From: Psychromonas sp. psych-6C06
GTDB taxonomy: Bacteria; Pseudomonadota; Gammaproteobacteria; Enterobacterales; Psychromonadaceae
Assembly: GCF_002835465.1 (NCBI RefSeq)
Contig: NZ_PIZM01000001.1
Coordinates: 496,001-560,000, forward strand
Direction of reading: 5' to 3'
Length of the DNA: 64,000 bases
Of the stretch, positions 1-64,000 are shown piece after piece. Within the stretch, counting starts at the first letter, position 1; every line of letters starts with the position of its first letter. A program made the position numbers and the translations under genes. The notes under the pieces are model-generated. The model ran no database searches. It saw nothing but the letters and a program-made list of their open reading frames with translations, and had not been told where the DNA came from.

Positions 1-492
1 TTTATAAAACCTAATTCTGCTATTTCAGATGTTATTATTAGTAATGTCGAAGAGCCCATTCATTACGAAGCGGAGATCTCCTTTGTTATTACCGATAACA
101 AAATATCGGCTGTAGGTGTTGGCTTAGATATGACTAAACGCGGTATACAGTCTGCGCTGAAAAATAAAGGATTACCTTGGGAACGTGCAAAAGCGTTTGA
201 TAATTCCGCGGTATTTAGCCCTTTTATTCCGTTCACTGGAGATGTTACTTCATTGTCAATGCGATTATTTATCAATGATCTTGAAACGCAACATGCAAAT
301 TACCCATTGATGATCAATAAACCCGAAGAGATTATTGATGAAGTAGGTACGTTTATGCGCTTTGAAGATGGAGATATTTTAATGACAGGTACCCCAAAAG
401 GGGTGGGTGTCGCTCACAAAGGTGACCGATTTAAGGGACAAGTTTTTTACAACGATAAGTTGTTACTTGAACAACATTGGACCGTATTATAA
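1..492 (+). CDS. Fumarylacetoacetate hydrolase (FAH) family protein, 5'-truncated
   Basis: The reading frame is open from the first base, so the start lies outside the window; 163 C-terminal residues are visible. The segment contains FIKPNSAI, HYEAEI, a VGLDMT stretch, WERAKAFDNSA and a MTGTPKGVG motif near the C-terminus. These are the metal- and substrate-binding signatures of the FAH fold seen in YcgM-type acylpyruvate hydrolases. Such enzymes cleave a C-C bond of 2,4-diketo acids in the cytosol. The family is clear but the exact substrate cannot be assigned. The stop codon overlaps a candidate -10 element for the downstream pheST leader. Confidence 0.85.
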   Translation, partial: FIKPNSAISDVIISNVEEPIHYEAEISFVITDNKISAVGVGLDMTKRGIQSALKNKGLPWERAKAFDNSAVFSPFIPFTGDVTSLSMRLFINDLETQHANYPLMINKPEEIIDEVGTFMRFEDGDILMTGTPKGVGVAHKGDRFKGQVFYNDKLLLEQHWTVL

Positions 493-493
493 T
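467..493 (+). promoter_or_regulatory. Candidate promoter for the pheST leader transcript
   Basis: TTGAAC (467-472) and a perfect TATAAT (488-493) are separated by 15 bp; shifting the -35 one base gives 16 bp. The -10 overlaps the stop codon of the upstream FAH-family gene. A start near position 500 would precede the Phe-rich leader and terminator at 505-653. The call is by eye and rests mainly on the perfect -10 and its location. Confidence 0.4.
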
Positions 494-504
494 CAGAGAG
501 ACAG

Positions 505-597
505 TTGCGAATATTCACCTCTTTAAGATTATTCGCATTTCATTTTGAAAACACACCATTTTTCATCGCTTTTTTCGCCTTTTTCCCCTTTTCGTAA
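505..597 (+). CDS. Candidate Phe-rich leader peptide of pheST (PheM-like)
   Basis: A 30-codon reading frame starts at TTG 505 and ends TAA 595-597. It encodes about eleven Phe residues, including the run PFFIAFFAFFPFS just before the stop. It lies upstream of an intrinsic terminator (628-653) and the pheS gene. This is the layout of the E. coli pheM attenuator, where scarce charged Phe-tRNA stalls the ribosome and prevents termination. The start is uncertain: no ATG is present. A second frame over the same bases, from ATT 558, reads IFHRFFRLFPLFVT then stop and resembles the end of E. coli PheM even more. Both frames are Phe-rich because the segment is T-rich. Confidence 0.4.
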   Translation: MRIFTSLRLFAFHFENTPFFIAFFAFFPFS

Positions 598-627
598 CAT
601 AACAGGGCTAGCCTTATCTCTCTGATT

Positions 628-653
628 TGCGTAAAATTACGCACTATTTTTTT
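628..653 (+). terminator. Intrinsic terminator, probable pheST attenuator
   Basis: The arms TGCGTAA (628-634) and TTACGCA (637-643) form a perfect inverted repeat, followed by seven T residues at 647-653. It lies 30 nt after the stop of the Phe-rich leader and 150 nt before pheS. The GGCTAGCC palindrome between leader and terminator could take part in an alternative structure. The location argues for attenuation rather than termination of the upstream gene. Confidence 0.6.
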
Positions 654-658
654 ATGTA

Positions 659-783
659 ATAGCAAATGTATTAAATTTGTGATTTGAAATTTCAATGTTA
701 AAAATATTCTGTATTGCATTTACCGTGTGGTAAATGCCATTGTTAACATTTGCAAACAATCAGTTATTTAATACATTTGCTAT
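659..783. repeat. 125-bp palindromic element between attenuator and pheS
   Basis: The outer arms ATAGCAAATGTATTAAAT (659-676) and its exact reverse complement (766-783) are 18 bp each. Nested inside is GCATTTACC-GTGT-GGTAAATGC (716-737), with partial pairing between AATGTTAA and TTAACATT. The whole segment can fold into one long hairpin. No T-run follows, so it is not a terminator. It could be a MITE-like insertion or a structured 5' leader of pheS. No second copy was noticed in this window. Confidence 0.75.
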
Positions 784-797
784 ATTAATCGAGATAA

Positions 798-1784
<987 letters not shown>

Positions 1785-1796
1785 GGGTTAAAAATA

Positions 1797-4184
1797 ATGA
1801 AATTTAGTGAAGCTTGGTTACGCGAGTGGGTTAACCCAGAAATTAGCAGTGCAGATTTACAACACCAAATTACGATGGCCGGCCTTGAAGTTGATGACGT
1901 TGATGCCGTTGCTGGTGAATTTACAAAAGTACTTGTCGGTGAAGTGGTTGAATGTGGCCAGCATCCAGATGCAGACAAACTACAGGTAACAAAAATCAAT
2001 ATCGGTGAAGATGAATTAATCGATATCGTATGTGGTGCAAAGAACTGTCGTTTAGGTCTTAAAGTAGCTGTTGCGGTAGTGGGTGCTGTATTACCAGGTG
2101 ATTTTAAAATTAAAAAAGCAAAACTACGCGGACAGCCATCATTTGGCATGTTATGTAGTGAATCTGAGCTGGGCATGGCAGAAAGTGCAGAGGGTATCAT
2201 TGAATTACCTTTAGATGCGCCAATTGGTCAATGTGTGCGTGAATACCTGCAACTTGACGATGTGACGATTGATGTTGATTTAACGGCAAACCGTGCAGAC
2301 TGTTTAGGTATCGCGGGCCTTGCGCGTGAAGTGGGCGTTTTAAACGCTATTTCAGCAACTGAGCCAACATGGGAAAATGTTGCCGTTTCAATTGATGATA
2401 CAGTTGCTATTAATCTGCAAGCGCCACAAGCATGTCCTCGTTACCTTGGCCGTGTTATTAAAGGCATTAATCAAGATGTTGCAACGCCACTTTGGATGGT
2501 TGAAAAACTGCGTCGTTGTGGTGTGCGCAGTGTCGATGCAGTGGTTGATATCACGCAATATGTATTACTTGAGTTTGGTCATCCAATGCACGCCTTTGAT
2601 CTTACTAAACTCGAAGGTGGCATTGAAGTGCGCCTTGCAGAGCAAGATGAAAAACTAACATTGTTAGATGGCAAAGAAGTTAAATTAAATGCCGACACTT
2701 TAGTGATTGCAGATCAATCTAAAGCGCTAGCAATGGCGGGTATTTTTGGTGGTCAGGACTCTGGTGTGCAACAGGGCACAACGGATATCTTCCTTGAAAG
2801 TGCATTTTTTGCACCGCTTGCAATCGCAGGTCGTGCACGTAGCTATGGTTTACATACCGATGCTTCTCATCGTTACGAGCGTGGTGTTGACCCCGTTTTA
2901 CAAGCTAAAGCAATGGAACGTGCGACGCAGTTATTGGTTGAAATTTGTGGTGGTTCGGTTGGCCCAATTACAGAAGCTGTTAGTAATGAAAACCTACCTA
3001 AGCAGGCAACCATTACTCTAACACGCGTTAAATTAGATCGTTTAATTGGTCATGTTGTAGAAGATGCGCGTGTAACAGAGATTCTGACGCAGCTCGGTTG
3101 TGACGTTGAAACAACAGAAAACAGCTGGACCGTGGTGGCGCCAACTTATCGTTTCGACATGGAAATTGAAGAAGACTTAATTGAAGAAGTTGCGCGTGTA
3201 TACGGTTATAACAATATTCCGAATATTGCTCCACAGGCTGCATTAACAATGCCCGCGCACAATGAAGCTGCACTGAAACTTTCTAAAATTCGTGATGTAT
3301 TAGTAAACCGTGAATTTAATGAAGCGATCACGTATAGCTTTGTTGACCCTGACAAGCAATTAAAACTGCACCCTGAAGCGGATGCATTGATTCTGCCACA
3401 TCCAATCTCTAAAGATATGTCAGCGATGCGTGTGAGCTTATTAACAGGTTTATTAGAGAGTGTTTCTAAAAACCAAAAGCGTCAACAGCCACGAGTGCGT
3501 TTGTTTGAAACCGGTTTACGTTTTGTTAAAGATGAAAATGCCGAAAATGGTATTAATCAACAAGCAATGTTAGCCGGTGTAATTATTGGCAATTTGAACG
3601 AGCAACACTGGGATCTCGAATCTCGTAATGTTGATTTTTTTGACTTAAAAGCAGATTTAGAAAGTGTCTTAGACCTTTGTGTTGATAGCACTAATTTTGA
3701 ATTTAAAGCTGAAACACACAGTGCACTTCACCCAGGACAGTCGGCTGGCATATACCGCAATGGTAAGCACATCGGTTACATTGGTGCATTGCATCCAAAC
3801 CATGTTAAGCCTTTTGCAATTAAAGGTACGCCAATCGTATTTGAAGTCCTGCTCGATGCAATTAGTACACGCCAATTGCCAGAGGCGGGCGATATATCTA
3901 AGTTCCCTGCAAACCATCGAGATTTAGCTTTTGTTGTAGATAAAAAGGTTGATGCAGGTAAGGTCTTAAAATTTATAGATAAAATTGGCGGAACCCAATT
4001 AGTTGGCTTAAACTTATTTGACGTATATGAAGGGCAAGGCGTAATTGAAGGTAATAAAAGCTTAGCAATAGGTTTAATCTTACAAGACACGACGCGCACT
4101 TTAGAAGAGCAGGAGATTGCTGATAGTGTTAACGCTATTGTAGAAGCGGTTTCTAAAGAGTTTAATGCATCTTTGAGAGAATAA
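1797..4184 (+). CDS. pheT: Phenylalanyl-tRNA synthetase beta subunit
   Basis: This is the 795-residue partner of PheS and carries the editing and tRNA-anticodon functions. An EMAP-type tRNA-binding domain occupies about residues 40-150 ([15 protein letters not shown]). B3/B4 editing and B5 domains follow. The C-terminal ferredoxin-like anticodon-binding domain starts around residue 700 ([15 protein letters not shown]). The full-length family architecture is intact. It is the middle gene of pheS-pheT-ihfA, with only 3 bp before ihfA. Confidence 0.98.
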
Positions 4185-4187
4185 TTT

Positions 4188-4496
4188 ATGGCACTGACTA
4201 AAGCTGAAATAGCGCTACATTTATCACAAGAAGTAGGTCTAAGCAAACGAGACGCAAAAGAGTTTGTTGAGTCCTTTTTTGAAGAGATCAAATCGACCTT
4301 AGCCAATGGAGAGCCCGTTAAAATCTCTGGCTTTGGTGGGTTTGAGCTTAAAGATAAAAGTGAACGCCCTGGTCGTAACCCGAAAACCGGTGAAGATATT
4401 CCAATTGCAGCACGACGCGTTGTAACATTTAGAGCGGGGCAAAAGCTCAAAGAGTTAGTCGAAGAAAATTTACCCGACACACCTCAAAACGGATAA
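4188..4496 (+). CDS. ihfA: Integration host factor subunit alpha
   Basis: This 102-residue HU/IHF-family protein forms the IHF heterodimer with IhfB, which bends DNA at specific sites in recombination, replication and transcription. The signature [21 protein letters not shown] covers the beta-arm tip with the intercalating Pro, followed by [17 protein letters not shown]. Its position immediately after pheT matches the conserved pheST-ihfA operon of gammaproteobacteria. That context distinguishes it from HU. A strong terminator follows. Confidence 0.97.
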
Positions 4497-4522
4497 TTTT
4501 CTAGTTAAATTTTCAAACTGTT

Positions 4523-4548
4523 AAAAAAGTCGCATTGCGGCTTTTTTT
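4523..4548 (+). terminator. Intrinsic terminator after ihfA
   Basis: An A-tract, the stem GTCGC/GCGGC around a short ATT loop, and seven T residues (4542-4548) lie 27 bp after the ihfA stop. This ends the pheS-pheT-ihfA transcript. Confidence 0.85.
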
Positions 4549-4648
4549 ATGCATTTTTTTTATGAACTGTGACGCATCTTTTTTTCCTAATTTCCCTACA
4601 ATAAATGCCATTATTTAACAAATTTAACATTTATATAAGGGGAACCTT

Positions 4649-5377
4649 TTGCCTTTAAATCAATATAAAAAAATCGTGGTACTCACTGGTGCAGGCGTCT
4701 CTGCTGAATCAGGTATTCGTACATTTCGAGACAAAGATGGTTTATGGGAAAAGTATAAGCTGGAGGATGTTGCTACATTAGAAGGCTATAAAAAAAATCC
4801 AGAACTGGTGTTAGATTTCTATAATAAACGTCGTAAAGACTTTTGTACTGGTGATGTTGAACCTAATGCTGCTCACTATGCTTTAGCGGAATTAGAGGAA
4901 AATTTTCAAGGCGAGTTTTTATTAGTGACGCAAAATATTGATAATTTACACGAACAGGCGGGTTCTAAAAATGTGATTCATATGCATGGTGAGTTATTAA
5001 AAGCACGTTGCCCGAAAACCAATCAAGTGATTAATTGGTTAGATGATATGAGTAATAATGATCTTTGTCACTGTTGCCAGTACCCTGAAAACCTTAGACC
5101 GCATATTGTTTGGTTTGGGGAAATGCCACTCGGTTTAGATATTATTTACCATCACCTTTCTCAGGCAGATCTGTTTATTGCAATTGGCACCTCTGGCACG
5201 GTCTACCCTGCTGCCGGCTTCGTGGAAGAAGCTAAAAGTGTAGGGGCTTATTCCATCGAAGTGAATCTAGAAGCGAGTGAAATTCATAGCCATTTTGATA
5301 AAATTGAACAGGGTAAAGCGACACAAGTTGTACCACTTATCGTCGATAAGCTTTTGTCAGCTAAATCATTAGCATAA
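4649..5377 (+). CDS. cobB: NAD-dependent protein deacylase, sirtuin CobB
   Basis: This class III sirtuin of 242 residues removes acetyl and succinyl groups from lysines using NAD. It shows [10 protein letters not shown] (about residues 14-23), [11 protein letters not shown] and the catalytic His of HMHGELL (His113). Zinc ligands are RC near residue 121 and CHCC near 150. Tyr58 and Arg61 reproduce the Y-x-x-R pair that marks desuccinylase activity in E. coli CobB. The start is TTG 4649, chosen because AAGGGGAA sits 4 bp upstream and no ATG is available before the Rossmann motif. It appears to be its own transcription unit. Confidence 0.95.
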
Positions 5378-5432
5378 ACGCTAAAATTCGTTACAATGTG
5401 GGCTTATTAACTATTAAGGCCTGTCGCTTGTT

Positions 5433-6245
5433 ATGAACAAAACCCATTTTGTATTAGGGGGTGATCTTAAAAAATCACTCACCGAAGGTTACACCCTCGA
5501 CTTTAAACAACTCTTCAAAGATGCATTTGTCATCACTCGTAAACATTTTTTGCCCTTGATTGTTGCTTGTTTGGTGACGGTCGCGATTGTTGCTCTGCTC
5601 TATACACTTAGCTTCGAAGCATTATCAAGCCTGAGTGATACCAATCAAACTATTGTTAATTTTATTTTTAGCTCCTTTATTGTGACGCCTTTGGTGACAG
5701 GCTTACAAATGATGGGGATTCATCATGCGATTGGTATTAAAACGCGCTCTATGGATCTATTTAATTTCTTTAATATTATTTTAAAATTGGCTTTAGGCAG
5801 TGTGATTATTAATATCATTGTTTATGTTTCAAGTGTTTTACTTAGCCAGTTGTTAGGGGATATTGGTTTACAACTTTCAATCATTGTAATGCTGTATTTA
5901 AACATGGCATTCTGTATGGTCTACCCACTGATTGCAGAGAAAAAAATTGCCCCTCAACTTGCAATAAAATTATCTTTTAAGCTCATTAATAAAAACCTTC
6001 GTCAGTTCACTTTCCTATTTATGACACTTGGTTTACTTGGCTTTATTGCTATTTTACCATCAGGTATTGGCCTGTTTTTCTTTATTCCTTTCTATTTTAA
6101 TATTATGGGAATCGTGTATCGCCAAATGTGTGGCGTAGGCGTAGTTGCGACTGAAGTGACAGAAAATACTGATCAAAATGATTCATCTACCGAACAAAAT
6201 TCGAACAATGATGATTCAAAAAATAACACTGATTTCGAGGCCTAA
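5433..6245 (+). CDS. Multi-pass inner-membrane protein of unknown function
   Basis: The protein has 270 residues with about five to six hydrophobic segments, roughly at 38-58, 72-95, 110-140, 150-170 and 190-235. A short cytosolic N-terminus precedes them and the tail is rich in Asn, Asp and Ser. No enzymatic motif is visible. It resembles conserved marine gammaproteobacterial membrane proteins loosely like YciC, but I cannot name the family with confidence. The next gene starts 1 bp after its stop, so the two form an operon and may act together at the envelope. Confidence 0.8.
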   Translation: MNKTHFVLGGDLKKSLTEGYTLDFKQLFKDAFVITRKHFLPLIVACLVTVAIVALLYTLSFEALSSLSDTNQTIVNFIFSSFIVTPLVTGLQMMGIHHAIGIKTRSMDLFNFFNIILKLALGSVIINIIVYVSSVLLSQLLGDIGLQLSIIVMLYLNMAFCMVYPLIAEKKIAPQLAIKLSFKLINKNLRQFTFLFMTLGLLGFIAILPSGIGLFFFIPFYFNIMGIVYRQMCGVGVVATEVTENTDQNDSSTEQNSNNDDSKNNTDFEA

Positions 6246-6246
6246 A

Positions 6247-6882
6247 ATGCGATTTTTATTGCTATTTATTTCAATTTTCGTAAGCCAAAATGCATTTTCA
6301 TCTACCTTAAAACTCGATTACTCTTTGTTTTTTGGCTACATGAAAACACTTTATAAATTAGATTATCAAGATGTTACTACCGCATTTTATCTAGTGCAGC
6401 CATCGGGTGAGAGTTGCACAATTAAAAAAGCAGAGTTAGTAGTTGATGAGAAAAGAGATCCGATTGAGTTCCAATCAGAAGGGCGTTTATTACCTTTCTT
6501 TTCCGATCAGCACCGTAAAGATGGTGGGGTTATCTATGTTACTACTGCGGAAAATCAAAACTGTGCATTACAAGTCACTCTAATGGCAAAAGAATCACAA
6601 TTAGATGCTTTGACATTTGCAAAACTAACTCTTATAAGCGAACAACTTGAAGGGGTACTGCGAAAAAATGCCGGCATGATTGGCCGTTATTTCTTACCAA
6701 CTTATCAAGGACTTCGCTTTAAATTAGCCTCTCCAATCAGCGCTGATAGCGCGTTGAAACTCGGTTACAGCGTTGCAGATAACGGCGACCTTTTGATTAG
6801 CAATAAGCGAATAAACGCAACGCAAGTGACAGAATTAATTCCTTATCAGGTGCTACGTATCACACCTTGGATTGTTAAATAA
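6247..6882 (+). CDS. Secreted DUF2987-like protein
   Basis: The protein has 211 residues. The start ATG 6247 gives a clean signal peptide (MRFLLLFISIFVSQNAFSS), whereas longer in-frame starts only add sequence overlapping the upstream gene. The mature part contains FFGYMKTLYKLDYQDVTTAFY, RLLPFFSD and KDGGVIYVTT, which I associate with DUF2987, a periplasmic family of Shewanella and Vibrio relatives with no known function. Two cysteines (SCTIKK and NCALQV) could form a disulfide. It is coupled to the membrane protein just upstream. Confidence 0.8.
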   Translation: MRFLLLFISIFVSQNAFSSTLKLDYSLFFGYMKTLYKLDYQDVTTAFYLVQPSGESCTIKKAELVVDEKRDPIEFQSEGRLLPFFSDQHRKDGGVIYVTTAENQNCALQVTLMAKESQLDALTFAKLTLISEQLEGVLRKNAGMIGRYFLPTYQGLRFKLASPISADSALKLGYSVADNGDLLISNKRINATQVTELIPYQVLRITPWIVK

Positions 6883-7098
6883 CGTATAAATTTATATTCA
6901 AACTAACAATGCGTACTTTTTATCTGAGGTGGAATTGATTAAGTACGCTAACCTAATGAACATTGACTCAGAAACGAAATCTGCTAATCATACTTGCTTG
7001 TAGAATTACGACGATTAATTCATATTTTTAAAATATTAACCCACCATGCTTACTCTAACTCAGAGCTAAATACAGAGTGTTTAATCGAACGTTTTTAT

Positions 7099-7264
7099 AT
7101 TATATCAAATCCATTAAATAACTGATCAATCTTACTTGTTAAAAAAAGCTATTTCAGCGTTAAAAATTTCGCAAAGGGAACAGCCATTTACATCAATTTT
7201 CGCCTTTAACTAACTCCTTTTTCCTACGTAATATTTGATCACTATATTAACGGAATTGGTATTA
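7099..7264 (-). repeat. MITE-like element, subfamily A (copy 1)
   Basis: An imperfect copy of the window-wide repeat, ending in GGAATTGGTA. Its core, with ACGTAATATTTGATCA and TTTCAGCGTTAAAAATTTCG, closely matches the copies at 22498, 35307 and 61829. It lies in the 660-bp gap between the DUF2987 gene and gph. The remaining 6883-7098 stretch of that gap shows no gene. Confidence 0.85.
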
Positions 7265-7302
7265 CAGTCGACTATCTATGATAGTTGCATAAACCGTTAA
7301 TG

Positions 7303-7395
7303 AGCGAGAAGGGCAACATGTGTTGACCTCGTCAATTGCCACAAATAGCCTCAAACTTGTTGAAAAATAAACTCGCTAGATCAACCATCTCCATT
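7303..7395 (+). ncRNA. Possible structured small RNA or repeat (copy 1 of 2)
   Basis: This segment shares a pattern with 59208-59285: TTGACCTxGTCAA, then an AT-rich spacer, then a hairpin closed by GTTGA/TCAAC around an AAAAATAAACTCG loop. The two copies differ in the stem but keep it pairable. Here a terminator-like hairpin with a T-rich tail follows at 7397-7442. A small transcript of about 130 nt upstream of gph is therefore possible. A mobile repeat is the alternative. Confidence 0.3.
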
Positions 7396-7396
7396 C

Positions 7397-7442
7397 CACT
7401 ATATTTTTGAATTCCTTAAAAAAATAGTGTCATTTATTTTTT
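7397..7442 (+). terminator. Terminator-like hairpin upstream of gph
   Basis: CACTATATTTTT (7397-7408) pairs with AAAAAAATAGTG (7418-7429), followed by a T-rich tail ending in six T's. It ends either the DUF2987 operon, 500 bp upstream, or the putative small RNA at 7303-7395. Confidence 0.4.
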
Positions 7443-7545
7443 AAACTATTCTTTAATATCAATGATTTAAGTGCACTATGTTTTATGGCAAAAGCATAAA
7501 CAATTCGGTAGTATAACTACTTATTCATTGGTAAAGGTTAACGTT

Positions 7546-8253
7546 TTGAAATTTAATAATAAACAGGTCATTTTATTTGATCTTGATGGTACTTTAATCG
7601 ATAGCGCACCTGATTTAGCTTTAGCGATTAACCATATGTTAACGTCACTTGGCAGAGAAACATTCAGTGATGATCTTATTCGTTCATGGGTTGGTAATGG
7701 TGCACAAGTAATTGTTAAGCGAGGCTTATCAGGTAAAGCTGATTATGATGACGCGGATATTGATGTCGCTTTATTTGACAAATCATTGGAAATATTTCTT
7801 AACTTCTATGCAAATAACCTTTGTGTAGATACAGTGACTTATCCTAATGTTCGTTCTACGTTGAAAATATTAAAAGCACAGGGTTATCGATTAGTTATTG
7901 TTACCAATAAGCCTTTTGATTTTATAGAGCCTATTTTAGATGGCTTACAGCTTGATGGTTTGTTTGAACTTTGTTTAGGTGGTGACAGTTTACCTGTTCG
8001 TAAACCTGATCCATTGCCACTTTTACATGTGTGTAGCAAACTAGGTGTAACGCCTGAAGAGTGCGTGATGGTAGGTGACTCTAAAAATGATATCTTAGCC
8101 GCTAACGCTGCCAATATGCAAAGTATTGGTCTTACCTATGGATATAATTACGGTGAAGATATTGGTGAGCATAATCCTGATGCCGTATTTTCAGACTTTG
8201 CAGATATCATTGCGCCGTTTGCAGTGACTAATCAGTATGATCTTGTGGAATAA
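7546..8253 (+). CDS. gph: Phosphoglycolate phosphatase, HAD superfamily
   Basis: This enzyme dephosphorylates 2-phosphoglycolate, a product of oxidative DNA repair, in the cytosol. HAD motif I is LFDLDGTLIDSAPDLA near the N-terminus. Motif II is VIVTNK, and motif III/IV is RKPDPLPL with MVGDSKNDILAA. I chose TTG 7546, with AAAGG about 8 bp upstream, giving 235 residues. A GTG at 7471 would add 25 poorly conserved residues. Unlike E. coli there is no rpe or trpS beside it. The next gene starts 6 bp later, so the FAD enzyme is probably co-transcribed. Confidence 0.88.
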   Translation: MKFNNKQVILFDLDGTLIDSAPDLALAINHMLTSLGRETFSDDLIRSWVGNGAQVIVKRGLSGKADYDDADIDVALFDKSLEIFLNFYANNLCVDTVTYPNVRSTLKILKAQGYRLVIVTNKPFDFIEPILDGLQLDGLFELCLGGDSLPVRKPDPLPLLHVCSKLGVTPEECVMVGDSKNDILAANAANMQSIGLTYGYNYGEDIGEHNPDAVFSDFADIIAPFAVTNQYDLVE

Positions 8254-8259
8254 ATTTTT

Positions 8260-9717
8260 ATGAGTAACACGATTCAGAACACTTTAAAGCAACCTAAAAT
8301 CGGTATTGTCGGCGGTGGTGTTGCGGGGGCCACCGTTGCCCTCAGCTTAGGTGAACTCGGATTAGATGTCACCCTAATAGAAAAAGGACCGACGCTTGTC
8401 AATGGTCCTCCGATTTGCCACTTACATGCCGGCGGTAACCTATACCGAGAAATATCTGAGCAACAGTGTCTGACGTTGTTAAACGAGTCGATCGAATTGT
8501 TACGTATATATCCGCATAGTATTGATTATCGTCCAACCATAGTTGCAGTTCCAACTAATGATAAAGGTGAGCCTGAAAATCTTTTCTCTCGTCTTGAAAA
8601 GCTTCGTCAAGAGTATCAGCGTTTAGTTAATATTGACCCTAAAAATAGGGTGCTGGGAGAGCCTGAAGATTACTTTAAAATTTTTACTCGCGAGGAAGTT
8701 GAAGCATTAAAAAATAAACCAATTGTTACTATGCCTGATTCGCTTGAAGAGTGGATGATTCCGGTTGCACATCATGTCGATTTATCGCAATTAAAGTTTC
8801 CAATTATTATGGTTCAAGAGTATGGGGTAAACCTATTTAGATTAGCCGCCAGCGCTGAACTAACTCTTCAAAAATTTACAAACTGTAATATTTTGACTAG
8901 TAGTAAAGTGGTGCAGGTAACCCAAAAAAATGACCAATGGCTGGTTGAATATCAACATCAGGGCGCCTCACATCATTGCGAATTTGATTTTTTGATTAAT
9001 GCAGCAGGTTTTAGGACGGGTATGGTTGATGATATGCTCGGGTTTTCACGTAAACGACTCGTAGAGTTTAAAGCTGCCTATGTGACGCAATGGCAAGGTA
9101 ATGACAGCATTTGGCCTGAGCTTGTCTTCTTTGGCGAGCGAGGCACGCCAAACGGCATGGCACAATTTACTCCTTACCCAGATGGTTACTATCAATTACA
9201 CGGCATGACTGAATCAATCACTTTATTTGATAAAGGGTTAGTTGAAAGTTCAGAAAGTAGTGCGCAACCCGAACTACCGGATCACCTTATTAGCAAGATT
9301 GATCAAGGTTGGCCTACACAAGAAACAGAGCTTCGTACACAAAAAGCTATTGACCACATTGGTCGTTTTATCCCTGAATATCGAAGACAGGCAAAGGTTA
9401 GTGCTAAACCTCTATACGGAGCGCAGCAAATTCCTGGAGAAGATGCTGATTTACGTGCAGCCGGCGTTTCTTTTGTTGGTGATAACTATGCCCGCTGTGA
9501 GATTGTTAAAGCTTCCTCTGCACCAAGTGTGGCCAAAGAGATCATAAAGCAATTTGTTCATCTGGGGAACTTGGATGATACACACTTAGATAGACTGACA
9601 TTGTCAGCAACTCATTCGCTGTTAAATAAAGATATTGAGCACTACGCACAAGAAATCTGTGTAATGCGCCAATACCCGCGTTCTTTAGCAAAGTGTAATG
9701 TCAATTATAAAGGATAA
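8260..9717 (+). CDS. FAD-dependent oxidoreductase of unknown substrate
   Basis: The protein has 485 residues. The N-terminal dinucleotide-binding fold IGIVGGGVAGATVALSLGELG is followed by an acidic strand end (TLIEKG), typical of FAD binding in the DAO/GR2 group. A second FAD segment (FLINAAGFRTGM) lies near residue 250, and a C-terminal VGDNYARCEIVKASSAP stretch near 410. No signal peptide or membrane segment is seen. It follows gph by 6 bp. Conserved homologues occur in marine gammaproteobacteria to my knowledge, but the substrate is unknown to me. Confidence 0.75.
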   Translation: MSNTIQNTLKQPKIGIVGGGVAGATVALSLGELGLDVTLIEKGPTLVNGPPICHLHAGGNLYREISEQQCLTLLNESIELLRIYPHSIDYRPTIVAVPTNDKGEPENLFSRLEKLRQEYQRLVNIDPKNRVLGEPEDYFKIFTREEVEALKNKPIVTMPDSLEEWMIPVAHHVDLSQLKFPIIMVQEYGVNLFRLAASAELTLQKFTNCNILTSSKVVQVTQKNDQWLVEYQHQGASHHCEFDFLINAAGFRTGMVDDMLGFSRKRLVEFKAAYVTQWQGNDSIWPELVFFGERGTPNGMAQFTPYPDGYYQLHGMTESITLFDKGLVESSESSAQPELPDHLISKIDQGWPTQETELRTQKAIDHIGRFIPEYRRQAKVSAKPLYGAQQIPGEDADLRAAGVSFVGDNYARCEIVKASSAPSVAKEIIKQFVHLGNLDDTHLDRLTLSATHSLLNKDIEHYAQEICVMRQYPRSLAKCNVNYKG

Positions 9718-9724
9718 ATAATGG

Positions 9725-9760
9725 ATGATAGGGCACTTAAAATCCATGCTGTCCTATCAT
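9725..9760. terminator. Hairpin between convergent genes
   Basis: ATGATAGGGCA (9725-9735) pairs with TGTCCTATCAT (9750-9760) over 11 positions with one G-T pair. The right arm is inside the 3' end of the dGTPase gene. It sits exactly where the two convergent transcripts meet and could act in both directions, although T-runs are weak. Confidence 0.5.
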
Positions 9761-11107
9761 TGGCGTTGTTTGATTACTACTGAATAGGCTTGCATGTAAG
9801 CGCAGTGCATGGTTATCAGTTAAGCTTGATATATAATCAGCAATCACACGTTTTTGGTGAGATGCATCGCTTTGTTGTTGGTAAACTTGTTTTACTTGTT
9901 CGGGTAAAAAGCGCATTGGCCCTGCATTAAATGCTTCGAAGAGTTCCATTACAATCTGCTGACCACGATACTCCAGAATTTGTAAGTCTGGGCTTTTAAT
10001 CACGTAGTTTAATACAAACTGTTTTAATATTTCTAAAACTTTAAACATCGCAGGCTCTAATACCGCGTTGTAGGCGAGTAGTGGCTCGTTAAATTTAACA
10101 TCTACTAGGTCGATTTTTATTGATGTGATCAACGCATTAACTAATGCGCCGATAGCATCTTTACGTTTAAAGTGTTGGCTAGAAAAGAGATCATTTGTCA
10201 GCTGTGTCAGTTGCTCACCTAAGCAAAAGTCTTTAACTTCAGCTAGTTGTGTTGCTACTCTCTCTTGCCATAAAGCTTTGCTAACAATCCCCATGGCAAT
10301 CGCATCTTCAAGATCGTGAATTCCATAAGCGATATCATCAGCTATTTCCATAATGGAACAATCAAAGGATTTATAACGCGACTTACGATGGCTTATATCT
10401 CCTATTGCTTGGGGACGTAAAGATTGAAACAAAGCTCTATCAGCTTTACAAAGTGGAACTAATACTGCGTTTAAATAGGATTCATCATGGTCATAGATAC
10501 CCTTGCCTGGCATCCATTCTTCGGTTTTTAATTGTCGAAAGTTACGGCTATTATCTTCAGGATAAGGGGCACTGATTGCGCTTAAGCAAACGGGATATTT
10601 TAATAATCCAAGTAAACTACGGCGGGTCAAGTTCATTCCATTAAATTCTGTGTATGGCTCTAATTGCGTTAAAATTCTAAAGGTTTGACCATTCCCTTCA
10701 AACCCACCATCGTCGATCATCATATAATTTAAAGCTGTTTCCCCTCCATGTCCGAAGGGAGGGTGACCGATATCGTGGCTTAGGCAGATTGTCTCAATTA
10801 AATTATTACTCGGTAGCAGAGGCTTAAATTCAGGCTGTGTTATGGTCAAATGGGCAACGATACCAGCACCTATTTGTGCAACTTCTAGTGAATGTGTTAA
10901 ACGTGTACGGTAAAAATCACTTAACCCATTGTTATGGATCTGCGTTTTAGATTGTAGTCGACGAAATGCCGCAGAATGTAAGACACGTGCTTTATCACGT
11001 TGAAAGGGTGAACGTTTATCTAAACGTCTTTTTTTACCTGGCTCTTCACTAAGGCGTTGTAGCCATTGTTCATTGATCTTTAAAATTTTATCATTCATAG
11101 GTAACAT
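9737..11107 (-). CDS. dGTPase-like HD-domain triphosphohydrolase
   Basis: The protein has 456 residues. It hydrolyses deoxynucleoside triphosphates to the nucleoside and tripolyphosphate in characterised relatives. The HD metal site is visible as RLTHSLEVAQIG and LSHDIGHPPFGHGGE, with a later EIADDIAYGIHDLEDA. The N-terminal RDKARVLHSAAFRRLQSKTQ is a family signature. The length and sequence fit the dGTPase-like subfamily rather than E. coli Dgt proper (505 residues). Two ATGs three codons apart are possible; I kept the first. Some family members act in phage defence, but nothing local suggests that here. Confidence 0.88.
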   Translation of the reverse strand: MLPMNDKILKINEQWLQRLSEEPGKKRRLDKRSPFQRDKARVLHSAAFRRLQSKTQIHNNGLSDFYRTRLTHSLEVAQIGAGIVAHLTITQPEFKPLLPSNNLIETICLSHDIGHPPFGHGGETALNYMMIDDGGFEGNGQTFRILTQLEPYTEFNGMNLTRRSLLGLLKYPVCLSAISAPYPEDNSRNFRQLKTEEWMPGKGIYDHDESYLNAVLVPLCKADRALFQSLRPQAIGDISHRKSRYKSFDCSIMEIADDIAYGIHDLEDAIAMGIVSKALWQERVATQLAEVKDFCLGEQLTQLTNDLFSSQHFKRKDAIGALVNALITSIKIDLVDVKFNEPLLAYNAVLEPAMFKVLEILKQFVLNYVIKSPDLQILEYRGQQIVMELFEAFNAGPMRFLPEQVKQVYQQQSDASHQKRVIADYISSLTDNHALRLHASLFSSNQTTPMIGQHGF

Positions 11108-11287
11108 TCTATCTCATTGATCAAGGTACTAAAATTGTAGCCTGAGTGTCAGATTATAAATAGCAAAAGTTACAAAAATGACTGAACAATTGTATTTATT
11201 AACAGCATAAAGGGATATTTTTTTACGATTTTCTTAGTTATGCATATACTAAAATACTCATCTAATTTGTATATGCAGGGTTATGCC

Positions 11288-12235
11288 ATGAAAAAACCTA
11301 GTATTCCACCCAACGAGAGGAAACGATTAGCGCAACTTGATTCGCTTGGTGTCCTTGATACTCAAGCCGAAGAGCGTTTCGATCGTATTTCTCGAATGGC
11401 AAAACGGCTTTTTAACGTGCCAATTGCTTTGGTGAGTTTAGTCGATGAAAATCGACAGTGGTTTAAGTCTTGTTTTGGTATTTCAGCTTCAGAAACCTCA
11501 CGTGAAATTTCATTTTGTGGTCATGCCATTTTAAATAGTGATGTATTCATCATTAACAATGCACTTGAAGATAATCGCTTTATCGATAATCCATTAGTCG
11601 TAAATGATCCTAAAATACGATTTTATGCAGGTTGTCCCTTAGTGGTAAATGGTTACCGCTTAGGTACGTTGTGTCTTATTGATCAAGTACCCAGAGAGTT
11701 TGATGAGCAAGATGTCAGTGCACTTCAGGATTTAGCTTCCATGGTCGAGCATGAGTTAACGGCTGTGCAGCTAGCGACAATGGATGAATTAACGGGCATA
11801 TCTAATCGTCGTGGTTTTTTAATGCTTGCGCAAAGTAGTCTCAATTATTGTATTCGAAATCATATTGCCGTGACTCTGGCATACTTAGATTTAGATCTAT
11901 TCAAAGAGATCAATGATCATTATGGCCATGCTAAGGGTGATGAAATTCTGGTTATGTTTGCTGACTCAATGAAAGCTACCTTTAGAAACTCAGATATTTT
12001 TGCTCGTTTAGGGGGTGATGAGTTTGTTTTATTATTTAGTAATACCACCCGCGACCAAGCCCTTCATGCGATTGATAAATTTAGAGCTTCGTTAGCTGAA
12101 ATTAAGATCGCTCATGGTTACCCGCATCGTGTTGAATTTACCTGTGGCATCGTCGAATTTACGCCATCTAAGCATCCCACCATGGAAGCGTTATTAGAGG
12201 AGGGAGATAAATTAATGTATCAGTTAAAGCATTAG
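11288..12235 (+). CDS. GAF-GGDEF diguanylate cyclase
   Basis: The protein has 315 residues. The start is ATG 11288, with AGGG about 7 bp upstream; earlier in-frame starts lack a site. An N-terminal GAF domain (about 25-160: PIALVSLVDENRQWFKS, FCGHAIL, FYAGCPL) is followed by a GGDEF domain. The active site RLGGDEFVLLF is intact. RNSD precedes it by five residues, matching the RxxD inhibitory site for product feedback. It is soluble and should make cyclic di-GMP in response to a GAF ligand or redox state. No neighbouring target is evident. Confidence 0.92.
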   Translation: MKKPSIPPNERKRLAQLDSLGVLDTQAEERFDRISRMAKRLFNVPIALVSLVDENRQWFKSCFGISASETSREISFCGHAILNSDVFIINNALEDNRFIDNPLVVNDPKIRFYAGCPLVVNGYRLGTLCLIDQVPREFDEQDVSALQDLASMVEHELTAVQLATMDELTGISNRRGFLMLAQSSLNYCIRNHIAVTLAYLDLDLFKEINDHYGHAKGDEILVMFADSMKATFRNSDIFARLGGDEFVLLFSNTTRDQALHAIDKFRASLAEIKIAHGYPHRVEFTCGIVEFTPSKHPTMEALLEEGDKLMYQLKH

Positions 12236-12345
12236 CATCAATAGTAATGCTACTAAGAGTGATTTAGATTTTTAGTGCATTTGCTATTATTCATTGCTGT
12301 CTTCAGCGCCACTTTCATCAGCCCCCCTTGATTTAGGAGTAAACA

Positions 12346-12867
12346 TTGCAATTTATAGAATGTAATTTTGAGCAACATGCACCCGCTATGTTAGCTATCT
12401 TTAATGATGCCATTGAAAACTCTACTGCCCTGTATGATTATAAACCACGCACCATTGAAAATATGGCAGAATGGTTTGCGATTAAAACGCTAAATAATTT
12501 TCCTGTGATAGGCATTGTTAATGATAGTGAACAGTTAATGGGCTTTGCAAGTTACGGGACTTTTCGAGCGTGGCCTGCATATAAATATACTGTCGAGCAC
12601 TCGTTATACGTAAACAGATTATTCAGAGGTCAAAAATTAGGACAAGCGCTACTTGAACAGTTAATTGAAAGGGCTGTTGAACAGCAATACCATACTTTGA
12701 TTGGCGCTATCGATATGAACAATAAAGCCAGTATTAAACTGCATGAAAAGTTTGCATTTAACCATTGTGGCACCATTAAACAAGCAGCATTTAAATTCGG
12801 AGAGTGGCTTGATTTAGGCTTTTATCAACGAATTTTGTTAACCCCAGATCAACCTTTGGATGGTTAG
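12346..12867 (+). CDS. GNAT N-acetyltransferase, phosphinothricin acetyltransferase-like
   Basis: The protein has 173 residues and starts at TTG 12346, with TTAGGAGT 6 bp upstream. FNDAIENSTALYDYKPRT at the N-terminus, EHSLYVNRLFRGQKLGQALLEQL (acetyl-CoA binding) and GAIDMNNKASIKLHEKFAF are the typical PAT/YncA features. Such enzymes acetylate amino groups of phosphinothricin, methionine derivatives or similar small molecules. The natural substrate is not predictable. It is a single gene, separated by hairpins from the convergent nspC. Confidence 0.87.
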   Translation: MQFIECNFEQHAPAMLAIFNDAIENSTALYDYKPRTIENMAEWFAIKTLNNFPVIGIVNDSEQLMGFASYGTFRAWPAYKYTVEHSLYVNRLFRGQKLGQALLEQLIERAVEQQYHTLIGAIDMNNKASIKLHEKFAFNHCGTIKQAAFKFGEWLDLGFYQRILLTPDQPLDG

Positions 12868-12953
12868 TTTAAGCAATCGCATGCTTCAAAATGCTCCGCG
12901 TATAAATGTAGAGCATTGAATTAGGTACATGTAATTTGGTTATTGGTTATTGG

Positions 12954-14081
12954 TTAGTGTGTTTTTCCTAATGTCGCTTTGAAATCTTGATAGTTGAAAC
13001 TATTTAAACATTCGATACGACCATCAATACGTTGATAATAGATGCTCGGCATTTTCAAACCATTAAACCAATTAAGTTTCACCATGGTATATCCAGCACT
13101 ATCCATCAAATGTAGCTTTTGGCCAATCTTAAGTGGCGTTTCAAACTGTGTTTCACAGAACTGATCACCAGCCAAGCAGGAGCAAGATCCAATCACATAG
13201 TTGAAAACGCCATTTTCAGTTGCTTCTCTGACACTCGCCGGTTCGTTATAAATTAAGGTATCTAAACGATGCGCTTCTGTTGCACTATCAACAATGGCGG
13301 TTTTCTTTTCATTTTCAACAATATCAATCACGCTAACAACCAAATCTGCCGTACGGGTGATGATCGCTTCACCGGGTTCGAGGTAGAGCTGAATATCATG
13401 TTTCTGGGCAAAGGCTTTAAGCGCAAATGCCAATTTTTCAATAGGGTAACCTGGATAGGTAAAGAAGATCCCTCCACCTAAACTTAGCCAGCTTAGCTTG
13501 TCTAAATAGTCGGAAAAGGTCGTTGAGATATGATCTAAAATAGCGATAAAGGCATCTACATCTTTATTCTCACAATTCATGTGAAACATAAAACCTTCTA
13601 CTTTATCTAATACCTCTGGGCTTAGTAACGCCTGTTTAACGCCTAAACGAGAATAGGGGCGAGCGGGGTTTGCGAGATCTTGTCCTGCCATACTACGTTC
13701 TGGGTTAATGCGTAAACCAAGTGAGGCATGCTCATAACAATCTGAATAATGCGCTTCAAGTTGTGATAATGAATTGAAGATGATTTTATCGGAGAGACCT
13801 TTTACAGCTTCAATATCAGCTTTAGAGTAACCCACACTATAGGCATGTGTTTCACCTCCGAACTCTTCATGCCCCAATTGCACCTCGTAGGGGCCTGAAC
13901 TGGTGGTACCATCAAGATAAGGTTTAATGGTTTCAAAGGTACCAAAGGTTGAGAAACATTTAAGCGCTAAAACGAGTTTTACTCCTGATAACTGTTTTAA
14001 CAATTTTGCTTTTTCAAGGTTATCGATAAGTTTACTTTCATCGATCATGAAGTAAGGGGTTTGTAGGTTATCTGTGTTCAT
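12954..14081 (-). CDS. nspC: Carboxynorspermidine decarboxylase
   Basis: This PLP-dependent alanine-racemase-fold decarboxylase (375 residues) makes norspermidine, or spermidine, from the carboxy precursor. [13 protein letters not shown] near residue 40 carries the PLP lysine. [14 protein letters not shown] and LYLEPGEAI are the PLP phosphate and aminobutyrate sites. [11 protein letters not shown] supplies the catalytic cysteine of the partner subunit. It is the last gene of the dat-ddc-dehydrogenase-nspC operon. The 162-bp gap upstream of it holds an octanucleotide tandem repeat, and no good ribosome binding site is visible before the ATG. Confidence 0.94.
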
Positions 14082-14119
14082 ATGATTAGCATTTATTAAG
14101 TAAAAAGCATTGGGTAGAA

Positions 14120-14199
14120 GCTAGAAAGCTAGAAAGCTAGAAAGCTAGAAAGCTAGAAAGCTAGAAAGCTAGAAAGCTTGAAGGCTGGAAAGTTAGAAG
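14120..14199. repeat. Octanucleotide tandem repeat (GCTAGAAA)n
   Basis: Seven perfect GCTAGAAA units (14120-14175) are followed by three degenerate ones (14176-14199). The array lies in the transcribed spacer between the dehydrogenase gene and nspC. Being in a non-coding spacer, a copy-number change would alter spacing or mRNA structure rather than reading frame. Confidence 0.95.
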
Positions 14200-14243
14200 C
14201 CTCAAGCCCTCAAGCCTTATTACCTTTCAGCCTTATTAATTTC

Positions 14244-15461
14244 CTAAGCGTCTAATTCTTGCACTTGCCAAGTTAGGCCAATGCGTGGCATTAGATCTAG
14301 GAAGTGATCAGGGTTTAATTGTTCAACATTGAACAGGCCTTTATCACTCCATTTCCCTTGGAAGTATAACAACGCCGCTGTGATTGCTGGTACACCCGTT
14401 GTGTAAGAGATAGCTTGATGTTCAACTTCAATATAAGCTTCTTTATGATCGCAAATATTGTAGATAAACACGCTTTTAGCAACACCTTCTTTTTTACCAC
14501 GTACCCAAGTCCCGATACAGGTTTTACCGGTGTAACCCGAAGCAAGTGACGTAGGATCGGGTAAAATTGCTTTTAACACTTTAAGAGGTTCAACAGTAAT
14601 GCCATCAACGGTAGTGATAGGATCAGGGCTTAATAGACCGATATCACGCATTACATTGAAGTAGTTAAGGTAGCTGTCTGAGAAACCCATCCAGAATTCA
14701 ATACGTTTAGCGGGTAAGTATTCAGCCATCGAGCGAACTTCATCGTGCGCCATTGAGTAAACTTTTTGCTTACCAACAACAGGAAAATCAAATTCCATCA
14801 TACGACTATGGCAAGGGACTTGATGCCATTTTTTATCTTCAAAATAGAAAGAGTCGCCTTGAATTTCTAACATGTTAGTTTCAGGGTCAAAGTTGGTTGC
14901 AAATTTCTGACCGTGATCACCGGCATTAACATCCATTACATCGATGCTGTCAATCTCATCAAAAAGATGTTTGTGTGCGTAGGTTGCAAATACACTGACT
15001 ACACCCGGATCAAAACCTGCACCTAAAATACCGGTGATGCCCGCTTCTTTAAAGCGATCTGCAAATGCCCATTGTGGATCATAAGCCTCTGGTACTTGTT
15101 GTCCTTCGCTGCATAAATCGGTAGCGACAGAAGTATCAAGGTAGGCTGTTTGAGTTTGTACACATGCTTCCATAATCGCTACGTTAACCCATGGAGGACC
15201 TGCATTAATAAGTAGATCTGGTTTAACTTCATTGATTAGCGCAACAAGTGCTTCTACGTTGTCTGCATCTACCGTCACAGCACTGATATTTTTACTACTG
15301 TCTTTAAGGTTGTTACGGCCTTTGATAGAAGTAATGATTTTTTCACATTTAGCAACGGTACGTGATGCGATAGTAATATCACCAAAAACATCGTTATTTT
15401 GTGCACATTTATGGGCGATAACCCAACCAACGCCACCAGCGCCAATTTGTAATACAGACAT
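14244..15461 (-). CDS. Carboxynorspermidine dehydrogenase (synthase), saccharopine dehydrogenase family
   Basis: This 405-residue enzyme condenses diaminopropane or putrescine with aspartate semialdehyde, using NADPH, to carboxy(nor)spermidine. The N-terminus MSVLQIGAGGVGWVIAHKCA is the Rossmann GxGxxG; the start ATG 15461 is set by this. INAGPPWVNVAIMEACV and TGILGAGFDPGVVSVFA are family signatures. An in-frame upstream start would add 25 residues that overlap ddc. The ddc stop lies just upstream with only a base or two between, so translation is coupled. The assignment is reinforced by nspC downstream. Confidence 0.93.
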   Translation of the reverse strand: MSVLQIGAGGVGWVIAHKCAQNNDVFGDITIASRTVAKCEKIITSIKGRNNLKDSSKNISAVTVDADNVEALVALINEVKPDLLINAGPPWVNVAIMEACVQTQTAYLDTSVATDLCSEGQQVPEAYDPQWAFADRFKEAGITGILGAGFDPGVVSVFATYAHKHLFDEIDSIDVMDVNAGDHGQKFATNFDPETNMLEIQGDSFYFEDKKWHQVPCHSRMMEFDFPVVGKQKVYSMAHDEVRSMAEYLPAKRIEFWMGFSDSYLNYFNVMRDIGLLSPDPITTVDGITVEPLKVLKAILPDPTSLASGYTGKTCIGTWVRGKKEGVAKSVFIYNICDHKEAYIEVEHQAISYTTGVPAITAALLYFQGKWSDKGLFNVEQLNPDHFLDLMPRIGLTWQVQELDA

Positions 15462-15462
15462 C

Positions 15463-16935
15463 TTAATTTGCCTCTTGAGTGTGTAAAAGTTGTACTGCCG
15501 TTGTTTCAATTTTGCTAAACAAGGCATCAAAGTCATTAAGGGTTAAACAAGGATTTAACAGTGTAAATTTCAGATACAGTTTACCGTCTACTTTAGTTTC
15601 TGCGATCACTGCATCGCCAGAGGTAAGTAGCTGTAAACGTAACTTTTGATGAAGTGTGTTAAAGGCTTCTTCGCTTAGCGTTCCTTGCTTATTTAAACGG
15701 AATAACACCGTTGAAAGTAATGGCTCACAGCATAAATCAAAATGTTCATTTTTTTTGATCAAGTCTGCAACTTGTTGTGTCAATAACAGTAAGTCGTCAT
15801 ACATCGCACCTAATTTATTGGCGCCGACTGCCTTTAATGTCATGAACATTTTTAATGCATCGAAACGTTTAGTCGTCGCGATACTTTTATCAACCAAATT
15901 CGGCAGCTCATCACCTTCACGGTTAAGGTAATCAGCATGATGTAATAGGGTATTAAAGTTAGCCTTATTTTTAATCAGTAATGCCCCACAACTAATGGTT
16001 TGATAAAACAGCTTATGAAAGTCAACACTGACACTATCTGCTAATTCAATTCCAGCTAAACGTGATTTATGTGTTTCACTGAGCATTAATGCCCCGCCGT
16101 ATGCACCATCGATGTGTGACCAACAGCCACTATTTTTAGCAATGTTGACAACACGTTTGAGATCATCAATTGCACCGTGATCAGTTGTACCTGCAGTGGC
16201 AACAATCGCGATGGGTAATAGATCTTGAGCTTTTAATGAATCAATTTTTTCTTGTAAGGCATTACAATCAATCTGTCCCTGTAGGTTAGTAGCAACCGTT
16301 ACCACTGATTGCTCACCAAGGCCCATTAACGCAGCTGATTTTTGTACGGTAAAATGGCTTTTGTCTGAACAGATAATACGCATTTTATGTCCATATACAG
16401 GTAAGCCATGCTGCTGAATATTATGCTTCGAATGCTTTGCAGCAAACCAATCCCGTGCCAGTAATAATCCCATAAGGTTACTTTGGGTACCGCCACTGGT
16501 AAATACACCATCGGCCTGTTTACCCATTTGGTAAGTGTCACATAACCAATTTATTATCAATTGTTCAACATAGGTTGCAGCGGGGGCTTGATCCCATGAA
16601 TCCATCGATTGGTTTAATGCTGCAATAAAGTGCTCTGCAACCACCGATGCAATAAGCGGTGGGGTGTGCAGATGAGCGATGGTATGCGGGTGTTGCACTA
16701 AAATTGAATGTTTAGCGATTAAATCATTCACACAAGAGATAACATCAATTAAAGGCTCTGGACTATTTAGGTCAACCGCTTCAAGCTGTGCTTTTAACTT
16801 TGCAGGCTCAAGACCAGAGTATGCTTGGCTCGATTGTTGAAATAAGCTGTTTATGCTTTTTTGAGTGAGATCTGCTGCATATTCAAAGGGGCGATTATTT
16901 GCCCCTAAATGCATAAAATATTGTGCGTAGCTCAT
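15463..16935 (-). CDS. ddc: L-2,4-diaminobutyrate decarboxylase
   Basis: This group II PLP decarboxylase (490 residues) makes 1,3-diaminopropane, the norspermidine precursor. TSGGTQSNLMGLLLARDW, HIDGAYGGALML and the PLP lysine in VDFHKLFYQ are visible. The N-terminal half holds HPHTIAHLHTPPLIASVVAE, typical of the family. Its start overlaps the end of the aminotransferase gene by 4 bp (ATGA). In Vibrio cholerae, as I recall, the two activities lie in one fused protein; here they are separate but tightly coupled. Confidence 0.92.
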   Translation of the reverse strand: MSYAQYFMHLGANNRPFEYAADLTQKSINSLFQQSSQAYSGLEPAKLKAQLEAVDLNSPEPLIDVISCVNDLIAKHSILVQHPHTIAHLHTPPLIASVVAEHFIAALNQSMDSWDQAPAATYVEQLIINWLCDTYQMGKQADGVFTSGGTQSNLMGLLLARDWFAAKHSKHNIQQHGLPVYGHKMRIICSDKSHFTVQKSAALMGLGEQSVVTVATNLQGQIDCNALQEKIDSLKAQDLLPIAIVATAGTTDHGAIDDLKRVVNIAKNSGCWSHIDGAYGGALMLSETHKSRLAGIELADSVSVDFHKLFYQTISCGALLIKNKANFNTLLHHADYLNREGDELPNLVDKSIATTKRFDALKMFMTLKAVGANKLGAMYDDLLLLTQQVADLIKKNEHFDLCCEPLLSTVLFRLNKQGTLSEEAFNTLHQKLRLQLLTSGDAVIAETKVDGKLYLKFTLLNPCLTLNDFDALFSKIETTAVQLLHTQEAN

Positions 16936-18347
16936 TTCTCGCTGCCTAATACGATCGTAAATGCTTTTTTCATTGTTTCAATCACAAACTCAATTTGTAC
17001 TTCACTGATAATCAGTGGCGGTAAAAAACGCAATATTGCACCTTCACGGCCACCTTTTTCAATAATTAGACCAAGTTCTAATGCAGCTCGTTGGACACGT
17101 GCCGCTAATTCAGGATCTGCCAGCGCTTGTCCTAATGAGTTTGTTTGCTCTGGTTTAATAAGCTCAATACCATTCATTAATCCTCGGCCACGGATATCCC
17201 CAATCTGTGGAAACTGTGCTTGTAAAGTGGTTAAACCTGCACGCAGCTGTTCACCACGGCATTTTGCATTATTGGCTAAGTTATCACGTTTAATAATTTC
17301 TAATGTTTTTGCACCACTTGCCATCGCTAATTGGTTACCACGAAATGTACCAGTGTGCTCACCCGCATTCCAGCAATCAAACTTTTCATGGTAAAGAATG
17401 ATAGACATTGGCATACCACCACCAACAGCTTTAGAAAGTACTAAAATATCTGGTGTTATACCCGATGACTCAAAAGCAAAGTTATCACCAGAGCGACCGA
17501 TACCACATTGAATCTCGTCAAATATTAGTAGGATCCCATGCTCGGTTGTAATACGTCGTAATTCCTGTAGCCACTTTTTAGGCGCAGGAATGACACCACC
17601 TTCTCCTTGAATCGGCTCAACGATAATAGCTGCTGGTTTAGTAATACCACTTTCATCATCACATAATACAGATTCAATGTAGCGGATACTTTGCATTGCA
17701 CCCGCTTCACCACCTAAACCAAATTTACAACGAAAATGGTATGGAAAAGGGAAGAAGTGCACATCTGACATTAAGCCAGTGCGACGTCCTTTAGCACCTA
17801 GACTACCAGTTAAAGCAAGTGATCCATTGGTCATACCGTGATAAGCGCCATGGAAAGAGCCCATGGTATTTCTTTTGGTATACAATTTTGCTAATTTTAT
17901 AGCCGCTTCTACGGCATCTGCGCCAGAAGGGCCACAAAATTGAATACGCGCACTTTTTGCAAAATCTGTAGGGAGAAATTGCATCACTTCTTTAATAAAC
18001 GCATCTTTACTCGGTGTGGTTAGATCTAATGTTTGGTAAGGAACGCCTGCATTTAGTTGTGAAATAAGTACCTGATTGATCTCACTATGGTTATAACCTA
18101 GTGGCAATGCTCCTGCGCCAGCTAAGCAATCTAAATAAACTTGGCCTTTGGTATCTTCGACAATAACACCACGGGAAGTTTTAATGGCAATTGGAATACG
18201 GCGTGGATAAGAGCGTACTTCGGATTCATAATGCTCCTGGCTTAGCAATACTTCATCTGGAACCAAATCATAAGGTTGGGTAACGACTGGCGTTTCTTGA
18301 TAATTAGTAAGCGCAGTGTCTGGTGCAAGATTTAGGACGTTTTGCAT
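16932..18347 (-). CDS. dat: L-2,4-diaminobutyrate:2-oxoglutarate aminotransferase
   Basis: This class III PLP aminotransferase (471 residues) converts aspartate semialdehyde and glutamate to diaminobutyrate. Seen are DCLAGAGALPLGYNH, FCGPSGADAVEAAIKLAK, FDEIQCGIGRSG and the PLP lysine in LSKAVGGGMPMS. GTFRGNQLAMASGAKTLE follows. The start ATG 18347 has AAGGA 8 bp upstream. The frame stays open to 18515, but those residues are unlike the family. It is the first gene of the norspermidine operon. A promoter and a candidate leader peptide lie upstream, so regulation in the leader is likely. Confidence 0.93.
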   Translation of the reverse strand: MQNVLNLAPDTALTNYQETPVVTQPYDLVPDEVLLSQEHYESEVRSYPRRIPIAIKTSRGVIVEDTKGQVYLDCLAGAGALPLGYNHSEINQVLISQLNAGVPYQTLDLTTPSKDAFIKEVMQFLPTDFAKSARIQFCGPSGADAVEAAIKLAKLYTKRNTMGSFHGAYHGMTNGSLALTGSLGAKGRRTGLMSDVHFFPFPYHFRCKFGLGGEAGAMQSIRYIESVLCDDESGITKPAAIIVEPIQGEGGVIPAPKKWLQELRRITTEHGILLIFDEIQCGIGRSGDNFAFESSGITPDILVLSKAVGGGMPMSIILYHEKFDCWNAGEHTGTFRGNQLAMASGAKTLEIIKRDNLANNAKCRGEQLRAGLTTLQAQFPQIGDIRGRGLMNGIELIKPEQTNSLGQALADPELAARVQRAALELGLIIEKGGREGAILRFLPPLIISEVQIEFVIETMKKAFTIVLGSEK

Positions 18348-18391
18348 AACGGAATCCTTAAAAAAGTTAAAGGGTTGCCAATAAATGGAAC

Positions 18392-18428
18392 AAAAAAAAT
18401 AATGGTAATACCTTGGCGTTTCAAGGTA
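18392..18428 (-). terminator. Weak terminator-like hairpin in dat leader
   Basis: TACCTTG and CAAGGTA (18422-18428 and 18409-18415) can pair around a 6-nt loop on the minus strand. Eight T residues follow after a 9-nt gap (18399-18392). The gap is long for a classical intrinsic terminator, so this is tentative. It lies between the leader peptide stop and the dat start. Confidence 0.25.
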
Positions 18429-18459
18429 AAAAGATCTTACAGGGGTAAAACGAGGTCGC

Positions 18460-18543
18460 TCACGGTTCGGTGCTGATAGCGCCGTCGATTGCTTGGCACA
18501 ATAATGCAGGTGCACGAAAAATATAGATCGGGAAATAGTTCAT
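18460..18543 (-). CDS. Candidate 27-residue leader peptide of the norspermidine operon
   Basis: The start ATG 18543 has a strong AGGAG (18554-18550) 6 bp upstream within AAAAAAGGAGC. The peptide begins MNYFPIYIFRAPALL and ends AISTEP before TGA. It lies about 50 nt after a good promoter and 112 nt before dat. A Pro codon directly before UGA also ends TnaC, a known arrest peptide. A polyamine- or amino-acid-sensing leader is my inference. No known family is recognised. The frame differs from the open frame extending dat upstream. Confidence 0.5.
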   Translation of the reverse strand: MNYFPIYIFRAPALLCQAIDGAISTEP

Positions 18544-18598
18544 ATCATGCTCCTTTTTTAATGTGTCAATGAGTTTATTTGAGTAGTAAAGCGCGCGC

Positions 18599-18626
18599 AT
18601 TTTAGCACCGTTTATTGTGCTGGCAA
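18599..18626 (-). promoter_or_regulatory. Promoter of the norspermidine operon
   Basis: On the minus strand, TTGCCA (18626-18621) and TAAAAT (18604-18599) are spaced by 16 bp. The spacer itself has GCAC/GTGC inverted ends, which could serve as an operator. A GCGCGCGC discriminator follows the -10, a composition associated with stringent control. Predicted transcription start is near 18592. Confidence 0.55.
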
Positions 18627-18808
18627 TAGGAAAAAACATAAAAATTTAACAATATTAATTAAGGTGTTGATAGTTAAGGTTAAAAATTGTTTTAAGGCTA
18701 ATTAATAAACACTCAATAGCATGGTAACTGTGTGTCGCTTTATTCCTATCTAAAAATGCGAAATTTCGCTATTATTTAATGCAATTAGATTTTAAATAAG
18801 GGGCCACT

Positions 18809-19540
18809 GTGAATAATATTAAACAAGTATTAGTCGTTGATGATGATCAAGATATTCGAGAGTTATTGGCACAATATCTTGCTAAGAATAGTTTTGATGT
18901 GATCACCGCAGAAGATGGTGTTGAAATGGATAGCCAGCTTAAGATGCATCAACCCGACCTTATTATTTTAGATATCATGTTACCAGGTGATGATGGCTTT
19001 ACGCTTTGTCAACGAATTCGTCAAACGTCAAACGTTCCTATTATTATGCTCACTGCTAATTCCGATGAAATGGATAGGGTACTTGGCCTTGAAATCGGCG
19101 CTGATGATTATATCGCCAAACCCTTTAGTCCTCGAGAATTGTTAGCCCGTATCAAAGCGTTATTACGCCGTAGCCAGTTTACACCCGATAACAATGAAAC
19201 AGAAGCCAAAGTAAAAAGCCGATATTATCGATTTGCTGAATGGAAACTTGACACGCAGCAACATACTATATTGGATAAAGAAGGAACCACTTTTCCTTTA
19301 ACCGGTGCTGATTTTCAATTACTTATGCTGTTTATTAATAGTAATGAAGCACCAATTTCCCGGGATCAAATCTGTCAAGCGCTACATGGTCGAGATGCCT
19401 TTGCGAATGAACGTGGGATAGATGTACATGTTAGTCGTTTAAGAAACTATTTGGGTGATGATGCGAAAGCGCCGAATATTATTAAAACTGTGCGGGGTAA
19501 AGGGTACTTATTTATTGCACCGGTATCGCGTGAAAAGTAA
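18809..19540 (+). CDS. OmpR-family response regulator, GltR-like
   Basis: This 243-residue regulator has an N-terminal receiver domain and a C-terminal winged helix. The receiver shows acidic DDD near residue 11, phospho-acceptor Asp55 in LIILDIMLPG, and Lys in YIAKPFSPRELLARIKALLRR. The C-terminal domain ends in TVRGKGYLF. The start is GTG 18809 with AAGGGG upstream. Overall likeness is to GltR of Pseudomonas, which controls glucose uptake. The histidine kinase gene overlaps its stop by 1 bp. Candidate targets are the adjacent binding-protein gene and ptsG. Confidence 0.93.
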   Translation: MNNIKQVLVVDDDQDIRELLAQYLAKNSFDVITAEDGVEMDSQLKMHQPDLIILDIMLPGDDGFTLCQRIRQTSNVPIIMLTANSDEMDRVLGLEIGADDYIAKPFSPRELLARIKALLRRSQFTPDNNETEAKVKSRYYRFAEWKLDTQQHTILDKEGTTFPLTGADFQLLMLFINSNEAPISRDQICQALHGRDAFANERGIDVHVSRLRNYLGDDAKAPNIIKTVRGKGYLFIAPVSREK

Positions 19541-20979
19541 TGGGATACTTTCGCTTGTTATTCCGCTCTTTAGTCTCACGCATGTTACTGCTAACTATAG
19601 TGTCAGTGATAGCCGCCCAAACTATTAGCAGTTTCTTTTGGGTTCAGCAGTTTTCAGAAAGTGAACAAAAGTCAGTAATTATTAATGCTCAGCACCTAGC
19701 TGAAGGGGCACTTAGTACTATCTCCTTTTTTAAAGGTTTACCGCTTAAATATCGGCATTTAGTCTTAGAGCAACTACGTGGCATGGGAGGAAGTCGTTTT
19801 TTTGTTTCGTTGAACAGTGAAAAAATTGATATTAACCCAATTAAAGACAGTGAATTAAAAACAAAAGTCATTCAAACGGTTCATGACGTGTTAACCAGTG
19901 GATTATCGACCAATAAAAGTTTGGAAATTGAGTTTTCTTCGCCTGATGACTTACACGTTTTAAAAAATGATATTTTGCTTAAAGACTTACCCCCTTCCTG
20001 GGGAGCTTATTCGTTAATAATTCCCACTGCTAAACCGCCTATATTAGTCCTACAAATTGAGATAGAGGAAGGTGAGTGGCTCTATTTAGCTGCTATTTTA
20101 CCTCCTCCTTACCTATTATCTAACAATCAGCTTATCTCTGCACAGCAGGTATTAACGTTATTATTCACTACTTTTTTATTATTGTTGTTTATTTATCTAT
20201 TATTTCATCGTCAAACTAAACCATTGCAAAATTTAGCTAATGCAGTTTCTGAAATGAGCATAGACCTTGACCAAGCACCGCTTAAAGAGCAGGGCGCATT
20301 AGAAATTGTCGCTGCAACGCGTGCATTTAATCGTATGCAGCAAAAGTTGCAACGTTATATACAGGACAGGGAGCTCCTTTTCCGCTCCATATCACATGAT
20401 TTAAAAACACCAATAACTCGTTTGCGCCTGCGTGCCGAGCTATTAGATGACGAACAGCAAACTGTACGTTTTAATCAAGATCTCGATGACTTAGAAATGT
20501 TAGTAAAAGGTGCCTTACAAAGTGTTAAAGAAACCGATATTCATGAGAATATCCAAGAAGTCGACATTATAAAATTGCTCTTACAGATCAGTGAGAATAG
20601 AAGTGATCAAATATACATCGCAGAAAAGCATGTATATCCATATCGAGGAAAACCGTTAGCATTAAAACGTTGTTTATCTAATCTCATCGAAAACGGTGTC
20701 AAATATGGCCAACATGTTGAAGTTATGGTGGTGGATAATGCAGAAGAGTTACAGATCATTATTCAAGATAATGGACCAGGTATTCCTTGCAATGAACTGG
20801 AAACGATTTTTCAACCTTACAAGCGCCTACACAATGATTCTCAAGGTCATGGTCTTGGCCTTGGCATTGCGCGTAATATTATTCACGCACATAACGGTGA
20901 TTTGCATCTTATTAACCGAAAAGAAGGTGGACTAGAGGTACTTATATCGTTGCCTCGAATCTATAAAAATCAGCTGTGA
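19540..20979 (+). CDS. Sensor histidine kinase, EnvZ/GtrS-like
   Basis: This 479-residue membrane kinase has TM1 at about residues 10-35, a periplasmic domain at about 36-200, TM2 at about 203-224, then HAMP. The H-box FRSISHDLKTPITRLRLRAE carries His286. The N-box is CLSNLIENGVKYGQ, G1 is DNGPGIP and G2 is GHGLGLGIARNII. The large periplasmic domain is long enough to contact a ligand or a binding protein. The neighbouring glucose-type binding protein makes that a reasonable partner. Translational coupling with the regulator is evident. Confidence 0.93.
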   Translation: MGYFRLLFRSLVSRMLLLTIVSVIAAQTISSFFWVQQFSESEQKSVIINAQHLAEGALSTISFFKGLPLKYRHLVLEQLRGMGGSRFFVSLNSEKIDINPIKDSELKTKVIQTVHDVLTSGLSTNKSLEIEFSSPDDLHVLKNDILLKDLPPSWGAYSLIIPTAKPPILVLQIEIEEGEWLYLAAILPPPYLLSNNQLISAQQVLTLLFTTFLLLLFIYLLFHRQTKPLQNLANAVSEMSIDLDQAPLKEQGALEIVAATRAFNRMQQKLQRYIQDRELLFRSISHDLKTPITRLRLRAELLDDEQQTVRFNQDLDDLEMLVKGALQSVKETDIHENIQEVDIIKLLLQISENRSDQIYIAEKHVYPYRGKPLALKRCLSNLIENGVKYGQHVEVMVVDNAEELQIIIQDNGPGIPCNELETIFQPYKRLHNDSQGHGLGLGIARNIIHAHNGDLHLINRKEGGLEVLISLPRIYKNQL

Positions 20980-21051
20980 TTGCTTTTAATTTGTTCAAAA
21001 ATGTTGAAGACAAAATTTACGCTCATTTGAGCAATTTCATTGGTATTAGTA

Positions 21052-22305
21052 ATGAATAAAAGAAATTTAAATAAATTTTTGCTGGTGGCGCTTTTCGTAC
21101 CCAGCGCTATTGCAAGTGGGGGGACATTGGAAGTATTACATTGGTGGACCTCACCGGGTGAGAAAGAAGCACAACAAATACTCGATGTTGCTTTAAGAAA
21201 ACAAAATATTACCTGGGAAAATTTTGCGATTGTTGGCTCTGGTGGTGATAGTGCGCTACGTGTTTTACAGATGCGAGCGCTGTCTGGGAACCCACCCGAT
21301 GCGGCGCAAATTAAAGGCCCTGATATTGCGGAATGGGCAAGTATGGGCATGTTAAAAGAGATAGATCATATTATTCCAACTACAGAATGGGATAAATATA
21401 TTCACGATGTAGTAAAAAAAACAGTCAGTTATCAAGATCACTTCATGGCTTTGCCACTGAATATTCACAGGGTAAATTGGTTATGGTTGAATACAGAGAT
21501 ATTTGAACAATTGCAATTGTCACCACCTAAAACATGGGATGACTTTTTTAAGGTAGCAGAGAAGATAAAAGCAGCAGGATATATACCAATCGCACATGGT
21601 GGGACTAGCTGGCAAGATAGCCTGTTGTTTGAATCTGTTGTGCTATCTCTTCTTGGTGCTGAAAAATATAAACAGGCCTTTGTTGATTTTGACGAAACAG
21701 TGCTCACTTCGCATCAAATGGTACAAGCATTTGAGACTTTTAAGCGTATTAATCAATATGTCAGTCATAATATGCGTGGCAAAGATTGGGTTGATGCAAG
21801 TGAAATGTTAACTAATAAAGAAGCTGGTATGTTATTCATGGGGGATTGGGCTAAAGGGTTATGGCATGCATCGGGCAAAGTTGCGATACAAGATTATCTT
21901 TGTGTCAACGTCCCTGGTACAGAAAATATTTATAGTTATAACATCGACAGTTTTGTGTTTTTTAAGAAGCATAGTACTAACGATTTAGACAAAGTAAATA
22001 ATCGTGCATTTGCAAATACACTGATTTCGAAGCCATTCCAACAAGCGTTTAATATCGAAAAAGGCTCAATACCAGTGCGAAAAAATATGGATATGCAGGC
22101 TTTTGATGCATGTGCGCAAAAGTCTTATGTTGATTTTTACCATGGTAGTAAGCTCGTTCCTTCTTTTTCGCAAAACATGGCGACTAGTAGTTATTTACAG
22201 AGTGAGATGAGTAAGATCATTAGCTATTATTTCAGGAATGATGACGTTTCATCAAGACAAGCAGCTAAACAACTTGCATTAGCCATCCGTGCTGTCAATA
22301 AGTAA
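21052..22305 (+). CDS. Glucose-type periplasmic binding protein (GltB-like), no permease nearby
   Basis: The protein has 417 residues. ATG 21052 gives a signal peptide (MNKRNLNKFLLVALFVPSAIAS). LEVLHWWTSPGEKEA, DSALRVLQMRALSGNPPDAAQIKGP, LPLNIHRVNWLWLNTE and MGDWAKGLWHASGK are hallmarks of the glucose/mannose binding proteins of CUT1 ABC transporters, as in Pseudomonas. No permease or ATPase gene follows. It starts 72 bp after the kinase stop in the same direction. I infer a sensing role with the kinase, though it could serve a permease encoded elsewhere. Confidence 0.88.
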   Translation: MNKRNLNKFLLVALFVPSAIASGGTLEVLHWWTSPGEKEAQQILDVALRKQNITWENFAIVGSGGDSALRVLQMRALSGNPPDAAQIKGPDIAEWASMGMLKEIDHIIPTTEWDKYIHDVVKKTVSYQDHFMALPLNIHRVNWLWLNTEIFEQLQLSPPKTWDDFFKVAEKIKAAGYIPIAHGGTSWQDSLLFESVVLSLLGAEKYKQAFVDFDETVLTSHQMVQAFETFKRINQYVSHNMRGKDWVDASEMLTNKEAGMLFMGDWAKGLWHASGKVAIQDYLCVNVPGTENIYSYNIDSFVFFKKHSTNDLDKVNNRAFANTLISKPFQQAFNIEKGSIPVRKNMDMQAFDACAQKSYVDFYHGSKLVPSFSQNMATSSYLQSEMSKIISYYFRNDDVSSRQAAKQLALAIRAVNK

Positions 22306-22497
22306 CATTCATCAGTTTTTAGTCTAGCTTGTCTGAACGGTGTTATATGTGGAAAGAGAGGTAATGCATCGATTAGCTTATCTCGAGGCTCCGTTTATAA
22401 CTAGCGTATTTTCTGAACCACACTTTGGAGGCATACTTGATTGGGGAGATTTAATTAGCAAGGGTCGCTTTGAATGTTTTTTATACCAATCGAATTA

Positions 22498-22657
22498 ATA
22501 CCAATTCCCTAATATAGTGATCAAATATTACGCAGAAAAAAGGAGTTAGTTCAAGGCGAAAATTGATGCAAATGGTGTTCCCTTTACGAAATTTTTAACG
22601 CTGAAATAGCTTCTTTTAACCAGTAAGATTGAACAGTTATTTAGTGGGTTTTGTATA
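22498..22657 (+). repeat. MITE-like element, subfamily A (copy 2)
   Basis: Begins ATACCAATTCC and contains GATCAAATATTACGCAG, GGAGTTAGTTCAAGGCG and TTTAACGCTGAAATAGCTTC. Its reverse complement matches the element at 7099 over almost its whole length. A fragment ATACCAATCGAATT just upstream may be an older end. It occupies part of the 608-bp gap after the binding-protein gene. Confidence 0.85.
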
Positions 22658-22806
22658 AGTATGTGATCTAAATTTTGTGCTGGAAAAGTGACTTAACTCA
22701 AGGCGGAGATTTGTGTAAGTGGTTATTGCTTAAGGTAAAGTTTCAAGGGGCAGGTAAGTTGCTTTAAGCAGGAAAATAGATCTGCTATTTATTTCGTTGG
22801 TATAAT
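22658..22806 (+). repeat. MITE-like element, subfamily B (diverged copy 3)
   Basis: Directly abuts copy 2. AGTATGTGATCTAAATTTTG and the TTAACTCAAGGCGGAGATTTG region match the elements at 42698 and 47864, but it is more diverged. It ends GTTGGTATAATACG. The result is a composite of two subfamily members in tandem. Confidence 0.7.
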
Positions 22807-22864
22807 ACGAAAAAAGTAGAAACTGTTAACCGAAGGAGAGTTGGTTAAACATGTTTCTACTTTT
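22807..22864 (-). terminator. Intrinsic terminator of ptsG
   Basis: GTTTCTACTTTT (22853-22864) pairs with AAAAGTAGAAAC (22812-22823), with inner GGTTAA/TTAACC arms. On the minus strand the stem is followed by TTTTTT. It lies 50 bp after the ptsG stop and could also end the plus-strand transcript from the binding-protein gene. Confidence 0.75.
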
Positions 22865-22913
22865 GGGCTTTTAGGCATGCTTCACATGTCTAAAATATCT
22901 TAAAATGTTTTAC

Positions 22914-24320
22914 TTACTTTGCTAAATAAGCTTCCATATCTGTTTTTAAGTTGTCAGATTTAGTCCCAAAGATTGCTTGGACACCGTTACCAGAGACTAC
23001 AACACCTGCCGCACCAATACGTTTGAGTTCTGCTTGATCCACTTTTTCGATGTTGTGAACGCTGATACGAAGGCGTGTGATACATGCATCCAAGTTTTCG
23101 ATATTGTTTTTGCCACCAAAAGCAGCCACTAATGCGGCAGACATCTCTTCGTTATTCAAAACAACGCTTTCTTCTGCTTCTTCATCTTCACGACCAGGCG
23201 TTTTAAGATTCAGCGCTTTAATTACAACTCGGAATACGGTGTAGTAAATTGCAGCGTAAGCTAGACCGATAACAACGAAGTAAATCATTTTTTGAGCGTT
23301 CGCTGATAGTACGAGGAAGTCGATTAGTCCATGAGAAAAAGAAGTACCGTGAACCATACCAAGCATGTTTGTTACTACGAAAGCTGAGCCTGCAAGTAGG
23401 GCATGGATTGCGTATAAAACTGGTGCAACAAACAGGAATGCAAACTCAATTGGTTCTGTAATACCTGTTAAGAATGAAGTTAACGCAGCTGATGCCATGA
23501 TACCCATCACTTTTGCGCGGTTTTCAGGTTTTGCTGAATGTGCAATTGCAATAGCCGCTGCAGGAAGACCAAACATTTTGAACATGTAGCCACCAGCTAG
23601 TTGACCAAAGCCATTACCTGCTGCACGAGATGCATCATCAGCAGATAAGTAACATGTTAAAACACCATTTAGTTGCTCACCAGAAATATTAGTACATGTT
23701 CCCGCTTCAAAAAAGAACGGTACATTCCAGATATGGTGTAAACCAAATGGAATTAATGAACGTTCAACAACACCGTATATACCAAATGCTAATGTTGGAT
23801 TTTGATTTGCAGCCCAGTGTGAGAATGTTGCGATCAGAGAGCCTACCGGTGGCCAAATGACAGAAAGAATAGCACCAACAACAATCGCTGATAGACCTGT
23901 CATAATAGGAACTGCACGTTTACCAGCGAAGAAGCCTAAGTAATCAGGAAGTGTGATGTTATAAAAACGGTTAAACATAGCAGCAGCAATACCACCTGCA
24001 ATGATACCACCGAGCACACCAGTATCAGCACCTGGTGCTAATGTATCTACCGTTTGTTTCATAATGTAAAAACCAACTGCAGCTGCTAATCCTGCAACAC
24101 CATCATTTTTTGTAAAACCTAATGCAACACCAATAGCAAATAGTAGTGCCATATTACCAAAAACGGCTCCACCTGCTTGTTCCATTAATTGTGATACTAC
24201 ATCGGGTAATAGGCTAAATTTGGCCGCACCAACTCCTAATAAGATACCGGCAATAGGTAATACAGAGACAGGAAGCATTAATGACTTCCCTACTTTTTGT
24301 AAATTTCCAAATATATTCAT
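22914..24320 (-). CDS. ptsG: PTS glucose-specific EIIBC component
   Basis: This inner-membrane transporter imports and phosphorylates glucose, receiving phosphate from EIIA-Glc. The 468 residues align along their length with E. coli PtsG, as I recall it. [20 protein letters not shown] opens the EIIC domain. [18 protein letters not shown] and the [13 protein letters not shown] motif follow. The EIIB domain carries the phosphocysteine in [10 protein letters not shown] and ends [14 protein letters not shown]. It stands alone with its own terminator and a CRP-like promoter. Its proximity to the two-component/binding-protein cluster suggests shared control by glucose. Confidence 0.95.
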
Positions 24321-24361
24321 ACGATTCTCCAGTGATAAATTAAAATAAAAGTATTTTTAGT

Positions 24362-24411
24362 TGTTTGGAGTATAGCGTTGGATTTTTAAAAAACATGATA
24401 AAAGGATCACA
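24362..24411 (-). promoter_or_regulatory. ptsG promoter with class II CRP-like site
   Basis: TGATA-N6-TCACA (24396-24411) resembles the CRP consensus TGTGA-N6-TCACA: one half-site is perfect and the other matches at three of five positions. A -10 TATACT runs 24374 to 24369 on the minus strand, giving a start near 24362. The site is then centred at -41.5, the exact class II position. The start is about 40 nt before the ptsG ATG. The rest of the 312-bp gap (24321-24632) shows nothing else I can name. Confidence 0.5.
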
Positions 24412-24632
24412 TAAATTAGGAAGTTACGTTTAATTACACTGGCGGGGTTAGTTGTTACATTATGTTACAGTTTATTAATTGAGTGTTACTTTAAGATACT
24501 ATATAGACTAGGTTAATTGTCAATTTATACATATTAAAGCCGTTTTTCTGAATTGATATTATTAAAAAGAATGCTTCAACACCTACCTAACTAAGTATAA
24601 TGCTGAGGCATTTGTAAATGATAAAAATTTAA

Positions 24633-26021
24633 TTAACCGCGAACAACCATAACGCGGAATTTACGGCCTTTAAGTTTGCCTTCACTTAATTTTTTAAAAG
24701 CGACTTTAATCACTTCACGTTGCACTGCAACATATGCCCAATTGGCAGAAACTTGTATTTTACCTATCTGCTCAAAGGTCATGCTCTTATCCGCAGTTAA
24801 TGCGCCAACTATATCACCTGGACGAATTTTTTGCTTTTTACCGCCTTCTATGCGCATGGTGATCATGGTTGATTGCGGAGGCTTTATATCAAGTACATCA
24901 TGTGAAGGTAGGCTATCTTCGTTGATAGTGATATCTAAATAATCTTCTAATGCAATAATACGATTGGTATCTTTACTACTGTAAAATGAGAAAGCGAGCC
25001 CTTTATTACCAGCTCTTCCTGTACGACCGATTCGGTGTACATGTACTTCCTGATCGTGTGCAATATGGAAGTTAAACACCGCACTTAGATTATCGATATC
25101 AAGTCCTCTAGCTGCAACATCAGTGGCGACAAGAATAGTCGCACTTTTATTTGCAAAACGAATTAAGGCTTGGTCTCTATCTTTTTGTTCCAAATCGCCG
25201 TGTAATGCAATAGCGCTAAAGCCACGATTTACCAATTCATCGTTAACTTCTTGCACTTCACGTTTTGTATTACAAAAAACCACCGATGATTCAGGCTGAT
25301 ATTGCAGTAATAATAAGCGTAACGCTAACATGCGATCTTCGTGATTAGCGACTTTATAAAAATATTGGTTGATACTGCTATTATCGTGTTTTGATTCTAC
25401 TTTTACGCTAACAGGTGAATTCAAAATACGTTTAGCAATGCTATCAATTTGATCTGGGTAGGTGGCACTAAACAGTAATGTCTGACGGTTTTTAGGTGCT
25501 TGTTCGATAATGTTATCGATTGCATCTTGAAAGCCCATGTCTAACATTCGATCCGCTTCATCGAGAATTAGCGTTTCAACATTCTCTAAACTTAAGGTTT
25601 GTTTACGTAAGTGATCTTCGATACGCCCAGGTGTGCCAACAACGATGTGCGCGCCATGCTCTAGTGATCCGATTTGTGGCCCGAATGGCATACCACCACA
25701 CAGTGTTAAGACTTTGATATTATGAATACCACGTGCTAAACGGCGGATCTCTTTGCCAACTTGATCGGCAAGTTCACGTGTCGGACAGAGGATCAGAGAC
25801 TGAACTCGAAACCGTTTTACATTCAGTTTTTGTAAAAGTCCTAAACCAAAGGCCGCTGTTTTACCTGAGCCTGTTTTTCCCTGTGCAATAATATCTTGTC
25901 CCGCTAGAATTGGCGGTAAACTTTGTGCTTGTATCTCAGTCATCTCATGGTAACCAAGGGATTCAAGATTAGAAATAAGATCACTGTGCAGAGCAAGTGA
26001 AGTGAAAGATTGCTGACTCAA
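24633..26021 (-). CDS. dbpA: ATP-dependent RNA helicase DbpA
   Basis: This DEAD-box helicase (462 residues) acts in assembly of the large ribosomal subunit. The Q motif, AQGKTGSGKTAAF (Walker A), ILDEADRMLDMGF, LFSATYP and HRIGRTGRAG are all present. The C-terminal about 80 residues (IRPGDIVGALTADKSMT and GKLKGRKFRVMVVRG) form the RNA-binding domain that recognises 23S rRNA hairpin 92 and identifies DbpA among DEAD-box proteins. It is a single gene on the minus strand. Confidence 0.94.
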   Translation of the reverse strand: MSQQSFTSLALHSDLISNLESLGYHEMTEIQAQSLPPILAGQDIIAQGKTGSGKTAAFGLGLLQKLNVKRFRVQSLILCPTRELADQVGKEIRRLARGIHNIKVLTLCGGMPFGPQIGSLEHGAHIVVGTPGRIEDHLRKQTLSLENVETLILDEADRMLDMGFQDAIDNIIEQAPKNRQTLLFSATYPDQIDSIAKRILNSPVSVKVESKHDNSSINQYFYKVANHEDRMLALRLLLLQYQPESSVVFCNTKREVQEVNDELVNRGFSAIALHGDLEQKDRDQALIRFANKSATILVATDVAARGLDIDNLSAVFNFHIAHDQEVHVHRIGRTGRAGNKGLAFSFYSSKDTNRIIALEDYLDITINEDSLPSHDVLDIKPPQSTMITMRIEGGKKQKIRPGDIVGALTADKSMTFEQIGKIQVSANWAYVAVQREVIKVAFKKLSEGKLKGRKFRVMVVRG

Positions 26022-26125
26022 AATTGAATTCCTATAGGACGATGAAAAACGCTACCATAGCAGGTTGTGACTTGCTTCACAAAGAGTGATCTTAAAAAAG
26101 AGGGAAATTGTTATGTTAATAAAAA

Positions 26126-27340
26126 TTAACGGTTGAAGCTTACATAGCGGTAATAGCGTATAACCAAAATAGGCAACGCAAACAGAAAAAATAGTGAGCT
26201 ACTGCCACCACTTTTAGTGAAGAAAAATGGTGTGCCAGTAACAGTGGTCGATACTACCGTTGTATTATCTAAGTCGCTAGTTAATAAAATTGTTGCCTCA
26301 GAGGCATTAAACCCTGTTGGTGAATAACTAACTACCATAACACAGGTCGTTTTAGCTTCAATTTCTGTACAAGCAGAAGTATCAAAGGCAAAGTCTGAAG
26401 AGCCAGAAATAGAAGTGGTTATTTGTGCATCAAAATCAGAGTTATTACTGATTAAAAGGTTTTTTTGCTCACTATTATCAATTGGAGTTAAATTAAACGA
26501 GATACTTTTATCGATAGTTATCCCTGAAAGAAAAGCCTCGATCCAATCTTCATAAACTGCAAGTCGAGTATAAACGCCAGGGTAACCTGAAGCTGCGCAG
26601 CCTACTCCCCAACTAACAATACCTAACTGTTGCCAGCTACCACCATTGTTAATAACTAATGGGCCACCACTATCACCCTGACACGCATCTTTTCCTCCCT
26701 GTTGTAAGCCAGCACAAACCATGCTCTGCGGATTAAAGTTATTGCCAAGATTTGCTTTGCATTGATTGTCAGTTTGAAGTGGTAAAACAACCTCATTTAA
26801 TATATCGGGGTAAATGGCGGTGACTTCCTCTTGAGACTCATATCCAACGGTTGAGCCCCAACCAAGTGCTGTTACATTCTCACGTCTTTGCGTTGCATCA
26901 TTCGTGGTTGAGGTTGTTGCACGCTCAACAGGTGTAATCTCCGTTATCGGAGTCTGCAATCGTAAGAGAGCAATATCATTGCTACTTGCACTATTTTGAG
27001 GATCATAATTTGGATGTATATAGGTTTTTATAACGCTAGTTCTTGGTGTTGAAGGAGTTGACAATTGATCATATTCTCCGACTTTAACGCTGATACGGGT
27101 TGCTGTTATTTCACTACTAAAGTCATATAAGCAGTGTGCCGCGGTCAGCACTGTTTGTTCATCAATTAACGTTCCACCGCATTCATAACCACCAGAATTA
27201 ATGCTTACCATCCAAGGCCATTGTCCTTCTATTGATTCTTGGCCTCCAACAATGCGAGCCGTAATATCTAAAGTATCGTCTGATGCCAAAGCTGTGCTGG
27301 AAAAAAGCGCCACGATTAATAGGTGAGGATAAATATGCAT
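26126..27340 (-). CDS. Secreted trypsin-like serine protease with GlyGly-CTERM tail
   Basis: The protein has 404 residues. The signal peptide ends near ALAS (residue 20). The zymogen cleavage site is RIVGGQ at 29-34. The catalytic triad is His69 (LTAAHC), Asp122 (NDIALL) and Ser224 (CQGDSGGP). Asp218 predicts cleavage after Arg or Lys. Residues about 270-375 form a beta-rich domain. The C-terminus has GGSSS, a hydrophobic helix and basic residues, which is the GlyGly-CTERM signal processed by rhombosortase after type II secretion in Vibrio VesB. The protein is therefore probably surface-attached. Confidence 0.92.
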   Translation of the reverse strand: MHIYPHLLIVALFSSTALASDDTLDITARIVGGQESIEGQWPWMVSINSGGYECGGTLIDEQTVLTAAHCLYDFSSEITATRISVKVGEYDQLSTPSTPRTSVIKTYIHPNYDPQNSASSNDIALLRLQTPITEITPVERATTSTTNDATQRRENVTALGWGSTVGYESQEEVTAIYPDILNEVVLPLQTDNQCKANLGNNFNPQSMVCAGLQQGGKDACQGDSGGPLVINNGGSWQQLGIVSWGVGCAASGYPGVYTRLAVYEDWIEAFLSGITIDKSISFNLTPIDNSEQKNLLISNNSDFDAQITTSISGSSDFAFDTSACTEIEAKTTCVMVVSYSPTGFNASEATILLTSDLDNTTVVSTTVTGTPFFFTKSGGSSSLFFLFALPILVIRYYRYVSFNR

Positions 27341-27655
27341 GATGAGCCCTCTGGTATTATTAAGCGTTAAAATTTCAATATTCCGATCTAAATTGCAACG
27401 GACTCTTTATGCTAAAAGTATCAATGGTGCTGGGAGTTTAAAGAACAGTGCCATTGTTACTACTGTTTAGATCATAAGCTTAATGCAATTTGTAAAAGCT
27501 CGCCATCAATTGAAAGTAATTAATAATAACAGCAGGTTAGATTGAACGGGTATTATGCACTAATGCCATGCCAAGTTTGAATGTTAAGAGAATAGAGAGA
27601 AGAGAATAAGCATACTGTTAACTCTCGTTGCCAGTATGCTGAGATTGAAATAGGC
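27341..27655. other. Gene-free stretch between nfeD and the protease gene
   Basis: A 315-bp intergenic region. It holds the nfeD terminator hairpin (27609-27640) and presumably the protease promoter. I see no gene or repeat copy in the rest. Confidence 0.6.
27609..27640 (-). terminator. Terminator-like hairpin after nfeD
   Basis: AGCATACTG (27609-27617) and CAGTATGCT (27632-27640) form a perfect 9-bp stem 15 bp after the nfeD stop. The following T-tract on the minus strand is short. Confidence 0.6.
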
Positions 27656-28120
27656 TTATTTGATAATCATGACATTACCATCAACGGCGTGAATATTTAC
27701 ATGTTGGCCAATTGCTATACTTTCATGCTGGCTATCTTCTGCGAGACGAGCAGTCCAGTTGATGCCTGAAAAGCGAATACTGCCTCCATGTTTGGTTAAA
27801 ATTTCACTCACAGCAACACTCTGCCCGATCATATCACTGCTATTGTCTTTAACTTTTCCATTACCTTGAAACTGCTTTAATGGCTTCCACATTACTATAC
27901 TGCTTAGCAGTGTAAATATACCTACAAAAAGTAATTCCATCTCCCAACTGGTAATGACGTTTAACGAAACTAACACCCCCGTAAGCGCACAACCAATGGC
28001 AAAGAATAATAGTGGGCCACTCAAACCAATGAGAGTCAGTTCAACAATGAGCGAAACGGCTGCTAAAAGGTAAAGTAGTTTGTCATGGTTATTAAATAGA
28101 TAGTCGATAATAGTATCCAT
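27656..28120 (-). CDS. NfeD-like membrane protein, partner of the SPFH protein
   Basis: The protein has 154 residues. Three hydrophobic segments lie at about residues 14-35, 37-55 and 60-80. A C-terminal OB-fold domain begins near residue 95 (GQSVAVSEILTKHGGSIRFSG...WTARL). It is the short NfeD form (YbbK-type) lacking the protease domain. Short NfeD proteins pair with stomatin/SPFH proteins in membrane microdomains. The qmcA-like gene lies 28 bp upstream in the same operon. Confidence 0.88.
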   Translation of the reverse strand: MDTIIDYLFNNHDKLLYLLAAVSLIVELTLIGLSGPLLFFAIGCALTGVLVSLNVITSWEMELLFVGIFTLLSSIVMWKPLKQFQGNGKVKDNSSDMIGQSVAVSEILTKHGGSIRFSGINWTARLAEDSQHESIAIGQHVNIHAVDGNVMIIK

Positions 28121-28148
28121 AAATTCCCCCCTTAATAATCGTTAAATA

Positions 28149-29123
28149 TTAGTCAGCAACCTTTAACGAGCTTGAAACTGCGATCGCTTGTGCGACTGTA
28201 TTGGCAATATTATCACCAGTATTACCGTCTGTTAGTATAACAGAGCCTTCATTTGCAATTGCCGCATGTGCTTTAATCGCTTCCTGTGCCAGTGTTAATT
28301 CAACGGCTTTTTTACCTTCAATCGTAGAGGCTTGCTGACCAATTACCTGCAATGCACTTGCTTCTGCTTCGGCAACTAAATGTATTGCTTGTGCTTTACC
28401 TTGTGCTTCGAGTACTTGCTTCTCTTTTTCAGCTTCTGCGGCTAAAACTTGTTCCGCCTTGGCTGCTTCTGCATCTAAAACGCGCGCTTGCTTAAGGCCT
28501 TCTGCCTGTGTAATTGCAGATGTTTTCACACCTTCGGCAGTTAAGATAACACTGCGTTTTTCACGCTCAGCAGTCATCTGTTTTTCCATGTCTTCTTTAA
28601 TGGATTGTGGTGGCGTAATATCGCGGATTTCGTAACGAGTAACCATAACCCCCCATGGTTGGGTTGCCTCTGTCATCGAATTTAAAATCTGTGCATTAAT
28701 GGTATCTCGGTTTTGAAAACACTCATCAAGTTCCATTGAGCCAATCGCGTTACGCATAGTGGTCATGGCTAATTGAATGACTGCCAACTTATAGTCAGTA
28801 ACGTTGTTGGTAGCAGCACCTGCATCAGTTACCTTCATAAATAAAATACCATCAATTTGTAGAGTAATGTTGTCGCGAGTAATGGCGGATTGTGATGCAA
28901 TATCTAAGGATTGTTCCTTAAGATTTCTGTCGGCTGCAACACTTTGTACGAAAGGGATAATGAAATTGAGTCCTGCACTCAACGTACCGGAGTATTTACC
29001 CATGGTATAGATAACATAACCGCGGTTTTGAGGGACAAAATATACGGCTTTTTTGATGGTAAGTAGCAATACGGCAACTAACCAGATCCACGGGGATGTT
29101 GCAATTGAAAGTAACTCGCTCAT
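28149..29123 (-). CDS. qmcA: SPFH/band 7 membrane protein, QmcA-like
   Basis: The protein has 324 residues. An N-terminal membrane segment (about 8-25) is followed by the SPFH domain: VPQNRGYVIYTMGKYSGTLSAG, then SQSAITRDNITLQIDGILF. An Ala/Glu-rich coiled coil occupies about 190-265 with repeated AEAEK-type units. Paraslipin family members oligomerise at the inner membrane and influence proteolysis and membrane organisation. The paired NfeD gene lies directly downstream, the usual arrangement. Confidence 0.9.
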   Translation of the reverse strand: MSELLSIATSPWIWLVAVLLLTIKKAVYFVPQNRGYVIYTMGKYSGTLSAGLNFIIPFVQSVAADRNLKEQSLDIASQSAITRDNITLQIDGILFMKVTDAGAATNNVTDYKLAVIQLAMTTMRNAIGSMELDECFQNRDTINAQILNSMTEATQPWGVMVTRYEIRDITPPQSIKEDMEKQMTAEREKRSVILTAEGVKTSAITQAEGLKQARVLDAEAAKAEQVLAAEAEKEKQVLEAQGKAQAIHLVAEAEASALQVIGQQASTIEGKKAVELTLAQEAIKAHAAIANEGSVILTDGNTGDNIANTVAQAIAVSSSLKVAD

Positions 29124-29229
29124 ATAAAACCTCTTTTATAAGTAAAAAAATGATAATGACATTAAATGCCATTAAATCACTTTTTACAATGATTAGGAAG
29201 TAATATCGGCGTTAAGTTTCTGTTGTATC

Positions 29230-29271
29230 AAAAAAATACACACTTACCTACTTTAATCGTTGATAAGTGTG
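29230..29271 (-). terminator. Intrinsic terminator after efpL
   Basis: TAAGTGTG (29264-29271) and CACACTTA (29239-29246) form an 8-bp stem. On the minus strand it is followed by a T-rich run. It lies 40 bp beyond the efpL stop. Confidence 0.75.
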
Positions 29272-29311
29272 TAGATATAAATTAGAGCCGGCTAACTTAT
29301 TGGTAGGTCAA

Positions 29312-29878
29312 TTACGCACGACTCATGAATTTCTTCTCAGCGGTATTAATTTTAATTGTTTCACCGCTAGCAATATATTCAGGTACTTGTACGATAAGAC
29401 CCGTTTCTAATGTCGCTGGTTTAGTTCGTGCACTCGCAGAAGCGCCTTTGATAGAAGGGTCTGTTTCAGTGATAGTTAGTGATACCGTTTGTGGTAATTC
29501 AAGTGCAACAGCTTGATCATCAATTAGTAAGACTTGCAGGCCTTGAGTGGCTTCAGTAATGAATAAACACTCATCTTCAATTTGCTCTTTTGAGAAGTTG
29601 TAAGGCGTGTAATCTTCATTGTCCATGAATACTAACTCTTCACCATCCAGGTATGAATACATGACATCTCGACGAATAAGATCAGCAAGATTTAGCATGT
29701 CGCTGTCTTTAAATGTTTCATCTGTTTTTGCACCTGTTACTACGTCATACATACGCATGCGGTATAAACTACCACCCGCACGGCCTTGTGGCACTGAGCG
29801 TTCTATATCTTTAATGATATAGACACTGTTATTAAACTCGATAGCACTATTCTTTTTAACATCACTTGCTTTTGGCAT
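29312..29878 (-). CDS. yeiP: Elongation factor P-like protein EfpL (YeiP)
   Basis: This 188-residue EF-P paralogue rescues ribosomes stalled at proline-rich and some other motifs. [20 protein letters not shown] places Arg33 at the tip of the domain I loop, the residue EfpL uses instead of a modified lysine. [13 protein letters not shown] in domain II and [27 protein letters not shown] in domain III match E. coli YeiP closely. It is a single gene with its own terminator. It may be relevant to the Pro-Thr-rich secreted lyase at 42968, though that link is only inference. Confidence 0.95.
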
Positions 29879-29923
29879 TACTATATTCCTCTATTAACTG
29901 TTTTTGTTTGTGGGAGAGTTGGC

Positions 29924-30250
29924 TTAGATGCAACGAGCGGGCTTTGGTAGCCCTGCGATTTTCGTTGCTTGTTTAGCTGGACCATCGGGGAACAATCGAT
30001 ATAGATAACGACTATTTACCATTTCCGCACCAAACTTTTTTTGCATCGCTTTTACGAGTGCTCGAATGGCGGGGGAAGTATTAAATTCAAGATAAAACTC
30101 ACGTACAAAGAATACCACTTGCCAATGTGCATCGCTTAACTCAACTGACTCTAGTTTAGCGATTTCAATTGCCAAACCTTCACTCCAGCTTGTTGAGTCT
30201 ACTAGATAACCTTGATTGTCGGTTGGGTACTCTTGTCCATTAAATAACAC
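29924..30250 (-). CDS. tusE: Sulfurtransferase TusE (DsrC family)
   Basis: This small cytosolic protein (108 residues) accepts sulfur from the TusBCD complex and passes it to MnmA for 2-thiolation of tRNA wobble uridine. [36 protein letters not shown] and [16 protein letters not shown] are DsrC/TusE signatures. The essential penultimate cysteine is present in ARCI (Cys107). A second family cysteine is absent, as in TusE rather than dissimilatory DsrC. The yccS-like gene lies just upstream in the same direction with 13 bp between. Confidence 0.93.
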
Positions 30251-30263
30251 AATATTTTCTCTT

Positions 30264-32444
30264 TTATCGATCCGTATTGGGGAAGTTTACCTTTTGTAAA
30301 AGCACTTGTATATCTAGGGCAGTAAAAGCAATTAAACGTAATTGCTCAACAATTAAGAGTGCTTCACCTGATAATGTCGGTTTATAATTTTCAAACTCTT
30401 CGATGGTGATCATCAGTTGTGCCTGATCAATGCCTTGTGGATCGTAGGCTAATGATATCTGTCTTGCGGTAGCATTCATTAAGCCCTGTAGGGCGATGTT
30501 ATGCTCAAACCCTTCTATTTTGTGACGATGTGATGCGAGTGCCGCGATATAAGAAACGAGTGCATCACAACGATTTACGAGTGCATAGACTTCACGATTA
30601 AGTTGTTGTTTGGAAGTGGGTTCAAATAGCATGCTCTGCCAAGCACTTGCCAATGTTGCATCAGCGAGAAATGTTTGAAATCGAGTTATTCGGTAATGTA
30701 AATTCTCACTTCTACCATACTGATACTGGTTACTAACTAAATTAAAATAGCGGTTACTCAGTGTTAATAGTTCCCTTACTAACAGAGGGAAACGTTGAAA
30801 CTGCCAATCAGGGAAAATAAAAGTGATTGCTAGTACGCTGAGGATCCCCCCAAATAACGTTTCTATGATTCGAGCGGGTAAAATCTCTATGCCTGTACCA
30901 GTGAGTAGATTAAATACAAACATGACAAACAGCGTAATAAAAATAACCGCCAATGCATAATTTGTACGTAGATAGTTGAAGAAAAAGAAAGCGCTGGCAA
31001 TCATAAAAAAGACTTGTAAGGCAATATTATCGACTAACAGTAAGATAGGGTAACCAATAACTAGTCCTAGTAGCGTACCTAATATCCTTTGTATTAGCCG
31101 TTTACGTGTTTCACTAAAACTTGGCTGACAAACGAATAACACCGTCAATAATAACCAAAACCCATGCTCGAGTTGAAAACTTTGTTGTACGACAAAGGCC
31201 AGGGCTAAACTAACACTGATACGAACCGCATGCTTGAAAGTGTTGTTGTGTGGAGATAGTGCATTAAGAATACGCTTCCAAAACGGTAACTTGGTTAACT
31301 CTTGCTCTTGGTTAAGGGATATTACAGCCAACTCGTTGTTGGAATTTACCGTTTTTAATAGGGTATCAATCCCTTTGATATTGTCATAAATAGCTTGCAG
31401 TGCCAGCATCGCTTCATGATTATCACCTACTAGTTGCATTTTCTGCTTCAGCAAAGCGAGTTGGTCGGCAAGTGCTTTAATTGTCCAACTTAAGCGACGC
31501 GTATGCTGATAAACTTTTTTATCATTAATTGCACTACCTAGCTGGTAGCAATTTTCACTAAGCTCCAATAACAGCAAATGATAGCCTTCTAAGATTTGGC
31601 TTTTACCAAAGCTGTTCTCCAATTGACTATAAAGATACTGGCTAGCACTAATTCGTTCATGAATTTGTTCTGCAATGATATAAAGTTGGTTTAAAGATTT
31701 TAATTCATCTTGCTTTTGACGAATTTGCATGCGCGATTGAATAATGTTTTGTGACTGCTGTAAGCGTGCCATGATAGAAATATTATGGATAGCAAGTTGC
31801 TGGCGGATAGCATACAAAGCCTGTTGATTATACCCCTCTACTTCATTGAACAATGCTGACTTTTGTTGCTGGTAACGACTTAATGTAAAGAAGAGTTGTG
31901 CAAGTTGTTCGCGAAGAGATCGGTGAGGGTTATAAAAATTCCATACCATGGAGAACAAGCCATACCAAAGAGCTCCAAATGTCAAAAGTAGTGGTTGTTC
32001 ATACCACATGGCTTCGGGTTGATGCCCAACCATGGTATAGATTGCGATTAAAATTGCCCCAAAACCCACTTTGCTGTAATGAGCGCCAAGTGTGGCAATC
32101 ATGATAAAAGCAAAACTTGATATTAATAAACCTAGCGCAAAGAATATCGGGTAGGGCATAAGAAGCTCAACACTTGATGAGGCAACAAAAAAACAGGCTA
32201 AAATAGCAAATAAAAATTTGCGTCTACCGATATGATTATCGTCGTTTTCAACAATAGCTGAGGCCATAACCCCCAAACAGAGAGAGATTGAAAGGTTCAG
32301 TGAAGGCTGGGTAAACAATGTAGGTGCGATATTAGCAATAGGGATAAAGAAAGTAATAATCATTGCTATAAATACGCGAACGCCAACATGAATATTGGAA
32401 TCTGACACGAGACGTCTTAACATTGGAGAAATTGCATTATTCAT
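30264..32444 (-). CDS. yccS: YccS/YhfK-family inner-membrane protein (FUSC-like)
   Basis: The protein has 726 residues. It has two hydrophobic blocks of about five to six segments each, at residues 20-155 and 395-530, separated by a helical cytosolic region. This is the duplicated aromatic acid exporter/FUSC layout. The second block begins [21 protein letters not shown] and contains [19 protein letters not shown]. Transport of a small anion is plausible but undetermined. It leads into tusE 13 bp downstream. Confidence 0.88.
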
Positions 32445-32649
32445 ATAGAGCCTTGAAAAATAAAAAGCAGTTTAGCGAACGTAAAAAATAAACCCTTGAT
32501 CTTAATCTTAAAGCTTTTAAATAATAAAATAATTAAATTTTAGTTAAACGCCTTTATTATTAGCGCAATTTATGTGACATCAAAGCTCAGTTTTGCGATA
32601 ATGCGCGCCAAATTAACTGCACTTTTTATCCAACCAGAGAGAATGGAAC

Positions 32650-33504
32650 ATGTCTGCACAAATTATTGATGGAAAAGCGATTGCTGCTGCAATTACCGAT
32701 AAAGTAGCGCTAGGTGTTGCGCAACGTGTTTCGAAGGGCTTACGTGCACCAGGGCTTGCTGTCGTGCTAGTTGGTGGGGATCCTGCTTCGCAAATATATG
32801 TGGGTAGTAAACGTAAAATGTGTGAGAAAGTTGGTTTTGTCTCAAAAGCATTTGATTTACCAGTAACAACAACGCAGGATGCACTTTTATCTTTAATTGA
32901 TGAATTAAATGAAGATACTACTATCGATGGTATTTTAGTGCAGTTCCCATTGCCTGATGGATTAGATGAAACGACGGTCATTGAGCGCATTAGCCCACAT
33001 AAAGATGTTGATGGTTTCCATCCCTACAACGTTGGACGTCTTGCACAGCGTATTCCATTACTTCGTTCCTGTACGCCAAGGGGGATGATCAGTATGATTG
33101 AATCTATCGGCGTTGATATTAGAGGAAAGCATGCCGTTGTCGTTGGCGCATCTAATATTGTTGGACGTCCTATGACTTTAGAGTTACTTCTTGCTGGCTG
33201 TACGACGACTTGTTGCCATCGTTTCACTGAAGATCTACAAAGCCATGTTGCGCGTGCCGATATTCTGGTTGTCGCTCGCGGTAAAGCGAACTTTATTCCT
33301 GGTGAATGGGTAAAAGAGGGAGCGATTGTTTTAGATGTGGGCATTAACCGCTTAGATAATGGAAAAATAGCAGGTGATGTTGAATTTGATGTAGCTAAAG
33401 AACGAGCAGCTTGGATCTCACCCGTACCTGGTGGCGTAGGTCCAATGACTGTTGCAACCTTGATTGAAAATACTTTGTTTGCATGTAATGAGTTTCATAG
33501 TTAA
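32650..33504 (+). CDS. folD: Methylenetetrahydrofolate dehydrogenase/cyclohydrolase
   Basis: This bifunctional cytosolic enzyme (284 residues) interconverts methylene-, methenyl- and formyl-tetrahydrofolate with [18 protein letters not shown] carries the catalytic Tyr and Lys. [10 protein letters not shown] and [14 protein letters not shown] are signature segments. [12 protein letters not shown] is the NADP-binding loop, and [14 protein letters not shown] closes the domain. It is a single gene with AGAGA upstream of the ATG. Confidence 0.97.
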
Positions 33505-33741
33505 CTAAATTGTGAAAAACAGTGTTGAAGCCATTGTACTTTTAACCCTTATGCTTATAAAAATGTGAGGATTAGCAAATAACCTTTAGCCAATTAGCGG
33601 TATTAAGTGAACTCAATATTACAAACCTATATTATGTAGTCATTATCAGAATAACCTGTTGTTATTATTTGCTATTCATTAAGCCTAAGCTTGGTGAGTC
33701 ATTAATAGGTTAATTATGAAACCAAGATAAGGGAATAACTG

Positions 33742-34941
33742 ATGGCACAATCTAATTTAACTGACAGTCCAAATAGTGATTACGAATCTGCTTCTAGTGA
33801 AGCAGTGGTTGATATTAGTAAATATCAAAGCGCAGAAGATAAAGTAAGCTCTCAAAGCTCTGCCTTTGAGCAGGTTATGTCGCAAATGAACATTGCCGAT
33901 CGTCATGACTTTGATATTCAATATGATAAGTACTGGCAAGAAGCCAGTGAGAATGGTGAATTATTATCAGTTCTTATCTGTGAAATCGACTTCTTTAAAG
34001 ACTACAACGATAACTATGGCCACCAAGGCTCGGCATTTATGTTGCTAGTGATTGGGCTTGCTCTTAAAAATACCTGTGAAAAATTTGGTTGCTATTTAGC
34101 TCGATACCGTGGTGATGAATTTGCAATATTAATCAAAGGTGGAGATGTTGAAGCTTCCAAAGAAATAGCCGAAGCACTTCGAATTGCTGTTGAAGAATCT
34201 CGTACTGAGCATAAATACTCTGAAGTCAGCGATGTCGTTACGCTAAGTATTGGTCTTTCTAGCTTGTATCCTTCATCGATGAAAGTATTGATGCAAAAAT
34301 CAGCTAATGCCTTATATACAGCTAAGAAATCAGGTCGTAATCAAGTTAGTTGCAGTGTTGATTTAAAAAATGAAGATGCAGGAATGGGAAGTGATCCATT
34401 AGAGCTTGAAACCATCAATGAGCCAGAGCCAAGCGACTTTGATCGTTTGATGTCTGAAATGCAAATTTATGATCGCCGTGATTTTAATAGTTATTTTGTC
34501 AATGCTTGGCAAGAATCATCACGTGATCAAGAGTTATTATCCATGGTTATCTGTGAGTTGGATTTCTTTGAGGAATATGCGAGTCATTATGGCCAACAAA
34601 CCAGTGAAGATGTATTGTTGATTGCTGCTTGTACCCTAAAAAGTAAGTGTGAAGAGTTTGGGTGTTTTATTGCACGTTTAGAAGGTGCTAAATTTGTTGC
34701 ACTAGTTAAAGGTGGCAATGCAACTAAAGGCTTGAAAGTAGCTGAATCATTACGAGCTTGTATTCAAGAGCTCGCAATGGAGCACGCATTATCACCAGTA
34801 AAAAATAGTTTGACTATGAGCTTAGGCCTATCGAATATCTTCCCGAGTGATGAAAACTCAATGAAGACATTGATGACAAAAGTTGATAACGCATTAAGTG
34901 ATGCCAAATCATCGGGCTTTGACCAAATTAGTGTGAGTTAA
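33742..34941 (+). CDS. Soluble protein with two tandem GGDEF domains, second degenerate
   Basis: The protein has 399 residues, with no signal or membrane segment. After a low-complexity N-terminus, domain 1 (about 45-215) has FFKDYNDNYGHQGSAFMLL and RYRGDEFAIL, a near-canonical active site (RGDEF). Domain 2 (about 230-399) copies the same architecture (FFEEYASHYGQQTSEDVLL) but has RLEGAKFVALV, so its active site is lost. The two halves share unusual segments (SVLICEIDFF/SMVICELDFF and KFGCYLARY/EFGCFIARL). They therefore arose by internal duplication. Activity of domain 1 is uncertain. Confidence 0.88.
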   Translation: MAQSNLTDSPNSDYESASSEAVVDISKYQSAEDKVSSQSSAFEQVMSQMNIADRHDFDIQYDKYWQEASENGELLSVLICEIDFFKDYNDNYGHQGSAFMLLVIGLALKNTCEKFGCYLARYRGDEFAILIKGGDVEASKEIAEALRIAVEESRTEHKYSEVSDVVTLSIGLSSLYPSSMKVLMQKSANALYTAKKSGRNQVSCSVDLKNEDAGMGSDPLELETINEPEPSDFDRLMSEMQIYDRRDFNSYFVNAWQESSRDQELLSMVICELDFFEEYASHYGQQTSEDVLLIAACTLKSKCEEFGCFIARLEGAKFVALVKGGNATKGLKVAESLRACIQELAMEHALSPVKNSLTMSLGLSNIFPSDENSMKTLMTKVDNALSDAKSSGFDQISVS

Positions 34942-34977
34942 TGATTAGCCACTGAACTGGTTCTGACTTGAAATATT

Positions 34978-35013
34978 AAAAGCCAATAATTGCAAAGTTA
35001 TTGGCTTTTTTTT
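34978..35013 (+). terminator. Intrinsic terminator after the tandem GGDEF gene
   Basis: AGCCAATAA (34981-34989) and TTATTGGCT (34998-35006) form a perfect 9-bp stem, followed by eight T residues. Strong and unambiguous. It opens the 632-bp gene-free stretch 34942-35573, which otherwise holds two repeats. Confidence 0.9.
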
Positions 35014-35232
35014 ATGTGACCGACTTTCTTTTGCAATATCAGGTTTATAGCAATTGAATTAAATAAGTTAAATTATGTGCAGGAAGGGAGACTTAGCCAA
35101 GGATAAATTTGCTGTAGGTAGGTGTTTGGTTGAGCAATAGTTTTCTATTTGGACTGAAAACAGCGCAATGATCATCGATTTTAATTAGCAAAATTTATCG
35201 CGTATTTATCTAGCTTGGTATGAGTTATTCTC

Positions 35233-35276
35233 TCTTGAAAACTTACAACACAGGTAACGTAAATTTTAACAAGTAA
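35233..35276 (+). repeat. Short dispersed repeat E (copy 1)
   Basis: ACAACACAGGTAACGTAAAT followed by TTTAACAAGTA closely matches 42654-42697 with few differences. In both places it lies just upstream of a MITE-like element. Confidence 0.6.
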
Positions 35277-35306
35277 AACGGAGTACCTGTTTATGCTTTT
35301 GGTATT

Positions 35307-35469
35307 ATACCAAATCCATTAAATAACTGATCATTTTTACTGGTTAAAAGGCGCTATCTCTGCGTTAAAAGTTTTGTAAATAGAACAACTATTTACTGTA
35401 ATTTTCGCCTTGTGCTGCCTCCTTTTTCCTACGTAAAATTTGAACACTATATTAGTGGAATTGGTATTA
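35307..35469 (-). repeat. MITE-like element, subfamily A (copy 4)
   Basis: Starts ATACCAAATCC and ends GGAATTGGTAT, 163 bp. Shares TTTTTCCTACGTAAAATTTG and the CTGCGTTAAAAGTTT core with copies 1, 2 and 7. It is located between the tandem GGDEF and PAS-GGDEF genes. Confidence 0.85.
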
Positions 35470-35573
35470 CTAAAGTATAACTGAAGTCAATGTTGATAAA
35501 GAATGATATGTAGTGATACACAACGTATCACTATATACTTAAGCACTACATACTGTGGCACTTTGAATGAGGC

Positions 35574-36530
35574 CTAATGTGGGCTGATCCCAATTTTGTT
35601 TCTGCCTGTATCTTTGGCTATATATAGACCAAGATCTGCAACTTTTATCCAACTTTCATAACTAGAGATATTCCCGGTAATATTTGCTAGCCCAAGGCTT
35701 ACGGTAATTTTTACGACTTTGCCCTGAAAGTCAAAAGTTAAAGATTCAATTCCTTTTCTAATTCTTTCAGCAACGAGTTTAGCCGCTGTGAGATCAGTAT
35801 CAACGAGCATAAGGGTAAATTCTTCGCCGCCATAGCGCCCTGCAATATCTGTTTCACGCATATTCTTACGTATACAATCTGCAACGCCCTTAATCACTTT
35901 ATCGCCAAAAGGGTGCCCGTAAGAATCATTTACTTTTTTGAAATGATCTATGTCTAATATAACCAATGAGCAGGGCTGTTGAGTGCGTGTATGTCGTTTA
36001 TACTCAATATGGCAACACTCGCGCCAATAACCTTGATTATGAAGTTGAGTTAAGGTGTCTGTATGACTTAAATGTTCCAATTTTCTATTTGCTTCAATAG
36101 CCATTTTTTTATTAACGGCCACGTCCGTAACATCATAAATAATCATACATACTTGCGTTACTTTTTGGGTGATATCAGTGAGTGGTAAAAAGGTCACATT
36201 TTGATACATATACTCTGCGTTGCCGGTGATAGGGCGATAACTTTTGAATTTAAACAGATAGGGGCGTTGTTCCCACGTGGTAAAAGCTTTGTTTTTTAAA
36301 ATACTAATTGTATCAAGTTTTTGTTGTAGCCATTCCTTTGGGATATCGCTAAAAAGTTCATTTAATTTGCGATCAACAACATGCGCTGTCAATAAACCAG
36401 AATGATTTTCCATAAAACCATTCCATACCTGAACATTCATTTCTAAATCGATCACCACTAAACCTACATCGATGTTTTGAACCATATCGATCAGCCAATG
36501 GATATCTTTAAGCTCTATACTTGTACTCAT
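35574..36530 (-). CDS. PAS-GGDEF diguanylate cyclase
   Basis: The protein has 318 residues. An N-terminal PAS domain spans about 10-130 (NIDVGLVVIDLEMNVQVWNG; HSGLLTAHVVDRKLNELF). The GGDEF domain has HLSHTDTLTQLHNQGYW, LDIDHFKKVNDSYGHPFGDK and GRYGGEEFTLML. The inhibitory site RETD lies five residues before GGEEF. It is soluble and expected to make cyclic di-GMP. Its start overlaps the stop of the REC-CheC gene by 1 bp (TGATG), so the two proteins are made together and probably signal together. Confidence 0.92.
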   Translation of the reverse strand: MSTSIELKDIHWLIDMVQNIDVGLVVIDLEMNVQVWNGFMENHSGLLTAHVVDRKLNELFSDIPKEWLQQKLDTISILKNKAFTTWEQRPYLFKFKSYRPITGNAEYMYQNVTFLPLTDITQKVTQVCMIIYDVTDVAVNKKMAIEANRKLEHLSHTDTLTQLHNQGYWRECCHIEYKRHTRTQQPCSLVILDIDHFKKVNDSYGHPFGDKVIKGVADCIRKNMRETDIAGRYGGEEFTLMLVDTDLTAAKLVAERIRKGIESLTFDFQGKVVKITVSLGLANITGNISSYESWIKVADLGLYIAKDTGRNKIGISPH

Positions 36531-37528
36531 CAGTTTAATAAATATCCTATTTTGTTAGTAAGGGTATCAATGGAGTCTTCTGTGAAAAGTAATAAAAGAT
36601 CACATTTGATATTATAGTTTTCAATTGCGTAATTAACTTCAATTGCTAGTGTTTTTTGCCAATGCTCCTGTCGATCTTTTATCAGTTCTTCCACACGACA
36701 ATGTTGCCCTAAAACGCAGGGTTGGCCTTGACTAAAATGAATATCAAGTTGATCGGCAAGGCCATTCAAAAATGCCCCAATTAAAATGTTAGAGGTATCA
36801 TTCATCACCTCTATTTCGATATGATCATCTACTTTTTCGTTATACTTGAGTAATTTTGCCATATCTTTAAAACTAGAATCATGGAAAATGATCAACGCCT
36901 CTCCACTTATTCCTGAACTGATAAAGCCTTGTGAAACTGCTGAAATATTATCGTTATCGGCTATTGAAGTTAACGCCATATGAAGCTCACTAGTTTCCAG
37001 TGTATTTACATTGGGAATAGGCAATAAAACGAAAACATCTAACAATCGAGCAAGCAAATCCCCTGCACGGCCCATCGCTATATTTGAAACTTCTTGCATT
37101 GCATCACGCAAACCAATTTTGGTATCTGCTTCTTCAACTTCAAGTGAATTATGGCTCCCTGCTTTATAGATACCAAATGAAGCGAGTAAGCTAATCAACA
37201 CTTCTTGATTGATTGGTTTTTGAATAAAATCGATGGCGCCGAGTTCACGTACTTTTTTGTGTGCTTCGGGTTGAATATCACCTGATATCACAATGACGAT
37301 TGCGGGAAGATCTTGTTTACAAATAGCTTCTAGGACTTGATAACCATCCATAACAGGCATGTTGAGATCTAAAAAGACAATGTCGCCTTTGCCCTGTTGA
37401 ATCGCTTCAATGCCTTGCTCTCCATTTTCAGCAAAACTAATCGTGATATCCCAGTCCTTTGGAAGAGATCGGGCTATCGATTTTCTTGCTAATGCGGAGT
37501 CGTCACAAATTAAAACGGGTAATGACAT
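36530..37528 (-). CDS. Response regulator with CheC-like phosphatase domain
   Basis: The protein has 332 residues. The receiver domain covers about 1-120: acidic DDS near residue 9, acceptor Asp in FLDLNMPVMDGYQ, and Lys in FIQKPIN. A CheC/CheX/FliY-type domain follows (about 135-332), with EVSNIAMGRAGDLLARLL in the first half and DTSNILIGAFLNGLADQL in the second. E/D-x2-N pairs are the phosphatase signature of CheC proteins. It may dephosphorylate a response regulator, and its neighbour is a cyclase. No kinase gene is adjacent. Confidence 0.88.
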   Translation of the reverse strand: MSLPVLICDDSALARKSIARSLPKDWDITISFAENGEQGIEAIQQGKGDIVFLDLNMPVMDGYQVLEAICKQDLPAIVIVISGDIQPEAHKKVRELGAIDFIQKPINQEVLISLLASFGIYKAGSHNSLEVEEADTKIGLRDAMQEVSNIAMGRAGDLLARLLDVFVLLPIPNVNTLETSELHMALTSIADNDNISAVSQGFISSGISGEALIIFHDSSFKDMAKLLKYNEKVDDHIEIEVMNDTSNILIGAFLNGLADQLDIHFSQGQPCVLGQHCRVEELIKDRQEHWQKTLAIEVNYAIENYNIKCDLLLLFTEDSIDTLTNKIGYLLN

Positions 37529-37770
37529 AAATATCCTGAATTTATGAGTGAAAAAAGGAATGTTGTTAATTAATTAGGATAGAACAGATATTGTATTTCG
37601 TCGGAACAATTAGATAGATTTCTCTTTATTGAAGATAAAAAAGAGTAACTGTGAACTAACTAGCTATATTAACCCTAAAATTAATTTAACTGCGACTCGA
37701 TGCAATCGCTGAGTACGAAATTGCTAATCACTTCTAAGGTTTATTAAGTTTGCCTAATATATTATATGAT

Positions 37771-38712
37771 TTAGGCGGTTGCTCGCTCGTGACGGATTGC
37801 CTCAAGCATATCGGAAGTGGTTTTTACTTTACGTACTTGGTGTAAAAATGCCAGTGCCTGAGGTTGCTGCTGTCGCATAAAAGTAAGCCACTGCTTGATG
37901 CGGTTGGGAAGGTATTTTTCTTTATCGCCATGGGTTTGAATAAAAAGATACTCGATCATCAAATCTAAAGTTTGAGGCCAACTATAGGGGGCTTCTTTCT
38001 CTTTAATCACTTGCGCTAAATTCGGCATCGCCAATGAGCCACGTCCTATCATTAAACGGTCACAGCCACTTATCTCCATGCAACGTTTAGCATCATCAAG
38101 TGTAAAAATATCACCGTTGGCCGTAACGGGTATGTTGATTGCTTCTCGAATTTTAGCTATCCAATGCCAGTGTGCTGGTGGCCGATAACCTTCCTCTTTT
38201 GTGCGTGCATGAACGGCTAATTCATCGGCTCCTGCCTCAGTAATCGCTTGGGCATTTTCAATCGCTAAACTTTTATCATCATAACCAAGTCGAATTTTTG
38301 CACTAAGGGTCTGATTGGTAGGCATGATTTCTCGTACAGCTTTTACGATACTATAAAGAGTTTCTGGCGACTTTAGTAATACTGCTCCCCCTTTGCTCTT
38401 ATTCACCGCCTTTGCAGGACAACCGAAATTGAGATCAATACCATCAGAGCCTACATGCAGTGCTTTACTCGCATTCTCAGCTAAACAAGTTGGATTCTGC
38501 CCTAACAATTGGACTCGTACCGGTGTTCCGGAAGCGGTTTTACTACCGTTGAATAGCTCTGGACTTACGCGCCTAAATACTTTGGCGGGTAAACGAAGTT
38601 CGATAACACGAACAAACTCTGTCACGCAAAGATCGATCCCACCCAGTGAGGTTAGCAACTGGCGCATGTGGTGATCCATAACGCCTTCCATCGGAGCAAG
38701 TGTAATTTTCAT
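37771..38712 (-). CDS. dusC: tRNA-dihydrouridine(16) synthase
   Basis: This FMN-dependent reductase (313 residues) modifies U16 of tRNAs using NADPH. LAPMEGVMDHHMRQLL and LCVTEFVRV at the N-terminus, LNFGCPAKAVNKSKGGAVLL (catalytic Cys) and VHARTKEEGYRPPAHWHW match DusC of E. coli. TANGDIFT and MIGRGSLAMPNL complete the TIM-barrel FMN site. The length and the EFVRV segment favour DusC over DusA or DusB. Single gene. Confidence 0.93.
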   Translation of the reverse strand: MKITLAPMEGVMDHHMRQLLTSLGGIDLCVTEFVRVIELRLPAKVFRRVSPELFNGSKTASGTPVRVQLLGQNPTCLAENASKALHVGSDGIDLNFGCPAKAVNKSKGGAVLLKSPETLYSIVKAVREIMPTNQTLSAKIRLGYDDKSLAIENAQAITEAGADELAVHARTKEEGYRPPAHWHWIAKIREAINIPVTANGDIFTLDDAKRCMEISGCDRLMIGRGSLAMPNLAQVIKEKEAPYSWPQTLDLMIEYLFIQTHGDKEKYLPNRIKQWLTFMRQQQPQALAFLHQVRKVKTTSDMLEAIRHERATA

Positions 38713-38908
38713 ATATGAGTGGACTCGAAAATAAAAAAGACCGCAGTATACCCGTTATCAAAGTGACTGGCGATACAATAAAAATGATGTTTTATTATGT
38801 GGATATGAAGTTTAAGGCATTAAAGGCTTAATAGTTGATGCAAAGCCTTGCAGTTACGCCAGTGACTATTTATTCTAGAGTCATAATTTTTTACTATGAG
38901 TGATCCCC

Positions 38909-39454
38909 ATGAATTCAGATGTACAGCAGTTAATCAAAAACAGTATTAAAACGATTCCTGATTATCCGTTACCTGGCATTATGTTTCGCGATGTGACTAG
39001 CCTTATTGAAAATGGCGAAGCATTCTCTGCAACTATCGAGCAATTTGTTGCTCGTTATAAAGATAAAAAGATTGATAAAGTAGTGGGCACCGAGGCGCGT
39101 GGCTTTATCTTTGGCGCACCACTGGCTGCTGCCATAGGGGCTGGATTTGTCCCTGTCCGTAAACCGGGAAAATTACCACGTGATACGATTCAAGAAGGGT
39201 ATACCTTGGAATATGGTACTGATACGCTTCAGATTCATTCAGATGCTATTGTGGAAGGTGAAACTGTTTTGTTAATGGATGATCTGCTTGCAACGGGTGG
39301 TACTGCAGAGGCCTCTGTAAAACTAATTCAACGTTTAGGCGGCGTAGTCATTGAGTCTGCTTTTGTTATTGAGCTGCCTGCGTTAGGCGGTGCAGCTAAA
39401 CTTGAAAAGTTAGGTGTTGAACAGTTCTCTTTAATCACGTTTGAAGGCGAGTAG
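38909..39454 (+). CDS. apt: Adenine phosphoribosyltransferase
   Basis: This purine salvage enzyme (181 residues) converts adenine and PRPP to [35 protein letters not shown] and the PRPP loop [16 protein letters not shown] are diagnostic. ATG 38909 was chosen over an in-frame GTG nine bases upstream because it matches the family N-terminus and has GAGTG upstream. dnaX begins 5 bp after the stop; apt-dnaX-ybaB is the order in E. coli. Confidence 0.96.
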
Positions 39455-39459
39455 TCTGG

Positions 39460-41874
39460 GTGAGTTATCAAGTATTAGCCCGTAAGTGGCGCCCGCATAA
39501 TTTTGCTCAAGTCGTGGGGCAGCCTCACGTATTAACGGCTTTAAGTAATGGTCTCGCGAACAATAAGGTACATCACGCTTATCTTTTTAGTGGTACACGC
39601 GGGGTGGGTAAAACCACCATTGCACGAATATTAGCGAAGAGTCTTAATTGTGCAACGGGGGTGACGGCAACTCCCTGTGGTAAATGTGAGCATTGCGTAG
39701 CGATTGATCAGGGACGTTTTGTAGATTTACTTGAGATTGATGCCGCATCTCGCACCAAAGTAGATGATACCCGAGAGTTACTTGACAATGTTCAATATAA
39801 GCCTGCTGTCGGACGCTATAAAGTTTATCTAATAGATGAAGTGCATATGTTATCTAAGCATAGTTTTAACGCTTTGCTTAAAACATTGGAAGAGCCTCCT
39901 GAATATGTGAAATTTTTATTAGCAACGACTGATCCACAAAAGTTACCGATTACCGTCTTATCACGATGTTTGCAATTTCATTTAAAAGCGATTCTACCAG
40001 AGCAAATTGAAGCCCAACTAGCATTTATTTTACAGCAAGAAAATGCAACCTTTGAGCATACCGCGCTTAATGTTATTGCAAAAGCGGCTGATGGCAGTAT
40101 GCGTGATGCATTGAGTTTAACCGACCAAGCACTGGCTTTTGGCGCAGGAAATATTGAGTATCAATCGGTATTAAAAATGCTAGGTACTCTTGATAATAGT
40201 CATCTGCATTATCTCTTACATTTTGTGGCATCAGGCAATATCACTAAGGTCTTTCAAAAGATTGAAGAATTTGTTGCACTCGGTGCTGATTTTGCAAAGT
40301 TGCATCAAGAACTCGCAGGACTTTGCCATCAAATTGCATTACAACAACTGCAACCGCTAGCAACAAATGGAAACAAAACAGCGATACAATTACTTAGCGA
40401 GCGTTTAAGTCCGGAAGAGGTGCAACTATATTATCAAATTGCACTAGAAGGCTTTAAAGATTATCCCTTTGCGCCTAATGGCAAAGTAGCGCTAGAGATG
40501 ACGGTAATGCGTTTGCTGGCATTTAAGCCTGCTAATTATATTGAACTTGATGAAAGTACACTGCTTGAAGGTGAAGCGCCAAAAGCATTTTCATCGGTAA
40601 ACTCTCCGGCTACTGGCACTGTTGCTCAAGAAACTAATGTGCAAAAACAGGCTGTTGAACCGACTCATACACAAATTGGGCCCAGTTCAACAGAAATTCA
40701 AACAGAAAACATGGCGAGTAACAATGTTTCAGCTGTAAATGAAACGGTACAAGATACACAAAATGACACTACAAATAATATTACTGAAAACTTCGAAGAA
40801 AATAGTTCCCTCGAATTTCATGGACAAATCGAGGATGTTGTAAGGGAAGAAGTAGCGCATTTGCCACCAGAAGCGCCGCTAAACATTGATACTCATGAGC
40901 CACTAAATGAACAACTACAAGAAGCTGAGATAATAGCTTCTCAGGAAAGCAGTGATACATTTATTACGCCACCACCTGTAGTAGATACTGCGCCGATCAC
41001 AGAGGTTACTCGCTCTCGAAATATGTTGCGTAGCCATCGATTAAAGCGAAATGAAGCAAAAAAGTCACAGGCGACAACTGATGTTCAAATAAATGAGCCT
41101 GTTGTCGCACCTGCTACTGTTGAAAATAAAGTTGAACTGCAAAACACCGTTGTTGAAGTAGTCGAAACAGCAAATCAGGGTAATGAACCCTTAGCCATTT
41201 CTGATCCAGTGAGCGACGAACATTTAGCCCCGATAGAGCAATATCAAGAGAGTGAATATCAACAGGCCTACAATAATGAGTATACTGAGGAGGAATATGA
41301 ACCTTATATTCCGCCAGAAGCGTTACAGACGGCTCCTCCTGTCTCTGAAAAACCTGTGATTTTAGAGCCTATTGTTGAGGCTCTCCATAACGGAGATGTC
41401 ACTCCTGAAAAACAGCTAGGACAACACCCATTTTTTACCAATCAACCCTTTGAAGCGACTGAAATTGACAGAGCAAAGTATGTTGAAGATAAACTAACGG
41501 ACCCGTGGTCTTTAGCAATTCAACAGATGAACCTGTTTGGTTTAGTGAAGTTACTTGCTAAAAATAGCGTGATGACAAAGGTGAATAATCAGATTGTATT
41601 AACACTCAAAAAGGCGCAACAGCATCTGCTTAAAAATAGTGGTTTGTGCGAAGAGTTACAAACGCAGTTGAAAAATTACTATGGGACCCAATATAGTATG
41701 TATATTGAAGTGGGCGATGTAGAGGGGCAGTTAACTGCCTTTGAATCTGAGATGGCACTTTATGAACAATATCTAGACAATGCTAAACGCGCCATTGTAG
41801 AAGATGAAAATATTAAAGCTTTAGTGGCCAACTGCGGTGCAAAAGTCTATGAAAATAGTGTGATCCCGTTATAA
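39460..41874 (+). CDS. dnaX: DNA polymerase III tau subunit (and gamma by frameshift)
   Basis: This is the clamp-loader ATPase and replisome organiser, 804 residues against 643 in E. coli. GTRGVGKTT places the Walker A Lys at 51. Zinc cysteines are at 64, 73, 76 and 79. LIDEVHMLS is Walker B, and LSRCLQFHL is the SRC motif. Residues about 370-660 form a long Glu/Pro/Thr-rich linker. The C-terminus is the polymerase- and helicase-binding tau domain. The start is GTG 39460. A slippery A-AAA-AAG in the linker followed by a hairpin should yield a 540-residue gamma form. Confidence 0.97.
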   Translation: MSYQVLARKWRPHNFAQVVGQPHVLTALSNGLANNKVHHAYLFSGTRGVGKTTIARILAKSLNCATGVTATPCGKCEHCVAIDQGRFVDLLEIDAASRTKVDDTRELLDNVQYKPAVGRYKVYLIDEVHMLSKHSFNALLKTLEEPPEYVKFLLATTDPQKLPITVLSRCLQFHLKAILPEQIEAQLAFILQQENATFEHTALNVIAKAADGSMRDALSLTDQALAFGAGNIEYQSVLKMLGTLDNSHLHYLLHFVASGNITKVFQKIEEFVALGADFAKLHQELAGLCHQIALQQLQPLATNGNKTAIQLLSERLSPEEVQLYYQIALEGFKDYPFAPNGKVALEMTVMRLLAFKPANYIELDESTLLEGEAPKAFSSVNSPATGTVAQETNVQKQAVEPTHTQIGPSSTEIQTENMASNNVSAVNETVQDTQNDTTNNITENFEENSSLEFHGQIEDVVREEVAHLPPEAPLNIDTHEPLNEQLQEAEIIASQESSDTFITPPPVVDTAPITEVTRSRNMLRSHRLKRNEAKKSQATTDVQINEPVVAPATVENKVELQNTVVEVVETANQGNEPLAISDPVSDEHLAPIEQYQESEYQQAYNNEYTEEEYEPYIPPEALQTAPPVSEKPVILEPIVEALHNGDVTPEKQLGQHPFFTNQPFEATEIDRAKYVEDKLTDPWSLAIQQMNLFGLVKLLAKNSVMTKVNNQIVLTLKKAQQHLLKNSGLCEELQTQLKNYYGTQYSMYIEVGDVEGQLTAFESEMALYEQYLDNAKRAIVEDENIKALVANCGAKVYENSVIPL
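41058..41108 (+). promoter_or_regulatory. Programmed -1 ribosomal frameshift site in dnaX
   Basis: The heptamer AAAAAAG (41058-41064) is read GCA-AAA-AAG in frame, exactly as at the E. coli site. Six bases downstream, GCGACAAC (41071-41078) pairs perfectly with GTTGTCGC (41101-41108), forming the stimulatory stem. After slippage the -1 frame reads Val-Thr-Gly-Asp-Asn and stops at TGA 41079-41081. The gamma product would have 540 residues. An upstream Shine-Dalgarno-like stimulator is not clear. Confidence 0.85.
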
Positions 41875-41914
41875 TTACAGACAATAATTTAATTGCAAAT
41901 AGAGAGAAAAAATT

Positions 41915-42247
41915 ATGTTTAATGGTAAAGGTGGAATGGGCGATTTAATGAAAAAAGCCCAAGAGATGCAAGCAAACATGCAAAAAGCACAGGCTGATAT
42001 CGCTAATACAGAAGTCATTGGTGAATCAGGTGCTGGCTTAGTAAAAATCACCTTGTTGGGTAATCACAATGTCCGTAAAGTAGAGATTGATCCTGAGTTG
42101 ATGGAAGATGATAAAGAGTTACTTGAAGACTTAATTGCAGCCGCTATGAACGATGCAGTTCGCCGCGTAGAAGAAGTCAACAAATCTAAAATGAGTGGCT
42201 TGACAGGTGGCATGGATCTTCCTCCTGGTTTCAAAATGCCGTTCTAG
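41915..42247 (+). CDS. ybaB: Nucleoid-associated protein YbaB/EbfC
   Basis: This small dimeric DNA-binding protein (110 residues) belongs to the conserved dnaX-ybaB-recR cluster. [24 protein letters not shown] at the N-terminus is its helical arm. [21 protein letters not shown] and [16 protein letters not shown] follow. The ATG has AGAGAGAA upstream. It lies 40 bp after dnaX. recR, normally next, is missing here and replaced by a 720-bp repeat-bearing gap. Confidence 0.95.
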
Positions 42248-42653
42248 GTTTTATATTTTAAAGCTGTGTTTACCTTACATTTGTTCATTGCAACGCTGAG
42301 GTAAACGTGGCTACTACTAACTAGTTAATTTTATTTCCTTTTTTATCTGTCATATTTTTATCTTTTTAAACCACTTTGTTAACTTCCTTACAAATATGTC
42401 TACAAAACCACCAATATGCTCGCTTTAATTTTAACCAATATTTAGAATTTAAAAGTGCAGAATAGATAGCTGAATTTGATTGGCAAAATACTTTTATACC
42501 AATGTTATTTATAAAGTGATCTCGTACTGCGCAACAAAAATTTAAACTACCAAGGCCTGAGATACCGAAGTTAGTAATTCTCCCTTCACAAAATCGTATG
42601 GAACGATTTTGAACAGCTTTAGCTGACCACAAGGTGGTGAAGAGCAGGATGTT
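42248..42653. other. Gene-free stretch after ybaB
   Basis: No credible gene is seen. GTTTACC/GGTAAAC near 42267-42307 can form a hairpin, possibly ending the apt-dnaX-ybaB transcript. A TATACCAATGTTATTTATAA segment near 42495 looks like a decayed repeat end. The region sits where recR would be expected. Confidence 0.5.
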
Positions 42654-42697
42654 TTGAATAAAACTCGCAACACAGGTAGCGCAAATTTTAACAAGTA
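42654..42697 (+). repeat. Short dispersed repeat E (copy 2)
   Basis: GCAACACAGGTAGCGCAAAT followed by TTTAACAAGTA matches 35233-35276. It runs directly into the MITE-like element that starts at 42698. Confidence 0.6.
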
Positions 42698-42860
42698 ATA
42701 CCAATTCCATTAAGTATGTGATCTAAATTTAACGCAGGAAAAATGGCTTAATTCAAGGCGTAAGTTGATGTAAATGGTTGTTTCCTTTGCGAAACTTACA
42801 ACGTGGAAATAAGTTATTTTAACCAGTTAAATAGATAGGCTATTTACTGGAATTGGTATA
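42698..42860 (+). repeat. MITE-like element, subfamily B (copy 5)
   Basis: 163 bp with inverted ends ATACCAATTCC and GGAATTGGTAT. Its reverse complement is nearly identical to 47864-48026, with only about five to eight differences by eye. The inner sequence includes TTCAAGGCGTAAGTTGATG and ACTTACAACGTGGAAATAAG. Confidence 0.9.
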
Positions 42861-42967
42861 AGACTGATAGCTTTTTTAATTCTTTTGGTATTACGGCAAC
42901 AGGATGTTGTTGAAGAAGGTTATGCATTTAGTATAACGATTGATGGATAATTAAGGATGATTAAACG

Positions 42968-44599
42968 ATGAAATATTCCCCCCTCGCTATTTTAGTCGCT
43001 AGTGTACTCGTTCAACCTGTTACAGCATTAGCTAGCAGTACCGATTGTACTGGTGTGAATAATTGGACTGTTGATGGTACCTATGTTGGCGGTACTCACA
43101 TTGTCCATAACCAGAAAAAATACAAAGCAAATTGGTGGAGCAAAGGCGCTGACCCAGAGTTTACGTCGGGCCCTTGGCAAGAATGGTCATTGCTAGGCAA
43201 CTGTATTGACAGCGGTATTACGCCAACATCAGTGCCCACTATCGCACCCACTGCAGTACCGACAGCTTTGCCAACCGCAGCACCAACTGCAATTCCGACT
43301 GCTTTGCCAACAGTTGCGCCAACTGCAATTCCGACGGCTTTGCCAACAGTTGCGCCAACTGCAATTCCGACGGCTTTGCCAACAGTTGCGCCAACTGTAA
43401 TTCCGACTGCATTGCCAACCATCGCACCTACTGCATTGCCAACAGTTACTCCAACAAATATGCCTACATCTGTTCCTACATTGGCACCAACACCAACTCT
43501 GGCGCCTACGATTGTACCGACTGCAGTTCCAACGATTGCCCCAACTCCTACGACGGTGCCATCCGATATAGACCAGCTTGATTTTATCTATTTTAATAAC
43601 TTCAATCAGCATGAGTTAGGTCTATATAGTGAACAAGAGTTTGCAAATGACTGGAATAAGTCAGCAAACACCTCTTCGGGTGTTGAAGCGGGACGCGTTA
43701 AAATTGTGACTGACCCTGATCAGCCTGAAAATCATGTTTTACGTGTTTCCTATGAAGCCAATAATGTGGGTGGAAGTTCAGCTTCGGTATTCAATTATGA
43801 TATTGAGGGCGGTGGCTTTGACAAACTATGGTTACAATACAAAGTTCGTTTCGATGAAGCATTTGAATGGGTAAAAGGTGGCAAACTACCTGGATTAGCT
43901 GGCTGGGATGCAGGAAGCAAACCAACAGGTTGTGTCACTAACAGTGCTATCGACGGATTTAGTGCTCGTTTTATGTGGCGTGAACAGGGACATGCTTTTA
44001 ACTATTTATATAACCCTGCAAAAACAGAATATTGCGGTGATTATGAAAGCACTTACACTTTCTTTAAAAAAGGCGTCTGGTATACCATCACAAGCTTCGT
44101 TTCATTAAACAGTATCGGTAATAATGATGCTTACATTGAAAGTTATATTGATGGTGAAAAGGTATCTGAGCTCACTGGATTAACCCTAAGAACAGATGCA
44201 AATGTGACTATCAACAAATTTTTATTTGAAACCTTCTTTGGCGGAAGTAGCACTGCATGGGCACCAACTTCAGAACAGTATAGTTACTTTGATGATATCG
44301 TCATTGCGCAAGAGAGCCCTTTAGCAATAGTAGAGACTCAAAAAGAGCAGGTATATTATAGTGCACCACTATCAGGTTATCAGCAGTGGCAAACAGGTAG
44401 TAGTTATCCTGAAGATTCATTGGTTTATCGACAAAATGATGAAGGTGAATATTTACACTATCAAGCACGTAAATATGTGCATAGCAATAAAGATCCATTA
44501 CAGACCTTCTTACCAGAGGATCACCTTGAGATATACAGTCCTGTGCGTTTAGATTCTGGCCAATACTGGATATTACTCAATGATCCACAGCTTAAATAA
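42968..44599 (+). CDS. Secreted polysaccharide lyase (PL14-like) with carbohydrate-binding modules and Pro-Thr linker
   Basis: The protein has 543 residues. After a signal peptide (about 1-23), residues 25-80 form a CBM5/12-like module (KKYKANWWSKGADPEF...GPWQEW). A linker of repeated PTAIPTALPTVA units spans about 83-200. The catalytic-type domain (about 205-455) has YKVRFDEAFEWVKGGKLPGL, GFSARFMWREQG and TFFGGSSTAWAP, which I associate with PL14 alginate-type lyases. Residues about 465-540 look like a second binding module (YQQWQTGSSYPEDSLVYRQ). The exact polysaccharide is uncertain. It stands alone amid repeats. Confidence 0.8.
   Translation: MKYSPLAILVASVLVQPVTALASSTDCTGVNNWTVDGTYVGGTHIVHNQKKYKANWWSKGADPEFTSGPWQEWSLLGNCIDSGITPTSVPTIAPTAVPTALPTAAPTAIPTALPTVAPTAIPTALPTVAPTAIPTALPTVAPTVIPTALPTIAPTALPTVTPTNMPTSVPTLAPTPTLAPTIVPTAVPTIAPTPTTVPSDIDQLDFIYFNNFNQHELGLYSEQEFANDWNKSANTSSGVEAGRVKIVTDPDQPENHVLRVSYEANNVGGSSASVFNYDIEGGGFDKLWLQYKVRFDEAFEWVKGGKLPGLAGWDAGSKPTGCVTNSAIDGFSARFMWREQGHAFNYLYNPAKTEYCGDYESTYTFFKKGVWYTITSFVSLNSIGNNDAYIESYIDGEKVSELTGLTLRTDANVTINKFLFETFFGGSSTAWAPTSEQYSYFDDIVIAQESPLAIVETQKEQVYYSAPLSGYQQWQTGSSYPEDSLVYRQNDEGEYLHYQARKYVHSNKDPLQTFLPEDHLEIYSPVRLDSGQYWILLNDPQLK
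43283..43426 (+). repeat. 36-bp tandem repeats encoding the Pro-Thr linker
   Basis: Four consecutive 36-bp units (43283, 43319, 43355, 43391) encode PTAIPTALPTVA; units 1-3 are nearly identical and the fourth has drifted. Flanking sequence carries degenerate versions. The array can expand or contract in frame. Confidence 0.9.
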
Positions 44600-44743
44600 G
44601 TTCGGCTGAAAGCTTAGTGCTCGAAGGTATTGGTGTCTTGAGTGTCGAGACATCAATGCACAAAGGATCTGTTTTCAAAATCTTAGTTTGAATTGTTGGG
44701 ATGGGGGGCTTTCGTACACTGCTTGATAGAATGGGGGAATATT

Positions 44744-44772
44744 CTCTCAAGCAGCACGTTGCTACTTGAGAG
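44744..44772. terminator. Hairpin between convergent genes
   Basis: CTCTCAAG (44744-44751) and CTTGAGAG (44765-44772) form a perfect 8-bp stem between the lyase and DUF3622 genes. Neither strand has a strong T-run, so the terminator call is tentative. Confidence 0.4.
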
Positions 44773-44783
44773 TGAATACAAAA

Positions 44784-45137
44784 TTACTGGTTATCGTAAT
44801 CTTCATCGTACTCGTCTTCATCATCTAATGATTCAAAGTAAGCCTGTTGTTTTTCATCAAAAGCGGCCGCTGCTGCTGTTTTAGCCGCTAATGCTTGTGC
44901 TGCCAGTTCGTTGCGGGTTGCACGTCTTTCTGATTTACGTTTATTGCTTTCTTGTTGGTTTTTAAGGAACTCTTCAAGTGCCTCTTTTGCCCATTCAGTT
45001 GCTAATGCTTCATTAGCAAAGCCTTTTTTACGCTTAGAAACCGATGTTCTACGCGCAGAAACTCGACGTGTTATCTCCGCATCCCACTGTTCACCAACTT
45101 GATTAATACGAAAGTCGAATTTGTTTTTTTGTGACAT
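44784..45137 (-). CDS. DUF3622-like small protein
   Basis: The protein has 117 residues and no membrane segment. FDFRINQVGEQWDAEITRRV is followed by a basic RRTSVSKRKKGFANEALATEWAKEALEEFL segment. That is the pattern I recall for DUF3622 in Vibrio and relatives. The C-terminal part is Ala-rich then very acidic (DDEDEYDEDYDN). The basic-then-acidic layout suggests nucleic acid or ribosome contact, but no function is known to me. A single gene. Confidence 0.75.
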   Translation of the reverse strand: MSQKNKFDFRINQVGEQWDAEITRRVSARRTSVSKRKKGFANEALATEWAKEALEEFLKNQQESNKRKSERRATRNELAAQALAAKTAAAAAFDEKQQAYFESLDDEDEYDEDYDNQ

Positions 45138-45206
45138 TATTTGTTTATCCTAATAGGTTTTCTTTTACTGAAATTCAGTACTGGTTAATTTTAACATGGA
45201 ATCAGT

Positions 45207-45530
45207 TTATTTGTTTTTTATTGTTGGCCAGCTAAAACCATCATCTTTGATACGTGTTTTAACGGCTGAATTATTTTTTTGTTCAATAAAGTTGCGAATC
45301 AACGCCTTTGTCGCAGGGTTATCGCTACAAAAAGTTTTTAGATATAAAATTTCAACCTTCTTGCGTGCCCAGGGAGTTTGACGTAAAAATCTTAAGCTCG
45401 ATTTTAACCTTGGATTATTAATAAAGCACTTTATATTGAGTGTTTCTCCCATTTTTTCCCAGCCTAACTCTTTTTCGAGTTTGACTAAAATATCTTCCAG
45501 TTTGACACCGTGAAGTGGATCTTGATTCAT
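45207..45530 (-). CDS. VF530 family (DUF2132) protein
   Basis: The protein has 107 residues. DPLHGVKLEDILVKLEKELGWEKMGE and INNPRLKSSLRFLRQTPWARKKVE are the conserved core of VF530 proteins, small helical proteins reported structurally from Vibrio fischeri and thought to bind DNA. The C-terminal about 40 residues extend the core and show no motif. Located between DUF3622 and a lipoprotein gene; no operon link is evident. Confidence 0.88.
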   Translation of the reverse strand: MNQDPLHGVKLEDILVKLEKELGWEKMGETLNIKCFINNPRLKSSLRFLRQTPWARKKVEILYLKTFCSDNPATKALIRNFIEQKNNSAVKTRIKDDGFSWPTIKNK

Positions 45531-45724
45531 GCAAATACCTAAATAAGGAGGAAACTGCTAGTGTAACAAAAAGCGATGCAATATATCTATTTTCTTAGGG
45601 GATTTAAAACTTAACCCTATGTTCGTTTGAGTAAATACGATAGGTAGATTTGAGTATCTGGTTAGGAAAGCATGAAGGGCAGTGAGGGCTACCCTTCATT
45701 TATTCTCTATAAAGTTGGCAGGCG

Positions 45725-47476
45725 TTATTTAAGGTCGATACTGTAAAAGCTTGTTGTACCGCTGACTTCATTGCCCACGATTAAAATAGGCGATTGTGTT
45801 GGACTATCCTTTGCTGATACAAACTTAAAGCCCTCTGGGCCTAGATCCCCTGCATCAACTTGATATTCTTTAACACCATCACCATTCGTGTCTTTATTAT
45901 CTTTTGGGTTAACCGTCATATCACGGTTGTTAAGGTATTGTACAAAGGTTGCTTCACTTGGTGTGCTAATATCGTACACCATGATCCCACCCATTCGCTC
46001 AAGGCCAATAAACGCATAGGTTTTGCCATCAATCTGAGCAGTGGTTAGTGCTTCTGGCTCAGGACCTTTATTATCACTTCTGTCTTCATTTTTTAATTTA
46101 TTGTGCGTTTGGTTAAATTGCTTTCCATATTTCTCAGCGGTAATGCCTTCAAAATCACTGCCTGAGTCGAACACTAATGTTTCATTTTCAACATCCCAAA
46201 TCGAAAATGAACGACCACCAAAGGTCATCATACGATCAATTTTTCCATCGTTATCAATATCACCAAATTGCTTAGTGACAGAATATGAGAATTTAACACG
46301 TTGCACGGCGCTTTGAAGTGGCCCCCCCTCTTTAAAGTTGCTCAAGTCTAATGCATTGTTTAATGGTGCATACACTGAACTGTCAAAGGCATCTTTAAGT
46401 TTAATATCATCGGCACAGGCTTTGTCTTCGTGGTTATAGTAAAAGTTTGCCATTTCACATTCACTTTGTGATAAGTCCGTTAACCAATCACTTCGATCAT
46501 CACCTTCATTCGCAGTTAATAGGTAGTCTTTGTTATTAATAGTAACAGTGGCAATGGAATCAGGTTGATATAAACCTAAGGCTGGTTCATTTTTTATCGC
46601 TACTTTTTTGTCTTTATTATTGCCGTCAAACTCGTTACCTTTTAGGGTGTGATCCTTAAAACCAAGTGCCATGATTTTCTCAATCGATCTGTTCTTTAAA
46701 TCGACCACTGCAATCGCATTATTTTCTTGCAGACTGACATAGGCTTTTGACGAGTCTGAATTAATAGCAACATATTCTGGCTCTAAATCTTGTGCAACAC
46801 TTGCTTGATAACCATTTAAAACAAGTTGTTGCGGAAGTTGAGAGTGACGCTTGCCTTGCTCATTAAAGTCGCTGAAAGTAAGTCGAGTAACCTCTGTAGT
46901 TAACTGCTCAGATTCCCAATTGATATCAATAAGTGCGATCTCACCTTCTGGATCAATGGCATAATTTTTTTCGCTCGGCTCACCTTCAATCGCCACAACT
47001 AATTGTTTGCCATTTTTACTAAAGGTCAACATATCAGGTAAAGCACCGACATACACAGCACTAATGAAGTTTAATGAGTTACCATTATAAAAAGCGACCC
47101 AGCCAGCATCTGTTTTTGTTTCAGCTTCAATAGCAACTGCAATTAGGCCATCGAAAACATCAACGCTATTGGCTGCGCCCGCATCAACGTTAAGTTGTTT
47201 TTTAAGATCTGCTTTGATATTCAATGAACTAATGAGAGATGGGGAATTAATATTTTCACTATCAAGTACATCAATCTTTCCTGACTGTGCATTTACAACA
47301 AAGGTACGTTTACTCTTCGCATCAAATGCAACAATCTCTGCTGCACTTTGATCAAAAATATTACTGTGGTAACGACCTTGCGGTGTTAACTGAATACTTG
47401 ATGACTCGTTTGCTGTATTTGAGCAAGCACTCAATACTGTTGAAAGGATGATTGTTGATAAAATAGTACGTTTCAT
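45725..47476 (-). CDS. Lipoprotein, choice-of-anchor I / phytase-like beta-propeller
   Basis: The protein has 583 residues. ATG 47476 gives a lipoprotein signal with lipobox LSAC (acylated Cys about residue 18). The mature protein shows repeated beta-propeller blades such as SKRTFVVNAQSGKIDVLD, EYVAINSDSSKAYVSLQENNAIAVVDL and LGLYQPDSIATVTINNKDYLLTANEGDDRSDW. These are typical of the choice-of-anchor I family, whose members occur with surface anchors or phosphatase-like partners. KGPEPEALTTAQIDGKTYAFIGLERMGGIMVYD is highly characteristic. Probable outer-membrane, periplasm-facing or surface location; enzymatic role unknown. Confidence 0.85.
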   Translation of the reverse strand: MKRTILSTIILSTVLSACSNTANESSSIQLTPQGRYHSNIFDQSAAEIVAFDAKSKRTFVVNAQSGKIDVLDSENINSPSLISSLNIKADLKKQLNVDAGAANSVDVFDGLIAVAIEAETKTDAGWVAFYNGNSLNFISAVYVGALPDMLTFSKNGKQLVVAIEGEPSEKNYAIDPEGEIALIDINWESEQLTTEVTRLTFSDFNEQGKRHSQLPQQLVLNGYQASVAQDLEPEYVAINSDSSKAYVSLQENNAIAVVDLKNRSIEKIMALGFKDHTLKGNEFDGNNKDKKVAIKNEPALGLYQPDSIATVTINNKDYLLTANEGDDRSDWLTDLSQSECEMANFYYNHEDKACADDIKLKDAFDSSVYAPLNNALDLSNFKEGGPLQSAVQRVKFSYSVTKQFGDIDNDGKIDRMMTFGGRSFSIWDVENETLVFDSGSDFEGITAEKYGKQFNQTHNKLKNEDRSDNKGPEPEALTTAQIDGKTYAFIGLERMGGIMVYDISTPSEATFVQYLNNRDMTVNPKDNKDTNGDGVKEYQVDAGDLGPEGFKFVSAKDSPTQSPILIVGNEVSGTTSFYSIDLK

Positions 47477-47646
47477 TTTTAACCTATCTGATTGTTTTAA
47501 TTGTAGAGTCATACTTTTTACAGAAAAGTTATGACAGTAATATGAATGAACTATCTGTTTTTTGCAGTGTATTGTTCGTAAATAATGCTATTTGTTTGAT
47601 TAATCGTCAGTTAACTAGTTTTAGCAAAAAAAATGTGTCTAAGCGC

Positions 47647-47674
47647 TTGTAGTTGCATCAAATCTGTATAGAAT
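47647..47674 (+). promoter_or_regulatory. Promoter of the tRNA-Leu gene
   Basis: TTGTAG (47647-47652) and TAGAAT (47669-47674) are separated by 16 bp and lie 39 bp upstream of the mature tRNA 5' end, giving a short leader. Confidence 0.5.
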
Positions 47675-47712
47675 AGCCACCACTTACTAAGCAACATGCT
47701 TAAACAAGTTAA

Positions 47713-47798
47713 GCCCGGATGGTGGAATCGGTAGACACCCAAGATTTAAAATCTTGTGCATTCTGTGCGTGCGAGTTCAAGTCTCGCTCCGGGCACCA
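47713..47798 (+). tRNA. tRNA-Leu (anticodon UAA)
   Basis: An 86-nt tRNA with encoded CCA. The acceptor stem GCCCGGA pairs with TCCGGGC. The anticodon stem CAAGA/TCTTG encloses the loop TTTAAAA, with anticodon TAA. A long variable arm, expected of tRNA-Leu, precedes the T arm GCGAG-TTCAAGT-CTCGC. It has its own promoter and terminator. Confidence 0.97.
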
Positions 47799-47807
47799 TA
47801 TTTAAAT

Positions 47808-47836
47808 AAAAAAACCAGCCTTGAGCTGGTTTTTTT
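47808..47836 (+). terminator. Intrinsic terminator of tRNA-Leu
   Basis: ACCAGC (47814-47819) and GCTGGT (47825-47830), flanked by an A-tract and a T-tract, start 10 bp after the tRNA. Confidence 0.9.
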
Positions 47837-47863
47837 ATGCCTGTTGAAAAGTGTAACGTAACA

Positions 47864-48026
47864 ATACCAATTCCAGTAAATAGCTGATCTATTTAACTGG
47901 TTAAAATAACTTATTTCCACGTTGTAAGTTTCGCAAAGGGAACAACCATTTACATCAACTTACGCCTTGAATTAAGCCATTTTCCCTGCGTTAAATTTAG
48001 ATCACATACTTATTGGAATTGGTATA
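47864..48026 (-). repeat. MITE-like element, subfamily B (copy 6)
   Basis: 163 bp with inverted ends ATACCAATTCC and GGAATTGGTAT, in the opposite orientation to the nearly identical copy at 42698-42860. It lies 27 bp after the tRNA-Leu terminator. A partial end (AATACCAATAC) follows immediately. Confidence 0.9.
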
Positions 48027-48142
48027 ATACCAATACAATTGCGAATAATATTTCCTTTGCAATTATCTCCTATCAATTTTTATCCCATTGTTTTTGGATA
48101 TACTGTGCCACAGTAAACTGATGTAACATGAAAGGAAAACAT

Positions 48143-48430
48143 ATGACTGAATATATTTTACTCGCCATCATTATGGTATTTATCTATTTTGTATTAATTA
48201 GAAACAAACCTGCGCCAAAAACAGATTGGGAAGGTTTACCTACTTTGCCTGAATATAAAGAAATTGAAAAAACGACGACATCCGAAGGAGAACTATGTTG
48301 TCAATATTGTGGACATACTGAGACAATTGAACGTTCGTTAAATTCAGAAAAAGAGAATCCAAACAAAAATAAGTTCTACCATGCCTGTACAAACTGTAAA
48401 GTTATTTTATGGCGCAGTGAGCAGTCATAG
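48143..48430 (+). CDS. Small membrane-anchored zinc-ribbon protein
   Basis: The protein has 95 residues. ATG 48143 is preceded by AAAGGA at 7 bp, making it preferable to the in-frame ATG 48128. Residues about 2-21 form one hydrophobic segment. The soluble part has CCQYCGH near residue 53 and CTNCK near 84, a four-cysteine zinc-ribbon arrangement. Function is unknown and no family is recognised. It is alone between the repeat and rluF. Confidence 0.7.
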   Translation: MTEYILLAIIMVFIYFVLIRNKPAPKTDWEGLPTLPEYKEIEKTTTSEGELCCQYCGHTETIERSLNSEKENPNKNKFYHACTNCKVILWRSEQS

Positions 48431-48586
48431 TTATAATTTTTACCTCCTATTTATTGTTCTCTTCACAATAATGAATAAATTGGTGGCTTGTTTAAAGTAT
48501 GACTGTGAAATTTCCCTAATAAAAATAGGGCACTGTGAAGTGAGACGCGTATAATACCCATTGCATAAAATGAATAGGAAAGCAGT

Positions 48587-49489
48587 GTGGATAAAAGCAG
48601 TGAAAAACGCCTTAACAAATATATTAGTGACTCTGGTTTTTGCTCGCGACGCGAAGCAGATAAATTAATAGAGCAAAATCGCGTTAAAATTAATGGTGTT
48701 GTACCCGAGTTAGGAACAAAAGTGCAACCGGGCGATAGCGTTGTTGTTGATGGAAAACGTATCAATGCGGTTGAACAAAATAAATCTGATCGTGTCTATA
48801 TTGCCTACAACAAACCGATTGGTATTACCTGTACAACAGAAAGAAATGTGCATGGTAATATCATTGATGCTATCCGCCATAAAAAGCGTATTTTCCCTAT
48901 CGGACGCCTCGATAAACCTTCAGAAGGGCTAATATTTTTAACCAGTGATGGTGATATCGTTAATAAAATATTACGCGCTGAAAATGCACACGATAAAGAA
49001 TATTTAGTCACCGTTGATAAACCTCTCAGTGAACGCTTTGTGGATCGCATGCAACGTGGTGTGCCTATTTTAGATACAATAACGAAACCCTGTGTGGTGA
49101 AAGTACAAAGTCGTTTTGTATTTTCAATAATTTTGACCCAGGGGCTTAATCGTCAAATTAGGCGTATGTGTGAATTCTTAGGTTATGAAGTGACTAAGTT
49201 AAAACGTACACGCATTATGAATGTTACGCTTGATAAGTTAAAGCCAGGGCAATGGCGTAACTTAACCGTCCAAGAGATGGATGACATCAATAGTGCGGTT
49301 TCGGGATCTTCAAAAACAGCGGTAGATACGGCGCAACCTAAACAACAAAATGGCCAAGCAGCACAAGCACCTAAGAAACAACACTCAGCTAAACCTGCGA
49401 CTAAAAAAATATTCGTCAATAATAAACATAAATCAACGCAAGATAAGCCTAAGAATGGAAAACGTACCTTAACGTTAAAACGTAAATGA
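48587..49489 (+). CDS. rluF: 23S rRNA pseudouridine(2604) synthase
   Basis: The protein has 300 residues and starts at GTG 48587 with AGGAA upstream. The S4-like domain [23 protein letters not shown] precedes the RsuA-type catalytic domain. The catalytic Asp is in [48 protein letters not shown] matches RluF. The Lys/Gln-rich C-terminal tail is also typical of RluF. Its end overlaps thiL by 4 bp, an unusual coupling. Confidence 0.94.
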
Positions 49490-50469
49490 GTTTAGGCGAG
49501 TTTGATGTCATTACACACTACTTTAAACTGCATGACTGCGGTGTGACAGATAGCGGCGTTGATATCGGCATTGGCGATGATTGCGCTATTCTTGATATTC
49601 CCGATGGTTGCCAGCTCGCTGTGACTACCGATACCTTAGTCGCTGGTGTTCACTTTTTTGAAGATGTCTGCCCGTATCGTCTGGGTTATAAATCTTTAGC
49701 GGTAAATTTAAGTGATTTAGCTGCCATGGGGGCGACACCTAAATGGGTTTCGCTAGCGATTACATTGCCTAATGTTGAAACCCATTGGTTAAGTGAATTT
49801 TCACGGGGATTTTTTGACCTTGCTAATAAGCAAGGCGTTCAACTCGTTGGCGGTGATACGACTAAGGGGCCGTTATCGATTACGGTGTCTGCGAAAGGGA
49901 TCGTCAGTCGTAATAAAGCACTTAAACGCAACGGTGCCAAACAGGGCGATCTGATTTGTGTATCGGGTGATTTAGGAAACGGTGCACTAGGGCTCGCGCA
50001 TAAACTGGAAAATAGGTCGTTAATTAACAGTCAATTTTTCGTTGATGCTTTAGAGTTAACTGAGCCTCGTAATGAACTCGGTATGTTATTAGTTAATCAG
50101 GCGTCAAGTTGCATCGATATTTCTGATGGTTTGCTACAAGACTTACAACATATCCTCGATGCCTCTAAATGCAGTGCACATATTAAGGCTGATGCCTTAC
50201 CTTTTTCGAATGCAATGCAGCAAGAAATAGAGCAGGACAAGGTTACCCAAGAGCAAGCTTATCAATATGCACTGTCGGGAGGGGATGATTACGAGTTGTT
50301 ATTTACGCTTAGTCCAGACGCCTATCAAGACTTATTAAAGCAAGATTTGATTGATAAAATCACCGTCATTGGTGATGTATTGGCAAACGAAGATGAAAAA
50401 ATCAGGATCACTCAATCCAGTAAACCGCTCTCTCTTGCGCTTTCCGGTTGGGATCACTTTAAAAAATAA
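49486..50469 (+). CDS. thiL: Thiamine-monophosphate kinase
   Basis: The final step of thiamine diphosphate synthesis: ATP-dependent phosphorylation of thiamine phosphate in the cytosol. 327 residues. [51 protein letters not shown] and [15 protein letters not shown] are PurM-like ATP/Mg sites. [15 protein letters not shown] and [11 protein letters not shown] complete the family. pgpA follows by 26 bp, as in many gammaproteobacteria. Confidence 0.96.
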
Positions 50470-50495
50470 AACAATACAATCAGGTATTTTTTGTC

Positions 50496-50978
50496 ATGAA
50501 ACGTGAAGATTTAAAAGGCTTAAAACTAACTAACCCGATCCATTTAGCTGCCGTGGGATTTGGTAGTGGCTTACCAAATAAGGCGCCGGGTACTTTTGGT
50601 ACATTAGCAGCTGTGCCACTGTATTATTTTCTTTCATTCTTATCGCTTGAAGTATATGTCACGGTATTGATCATCAGTAGCCTATTAGGCTTTTGGTTTT
50701 GTCATGTTGCCAGTCGCGATATGGGAGTACATGATCATAAAGCGATAGTATGGGATGAATTTGTTGGTTATTGGATCACCATGGTTTGCGTGCCATTTAG
50801 TTGGCAGTGGGCAATTGTTGGTTTTATATTGTTCCGTTTCTTTGATATTTTAAAACCGTGGCCAATAAGCTGGCTAGATAAAAAAATGCAAGGTGGTTTT
50901 GGTATTATGATCGACGATATTGTCGCAGGTGTTTTTGCCGCCATTGTTTTACAGGGACTTATTTATTTTTATGGGTAA
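50496..50978 (+). CDS. pgpA: Phosphatidylglycerophosphatase A
   Basis: This inner-membrane lipid phosphatase (160 residues) makes phosphatidylglycerol from its phosphate. GFGSGLPNKAPGTFGTLAAVP and DHKAIVWDEFVGYWITM carry the conserved acidic and basic residues. RFFDILKPWPISWLDKKMQGGFGIMIDDIVAG closes the domain. About four hydrophobic segments. The following gene starts inside its last codons (8-bp overlap). Confidence 0.96.
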   Translation: MKREDLKGLKLTNPIHLAAVGFGSGLPNKAPGTFGTLAAVPLYYFLSFLSLEVYVTVLIISSLLGFWFCHVASRDMGVHDHKAIVWDEFVGYWITMVCVPFSWQWAIVGFILFRFFDILKPWPISWLDKKMQGGFGIMIDDIVAGVFAAIVLQGLIYFYG

Positions 50979-52494
50979 GCGTATTTTGCTTCTATTGTTT
51001 TCTAAAGCTATCGTTTTATGCTTTGCTTTGAGTCTTTCAGGCTTGAATGCCGCGATTATAGACACAGAATTACATAACCAAAAAGTAGTGCAAATAGCCG
51101 TGACTGATATTCCCATTTCACTATCACCTTATGCAACGGATGCCTTACAAGATCAGTTTAGTCACCTATTTTTCGATCCGCTGGTACGCTGGGGGCAAGA
51201 GCGAAAACTAGAATATCGATTACTTGCTAAGTTGAAAACGATAAATAAAAATAAAACGCGTTTTTACCTTAAAAAGAACATCTATTTTCACTCTGGAAAT
51301 GTGCTAACAAGTAAAGATGTACAGTGGTCATTTCAACAAGCGTTGAACAATAAATATTTACAAAGAAAGTTACAGCATAAAATAAAAATAACGCCGGTTA
51401 ATCGTTACCAACTGGATATAGAAACTTCTTTAACACAGCCTCAATTGCTCGATTATTTAACACACCTATTTGTACTAGATAGTGCTTATTATCAAAAAAA
51501 TAAAATAGAACATAATGTTGCGCAAAGTGCATTATCACCGCCAATAACAAGTTTACCTCTTTCAGGGACGGGTCCTTATCAGGTTGCTTCCTATTATTCG
51601 GGTGTTAATTTACGTGTGCAAGCCAATACACATTATTGGCAAAACCAGCCAATGTATAAAACTATTAACTTTGTAAAAATAAAATCCCCTGAATCGCGTT
51701 TATATGCTTTATTAGCCGATGACATTGATATTAGTGAAAGTGTATCTAGTAAAAATATTAATTCAGTTAATTTTTTAGAAGACAAAAATGTTTACCAAGC
51801 TCGTGGAGCGAATGCCCTATTTTTAACGGTTAATGAGTTGAATAACGATCTTTTTAATCGTCAAACTGCACGTAATGCGATTCATTTGGCTATCAATCAA
51901 AGTGGTATCTTAAAGCATATTCTATACGGTACGGGAGGAGTGTATGATAGGTTTAGGTTAGATACTTCACAAGGCGTCGCACCAGTATATGATGCAAAAC
52001 GAGCAAAGTATTTATTAGGCAAAATTGGTGCGCCTAAAAAGATGTCATTATTAGTGAAAAGTGATCCGAATAGTTATACCGATGAAGTCGCTTTTGCTTT
52101 AATAAATATGTTTAAAAAAGTTGATATCCAACTAAAAGTAATAAAAGTAGAAACAGAAAAAGAGTGGAATCTATTCCAATTTAATCATGATTTTACGCTT
52201 TCTGTCTGGCAATCTGATCTTGTTGAAGAGGGCAATGTTTACCATGATATTTTTAGCAACAGCTTATTATCAGGGTACATAAACGCACATTTTAATAAGC
52301 AAAAGCGAAGCTTAACGATGAACGAAAAAATTATGCTATTCGAAGGTTACCAGCTGTCTGATTATATTATGCCACTCTTTTCAAGAAATAAGGTATGGGC
52401 AAACGATAAACAGTTTGATCTACAAACTGTTTTTTCAGTGAACGCGATTCCTTACTGGCATCTATTAACAGTTAATAAGAAAAGTACGCCTTAA
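50971..52494 (+). CDS. Extracellular solute-binding protein family 5, orphan
   Basis: The protein has 507 residues. ATG 50971 gives a signal peptide ([27 protein letters not shown]); the frame open upstream overlaps pgp[32 protein letters not shown] and [28 protein letters not shown] are typical family 5 (oligopeptide or nickel type) segments, followed by [13 protein letters not shown]. No permease genes are near. It is coupled to pgpA by overlap. Its 3' end overlaps the convergent dxs gene by 23 bp. Ligand unknown. Confidence 0.85.
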
Positions 52495-54334
52495 CTTGTT
52501 GCTCAATACCGTCACTATCAAGTTGTAGGAGATGATAGATTTCTGGTTGGGTCCCTTGCTCAACAAAGTTATCCGGTAACCCCAGGTTTAATACACTGCG
52601 ATTAATTTTTTGAGACATAATAAATTCATTAACCGCAGAGCCAGCTCCACCAGCAATGCTATTTTCTTCGATAGTAACAAAGTCTTGGTGAGTATGTGCT
52701 AATTGCAAAAGTAATGTTTTATCCAAAGGCTTAACAAAACGCATATCGACCAGAGTCGCATTTAGTTTTTCTGCGACAGGGATTGCTTGTTGTAATAGTG
52801 TACCAAAACAAAGAATAGCTAGCTTTTCTCCCTCCCTAACTATTTTGGCTTTGCCAATTTCAAGCGCTTTCATTTGTTTATCTAATGCTACACCTGTACC
52901 TGTTCCTCGAGGATATCGGACTGCAGCAGGGGTGTTGAGCATGTGTCCGGTATAGAGCATATTACGGCACTCTTGCTCATCGGAAGGAGTCATTACGGTC
53001 ATATTAGGGATGCAACGCAAAAAACTTAAATCATAGGCGCCTTGGTGCGTTGGCCCATCGGCCCCTACAATACCGGCGCGGTCGATAGCAAATAATACAC
53101 CTTGGTTTTGTATTGCGACATCATGAATCAGTTGGTCATAGGCTCTCTGTAAAAAACTGGAATAGATTGCGACGACCGGATTTAAACCTGAGATAGACAT
53201 TCCTGTTGCTAATGTAACTGCATGCTGCTCTGCAATCGCTACATCATAGTATTTATCTGGATGGCGTTTTGAAAATGAAACCATGCCTGAGCCTTCACGC
53301 ATTGCTGGTGTAATGGCCGTTAACTTCTCATCACTATCGGCCATATCATTTAACCAATCACCAAAAATTTGTGAGAATGTCGGTGAGGTCGGCGCTGCTT
53401 TAGGAAGGTCTTGATCAGGCGTAAATTTAGGTACAGCATGGTAACCAATAGGATCAAGTTCAGCTTGTTTGTAACCTTTACCTTTTTTAGTCATTACATG
53501 TAAAAATTGTGGTCCACTATGACTACGCATATTGCGTAACGTATCGACTAAGTCGATGACATTGTGCCCATCCATCGGGCCGATATAGTTAAAGCCAAAC
53601 TCTTCAAAAATAGTGGCAGGTGAGACCATACCCTTAAGGTGTTCTTCAGTACGTTTAGCAAACTCTTTAATAGGGGGCATAGTTGAGAGTACTTTTTTAC
53701 TACCTTCGCGAAGTTGAGTATAAAGGTCACCGGATAAAATTTTAGCAAGGTGGTTATTAAGTGCTCCTACATTTTCAGAAATAGACATCTCATTGTCATT
53801 CAATACAACTAACATGTCATTATGAATGGCGCCCGCATGGTTCATCGCTTCAAAAGCCATACCGGCGGTGATCGCGCCATCACCAATAACAGCAACTACT
53901 TTTCTTCCTTGATCTTCTTTTTCAGCTGCAATAGCCATCCCTAGTGCGGCACCAATAGATGTCGAAGAGTGACCAACACTCAATACATCATATTCACTTT
54001 CTTCGCGCCATGGGAAAGGGTGTAAACCTTTAAAGGTACGAATGGTGTCCATTTTATCACGACGACCAGTGAGAATTTTATGCGGGTAGGCTTGATGGCC
54101 GACGTCAAAAATCAAATGGTCAAAGGGAGTATGGTACACATAGTGCAAGGCAACAGTTAACTCTACAACCCCAAGTCCTGATGCTAAGTGGCCACTTGTT
54201 TGGCTTACACTTGTTAATAGAAACTGGCGCAATTCGTTACAAAATTCGGGTAATTGTTCTTTTTTTAATAAGCGCAGATCTTCAGGATAATTGATATTGG
54301 TAAGTAACGGATAATTTTTAAGATCTAAAGGCAT
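52472..54334 (-). CDS. dxs: 1-deoxy-D-xylulose-5-phosphate synthase
   Basis: This thiamine-diphosphate enzyme (620 residues) makes DXP from pyruvate and glyceraldehyde phosphate, the first step of the MEP isoprenoid pathway. [37 protein letters not shown] and [20 protein letters not shown] with [12 protein letters not shown] form the ThDP site. [33 protein letters not shown] and RYPRGTG follow. It sits downstream of ispA and xseB in one minus-strand operon, the conserved Vibrio/E. coli order. Confidence 0.97.
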
Positions 54335-54366
54335 AATAGTTTGTCGCGCTTATCTGGGAAATGGGA

Positions 54367-55257
54367 TTAACGATCTCGTTTAATTATATATAATGCAAAC
54401 GATTCAAGTAACTGAGTATTATAAGGCAATTGTGTCAAAGCATGAAGCGCTTCTTCACAAAGCGATGTTGCTTTTGCGATCGCTTGCTCTAAACCAAGTA
54501 ATGCAGGGTAGGTAGATTTCTGATGTGCTATGTCAGAACCTTGTGGTTTACCAAGTGTTTCAGTATCGCTGATGATGTCTAAAATATCGTCTTGTACTTG
54601 AAAGGCAAGTCCGATTGAAGAAGAAAATTGTTGTAATAACAGCAAGTGTTGTGGCGGTAATTGCTCATTACTGAGTGCACCTAGTGTCACAGCAGCTTCA
54701 ATTAATGCGCCCGTTTTTGCTGCGTGAATTTTCTCTAAACTGCTCAAACCAACTTGTTTGTTTTCAGCTTCTAAATCTAATGATTGCCCTCCACACATTC
54801 CAGCTTCACCGGATGCTTTAGCTAATATATTGACCATTTTTAACTGTGTATTAGCACTAAGCCCATCAATCGGTTGCGATATAATCTCAAAGGCAAGGGT
54901 TTGCAGGGCATCGCCCGCTAAGATAGCTGCCGCTTCATCAAATTGAATATGGCAAGTTTTTTGACCTCTGCGCAATGCATCATCATCCATTGCAGGTAAG
55001 TCATCGTGAATTAAAGAGTAAGCATGTACGGATTCAATCGCACAGGCGAGTGGATCGAGTGTTAATTTACTTGAGCCTAACATCTCGCCAACCGCGTAAA
55101 CAAGAAAAGGGCGAATACGTTTACCCCCTAAGAGAGCACCATAAGCCATCGCTTCATTCAATTTAGAAGAAGTTGGGTTTTCTACTTTAATATATTGGCT
55201 AAGATTATTATTAACACGTTGCTGATAATAGGTAATTGTCTCTAAAAGTGGTGTCAT
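54367..55257 (-). CDS. ispA: Farnesyl diphosphate synthase
   Basis: This prenyltransferase (296 residues) condenses DMAPP and IPP to farnesyl diphosphate. GGKRIRPFLVY binds diphosphate. The first Asp-rich motif is HDDLPAMDDD and the second is QVQDDILD. KTGALIEAAVTLGA and CGGQSLDLEAE lie between. Middle gene of xseB-ispA-dxs, with 8 bp to xseB and 32 bp to dxs. Confidence 0.96.
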   Translation of the reverse strand: MTPLLETITYYQQRVNNNLSQYIKVENPTSSKLNEAMAYGALLGGKRIRPFLVYAVGEMLGSSKLTLDPLACAIESVHAYSLIHDDLPAMDDDALRRGQKTCHIQFDEAAAILAGDALQTLAFEIISQPIDGLSANTQLKMVNILAKASGEAGMCGGQSLDLEAENKQVGLSSLEKIHAAKTGALIEAAVTLGALSNEQLPPQHLLLLQQFSSSIGLAFQVQDDILDIISDTETLGKPQGSDIAHQKSTYPALLGLEQAIAKATSLCEEALHALTQLPYNTQLLESFALYIIKRDR

Positions 55258-55265
55258 GATAATAT

Positions 55266-55499
55266 TTATTCACTAAATTCTTGGAGAGAAGACTGAGTAT
55301 CATTTTGCATCAGAATAGATACTTGCTGTTGTGCTTTTTGTAACTTTTGACTATTACTTCTTGCTAGCGAAATACCACGTTCAAACTGTTTGAGTGCGTC
55401 CTCTAAAGGTAAATCACCAGCTTCAAGATGATTAACGATCGATTCTAATTCATTAATCGCCTCTTCATATTGCATGTTTTCAGGTTTTTTTAACGCCAT
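55266..55499 (-). CDS. xseB: Exodeoxyribonuclease VII small subunit
   Basis: This 77-residue subunit assembles in multiple copies with XseA into a single-strand exonuclease. YEEAINELESIVNHLEAGDLPLEDALKQFERGISL is the family core. ATG 55499 was chosen because it gives the standard length; the open frame upstream is unlike the family. First gene of the minus-strand xseB-ispA-dxs operon, divergent from pomA. Confidence 0.94.
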   Translation of the reverse strand: MALKKPENMQYEEAINELESIVNHLEAGDLPLEDALKQFERGISLARSNSQKLQKAQQQVSILMQNDTQSSLQEFSE

Positions 55500-55693
55500 A
55501 TTTTCAATCTCTAAAATTTTTTTCAAGGGTACCCTGCACAGGCAATAAGTCAAATAGCAAAGGATAAATTATTTATAAACAGTGACATTGTTATGGAAAC
55601 TTTTGTTTATCGCTAATGAATAACTGCAAAGTGTCGATATAAAGCTATAATCTCAATTATCAGTTTAACTCGTTTTAATTAAAGGAATATTTT

Positions 55694-56470
55694 GTGGATT
55701 TAGCTACTCTGATCGGAATTGTAGGTGCATTTGGCTTTGTTATTATGGCGATGTTACTTGGTGGCACCATTGAAATGTTTATCGATGTCGTCTCGATATT
55801 GATTGTATTTGGTGGTACCGCATTTGTGGTTATGATGAAATACAATATGGGGCAGTTTATTGGTGCGATTAAAATAGCAATGAAAGCCTTTATGTTTAAA
55901 ACAGATTCACCAGAAGAGTTGATCAGTAAATCTGTTGAGATGGCGGATGCCGCCCGTAAAGGTGGCTTTTTAGCCTTAGAAGAGGCTGAAATTAGTAACG
56001 CATTCATGCAAAAAGGCGTCGATATGCTCGTTGATGGCCATGATGCAGATGTTGTACGCGCAACACTTGAAAATGATATCCGCTTAACTGCTGGGCGCCA
56101 TGAAAGGGGGGCTGATATTTTTAAACAAATTGGTGATGTCGCCCCTGCAATGGGAATGATTGGTACGCTTGTTGGGTTAGTTGCCATGTTATCTAATATG
56201 GATGACCCAAAGTCAATTGGTCCTGCAATGGCTGTTGCTTTATTAACAACGCTTTACGGTGCGATTATCGCCAATATGATGGCATTACCTGTTTCAGACA
56301 AACTTAAATTGCGTGCAGAAGAAGAAAAACTAAACCGTAGTTTGATTTTAGATGCGGTTCTAGGTATCCAGGATGGACAAAATCCTCGTGTGATAGAAGG
56401 GGTTCTTCGAAATTACTTACCTGAGTCTAAACGTGGTAGTGGTGAGGCTGGCGAAGGCGGTGAAGAATAA
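55694..56470 (+). CDS. pomA: Flagellar motor stator protein, PomA/MotA family
   Basis: The protein has 258 residues and starts at GTG 55694 with AAAGGAA upstream. With PomB it forms the ion channel driving flagellar rotation. Four transmembrane segments are visible: about 4-24, 30-50, 155-175 and 185-205. GDVAPAMGMIGTLVGLVAML and GPAMAVALLTTLYGAIIANM line the channel and interact with PomB. Placement beside xseB-ispA-dxs matches the sodium-driven PomAB locus of Vibrio rather than E. coli motAB. Confidence 0.95.
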   Translation: MDLATLIGIVGAFGFVIMAMLLGGTIEMFIDVVSILIVFGGTAFVVMMKYNMGQFIGAIKIAMKAFMFKTDSPEELISKSVEMADAARKGGFLALEEAEISNAFMQKGVDMLVDGHDADVVRATLENDIRLTAGRHERGADIFKQIGDVAPAMGMIGTLVGLVAMLSNMDDPKSIGPAMAVALLTTLYGAIIANMMALPVSDKLKLRAEEEKLNRSLILDAVLGIQDGQNPRVIEGVLRNYLPESKRGSGEAGEGGEE

Positions 56471-57480
56471 TGGCTGAAGAAGAGTGTAAGTGTCCACCCG
56501 AAGGACTCCCTGCTTGGATGGGAACCTTTGCCGACTTAATGTCACTGTTAATGTGTTTCTTTGTATTGTTATTATCATTTTCTGAAATGGATGTATTAAA
56601 ATTTAAGCAGATTGCGGGCTCGATGAAATATGCCTTTGGTGTGCAATCAATGCTTGAAGTTAAAGATATTCCCAAAGGAACCTCTGTTATTGCGCAAGAA
56701 TTTACGCCGGGAAAACCGGATCCGACCCCCATTGAAGTGATCATGCAACAAACAATTGAGATGACAAAAGCTAAATTAGATTTTCAAGAGGGGGAATCTA
56801 GTCGAGTGGGTGGTCAAGAGAACGTTAAAGTTAGGAAAGTGGCATCTCCACAAGAAATTGAAGAGCAGTCTGAAAGTCAGGCGCAATCAGAAACAGATTC
56901 GGAAGGGCAAAAAGAGGAAGCGCCAACACAAGAACAACAAAGTGAATCTAAAGAATCTCAACTTGAAGAATTTAACCCTGCACCGGGTGTTTCTGCGCAA
57001 CACGGGTTAGCAAAAAAAGTAGCTAAAGAGTTACGTGAAGAAATTGAAGATGGTGCCATTGAGATAGAAGCGTTAGGGCAACAGTTGATTATTCGAGTAC
57101 GAGAAAAGGGCGCATTTCCATCTGGATCAGCATTTTTACAGCCTAGGTTTAGACCAGTAATACGCAAAGTAGCTGAAATATTGGTAGATGTCCCAGGTGT
57201 GATCACAATTTCAGGGCACACAGATAATGAGCAAGTTCAATCTGAGCTTTATCGTTCAAATTGGGATCTTTCGGCACAAAGAGCCGTATCAGTTGCCCAT
57301 GAAATGCTCAATGTACGTGCAATTCGTGGCAAAAAATTGGTTGTTGTCGGATACGCAAATAGTAAGCCACTGACCGAAAATGCGAATGCCAGCGAAAAGC
57401 GAAGAAATCGCCGTGTTGAAATTATGATCATGCAAGGTCAAGCTTCAGAAAGTGAAGAGATAGGGGTCTCTGAAAATTAA
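56470..57480 (+). CDS. pomB: Flagellar motor stator protein PomB, OmpA-like
   Basis: The protein has 336 residues. An N-terminal segment (about 20-42) has WMGTFADLMSLLMCFFVLLL, which carries the channel Asp. A Gln/Glu/Ser-rich linker (about 115-175) follows. The C-terminal OmpA-like peptidoglycan-binding domain has TISGHTDNEQVQSELYRSNWDLSAQRA and RRNRRVEI. It overlaps pomA by 1 bp. The linker is longer than in E. coli MotB, as in Vibrio PomB. Confidence 0.95.
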   Translation: MAEEECKCPPEGLPAWMGTFADLMSLLMCFFVLLLSFSEMDVLKFKQIAGSMKYAFGVQSMLEVKDIPKGTSVIAQEFTPGKPDPTPIEVIMQQTIEMTKAKLDFQEGESSRVGGQENVKVRKVASPQEIEEQSESQAQSETDSEGQKEEAPTQEQQSESKESQLEEFNPAPGVSAQHGLAKKVAKELREEIEDGAIEIEALGQQLIIRVREKGAFPSGSAFLQPRFRPVIRKVAEILVDVPGVITISGHTDNEQVQSELYRSNWDLSAQRAVSVAHEMLNVRAIRGKKLVVVGYANSKPLTENANASEKRRNRRVEIMIMQGQASESEEIGVSEN

Positions 57481-57538
57481 TAGAGGACAAGGAATGTTTT
57501 AATAAGCCTTAATTAAGGCCACAGATGTTGTTTCTAAT

Positions 57539-58279
57539 ATGAGTAAGTTTATGATAAATCTTGAAGTATGTATTGATAATATTGAATCCCTTTTTACAGC
57601 CCAACAGGCTGGTGCAGATCGTATTGAATTATGTGGTGCATTGGCATTAGGGGGATTAAGTCCAAGTTCAGGGTTAATCACCCAAGTAATGAAACATGCT
57701 TCAGTTCCAGTTAACGTCATGGTACGTCCAAGAGATGGAGATTTTTTATATTCAAGTCATGAAGTAGAGATGATGTTGCATGAGATCCACACTGCCAAAA
57801 AATATGGAATGCATGGTGTTGTTTTTGGTGCTCTGGATAAGCAAGCGAAAATTGATGTAGATATATTGAAGAGTTTAATGCGCGCAGCTGAAGGTTTATC
57901 GGTCACTTTTCATCGTGCCATAGACTGTTGCGAAGATGCTCATTTAGCGATTGATACACTTTTATCTGTAGGTTGTGATCGCGTATTGACCTCAGGACTT
58001 GCAAGTAATGCTGAACTTGGTGCTGACTGCCTTAAAAGCATGGTTTCGCAAAGCCAAGGACGTTTAATTATCATGGCAGGTGCTGGGATCAATGCAAACA
58101 ATGTCGCGGGTATAATTAAAGATACTGGCGTGAGTGAAGTACACCTTTCAGGAAAAGTAAGCCGGGCTAGCCAGATGGAAAATATATTAAATTGTGGTTA
58201 TCTTCCTGAATTTATGAAAATTAGCGTAACTTCTGCCGATAAAATAAGTACAGTAAAACAAGCGATTCAAGGTTTTTAA
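57539..58279 (+). CDS. cutC: CutC-family TIM-barrel protein
   Basis: The protein has 246 residues. INLEVCIDNIESLFTAQQAGADRIELC, GGLSPSSGLI, VMVRPRDGDFLYS and VTFHRAIDCCEDAHLAID identify CutC, a cytosolic barrel long linked to copper homeostasis. GRLIIMAGAGINANNV is near the C-terminus. The copper link is disputed in the literature as I know it, so the role is left open. It stands 58 bp after pomB, probably as its own unit. Confidence 0.93.
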   Translation: MSKFMINLEVCIDNIESLFTAQQAGADRIELCGALALGGLSPSSGLITQVMKHASVPVNVMVRPRDGDFLYSSHEVEMMLHEIHTAKKYGMHGVVFGALDKQAKIDVDILKSLMRAAEGLSVTFHRAIDCCEDAHLAIDTLLSVGCDRVLTSGLASNAELGADCLKSMVSQSQGRLIIMAGAGINANNVAGIIKDTGVSEVHLSGKVSRASQMENILNCGYLPEFMKISVTSADKISTVKQAIQGF

Positions 58280-58337
58280 TGGCTTAGTAAGTCACAAAAA
58301 AGTATAATCTTCCGCGCATACGCCCCGTAACCCAAAA

Positions 58338-59198
58338 GTGAATATGAAAATACCTAAAAGAATACAACCTCTCGTTGATGATGGCCTCGTTGACAAAGTA
58401 TTACGTCAGTTGATGAGCGGTAAAGAAGCCACTGTTTTTGTCGTTCAATGTGGTGATGAAATTCGTTGTGCAAAAGTTTATAAAGAAGCCAGTAAGCGAA
58501 GCTTTAAACAAGCTGTCTTATATAACGAAGGACGTAAAGTGCGTAATGGGCGACGTGCGCGAGCAATGGAAAAAGGCTCTAAATTTGGTAGGCAACAACA
58601 AGAAGAGGTCTGGCAAAATGCAGAAGTAGATGCATTGTATAAACTTGCAGATGCAGGGGTTCGCGTTCCTCAACCCTTTGGATGTTTCGAAGGTGTTCTA
58701 TTAATGGAATTGATCACCGATGAAGAAGGCTTTGCCGCGCCACGTTTAAATGATGTCTCAATGTCTGAAGAGCAGGCTATTGAGGATCATCGAGATATTA
58801 TGCAACATATCGTTCGTATGCTATCTGTAGGTATTGTACATGGCGATCTTTCTGAGTTTAATGTTTTAGTTGATGAATGGGGCCCCGTTATTATTGATCT
58901 TCCGCAAGCCGTTGACGCTGCTGCTAATAATAACGCTAAAAGCATGTTACTTAGAGATGTTAATAACATGACGACATATTTCTCACAATTTGCACCGGAG
59001 TTATCTAAAACCCAATACGGTAAAGAGATATGGTCACTATATGAAGCAGGAGAGTTATCCGGTGATAGCCAGCTAAGTGGTAAATTTGTTGAGCAAAAAA
59101 CAACCACTGATGTTAATAATATTATTGATGAAATTGAAGCTGCACGAAATGAACATGAAGAAAATCAACAAAGAATTGCAACATATGAGGTGTCCTAA
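58338..59198 (+). CDS. RIO1-family serine/threonine protein kinase
   Basis: The protein has 286 residues and starts at GTG 58338; ATG 58344 two codons later is equally possible. GKEATVFVVQCGDEIRCAKVYKE is the nucleotide loop with catalytic Lys. GIVHGDLSEFNVLVDEWGPVIIDLPQAVD holds the catalytic Asp-Asn and metal-binding Asp. The KRSFKQAVLYNEGRKVRNGRRARAMEKG segment is the RIO flexible loop. Bacterial homologues are common in marine gammaproteobacteria, but the substrate is not known to me. Confidence 0.93.
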   Translation: MNMKIPKRIQPLVDDGLVDKVLRQLMSGKEATVFVVQCGDEIRCAKVYKEASKRSFKQAVLYNEGRKVRNGRRARAMEKGSKFGRQQQEEVWQNAEVDALYKLADAGVRVPQPFGCFEGVLLMELITDEEGFAAPRLNDVSMSEEQAIEDHRDIMQHIVRMLSVGIVHGDLSEFNVLVDEWGPVIIDLPQAVDAAANNNAKSMLLRDVNNMTTYFSQFAPELSKTQYGKEIWSLYEAGELSGDSQLSGKFVEQKTTTDVNNIIDEIEAARNEHEENQQRIATYEVS

Positions 59199-59207
59199 AC
59201 ACCTAGG

Positions 59208-59285
59208 TAAAAGTGCCTTGACCTAGTCAATGCCTGCAAATTGCGAACAAACTGTTGTAAAAATAAACTCGAAAGTTCAACAGGC
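59208..59285 (+). repeat. Structured repeat or small-RNA-like element (copy 2 of 2)
   Basis: TTGACCTAGTCAA, a spacer, then CTGTTG/CAACAG arms around AAAAATAAACTCG, matching 7303-7395. It lies directly upstream of the MltF-like gene. No terminator-like tail is seen here, unlike copy 1. Confidence 0.45.
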
Positions 59286-59321
59286 CCTCGTTAATTTAAA
59301 TCGCTCACAGGGAGTGGCAAA

Positions 59322-61430
59322 GTGAAGATAAATAAAAATGTACTGTATGCGTTCGGATTAGTTGCTATCGCTATTCTTTTATCGTTTCACTTATTGAAAC
59401 CCTCCCAGAACATGACAACTAAAGCATTAGATGTCACGCAAAAAATACAACAGGAACAGAAAAATAATCCTTTAAATAAACGAAAAAAGTTGTCTGTATT
59501 AACTTGGTCAGGTGCGCAGACCTTCTTACCTCGCTCAGGGCACCCACAGGATCTTGAATTAACTTACCTTAAAGAGTTTGCAGAGAAACATGACCTTGAG
59601 TTTATTAACATTAAAGTGGATAAATTTTCAGAATTGATCCCTAAATTACTTGCTGGTGAAGGCGATATTATCTCCGCCAATTTAACTGTTACAAGTGGGC
59701 GGAAAAAACAAGTTGCATTTAGCGATCCTTTTCTTGAAACCAACGAATATATTTTAGTCGGAAAAAATAGCCCTCCTTTAAAAGATGCTTCATCCTTGAA
59801 TGGCAGAGAAATAGTACTTCAAAAAGGTAAAAGTTATGAGGTGACTGCTAAAGGGTTACAAAAAGCTTATCCGAAACTAAAACTACGATATATCGCCAAT
59901 AACATTCGCAATGAACAAATCTATGACCGCTTAGCCAGTGGTGAATATGACTTAACAATTCAGGATAACAACTTAATCCAATCAGCCTTAGGCTACCGTG
60001 ATGATATAAAGAAAAGTTTACAGGCAAGTGCCAAACACGATATTGCTTGGGCAATCGCACCTGACAATACAGAACTACGCAAACAGTTAAACCGTTTTTT
60101 AAAAGAGCAGACATTAACGGTTAAAGGTAAAAGCTCGATTAAAACCCAGTGGCAACAGATACAAGAAAGCAAAACGGTACGCTTTGTATTGCGAAATAAT
60201 TTATCTTCTTATTATATTTGGCGTGGTGAACTACTCGGCTTTCATTATGAATTAGCAAAACGTTTTGCTAAAGAGCATAAATTACGTTTTGAAATAATTG
60301 TCGCTCCAGATAATGTTTCATTGATAGATTATGTCATTGAAGACAAAGCAGATATTGCGCTTGGGTTTATAACGCCTACGGAGCAACGAAAAGCAAAAGG
60401 CATTAGTTTTTCAAGGCCCTATCACTATGCTTCAGAGTTGTTAATTGCACATCAGAGTGCTCCTGAGATAGAAGATATTAGTGAGTTAGGTAAATCTAAA
60501 ATTCATGTAAGACGATCAAGTTCCTATTGGCAAACTGCTTTAGCACTTCAATTAAAAAACGCCAACATTGAGTTAACGGCTGTGCCTGAAGATCAAGAAA
60601 CTGAATCAATAATTAATAATGTAGGTAACAAAAATTATCAACATACAATTGCTGATAGTCATATTGTTGATCTTGAAATGACCTATCGCGATGATATTCA
60701 ATCTTTAATGGCTATAGGAGAGCCTAAAGCGCAAAGTTGGGTAATAAAATCAGGTAATAAAGTACTGCTTTCAAAAACTAACCAGTTTATTAAAAAACAT
60801 TATAAAGGGGTTTTTTATAATGTTATTTACAACAAATATTTTAAAAATCCCAAGCGTTTAGAAAAGCATTATATCGATTATGCAAAAATGAAAGAAACGG
60901 GAATTTTATCCCCCTTTGATGAAATAATTAAACCTTACGCAAAAGAGTATGACTTTGATTGGCGTTTATTAGTTGCACAGATGCATCAGGAGAGTCGATT
61001 TAATCCTAAAGCGACCTCAATCGCTGGTGCTAAAGGGCTATTTCAAGTAATGCCTCGCACTGCAAAAGAATTAGGCATAAAGAATGTTCATATCCCGGAA
61101 GAGGGGATCAAAGCTGGCGTGCTATATATGGATTGGGTTAGAGAGCGTATGCAGATTGATGATGTGCAACCAGATCAGCTTATTTGGTTCACACTTGCCT
61201 CTTACAATGCAGGAGCGGGTCATGTCCGTGATGCGATGCGACTTGCTAGGCAAAAAGGGTTACGTGATGATATTTGGTTTGATAATGTTGAAAAAGCGAT
61301 GCTACTGTTGTCGCAACCCAAATATGCAGCTAAAGCACGATATGGCTATGTCCGTGGTCAGGAGCCTGTTACTTACATACGTGAAATAAAGCGACGCTTC
61401 GATACTTATCAGAATATATTTAAAGACTAG
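59322..61430 (+). CDS. MltF-like lytic transglycosylase with two solute-binding domains
   Basis: The protein has 702 residues against about 518 for E. coli MltF. A signal anchor lies at 8-26. A first SBP_bac_3-like domain (about 55-275) contains LLAGEGDIISANLTVTSGRKKQVAFSDPFLET. A second (about 285-510) contains LLGFHYELAKRFAKEHKLRFEI and DIALGFITPTEQRKAKGISFSRPY. The SLT domain begins near 540; Glu557 in MHQESRF is the catalytic acid, followed by AKGLFQVMP and ASYNAGAGHV. It should cleave peptidoglycan in the periplasm, with binding domains sensing muropeptides or amino acids. Confidence 0.9.
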   Translation: MKINKNVLYAFGLVAIAILLSFHLLKPSQNMTTKALDVTQKIQQEQKNNPLNKRKKLSVLTWSGAQTFLPRSGHPQDLELTYLKEFAEKHDLEFINIKVDKFSELIPKLLAGEGDIISANLTVTSGRKKQVAFSDPFLETNEYILVGKNSPPLKDASSLNGREIVLQKGKSYEVTAKGLQKAYPKLKLRYIANNIRNEQIYDRLASGEYDLTIQDNNLIQSALGYRDDIKKSLQASAKHDIAWAIAPDNTELRKQLNRFLKEQTLTVKGKSSIKTQWQQIQESKTVRFVLRNNLSSYYIWRGELLGFHYELAKRFAKEHKLRFEIIVAPDNVSLIDYVIEDKADIALGFITPTEQRKAKGISFSRPYHYASELLIAHQSAPEIEDISELGKSKIHVRRSSSYWQTALALQLKNANIELTAVPEDQETESIINNVGNKNYQHTIADSHIVDLEMTYRDDIQSLMAIGEPKAQSWVIKSGNKVLLSKTNQFIKKHYKGVFYNVIYNKYFKNPKRLEKHYIDYAKMKETGILSPFDEIIKPYAKEYDFDWRLLVAQMHQESRFNPKATSIAGAKGLFQVMPRTAKELGIKNVHIPEEGIKAGVLYMDWVRERMQIDDVQPDQLIWFTLASYNAGAGHVRDAMRLARQKGLRDDIWFDNVEKAMLLLSQPKYAAKARYGYVRGQEPVTYIREIKRRFDTYQNIFKD

Positions 61431-61587
61431 GCCCAGCGATAATTGGGGGTATTTATGCAGTAAATCCCCCTTCGATTTCAACAACAGAGGCTTCAGTTTC
61501 ATTAAATTATCTTAGGGTGACCAAAGCACCTTATTTCGACGTTATTGCTCAAAGTGCCATAAATTGGTCAAAATTAAGCGACGAGAT

Positions 61588-61751
61588 AATACCAATCTGC
61601 ATAATTATCAGATCTAACTTGTGGGTCAAAAGAAATAGATAACTGCGTTGCATTCAATCGCAACAGTCCCTAGCTATTAGTCAATCATGTTCCTTGCTCT
61701 CTATCATTTTTCCTCAACAAGCGCTGAACACAATATTATGCGGAATGATAT
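61588..61751. repeat. Related but distinct MITE-like element (type C)
   Basis: About 164 bp with ends ATACCAATCTGCATAATTA and AATATTATGCGGAATGATAT, which are inverted and partly match the TACCAATTCC family. The interior (CAACAGTCCCTAGCTATT region) differs from subfamilies A and B. It lies in the 610-bp gap between the MltF-like and pilin genes. Confidence 0.5.
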
Positions 61752-61828
61752 AAGTTACTTTAAGCAGTAAAGTCGATCAGCTAGTTATTCTCTTTACTAT
61801 AATCTCACCACGTTTATCAAGAACAATA

Positions 61829-61990
61829 ATACCAATTCCGCTAATAGAGTGAACAATTATTACGCAGGAAAAAGGAGTTAGTTCAAGGAAAAAATTGATG
61901 AAAATGGTTGTTCCCTTTACGAAATTTTTAACGCTGAAATAGCTTCTTTTAACCAATAAGATTGATCAGTTATTTAGTGGATTTACTATA
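61829..61990 (+). repeat. MITE-like element, subfamily A (copy 7)
   Basis: Begins ATACCAATTCC. Shares CGCAGGAAAAAGGAGTTAG, TTTAACGCTGAAATAGCTTC and GATCAGTTATTTAGTGGA with copies 1, 2 and 4. It ends TTTACTATA. It lies just 50 bp downstream of the pilin gene stop. Confidence 0.85.
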
Positions 61991-62040
61991 AGGTTAAATA
62001 AAAAAAACTAGACGGCACTATACATGTTGTGAAGAAGGCA

Positions 62041-62598
62041 TTAACATTCACTGCTATCTATATCGACAATTGGTTTTAATGTTTCAACAGGGTTTGCAAC
62101 ATTAGGGGTATAATAATAAAGATAGCATGCTTGTTGATTTAGGTTAAAGCCATTAGGGTAAATTACAAATCCGCGCCCACCATTGATATTACTAAGTCCA
62201 CGACTGGTGAACCAACCAGATCCTTTGTGTCTTACGCACCAAGTAGTTTCAGCATCACAAAGGTTTTGGTTTGAAAAAGTAATATCTGATATATCAACTA
62301 AATAGATAAAGGTATTTGACCAACGTCCATCTGGGTAGGTACCTCGTATGCGAATTTGTTGGCCATTTTTGAGTGTATATCGATTCCCATTTCCGTTTAA
62401 ATCATCGGGGTTAAGTTTCACTTCAAAAAAGGTGATATCACGTGCAGTTCTTATTGCGCCTTGCATCCCCTTCATGGTGGCTAAATTGGCATCATCAGCG
62501 AGGTTGATAAATTTTGGAATAGCGACCGCTGCGAGTATAGCGATTGCTATAATTACAACGATAAGCTCTACTAACGTGAAACCTTGGTATTTTTGCAT
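62041..62598 (-). CDS. Type IV pilin-like protein, orphan
   Basis: The protein has 185 residues. A six-residue leader ends in Gly before FTLVELIVVIIAIAILAAVAIPKF, with the methylated Phe and Glu5. The C-terminal globular part has two Cys pairs: LCDAETTWC near 115-123 and AC...SSEC near the end. It resembles MSHA-type pilins or pseudopilins. No assembly ATPase, platform or peptidase gene is nearby, so it must use machinery encoded elsewhere. The ampG-like gene is upstream in the same direction with 24 bp between, so co-transcription is possible. Confidence 0.9.
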   Translation of the reverse strand: MQKYQGFTLVELIVVIIAIAILAAVAIPKFINLADDANLATMKGMQGAIRTARDITFFEVKLNPDDLNGNGNRYTLKNGQQIRIRGTYPDGRWSNTFIYLVDISDITFSNQNLCDAETTWCVRHKGSGWFTSRGLSNINGGRGFVIYPNGFNLNQQACYLYYYTPNVANPVETLKPIVDIDSSEC

Positions 62599-62622
62599 TT
62601 AACTCTCTTTAATCTTTAATCT

Positions 62623-63972
62623 TTAATCATTAATCACTTTTTTAAGGAGCATAATTAATGCCAGTACGGGTATTCCTATTAGTGCGGAGCCGATAAAAAA
62701 ATTAACATAACCAAAACTATCTACGTAAACACCTGAAAAGCCGGCGATAAATTTAGGAAAGAGAAGCATCATGGAGCTAAAAAGAGCGTATTGTGTCGCT
62801 GAGAACTCTATATTAGTGAGCTTTGATATATAGGTAATAAACGCAGTGGTCGCAATACCTGCGCTGATATTATCCATGGAAATGATCACTGTAAGTAGCA
62901 CCAGATCTTTACCTATAAATGCAAGAACTGCAAATATTAGGTTAGTCACGACGACTAAAAAAGCTCCCAAAAATAAAATAGAATAGGTACTATAGCGTGT
63001 TAATAATATGCCTCCTAAACCAGCCCCAAGCAAAGTCATTGCGACACCAAAGACTTTTGAAATAGCCGCCACTTCACCTTTGGTATAACCCATATCTACA
63101 TAAAATGGGTTAGCCATGATACCCATGACAATATCAGAGATACGATATGTGCCTATTAATAATAAAATCAATAATGCATGTTTACCGTAACGCCCAAAAA
63201 AGTCACGAAATGGTGCAATGATGGCAATATCTAACCAAGCTAGAAATCGTGCTAAAGGAGCAGGTAGGTGTTGGTGTTTAAGTGTACTTTCAACTTGTCG
63301 GAGCTTTTCATTCTGTTTGTTTTGATAATCTGGCTCATGACACACAAAAGTAGTGATGATACCCACTCCCATACACGCAGCCATTACAAAATAAGATATG
63401 GACCATGCACTGAGCTGATAAGCATCATTTGGGCTTGCCCAAGCCGCAATGGCTAACGAGCCTGCACCAGCCATGATCATTGCTAAGCGGTATCCTGTCA
63501 TATAGGCAGCCGCCATTGCTGCTTGAAATCTTTCTGGCGCAGACTCAATACGGTAAGCATCGATGACAATATCTTGTGTTGCAGAACTGTAAGCAACAAT
63601 TAAGGCAAAAATAGCAAAAAGAGAAAGATTCACTTGTGGATCGCTCATTGCCATGCCGATTAATGATAAAACGATCGCTAATTGTGAAAGCAACAACCAA
63701 CTCCGCCGACGACCAAGCCAATTTGTTAAAAGGGGAATTGATAACCGGTCAACAAAAGGTGACCAAGCCCATTTAAATGCATAGGCAAGCGCAATCCAAC
63801 TAAAAAATCCGATACTGGCACGACTGACACCTGCTTCTCGTAACCAGAATGACAGGGTAGAAAAAACCAATAAAATGGGTAATCCGGCTGAAAAGCCGAG
63901 AAAGAAAAGGACTGCGACTCTTTTTTCTAGGTAAATTTTACAACTTTCTAGCCAAGTTTGAGTTGGTTGCAT
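62623..63972 (-). CDS. ampG: AmpG-like muropeptide permease (MFS)
   Basis: This inner-membrane importer (449 residues) brings anhydromuropeptides into the cytosol for peptidoglycan recycling. FFLGFSAGLPILLVFSTLSFWLREAGVSRASIGFFSW is the first-helix signature. YAFKWAWSPFVDRL and SSATQDIVIDAYRIES follow. About twelve to fourteen hydrophobic segments are visible. It may supply uptake of products made by transglycosylases such as the MltF-like protein 1.2 kb away, although they are not in one operon. Confidence 0.92.
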   Translation of the reverse strand: MQPTQTWLESCKIYLEKRVAVLFFLGFSAGLPILLVFSTLSFWLREAGVSRASIGFFSWIALAYAFKWAWSPFVDRLSIPLLTNWLGRRRSWLLLSQLAIVLSLIGMAMSDPQVNLSLFAIFALIVAYSSATQDIVIDAYRIESAPERFQAAMAAAYMTGYRLAMIMAGAGSLAIAAWASPNDAYQLSAWSISYFVMAACMGVGIITTFVCHEPDYQNKQNEKLRQVESTLKHQHLPAPLARFLAWLDIAIIAPFRDFFGRYGKHALLILLLIGTYRISDIVMGIMANPFYVDMGYTKGEVAAISKVFGVAMTLLGAGLGGILLTRYSTYSILFLGAFLVVVTNLIFAVLAFIGKDLVLLTVIISMDNISAGIATTAFITYISKLTNIEFSATQYALFSSMMLLFPKFIAGFSGVYVDSFGYVNFFIGSALIGIPVLALIMLLKKVIND

Positions 63973-64000
63973 AGGTTTCTATATTCTATTCAGGAGGAAA

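Follow-up and report, generated by a model that had tools for sequence, protein, structure and literature searches.

A short reading frame ending Glu-Pro-UGA lies directly ahead of the norspermidine operon of Psychromonas sp. psych-6C06, and a frame ending Thr/Val/Pro-Glu-Pro-UGA precedes dat in 108 of the 109 loci fetched from Psychromonas, Vibrionaceae, and Motilimonas-like genomes. This near-invariant end suggests that a ribosome pause controls norspermidine output in Vibrio-like bacteria. From comparison of the loci, we think it fairly probable that the frame is a cis-acting translated leader with Glu-Pro-UGA as its working end, and that a polyamine-tuned pause there sets expression of the operon. 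An earlier note had guessed at such a leader from one sequence; the relatives turn this guess into what we regard as strong evidence for a leader, whereas the arrest, its ligand, and the sign of control are inferred.

The leader frame and its operon

The window (the whole stretch of 64,000 nucleotides that was analyzed) carries the operon on its minus strand, with the leader span at 18626-18347 directly ahead of it. The features of the leader and operon are as follows.

18599..18626, minus strand: putative promoter of the leader transcript, TTGCCA-16 nt-TGCTAAAAT, with an extended -10 and 10 of 12 consensus matches
18591..18598, minus strand: GC-rich discriminator GCGCGCGC, from the sequence and the Psychromonas alignment
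18550..18555, minus strand: Shine-Dalgarno (SD) sequence AAGGAG of the leader frame, 6 nt from the ATG at 18543
18460..18543, minus strand: putative leader peptide frame, 27 codons, MNYFPIYIFRAPALLCQAIDGAISTEP-UGA, from its translation and in-frame comparison
18460..18471, minus strand: conserved end Thr-Glu-Pro-UGA, the proposed arrest site, from comparison of the 109 loci
16932..18347, minus strand: dat, diaminobutyrate--2-oxoglutarate aminotransferase (TIGR00709, 533.9 bits, cut-off 401.6)
15463..16935, minus strand: ddc, L-2,4-diaminobutyrate decarboxylase (best family NF052646, 389.5 bits, below its cut-off of 900)
14244..15461, minus strand: carboxynorspermidine synthase (NF043000, 849 bits, cut-off 800), its start reset to residue 26 of the listed frame, where the NF043000 match begins
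12954..14081, minus strand: nspC, carboxynorspermidine decarboxylase (TIGR01047, 480.5 bits, cut-off 409)

Because the carboxynorspermidine synthase and nspC both exceed their family cut-offs, dat-ddc-carboxynorspermidine synthase-nspC is a norspermidine operon, as had been proposed. The closest species match of the window Dat is Psychromonas marina, at 92% identity. The parts that the earlier note had described ahead of dat, namely a promoter, a GC-rich discriminator, a strong SD, and a 27-codon frame ending Pro-UGA, are all present in the window, and the peptide ends in Ser-Thr-Glu-Pro followed by UGA.

The promoter-like parts are TTGCCA at 18626-18621 and TAAAAT at 18604-18599, 16 nt apart. 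By itself such a site is weak evidence; eight promoter-like sites lie in 17400-19000 versus 4.8 expected (SD 2.3). At the same place, a TTG-type -35 with TAAAAT or TAGAAT reaches the scan threshold in 15 of the 23 Psychromonas loci; the remaining eight fall below it, and those with DNA inspected keep TGATAAAATGCGCGCG behind CTTGCAC. A GCGCG-type run follows the -10 on its 3′ side in most of the 16 Psychromonas loci compared, and this discriminator may place the leader promoter under stringent control.

Such a frame seldom arises by chance. When the 280-nt leader was shuffled 20,000 times with its dinucleotides kept, 144 shuffles yielded an ORF of at least 15 codons with an SD and an ATG, with a Pro-UGA end in two and a Glu-Pro-UGA end in one; UGA is the stop of four of the 46 long ORFs within the window. 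A strict pattern (GGAG, ATG, 60-90 nt, Glu-Pro-UGA) has a single match in the organism's own 3.7-Mb genome, which is the window leader. Over 24 Psychromonas genomes it gives 23 matches, 14 of them the dat leader and nine elsewhere (control, eight), while overlooking the dat leader in nine of the 23 genomes that carry one. A scan for ATHACNGARCCNTGA made independently of dat in 15 evenly drawn Vibrio genomes gives 20 matches; 15 are the dat leader, exactly one per genome, and by tblastn all 15 are followed by dat, which the other five are not (control matches, seven).

The off-dat matches thus occur at about the control counts (nine versus eight in Psychromonas, five versus seven in Vibrio), and we rejected them as further Glu-Pro-UGA leaders; the most leader-like of the five in Vibrio, L219, sits within a coding gene. 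A second GARCCN-UGA located further upstream in five Vibrionaceae stretches (L123, L126, L132, L134, and L137) we likewise read as chance. When the window peptide alone served as query against 60 genomes, it found the window (E 2.8e-14) and only four weak matches. One of these four, G013, is a true leader.

Conservation of the leader end among dat loci

We examined 172 fetched loci upstream of dat, split by taxon and Dat similarity rather than by operon content. Group 1 comprises the 109 loci of Psychromonas, Vibrionaceae, and Motilimonas-like genomes: 52 records (7 Psychromonas, 1 Motilimonas, 44 Vibrionaceae), 24 loci of the window genus including L108, 4 Motilimonas-like loci, and 29 loci assigned to Vibrionaceae because their contigs and peptides agree with Vibrionaceae records. 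The 108 frames give 82 distinct peptides, with some species present in both collections. Conservation of the peptide in relatives had been named as a check on the leader, and frameshifts or stops in close relatives as the sign against it; the same end is kept throughout group 1 with two blemishes. The contig of L108 begins 361 nt before dat, and the motif is absent from those 361 nt; L100 keeps the conserved end, with no ATG, GTG, or TTG in frame. Group 2 consists of 63 stretches ahead of other dat genes (L051, L059-L085, L110, and L144-L177), including one from Massilia (L051, 66% identity). One gene is represented twice among them, and two of the stretches belong to second dat copies in group 1 genomes; the Glu-Pro-UGA leader motif occurs in none of the 63.

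The leaders are 21 to 52 codons long and their N-terminal sequences differ among lineages, so no common sensor pocket is visible; in the 82 distinct leaders, the lineages have no residue in common before the last three. What all lineages share is the C-terminal Glu-Pro and the UGA, and the terminal Pro before UGA that the earlier note had singled out therefore falls in the most conserved part. Glu-Pro-UGA is best read as the minimal conserved part of the leader, and as a poor context for termination. An acidic penultimate residue worsens termination at UGA. The stop is UGA in 82 of 82 leaders, never with a C following, yet the codons before it vary synonymously: Glu is GAA in 57 and GAG in 25, Pro is CCT in 73, CCG in seven, and CCC in two, and the Thr codon changes as well. 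The preceding residue is Thr in 70, Val in nine, and Pro in three; the residue filter admitted these three only, and the unfiltered lists show no other residue at the leader.

Comparison of nonsynonymous with synonymous change points the same way, with the caveat that pairs within each set are related and hence not independent. For ten 33-codon Psychromonas leaders, pN/pS is 0.37 in frame versus 0.99 and 1.21 in the shifted frames, and for 25 Vibrio leaders of 28 codons it is 0.36 versus 0.77 and 1.86. Smaller sets give 0.58 versus 0.99 and 0.94 (L102, L105, and L109), 0.29 versus 2.06 and 0.68 (L103 and L104), and 0.32 versus 1.04 and 1.08 for the window and G013 (L088, also 27 codons), where pS is 0.99 and pN 0.31 in frame and the two are about equal in the shifted frames. 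The small pair L106 and L107 shows no in-frame selection (0.77 versus 0.81 and 0.18). Judged by these ratios, the leader is under purifying selection in its coding frame in the larger comparisons, and this selection together with the SD indicates that it is probably translated. Start codons were chosen by a crude SD score; for Vibrio, where this choice is unreliable, TTG and GTG starts were used in its place.

Purifying selection would also be expected of a functional small protein whose conserved end serves the protein and not an arrest, and three leaders (L105, L106, and L109) resemble a membrane helix when judged by eye. We consider this very improbable; other leaders are hydrophilic, with most of their sequence unrelated, and what is universal is the last residues and the UGA, a stop whose invariance a protein role leaves unexplained.

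The Vibrionaceae loci bring in a known RNA family. A cmscan matched RF02951 (DABA-DC-AT RNA) in all 27 of the Vibrionaceae loci scanned (73 were fetched), 25 above the gathering score and two, L017 and L025, below it. In each of the 27, the match ends directly before the TTG or GTG that opens an ORF ending Glu-Pro-UGA; the Rfam model stops short of the peptide. RF02951 has no match in the window up to E 10, none in 16 Psychromonas loci at E 0.5 or in three further records at the gathering score, and none in four Motilimonas-like loci at the gathering score. We therefore rejected it as the window element, and since it was not found in the window, Psychromonas, or Motilimonas-like loci, the peptide end is the wider-spread element. 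That the hairpin-2 loop of RF02951 may pair with the beginning of the leader ORF is retained as a lead only: the complementarity is clear in many Vibrio (mean -9.8 for cognate versus -9.2 for mixed pairs), but in 14 divergent sequences binding is no stronger for cognate than for mixed pairs (-5.2 versus -5.7 and -9.0 kcal/mol).

That RF02951 lies directly upstream in Vibrionaceae, that the ORF is in part conserved at the nucleotide level, and that L100 keeps the end without a recognized start codon could all be accounted for if it were the RNA, as a structured element or protein-binding site, and not the peptide that is conserved. Against this stand the synonymous variation at the Thr, Glu, and Pro codons, the in-frame pN/pS well below 1 in the larger sets, and the lack, in the window stretch and the 16 Psychromonas loci, of any Rfam family reaching E 0.01, and we hold it to be the least probable of the explanations weighed here.

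RNA between the leader stop and dat

The translated leader that we favor would act through the RNA behind its stop, which is 112 nt long in the window and 97-154 nt in the 23 Psychromonas loci. Its features in the window are these.

18348..18459, minus strand: putative structured region from the leader stop to dat, from folding versus shuffles
18409..18428, minus strand: predicted stem-loop UACCUUG-6 nt-CAAGGUA, arms 18428-18422 and 18415-18409
18392-18399, minus strand: T8 run in the sequence, 9 nt separate from the stem-loop
18378..18390, minus strand: small hairpin UUCCA-loop-UGG, its CCA/UGG kept in 10 of 10 sequences (of 23 loci)
18355..18373, minus strand: dat SD AAGGA (18359-18355) and a CCUU (18373-18370) able to pair with it, from ten Psychromonas sequences

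The RNA from stop to dat folds better than shuffles in 17 Psychromonas sequences (combined z -5.1, with p<0.05 for 6 of the 17 taken singly; -3.6 for the first 90 nt behind the stop; +0.1 for the upstream control), as do the first 120 nt in 23 Vibrionaceae (-11.0; the control was run for Psychromonas only), although these combined values are overstated because the sequences are related. The whole leader RNA of the window has a z of -1.2, and 27 of 200 shuffles fold as well. Covariation behind the stop is weak, with two-sided changes at 3 of 18 pairs in nine Vibrio sequences and at 0 of 8 in ten Psychromonas sequences, and since the CCA/UGG hairpin is invariant, it yields no covariation evidence.

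A weak hairpin and a T8 run between leader and dat had been reported, and both are present; a stem is also predicted near 18409-18428 in several relatives. A role as terminator did not stand, the two being 9 nt apart, and a terminator scan of the window region giving no minus-strand site. The T8 is found in one of 23 Psychromonas loci, that of the window, and we rejected an intrinsic terminator in this interval. Intrinsic attenuation is unlikely, as the Psychromonas loci show no conserved U-tract after a hairpin. Read-through of the UGA or frameshifting into dat is not supported by the sequence, as the leader stop lies anywhere from 97 to 360 nt ahead of the matched Dat start; the upward extension of the dat frame also varies in length among loci.

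The CCUU is well kept: three of its four pairs with the dat SD are present in all ten Psychromonas sequences and the fourth in nine, the only changes being C-G to U-G. This pairing could belong to an off switch, in which polyamine lengthens the Glu-Pro-UGA pause and the parked ribosome favors a fold hiding the dat SD. End-product inhibition of this sort fits a biosynthetic operon, and eukaryotes have polyamine-sensitive uORFs containing Pro, with which we compared it. We nevertheless think it unlikely, as the pairing is of 4 bp only and has no two-sided change, and the stop is distant from dat in Psychromonas and further still in many Vibrionaceae.

Base composition behind the stop bears on another model, similar to TnaC and SpeFL, in which a specific small molecule (diaminobutyrate, 1,3-diaminopropane, or norspermidine) binds the ribosome together with the nascent leader and blocks RF2 at Glu-Pro-UGA, shielding the RNA from Rho and turning the operon on. 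Over the 60 nt that follow the stop, C outnumbers G in 22 of 23 Psychromonas and 54 of 65 Vibrionaceae loci, and the anatomy, which is that described for TnaC and SpeFL, and the invariant UGA agree with such a ligand arrest. However, the C excess is also present in 17 of 23 far-upstream control stretches, so that a rut site here is putative at most, and the want of any shared residue before the last three across lineages is unlike a ligand pocket. We regard ligand arrest of this kind as rather doubtful.

A proposed polyamine-tuned pause and known arrest leaders

Because Glu-Pro-UGA alone is universal, we favor a built-in pause that is tuned by polyamine. When the P site holds Pro-tRNA, preceded by Glu, and the A site holds UGA, release factor 2 (RF2) would act slowly and the ribosome would pause at the leader end, for a time that follows the polyamine state, through norspermidine itself or an intermediate of the pathway. 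While paused, the ribosome would cover the RNA just 3′ of the stop, altering the folding ahead of dat, including the CCUU that may hide the dat SD, and/or altering access for Rho, and either change would set expression of the norspermidine operon. The likeliest sign is that a long pause leaves the operon on and fast release turns it off, such that slow release at low polyamine would give negative feedback. In all of this, the arrest itself and any role of Rho are putative, and for the ligand and the sign of control we offer guesses. In Vibrionaceae there may be a second layer, where RF02951, ending at the leader start codon, probably gates leader initiation. We also entertain, tentatively, a bolder form in which Glu-Pro-UGA is itself the sensor and the leader has no ligand pocket: RF2 release would be tuned by free polyamine, so that termination would report the polyamine level back to norspermidine synthesis. 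In Vibrionaceae this would make a two-layer switch, an RNA aptamer followed by an arrest peptide, with RF02951 as a riboswitch-like gate on initiation of the leader.

The earlier note knew of no described leader for this operon. This agrees with the literature matches listed, which include no report of a leader peptide for the norspermidine operon, but RF02951 is annotated immediately upstream in Vibrionaceae; a literature search for RF02951 by name gave no match. Few metabolite-sensing arrest peptides are known in bacteria. If our reading is true, Glu-Pro-UGA would be a new minimal arrest motif, and the orphan RF02951 would gain a testable role as the 5′ part of a leader-peptide switch and not a direct switch of dat. 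It would also suggest how the level of norspermidine synthesis is set; norspermidine is described as driving biofilm formation in Vibrio cholerae in passages of PMC8079147 and PMC10914755.

Several known systems can be set beside this leader. PMC7246954, with reference to Hayes and others 2002, states that termination in E. coli can be stalled by a C-terminal Pro; the same paper measured no expression effect of a C-terminal Pro in Mycoplasma pneumoniae. A classical trp/his attenuator was rejected; the peptide has no regulatory codon run, and the terminator scan gives no site on the minus strand.

TnaC, in the parts of PMC8429421 that describe it, arrests at Pro-UGA, keeps RF2 off, and shields a rut site from Rho. 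The same parts give it a short leader (24 residues, with 27 in the window) with a regulated operon downstream, a Pro as its last residue while UGA occupies the A site, and an RF2 termination step, all of which resemble our leader, and an Arg23 before the Pro, where ours has Glu. Unlike TnaC, the leader here precedes a biosynthetic polyamine operon. The internal Trp and Asp of TnaC we take to be its conserved sensor residues; Trp occurs in 2 of the 82 leader peptides and not in that of the window, and these sensor residues are thus not found, whereas the terminal Pro followed by UGA is.

Polyamine genes of gammaproteobacteria can be governed by stop-codon pauses or uORFs, SpeFL and MdtU among them, according to the relevant passages of PMC7815308. 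SpeFL, as far as it is described there and in similar extracts, is likewise a leader governing a polyamine-making gene through arrest at the stop codon, but it acts on RF1, and the gene downstream here is dat and not speF. With what we take to be the sensor motif and C-terminal end of SpeFL, we found no resemblance in the 82 leaders, compared by eye.

MdtU offers a second likeness within the polyamine genes, as a uORF of a polyamine-related operon; its stop lies 106 nt before mdtJ, close to the distance from leader stop to dat in the window. Its conservation is strongest at the C-terminus, and mdtJI is affected by mdtU translation, spermidine, and Rho (passages of PMC7815308). E. coli MdtU differs in ending WRNAL-UAG and not Glu-Pro-UGA, an end that rules it out as a relative of the Glu-Pro leaders. 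The comparison with RF02951 is one of place: it precedes the same operon in Vibrionaceae, its 3′ end marking the leader start codon in all 27 loci, unlike in the window. As in termination-arrest leaders generally, ours is a short ORF in a 5′ UTR, probably translated, with a conserved C-terminus and stop. Even without their sensor motifs, it is best read as a leader of the termination-arrest kind, like TnaC, SpeFL, and MdtU.

Surroundings of the leader in the window

Two features flank or overlap the short leader ORF that ends Glu-Pro-UGA upstream of dat, the diaminobutyrate--2-oxoglutarate aminotransferase gene:

18809-20979, plus strand: two genes starting divergently, some 180 nt away from the promoter of the leader
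18515-18348, minus strand: open dat reading frame above the dat ATG, 56 codons

Their translations suggest that the two plus-strand genes encode a response regulator together with a sensor kinase. The opening of the dat frame overlaps the leader ORF in a different frame, and its length above the ATG differs among relatives.

Exceptional and variable leaders

Within the genus of the window, a single dat locus (L108 of genome G017, positions 1-361) has no Glu-Pro-UGA; it carries instead a 53-codon ORF with a GTG start, ending Pro-Pro-Phe-Glu-UAA. Upstream of dat in genome G004 (locus L100), the ending Ala-Thr-Glu-Pro-UGA is retained, and a search of the leader frame back to the preceding stop found no ATG, GTG, or TTG; this leader is probably either decayed or unusually started.

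Several Vibrio leader ORFs (e.g., L045 and L050) contain a short inverted repeat of the type CCUGUUUU-AC-AAAACAGG, which lies in the codons preceding Ile-Thr-Glu-Pro; Photobacterium leaders lack the stretch that holds it.

RF02951 and the leader ORF in Vibrionaceae

In Vibrionaceae loci, AAUCAGCU in the leader ORF (codons about 8-12) is complementary to the hairpin-2 loop, GGCUGAUU, of the DABA-DC-AT RNA (Rfam family RF02951). A kissing interaction between these segments is possible from their sequences; covariation support for it is absent among 14 divergent sequences.

The RF02951 match ends exactly at the leader start codon, a non-AUG TTG or GTG, in all 27 Vibrionaceae loci scanned (including L032, L046, and L014), so the Rfam model may correspond to the 5' half of a switch that works through a leader peptide.
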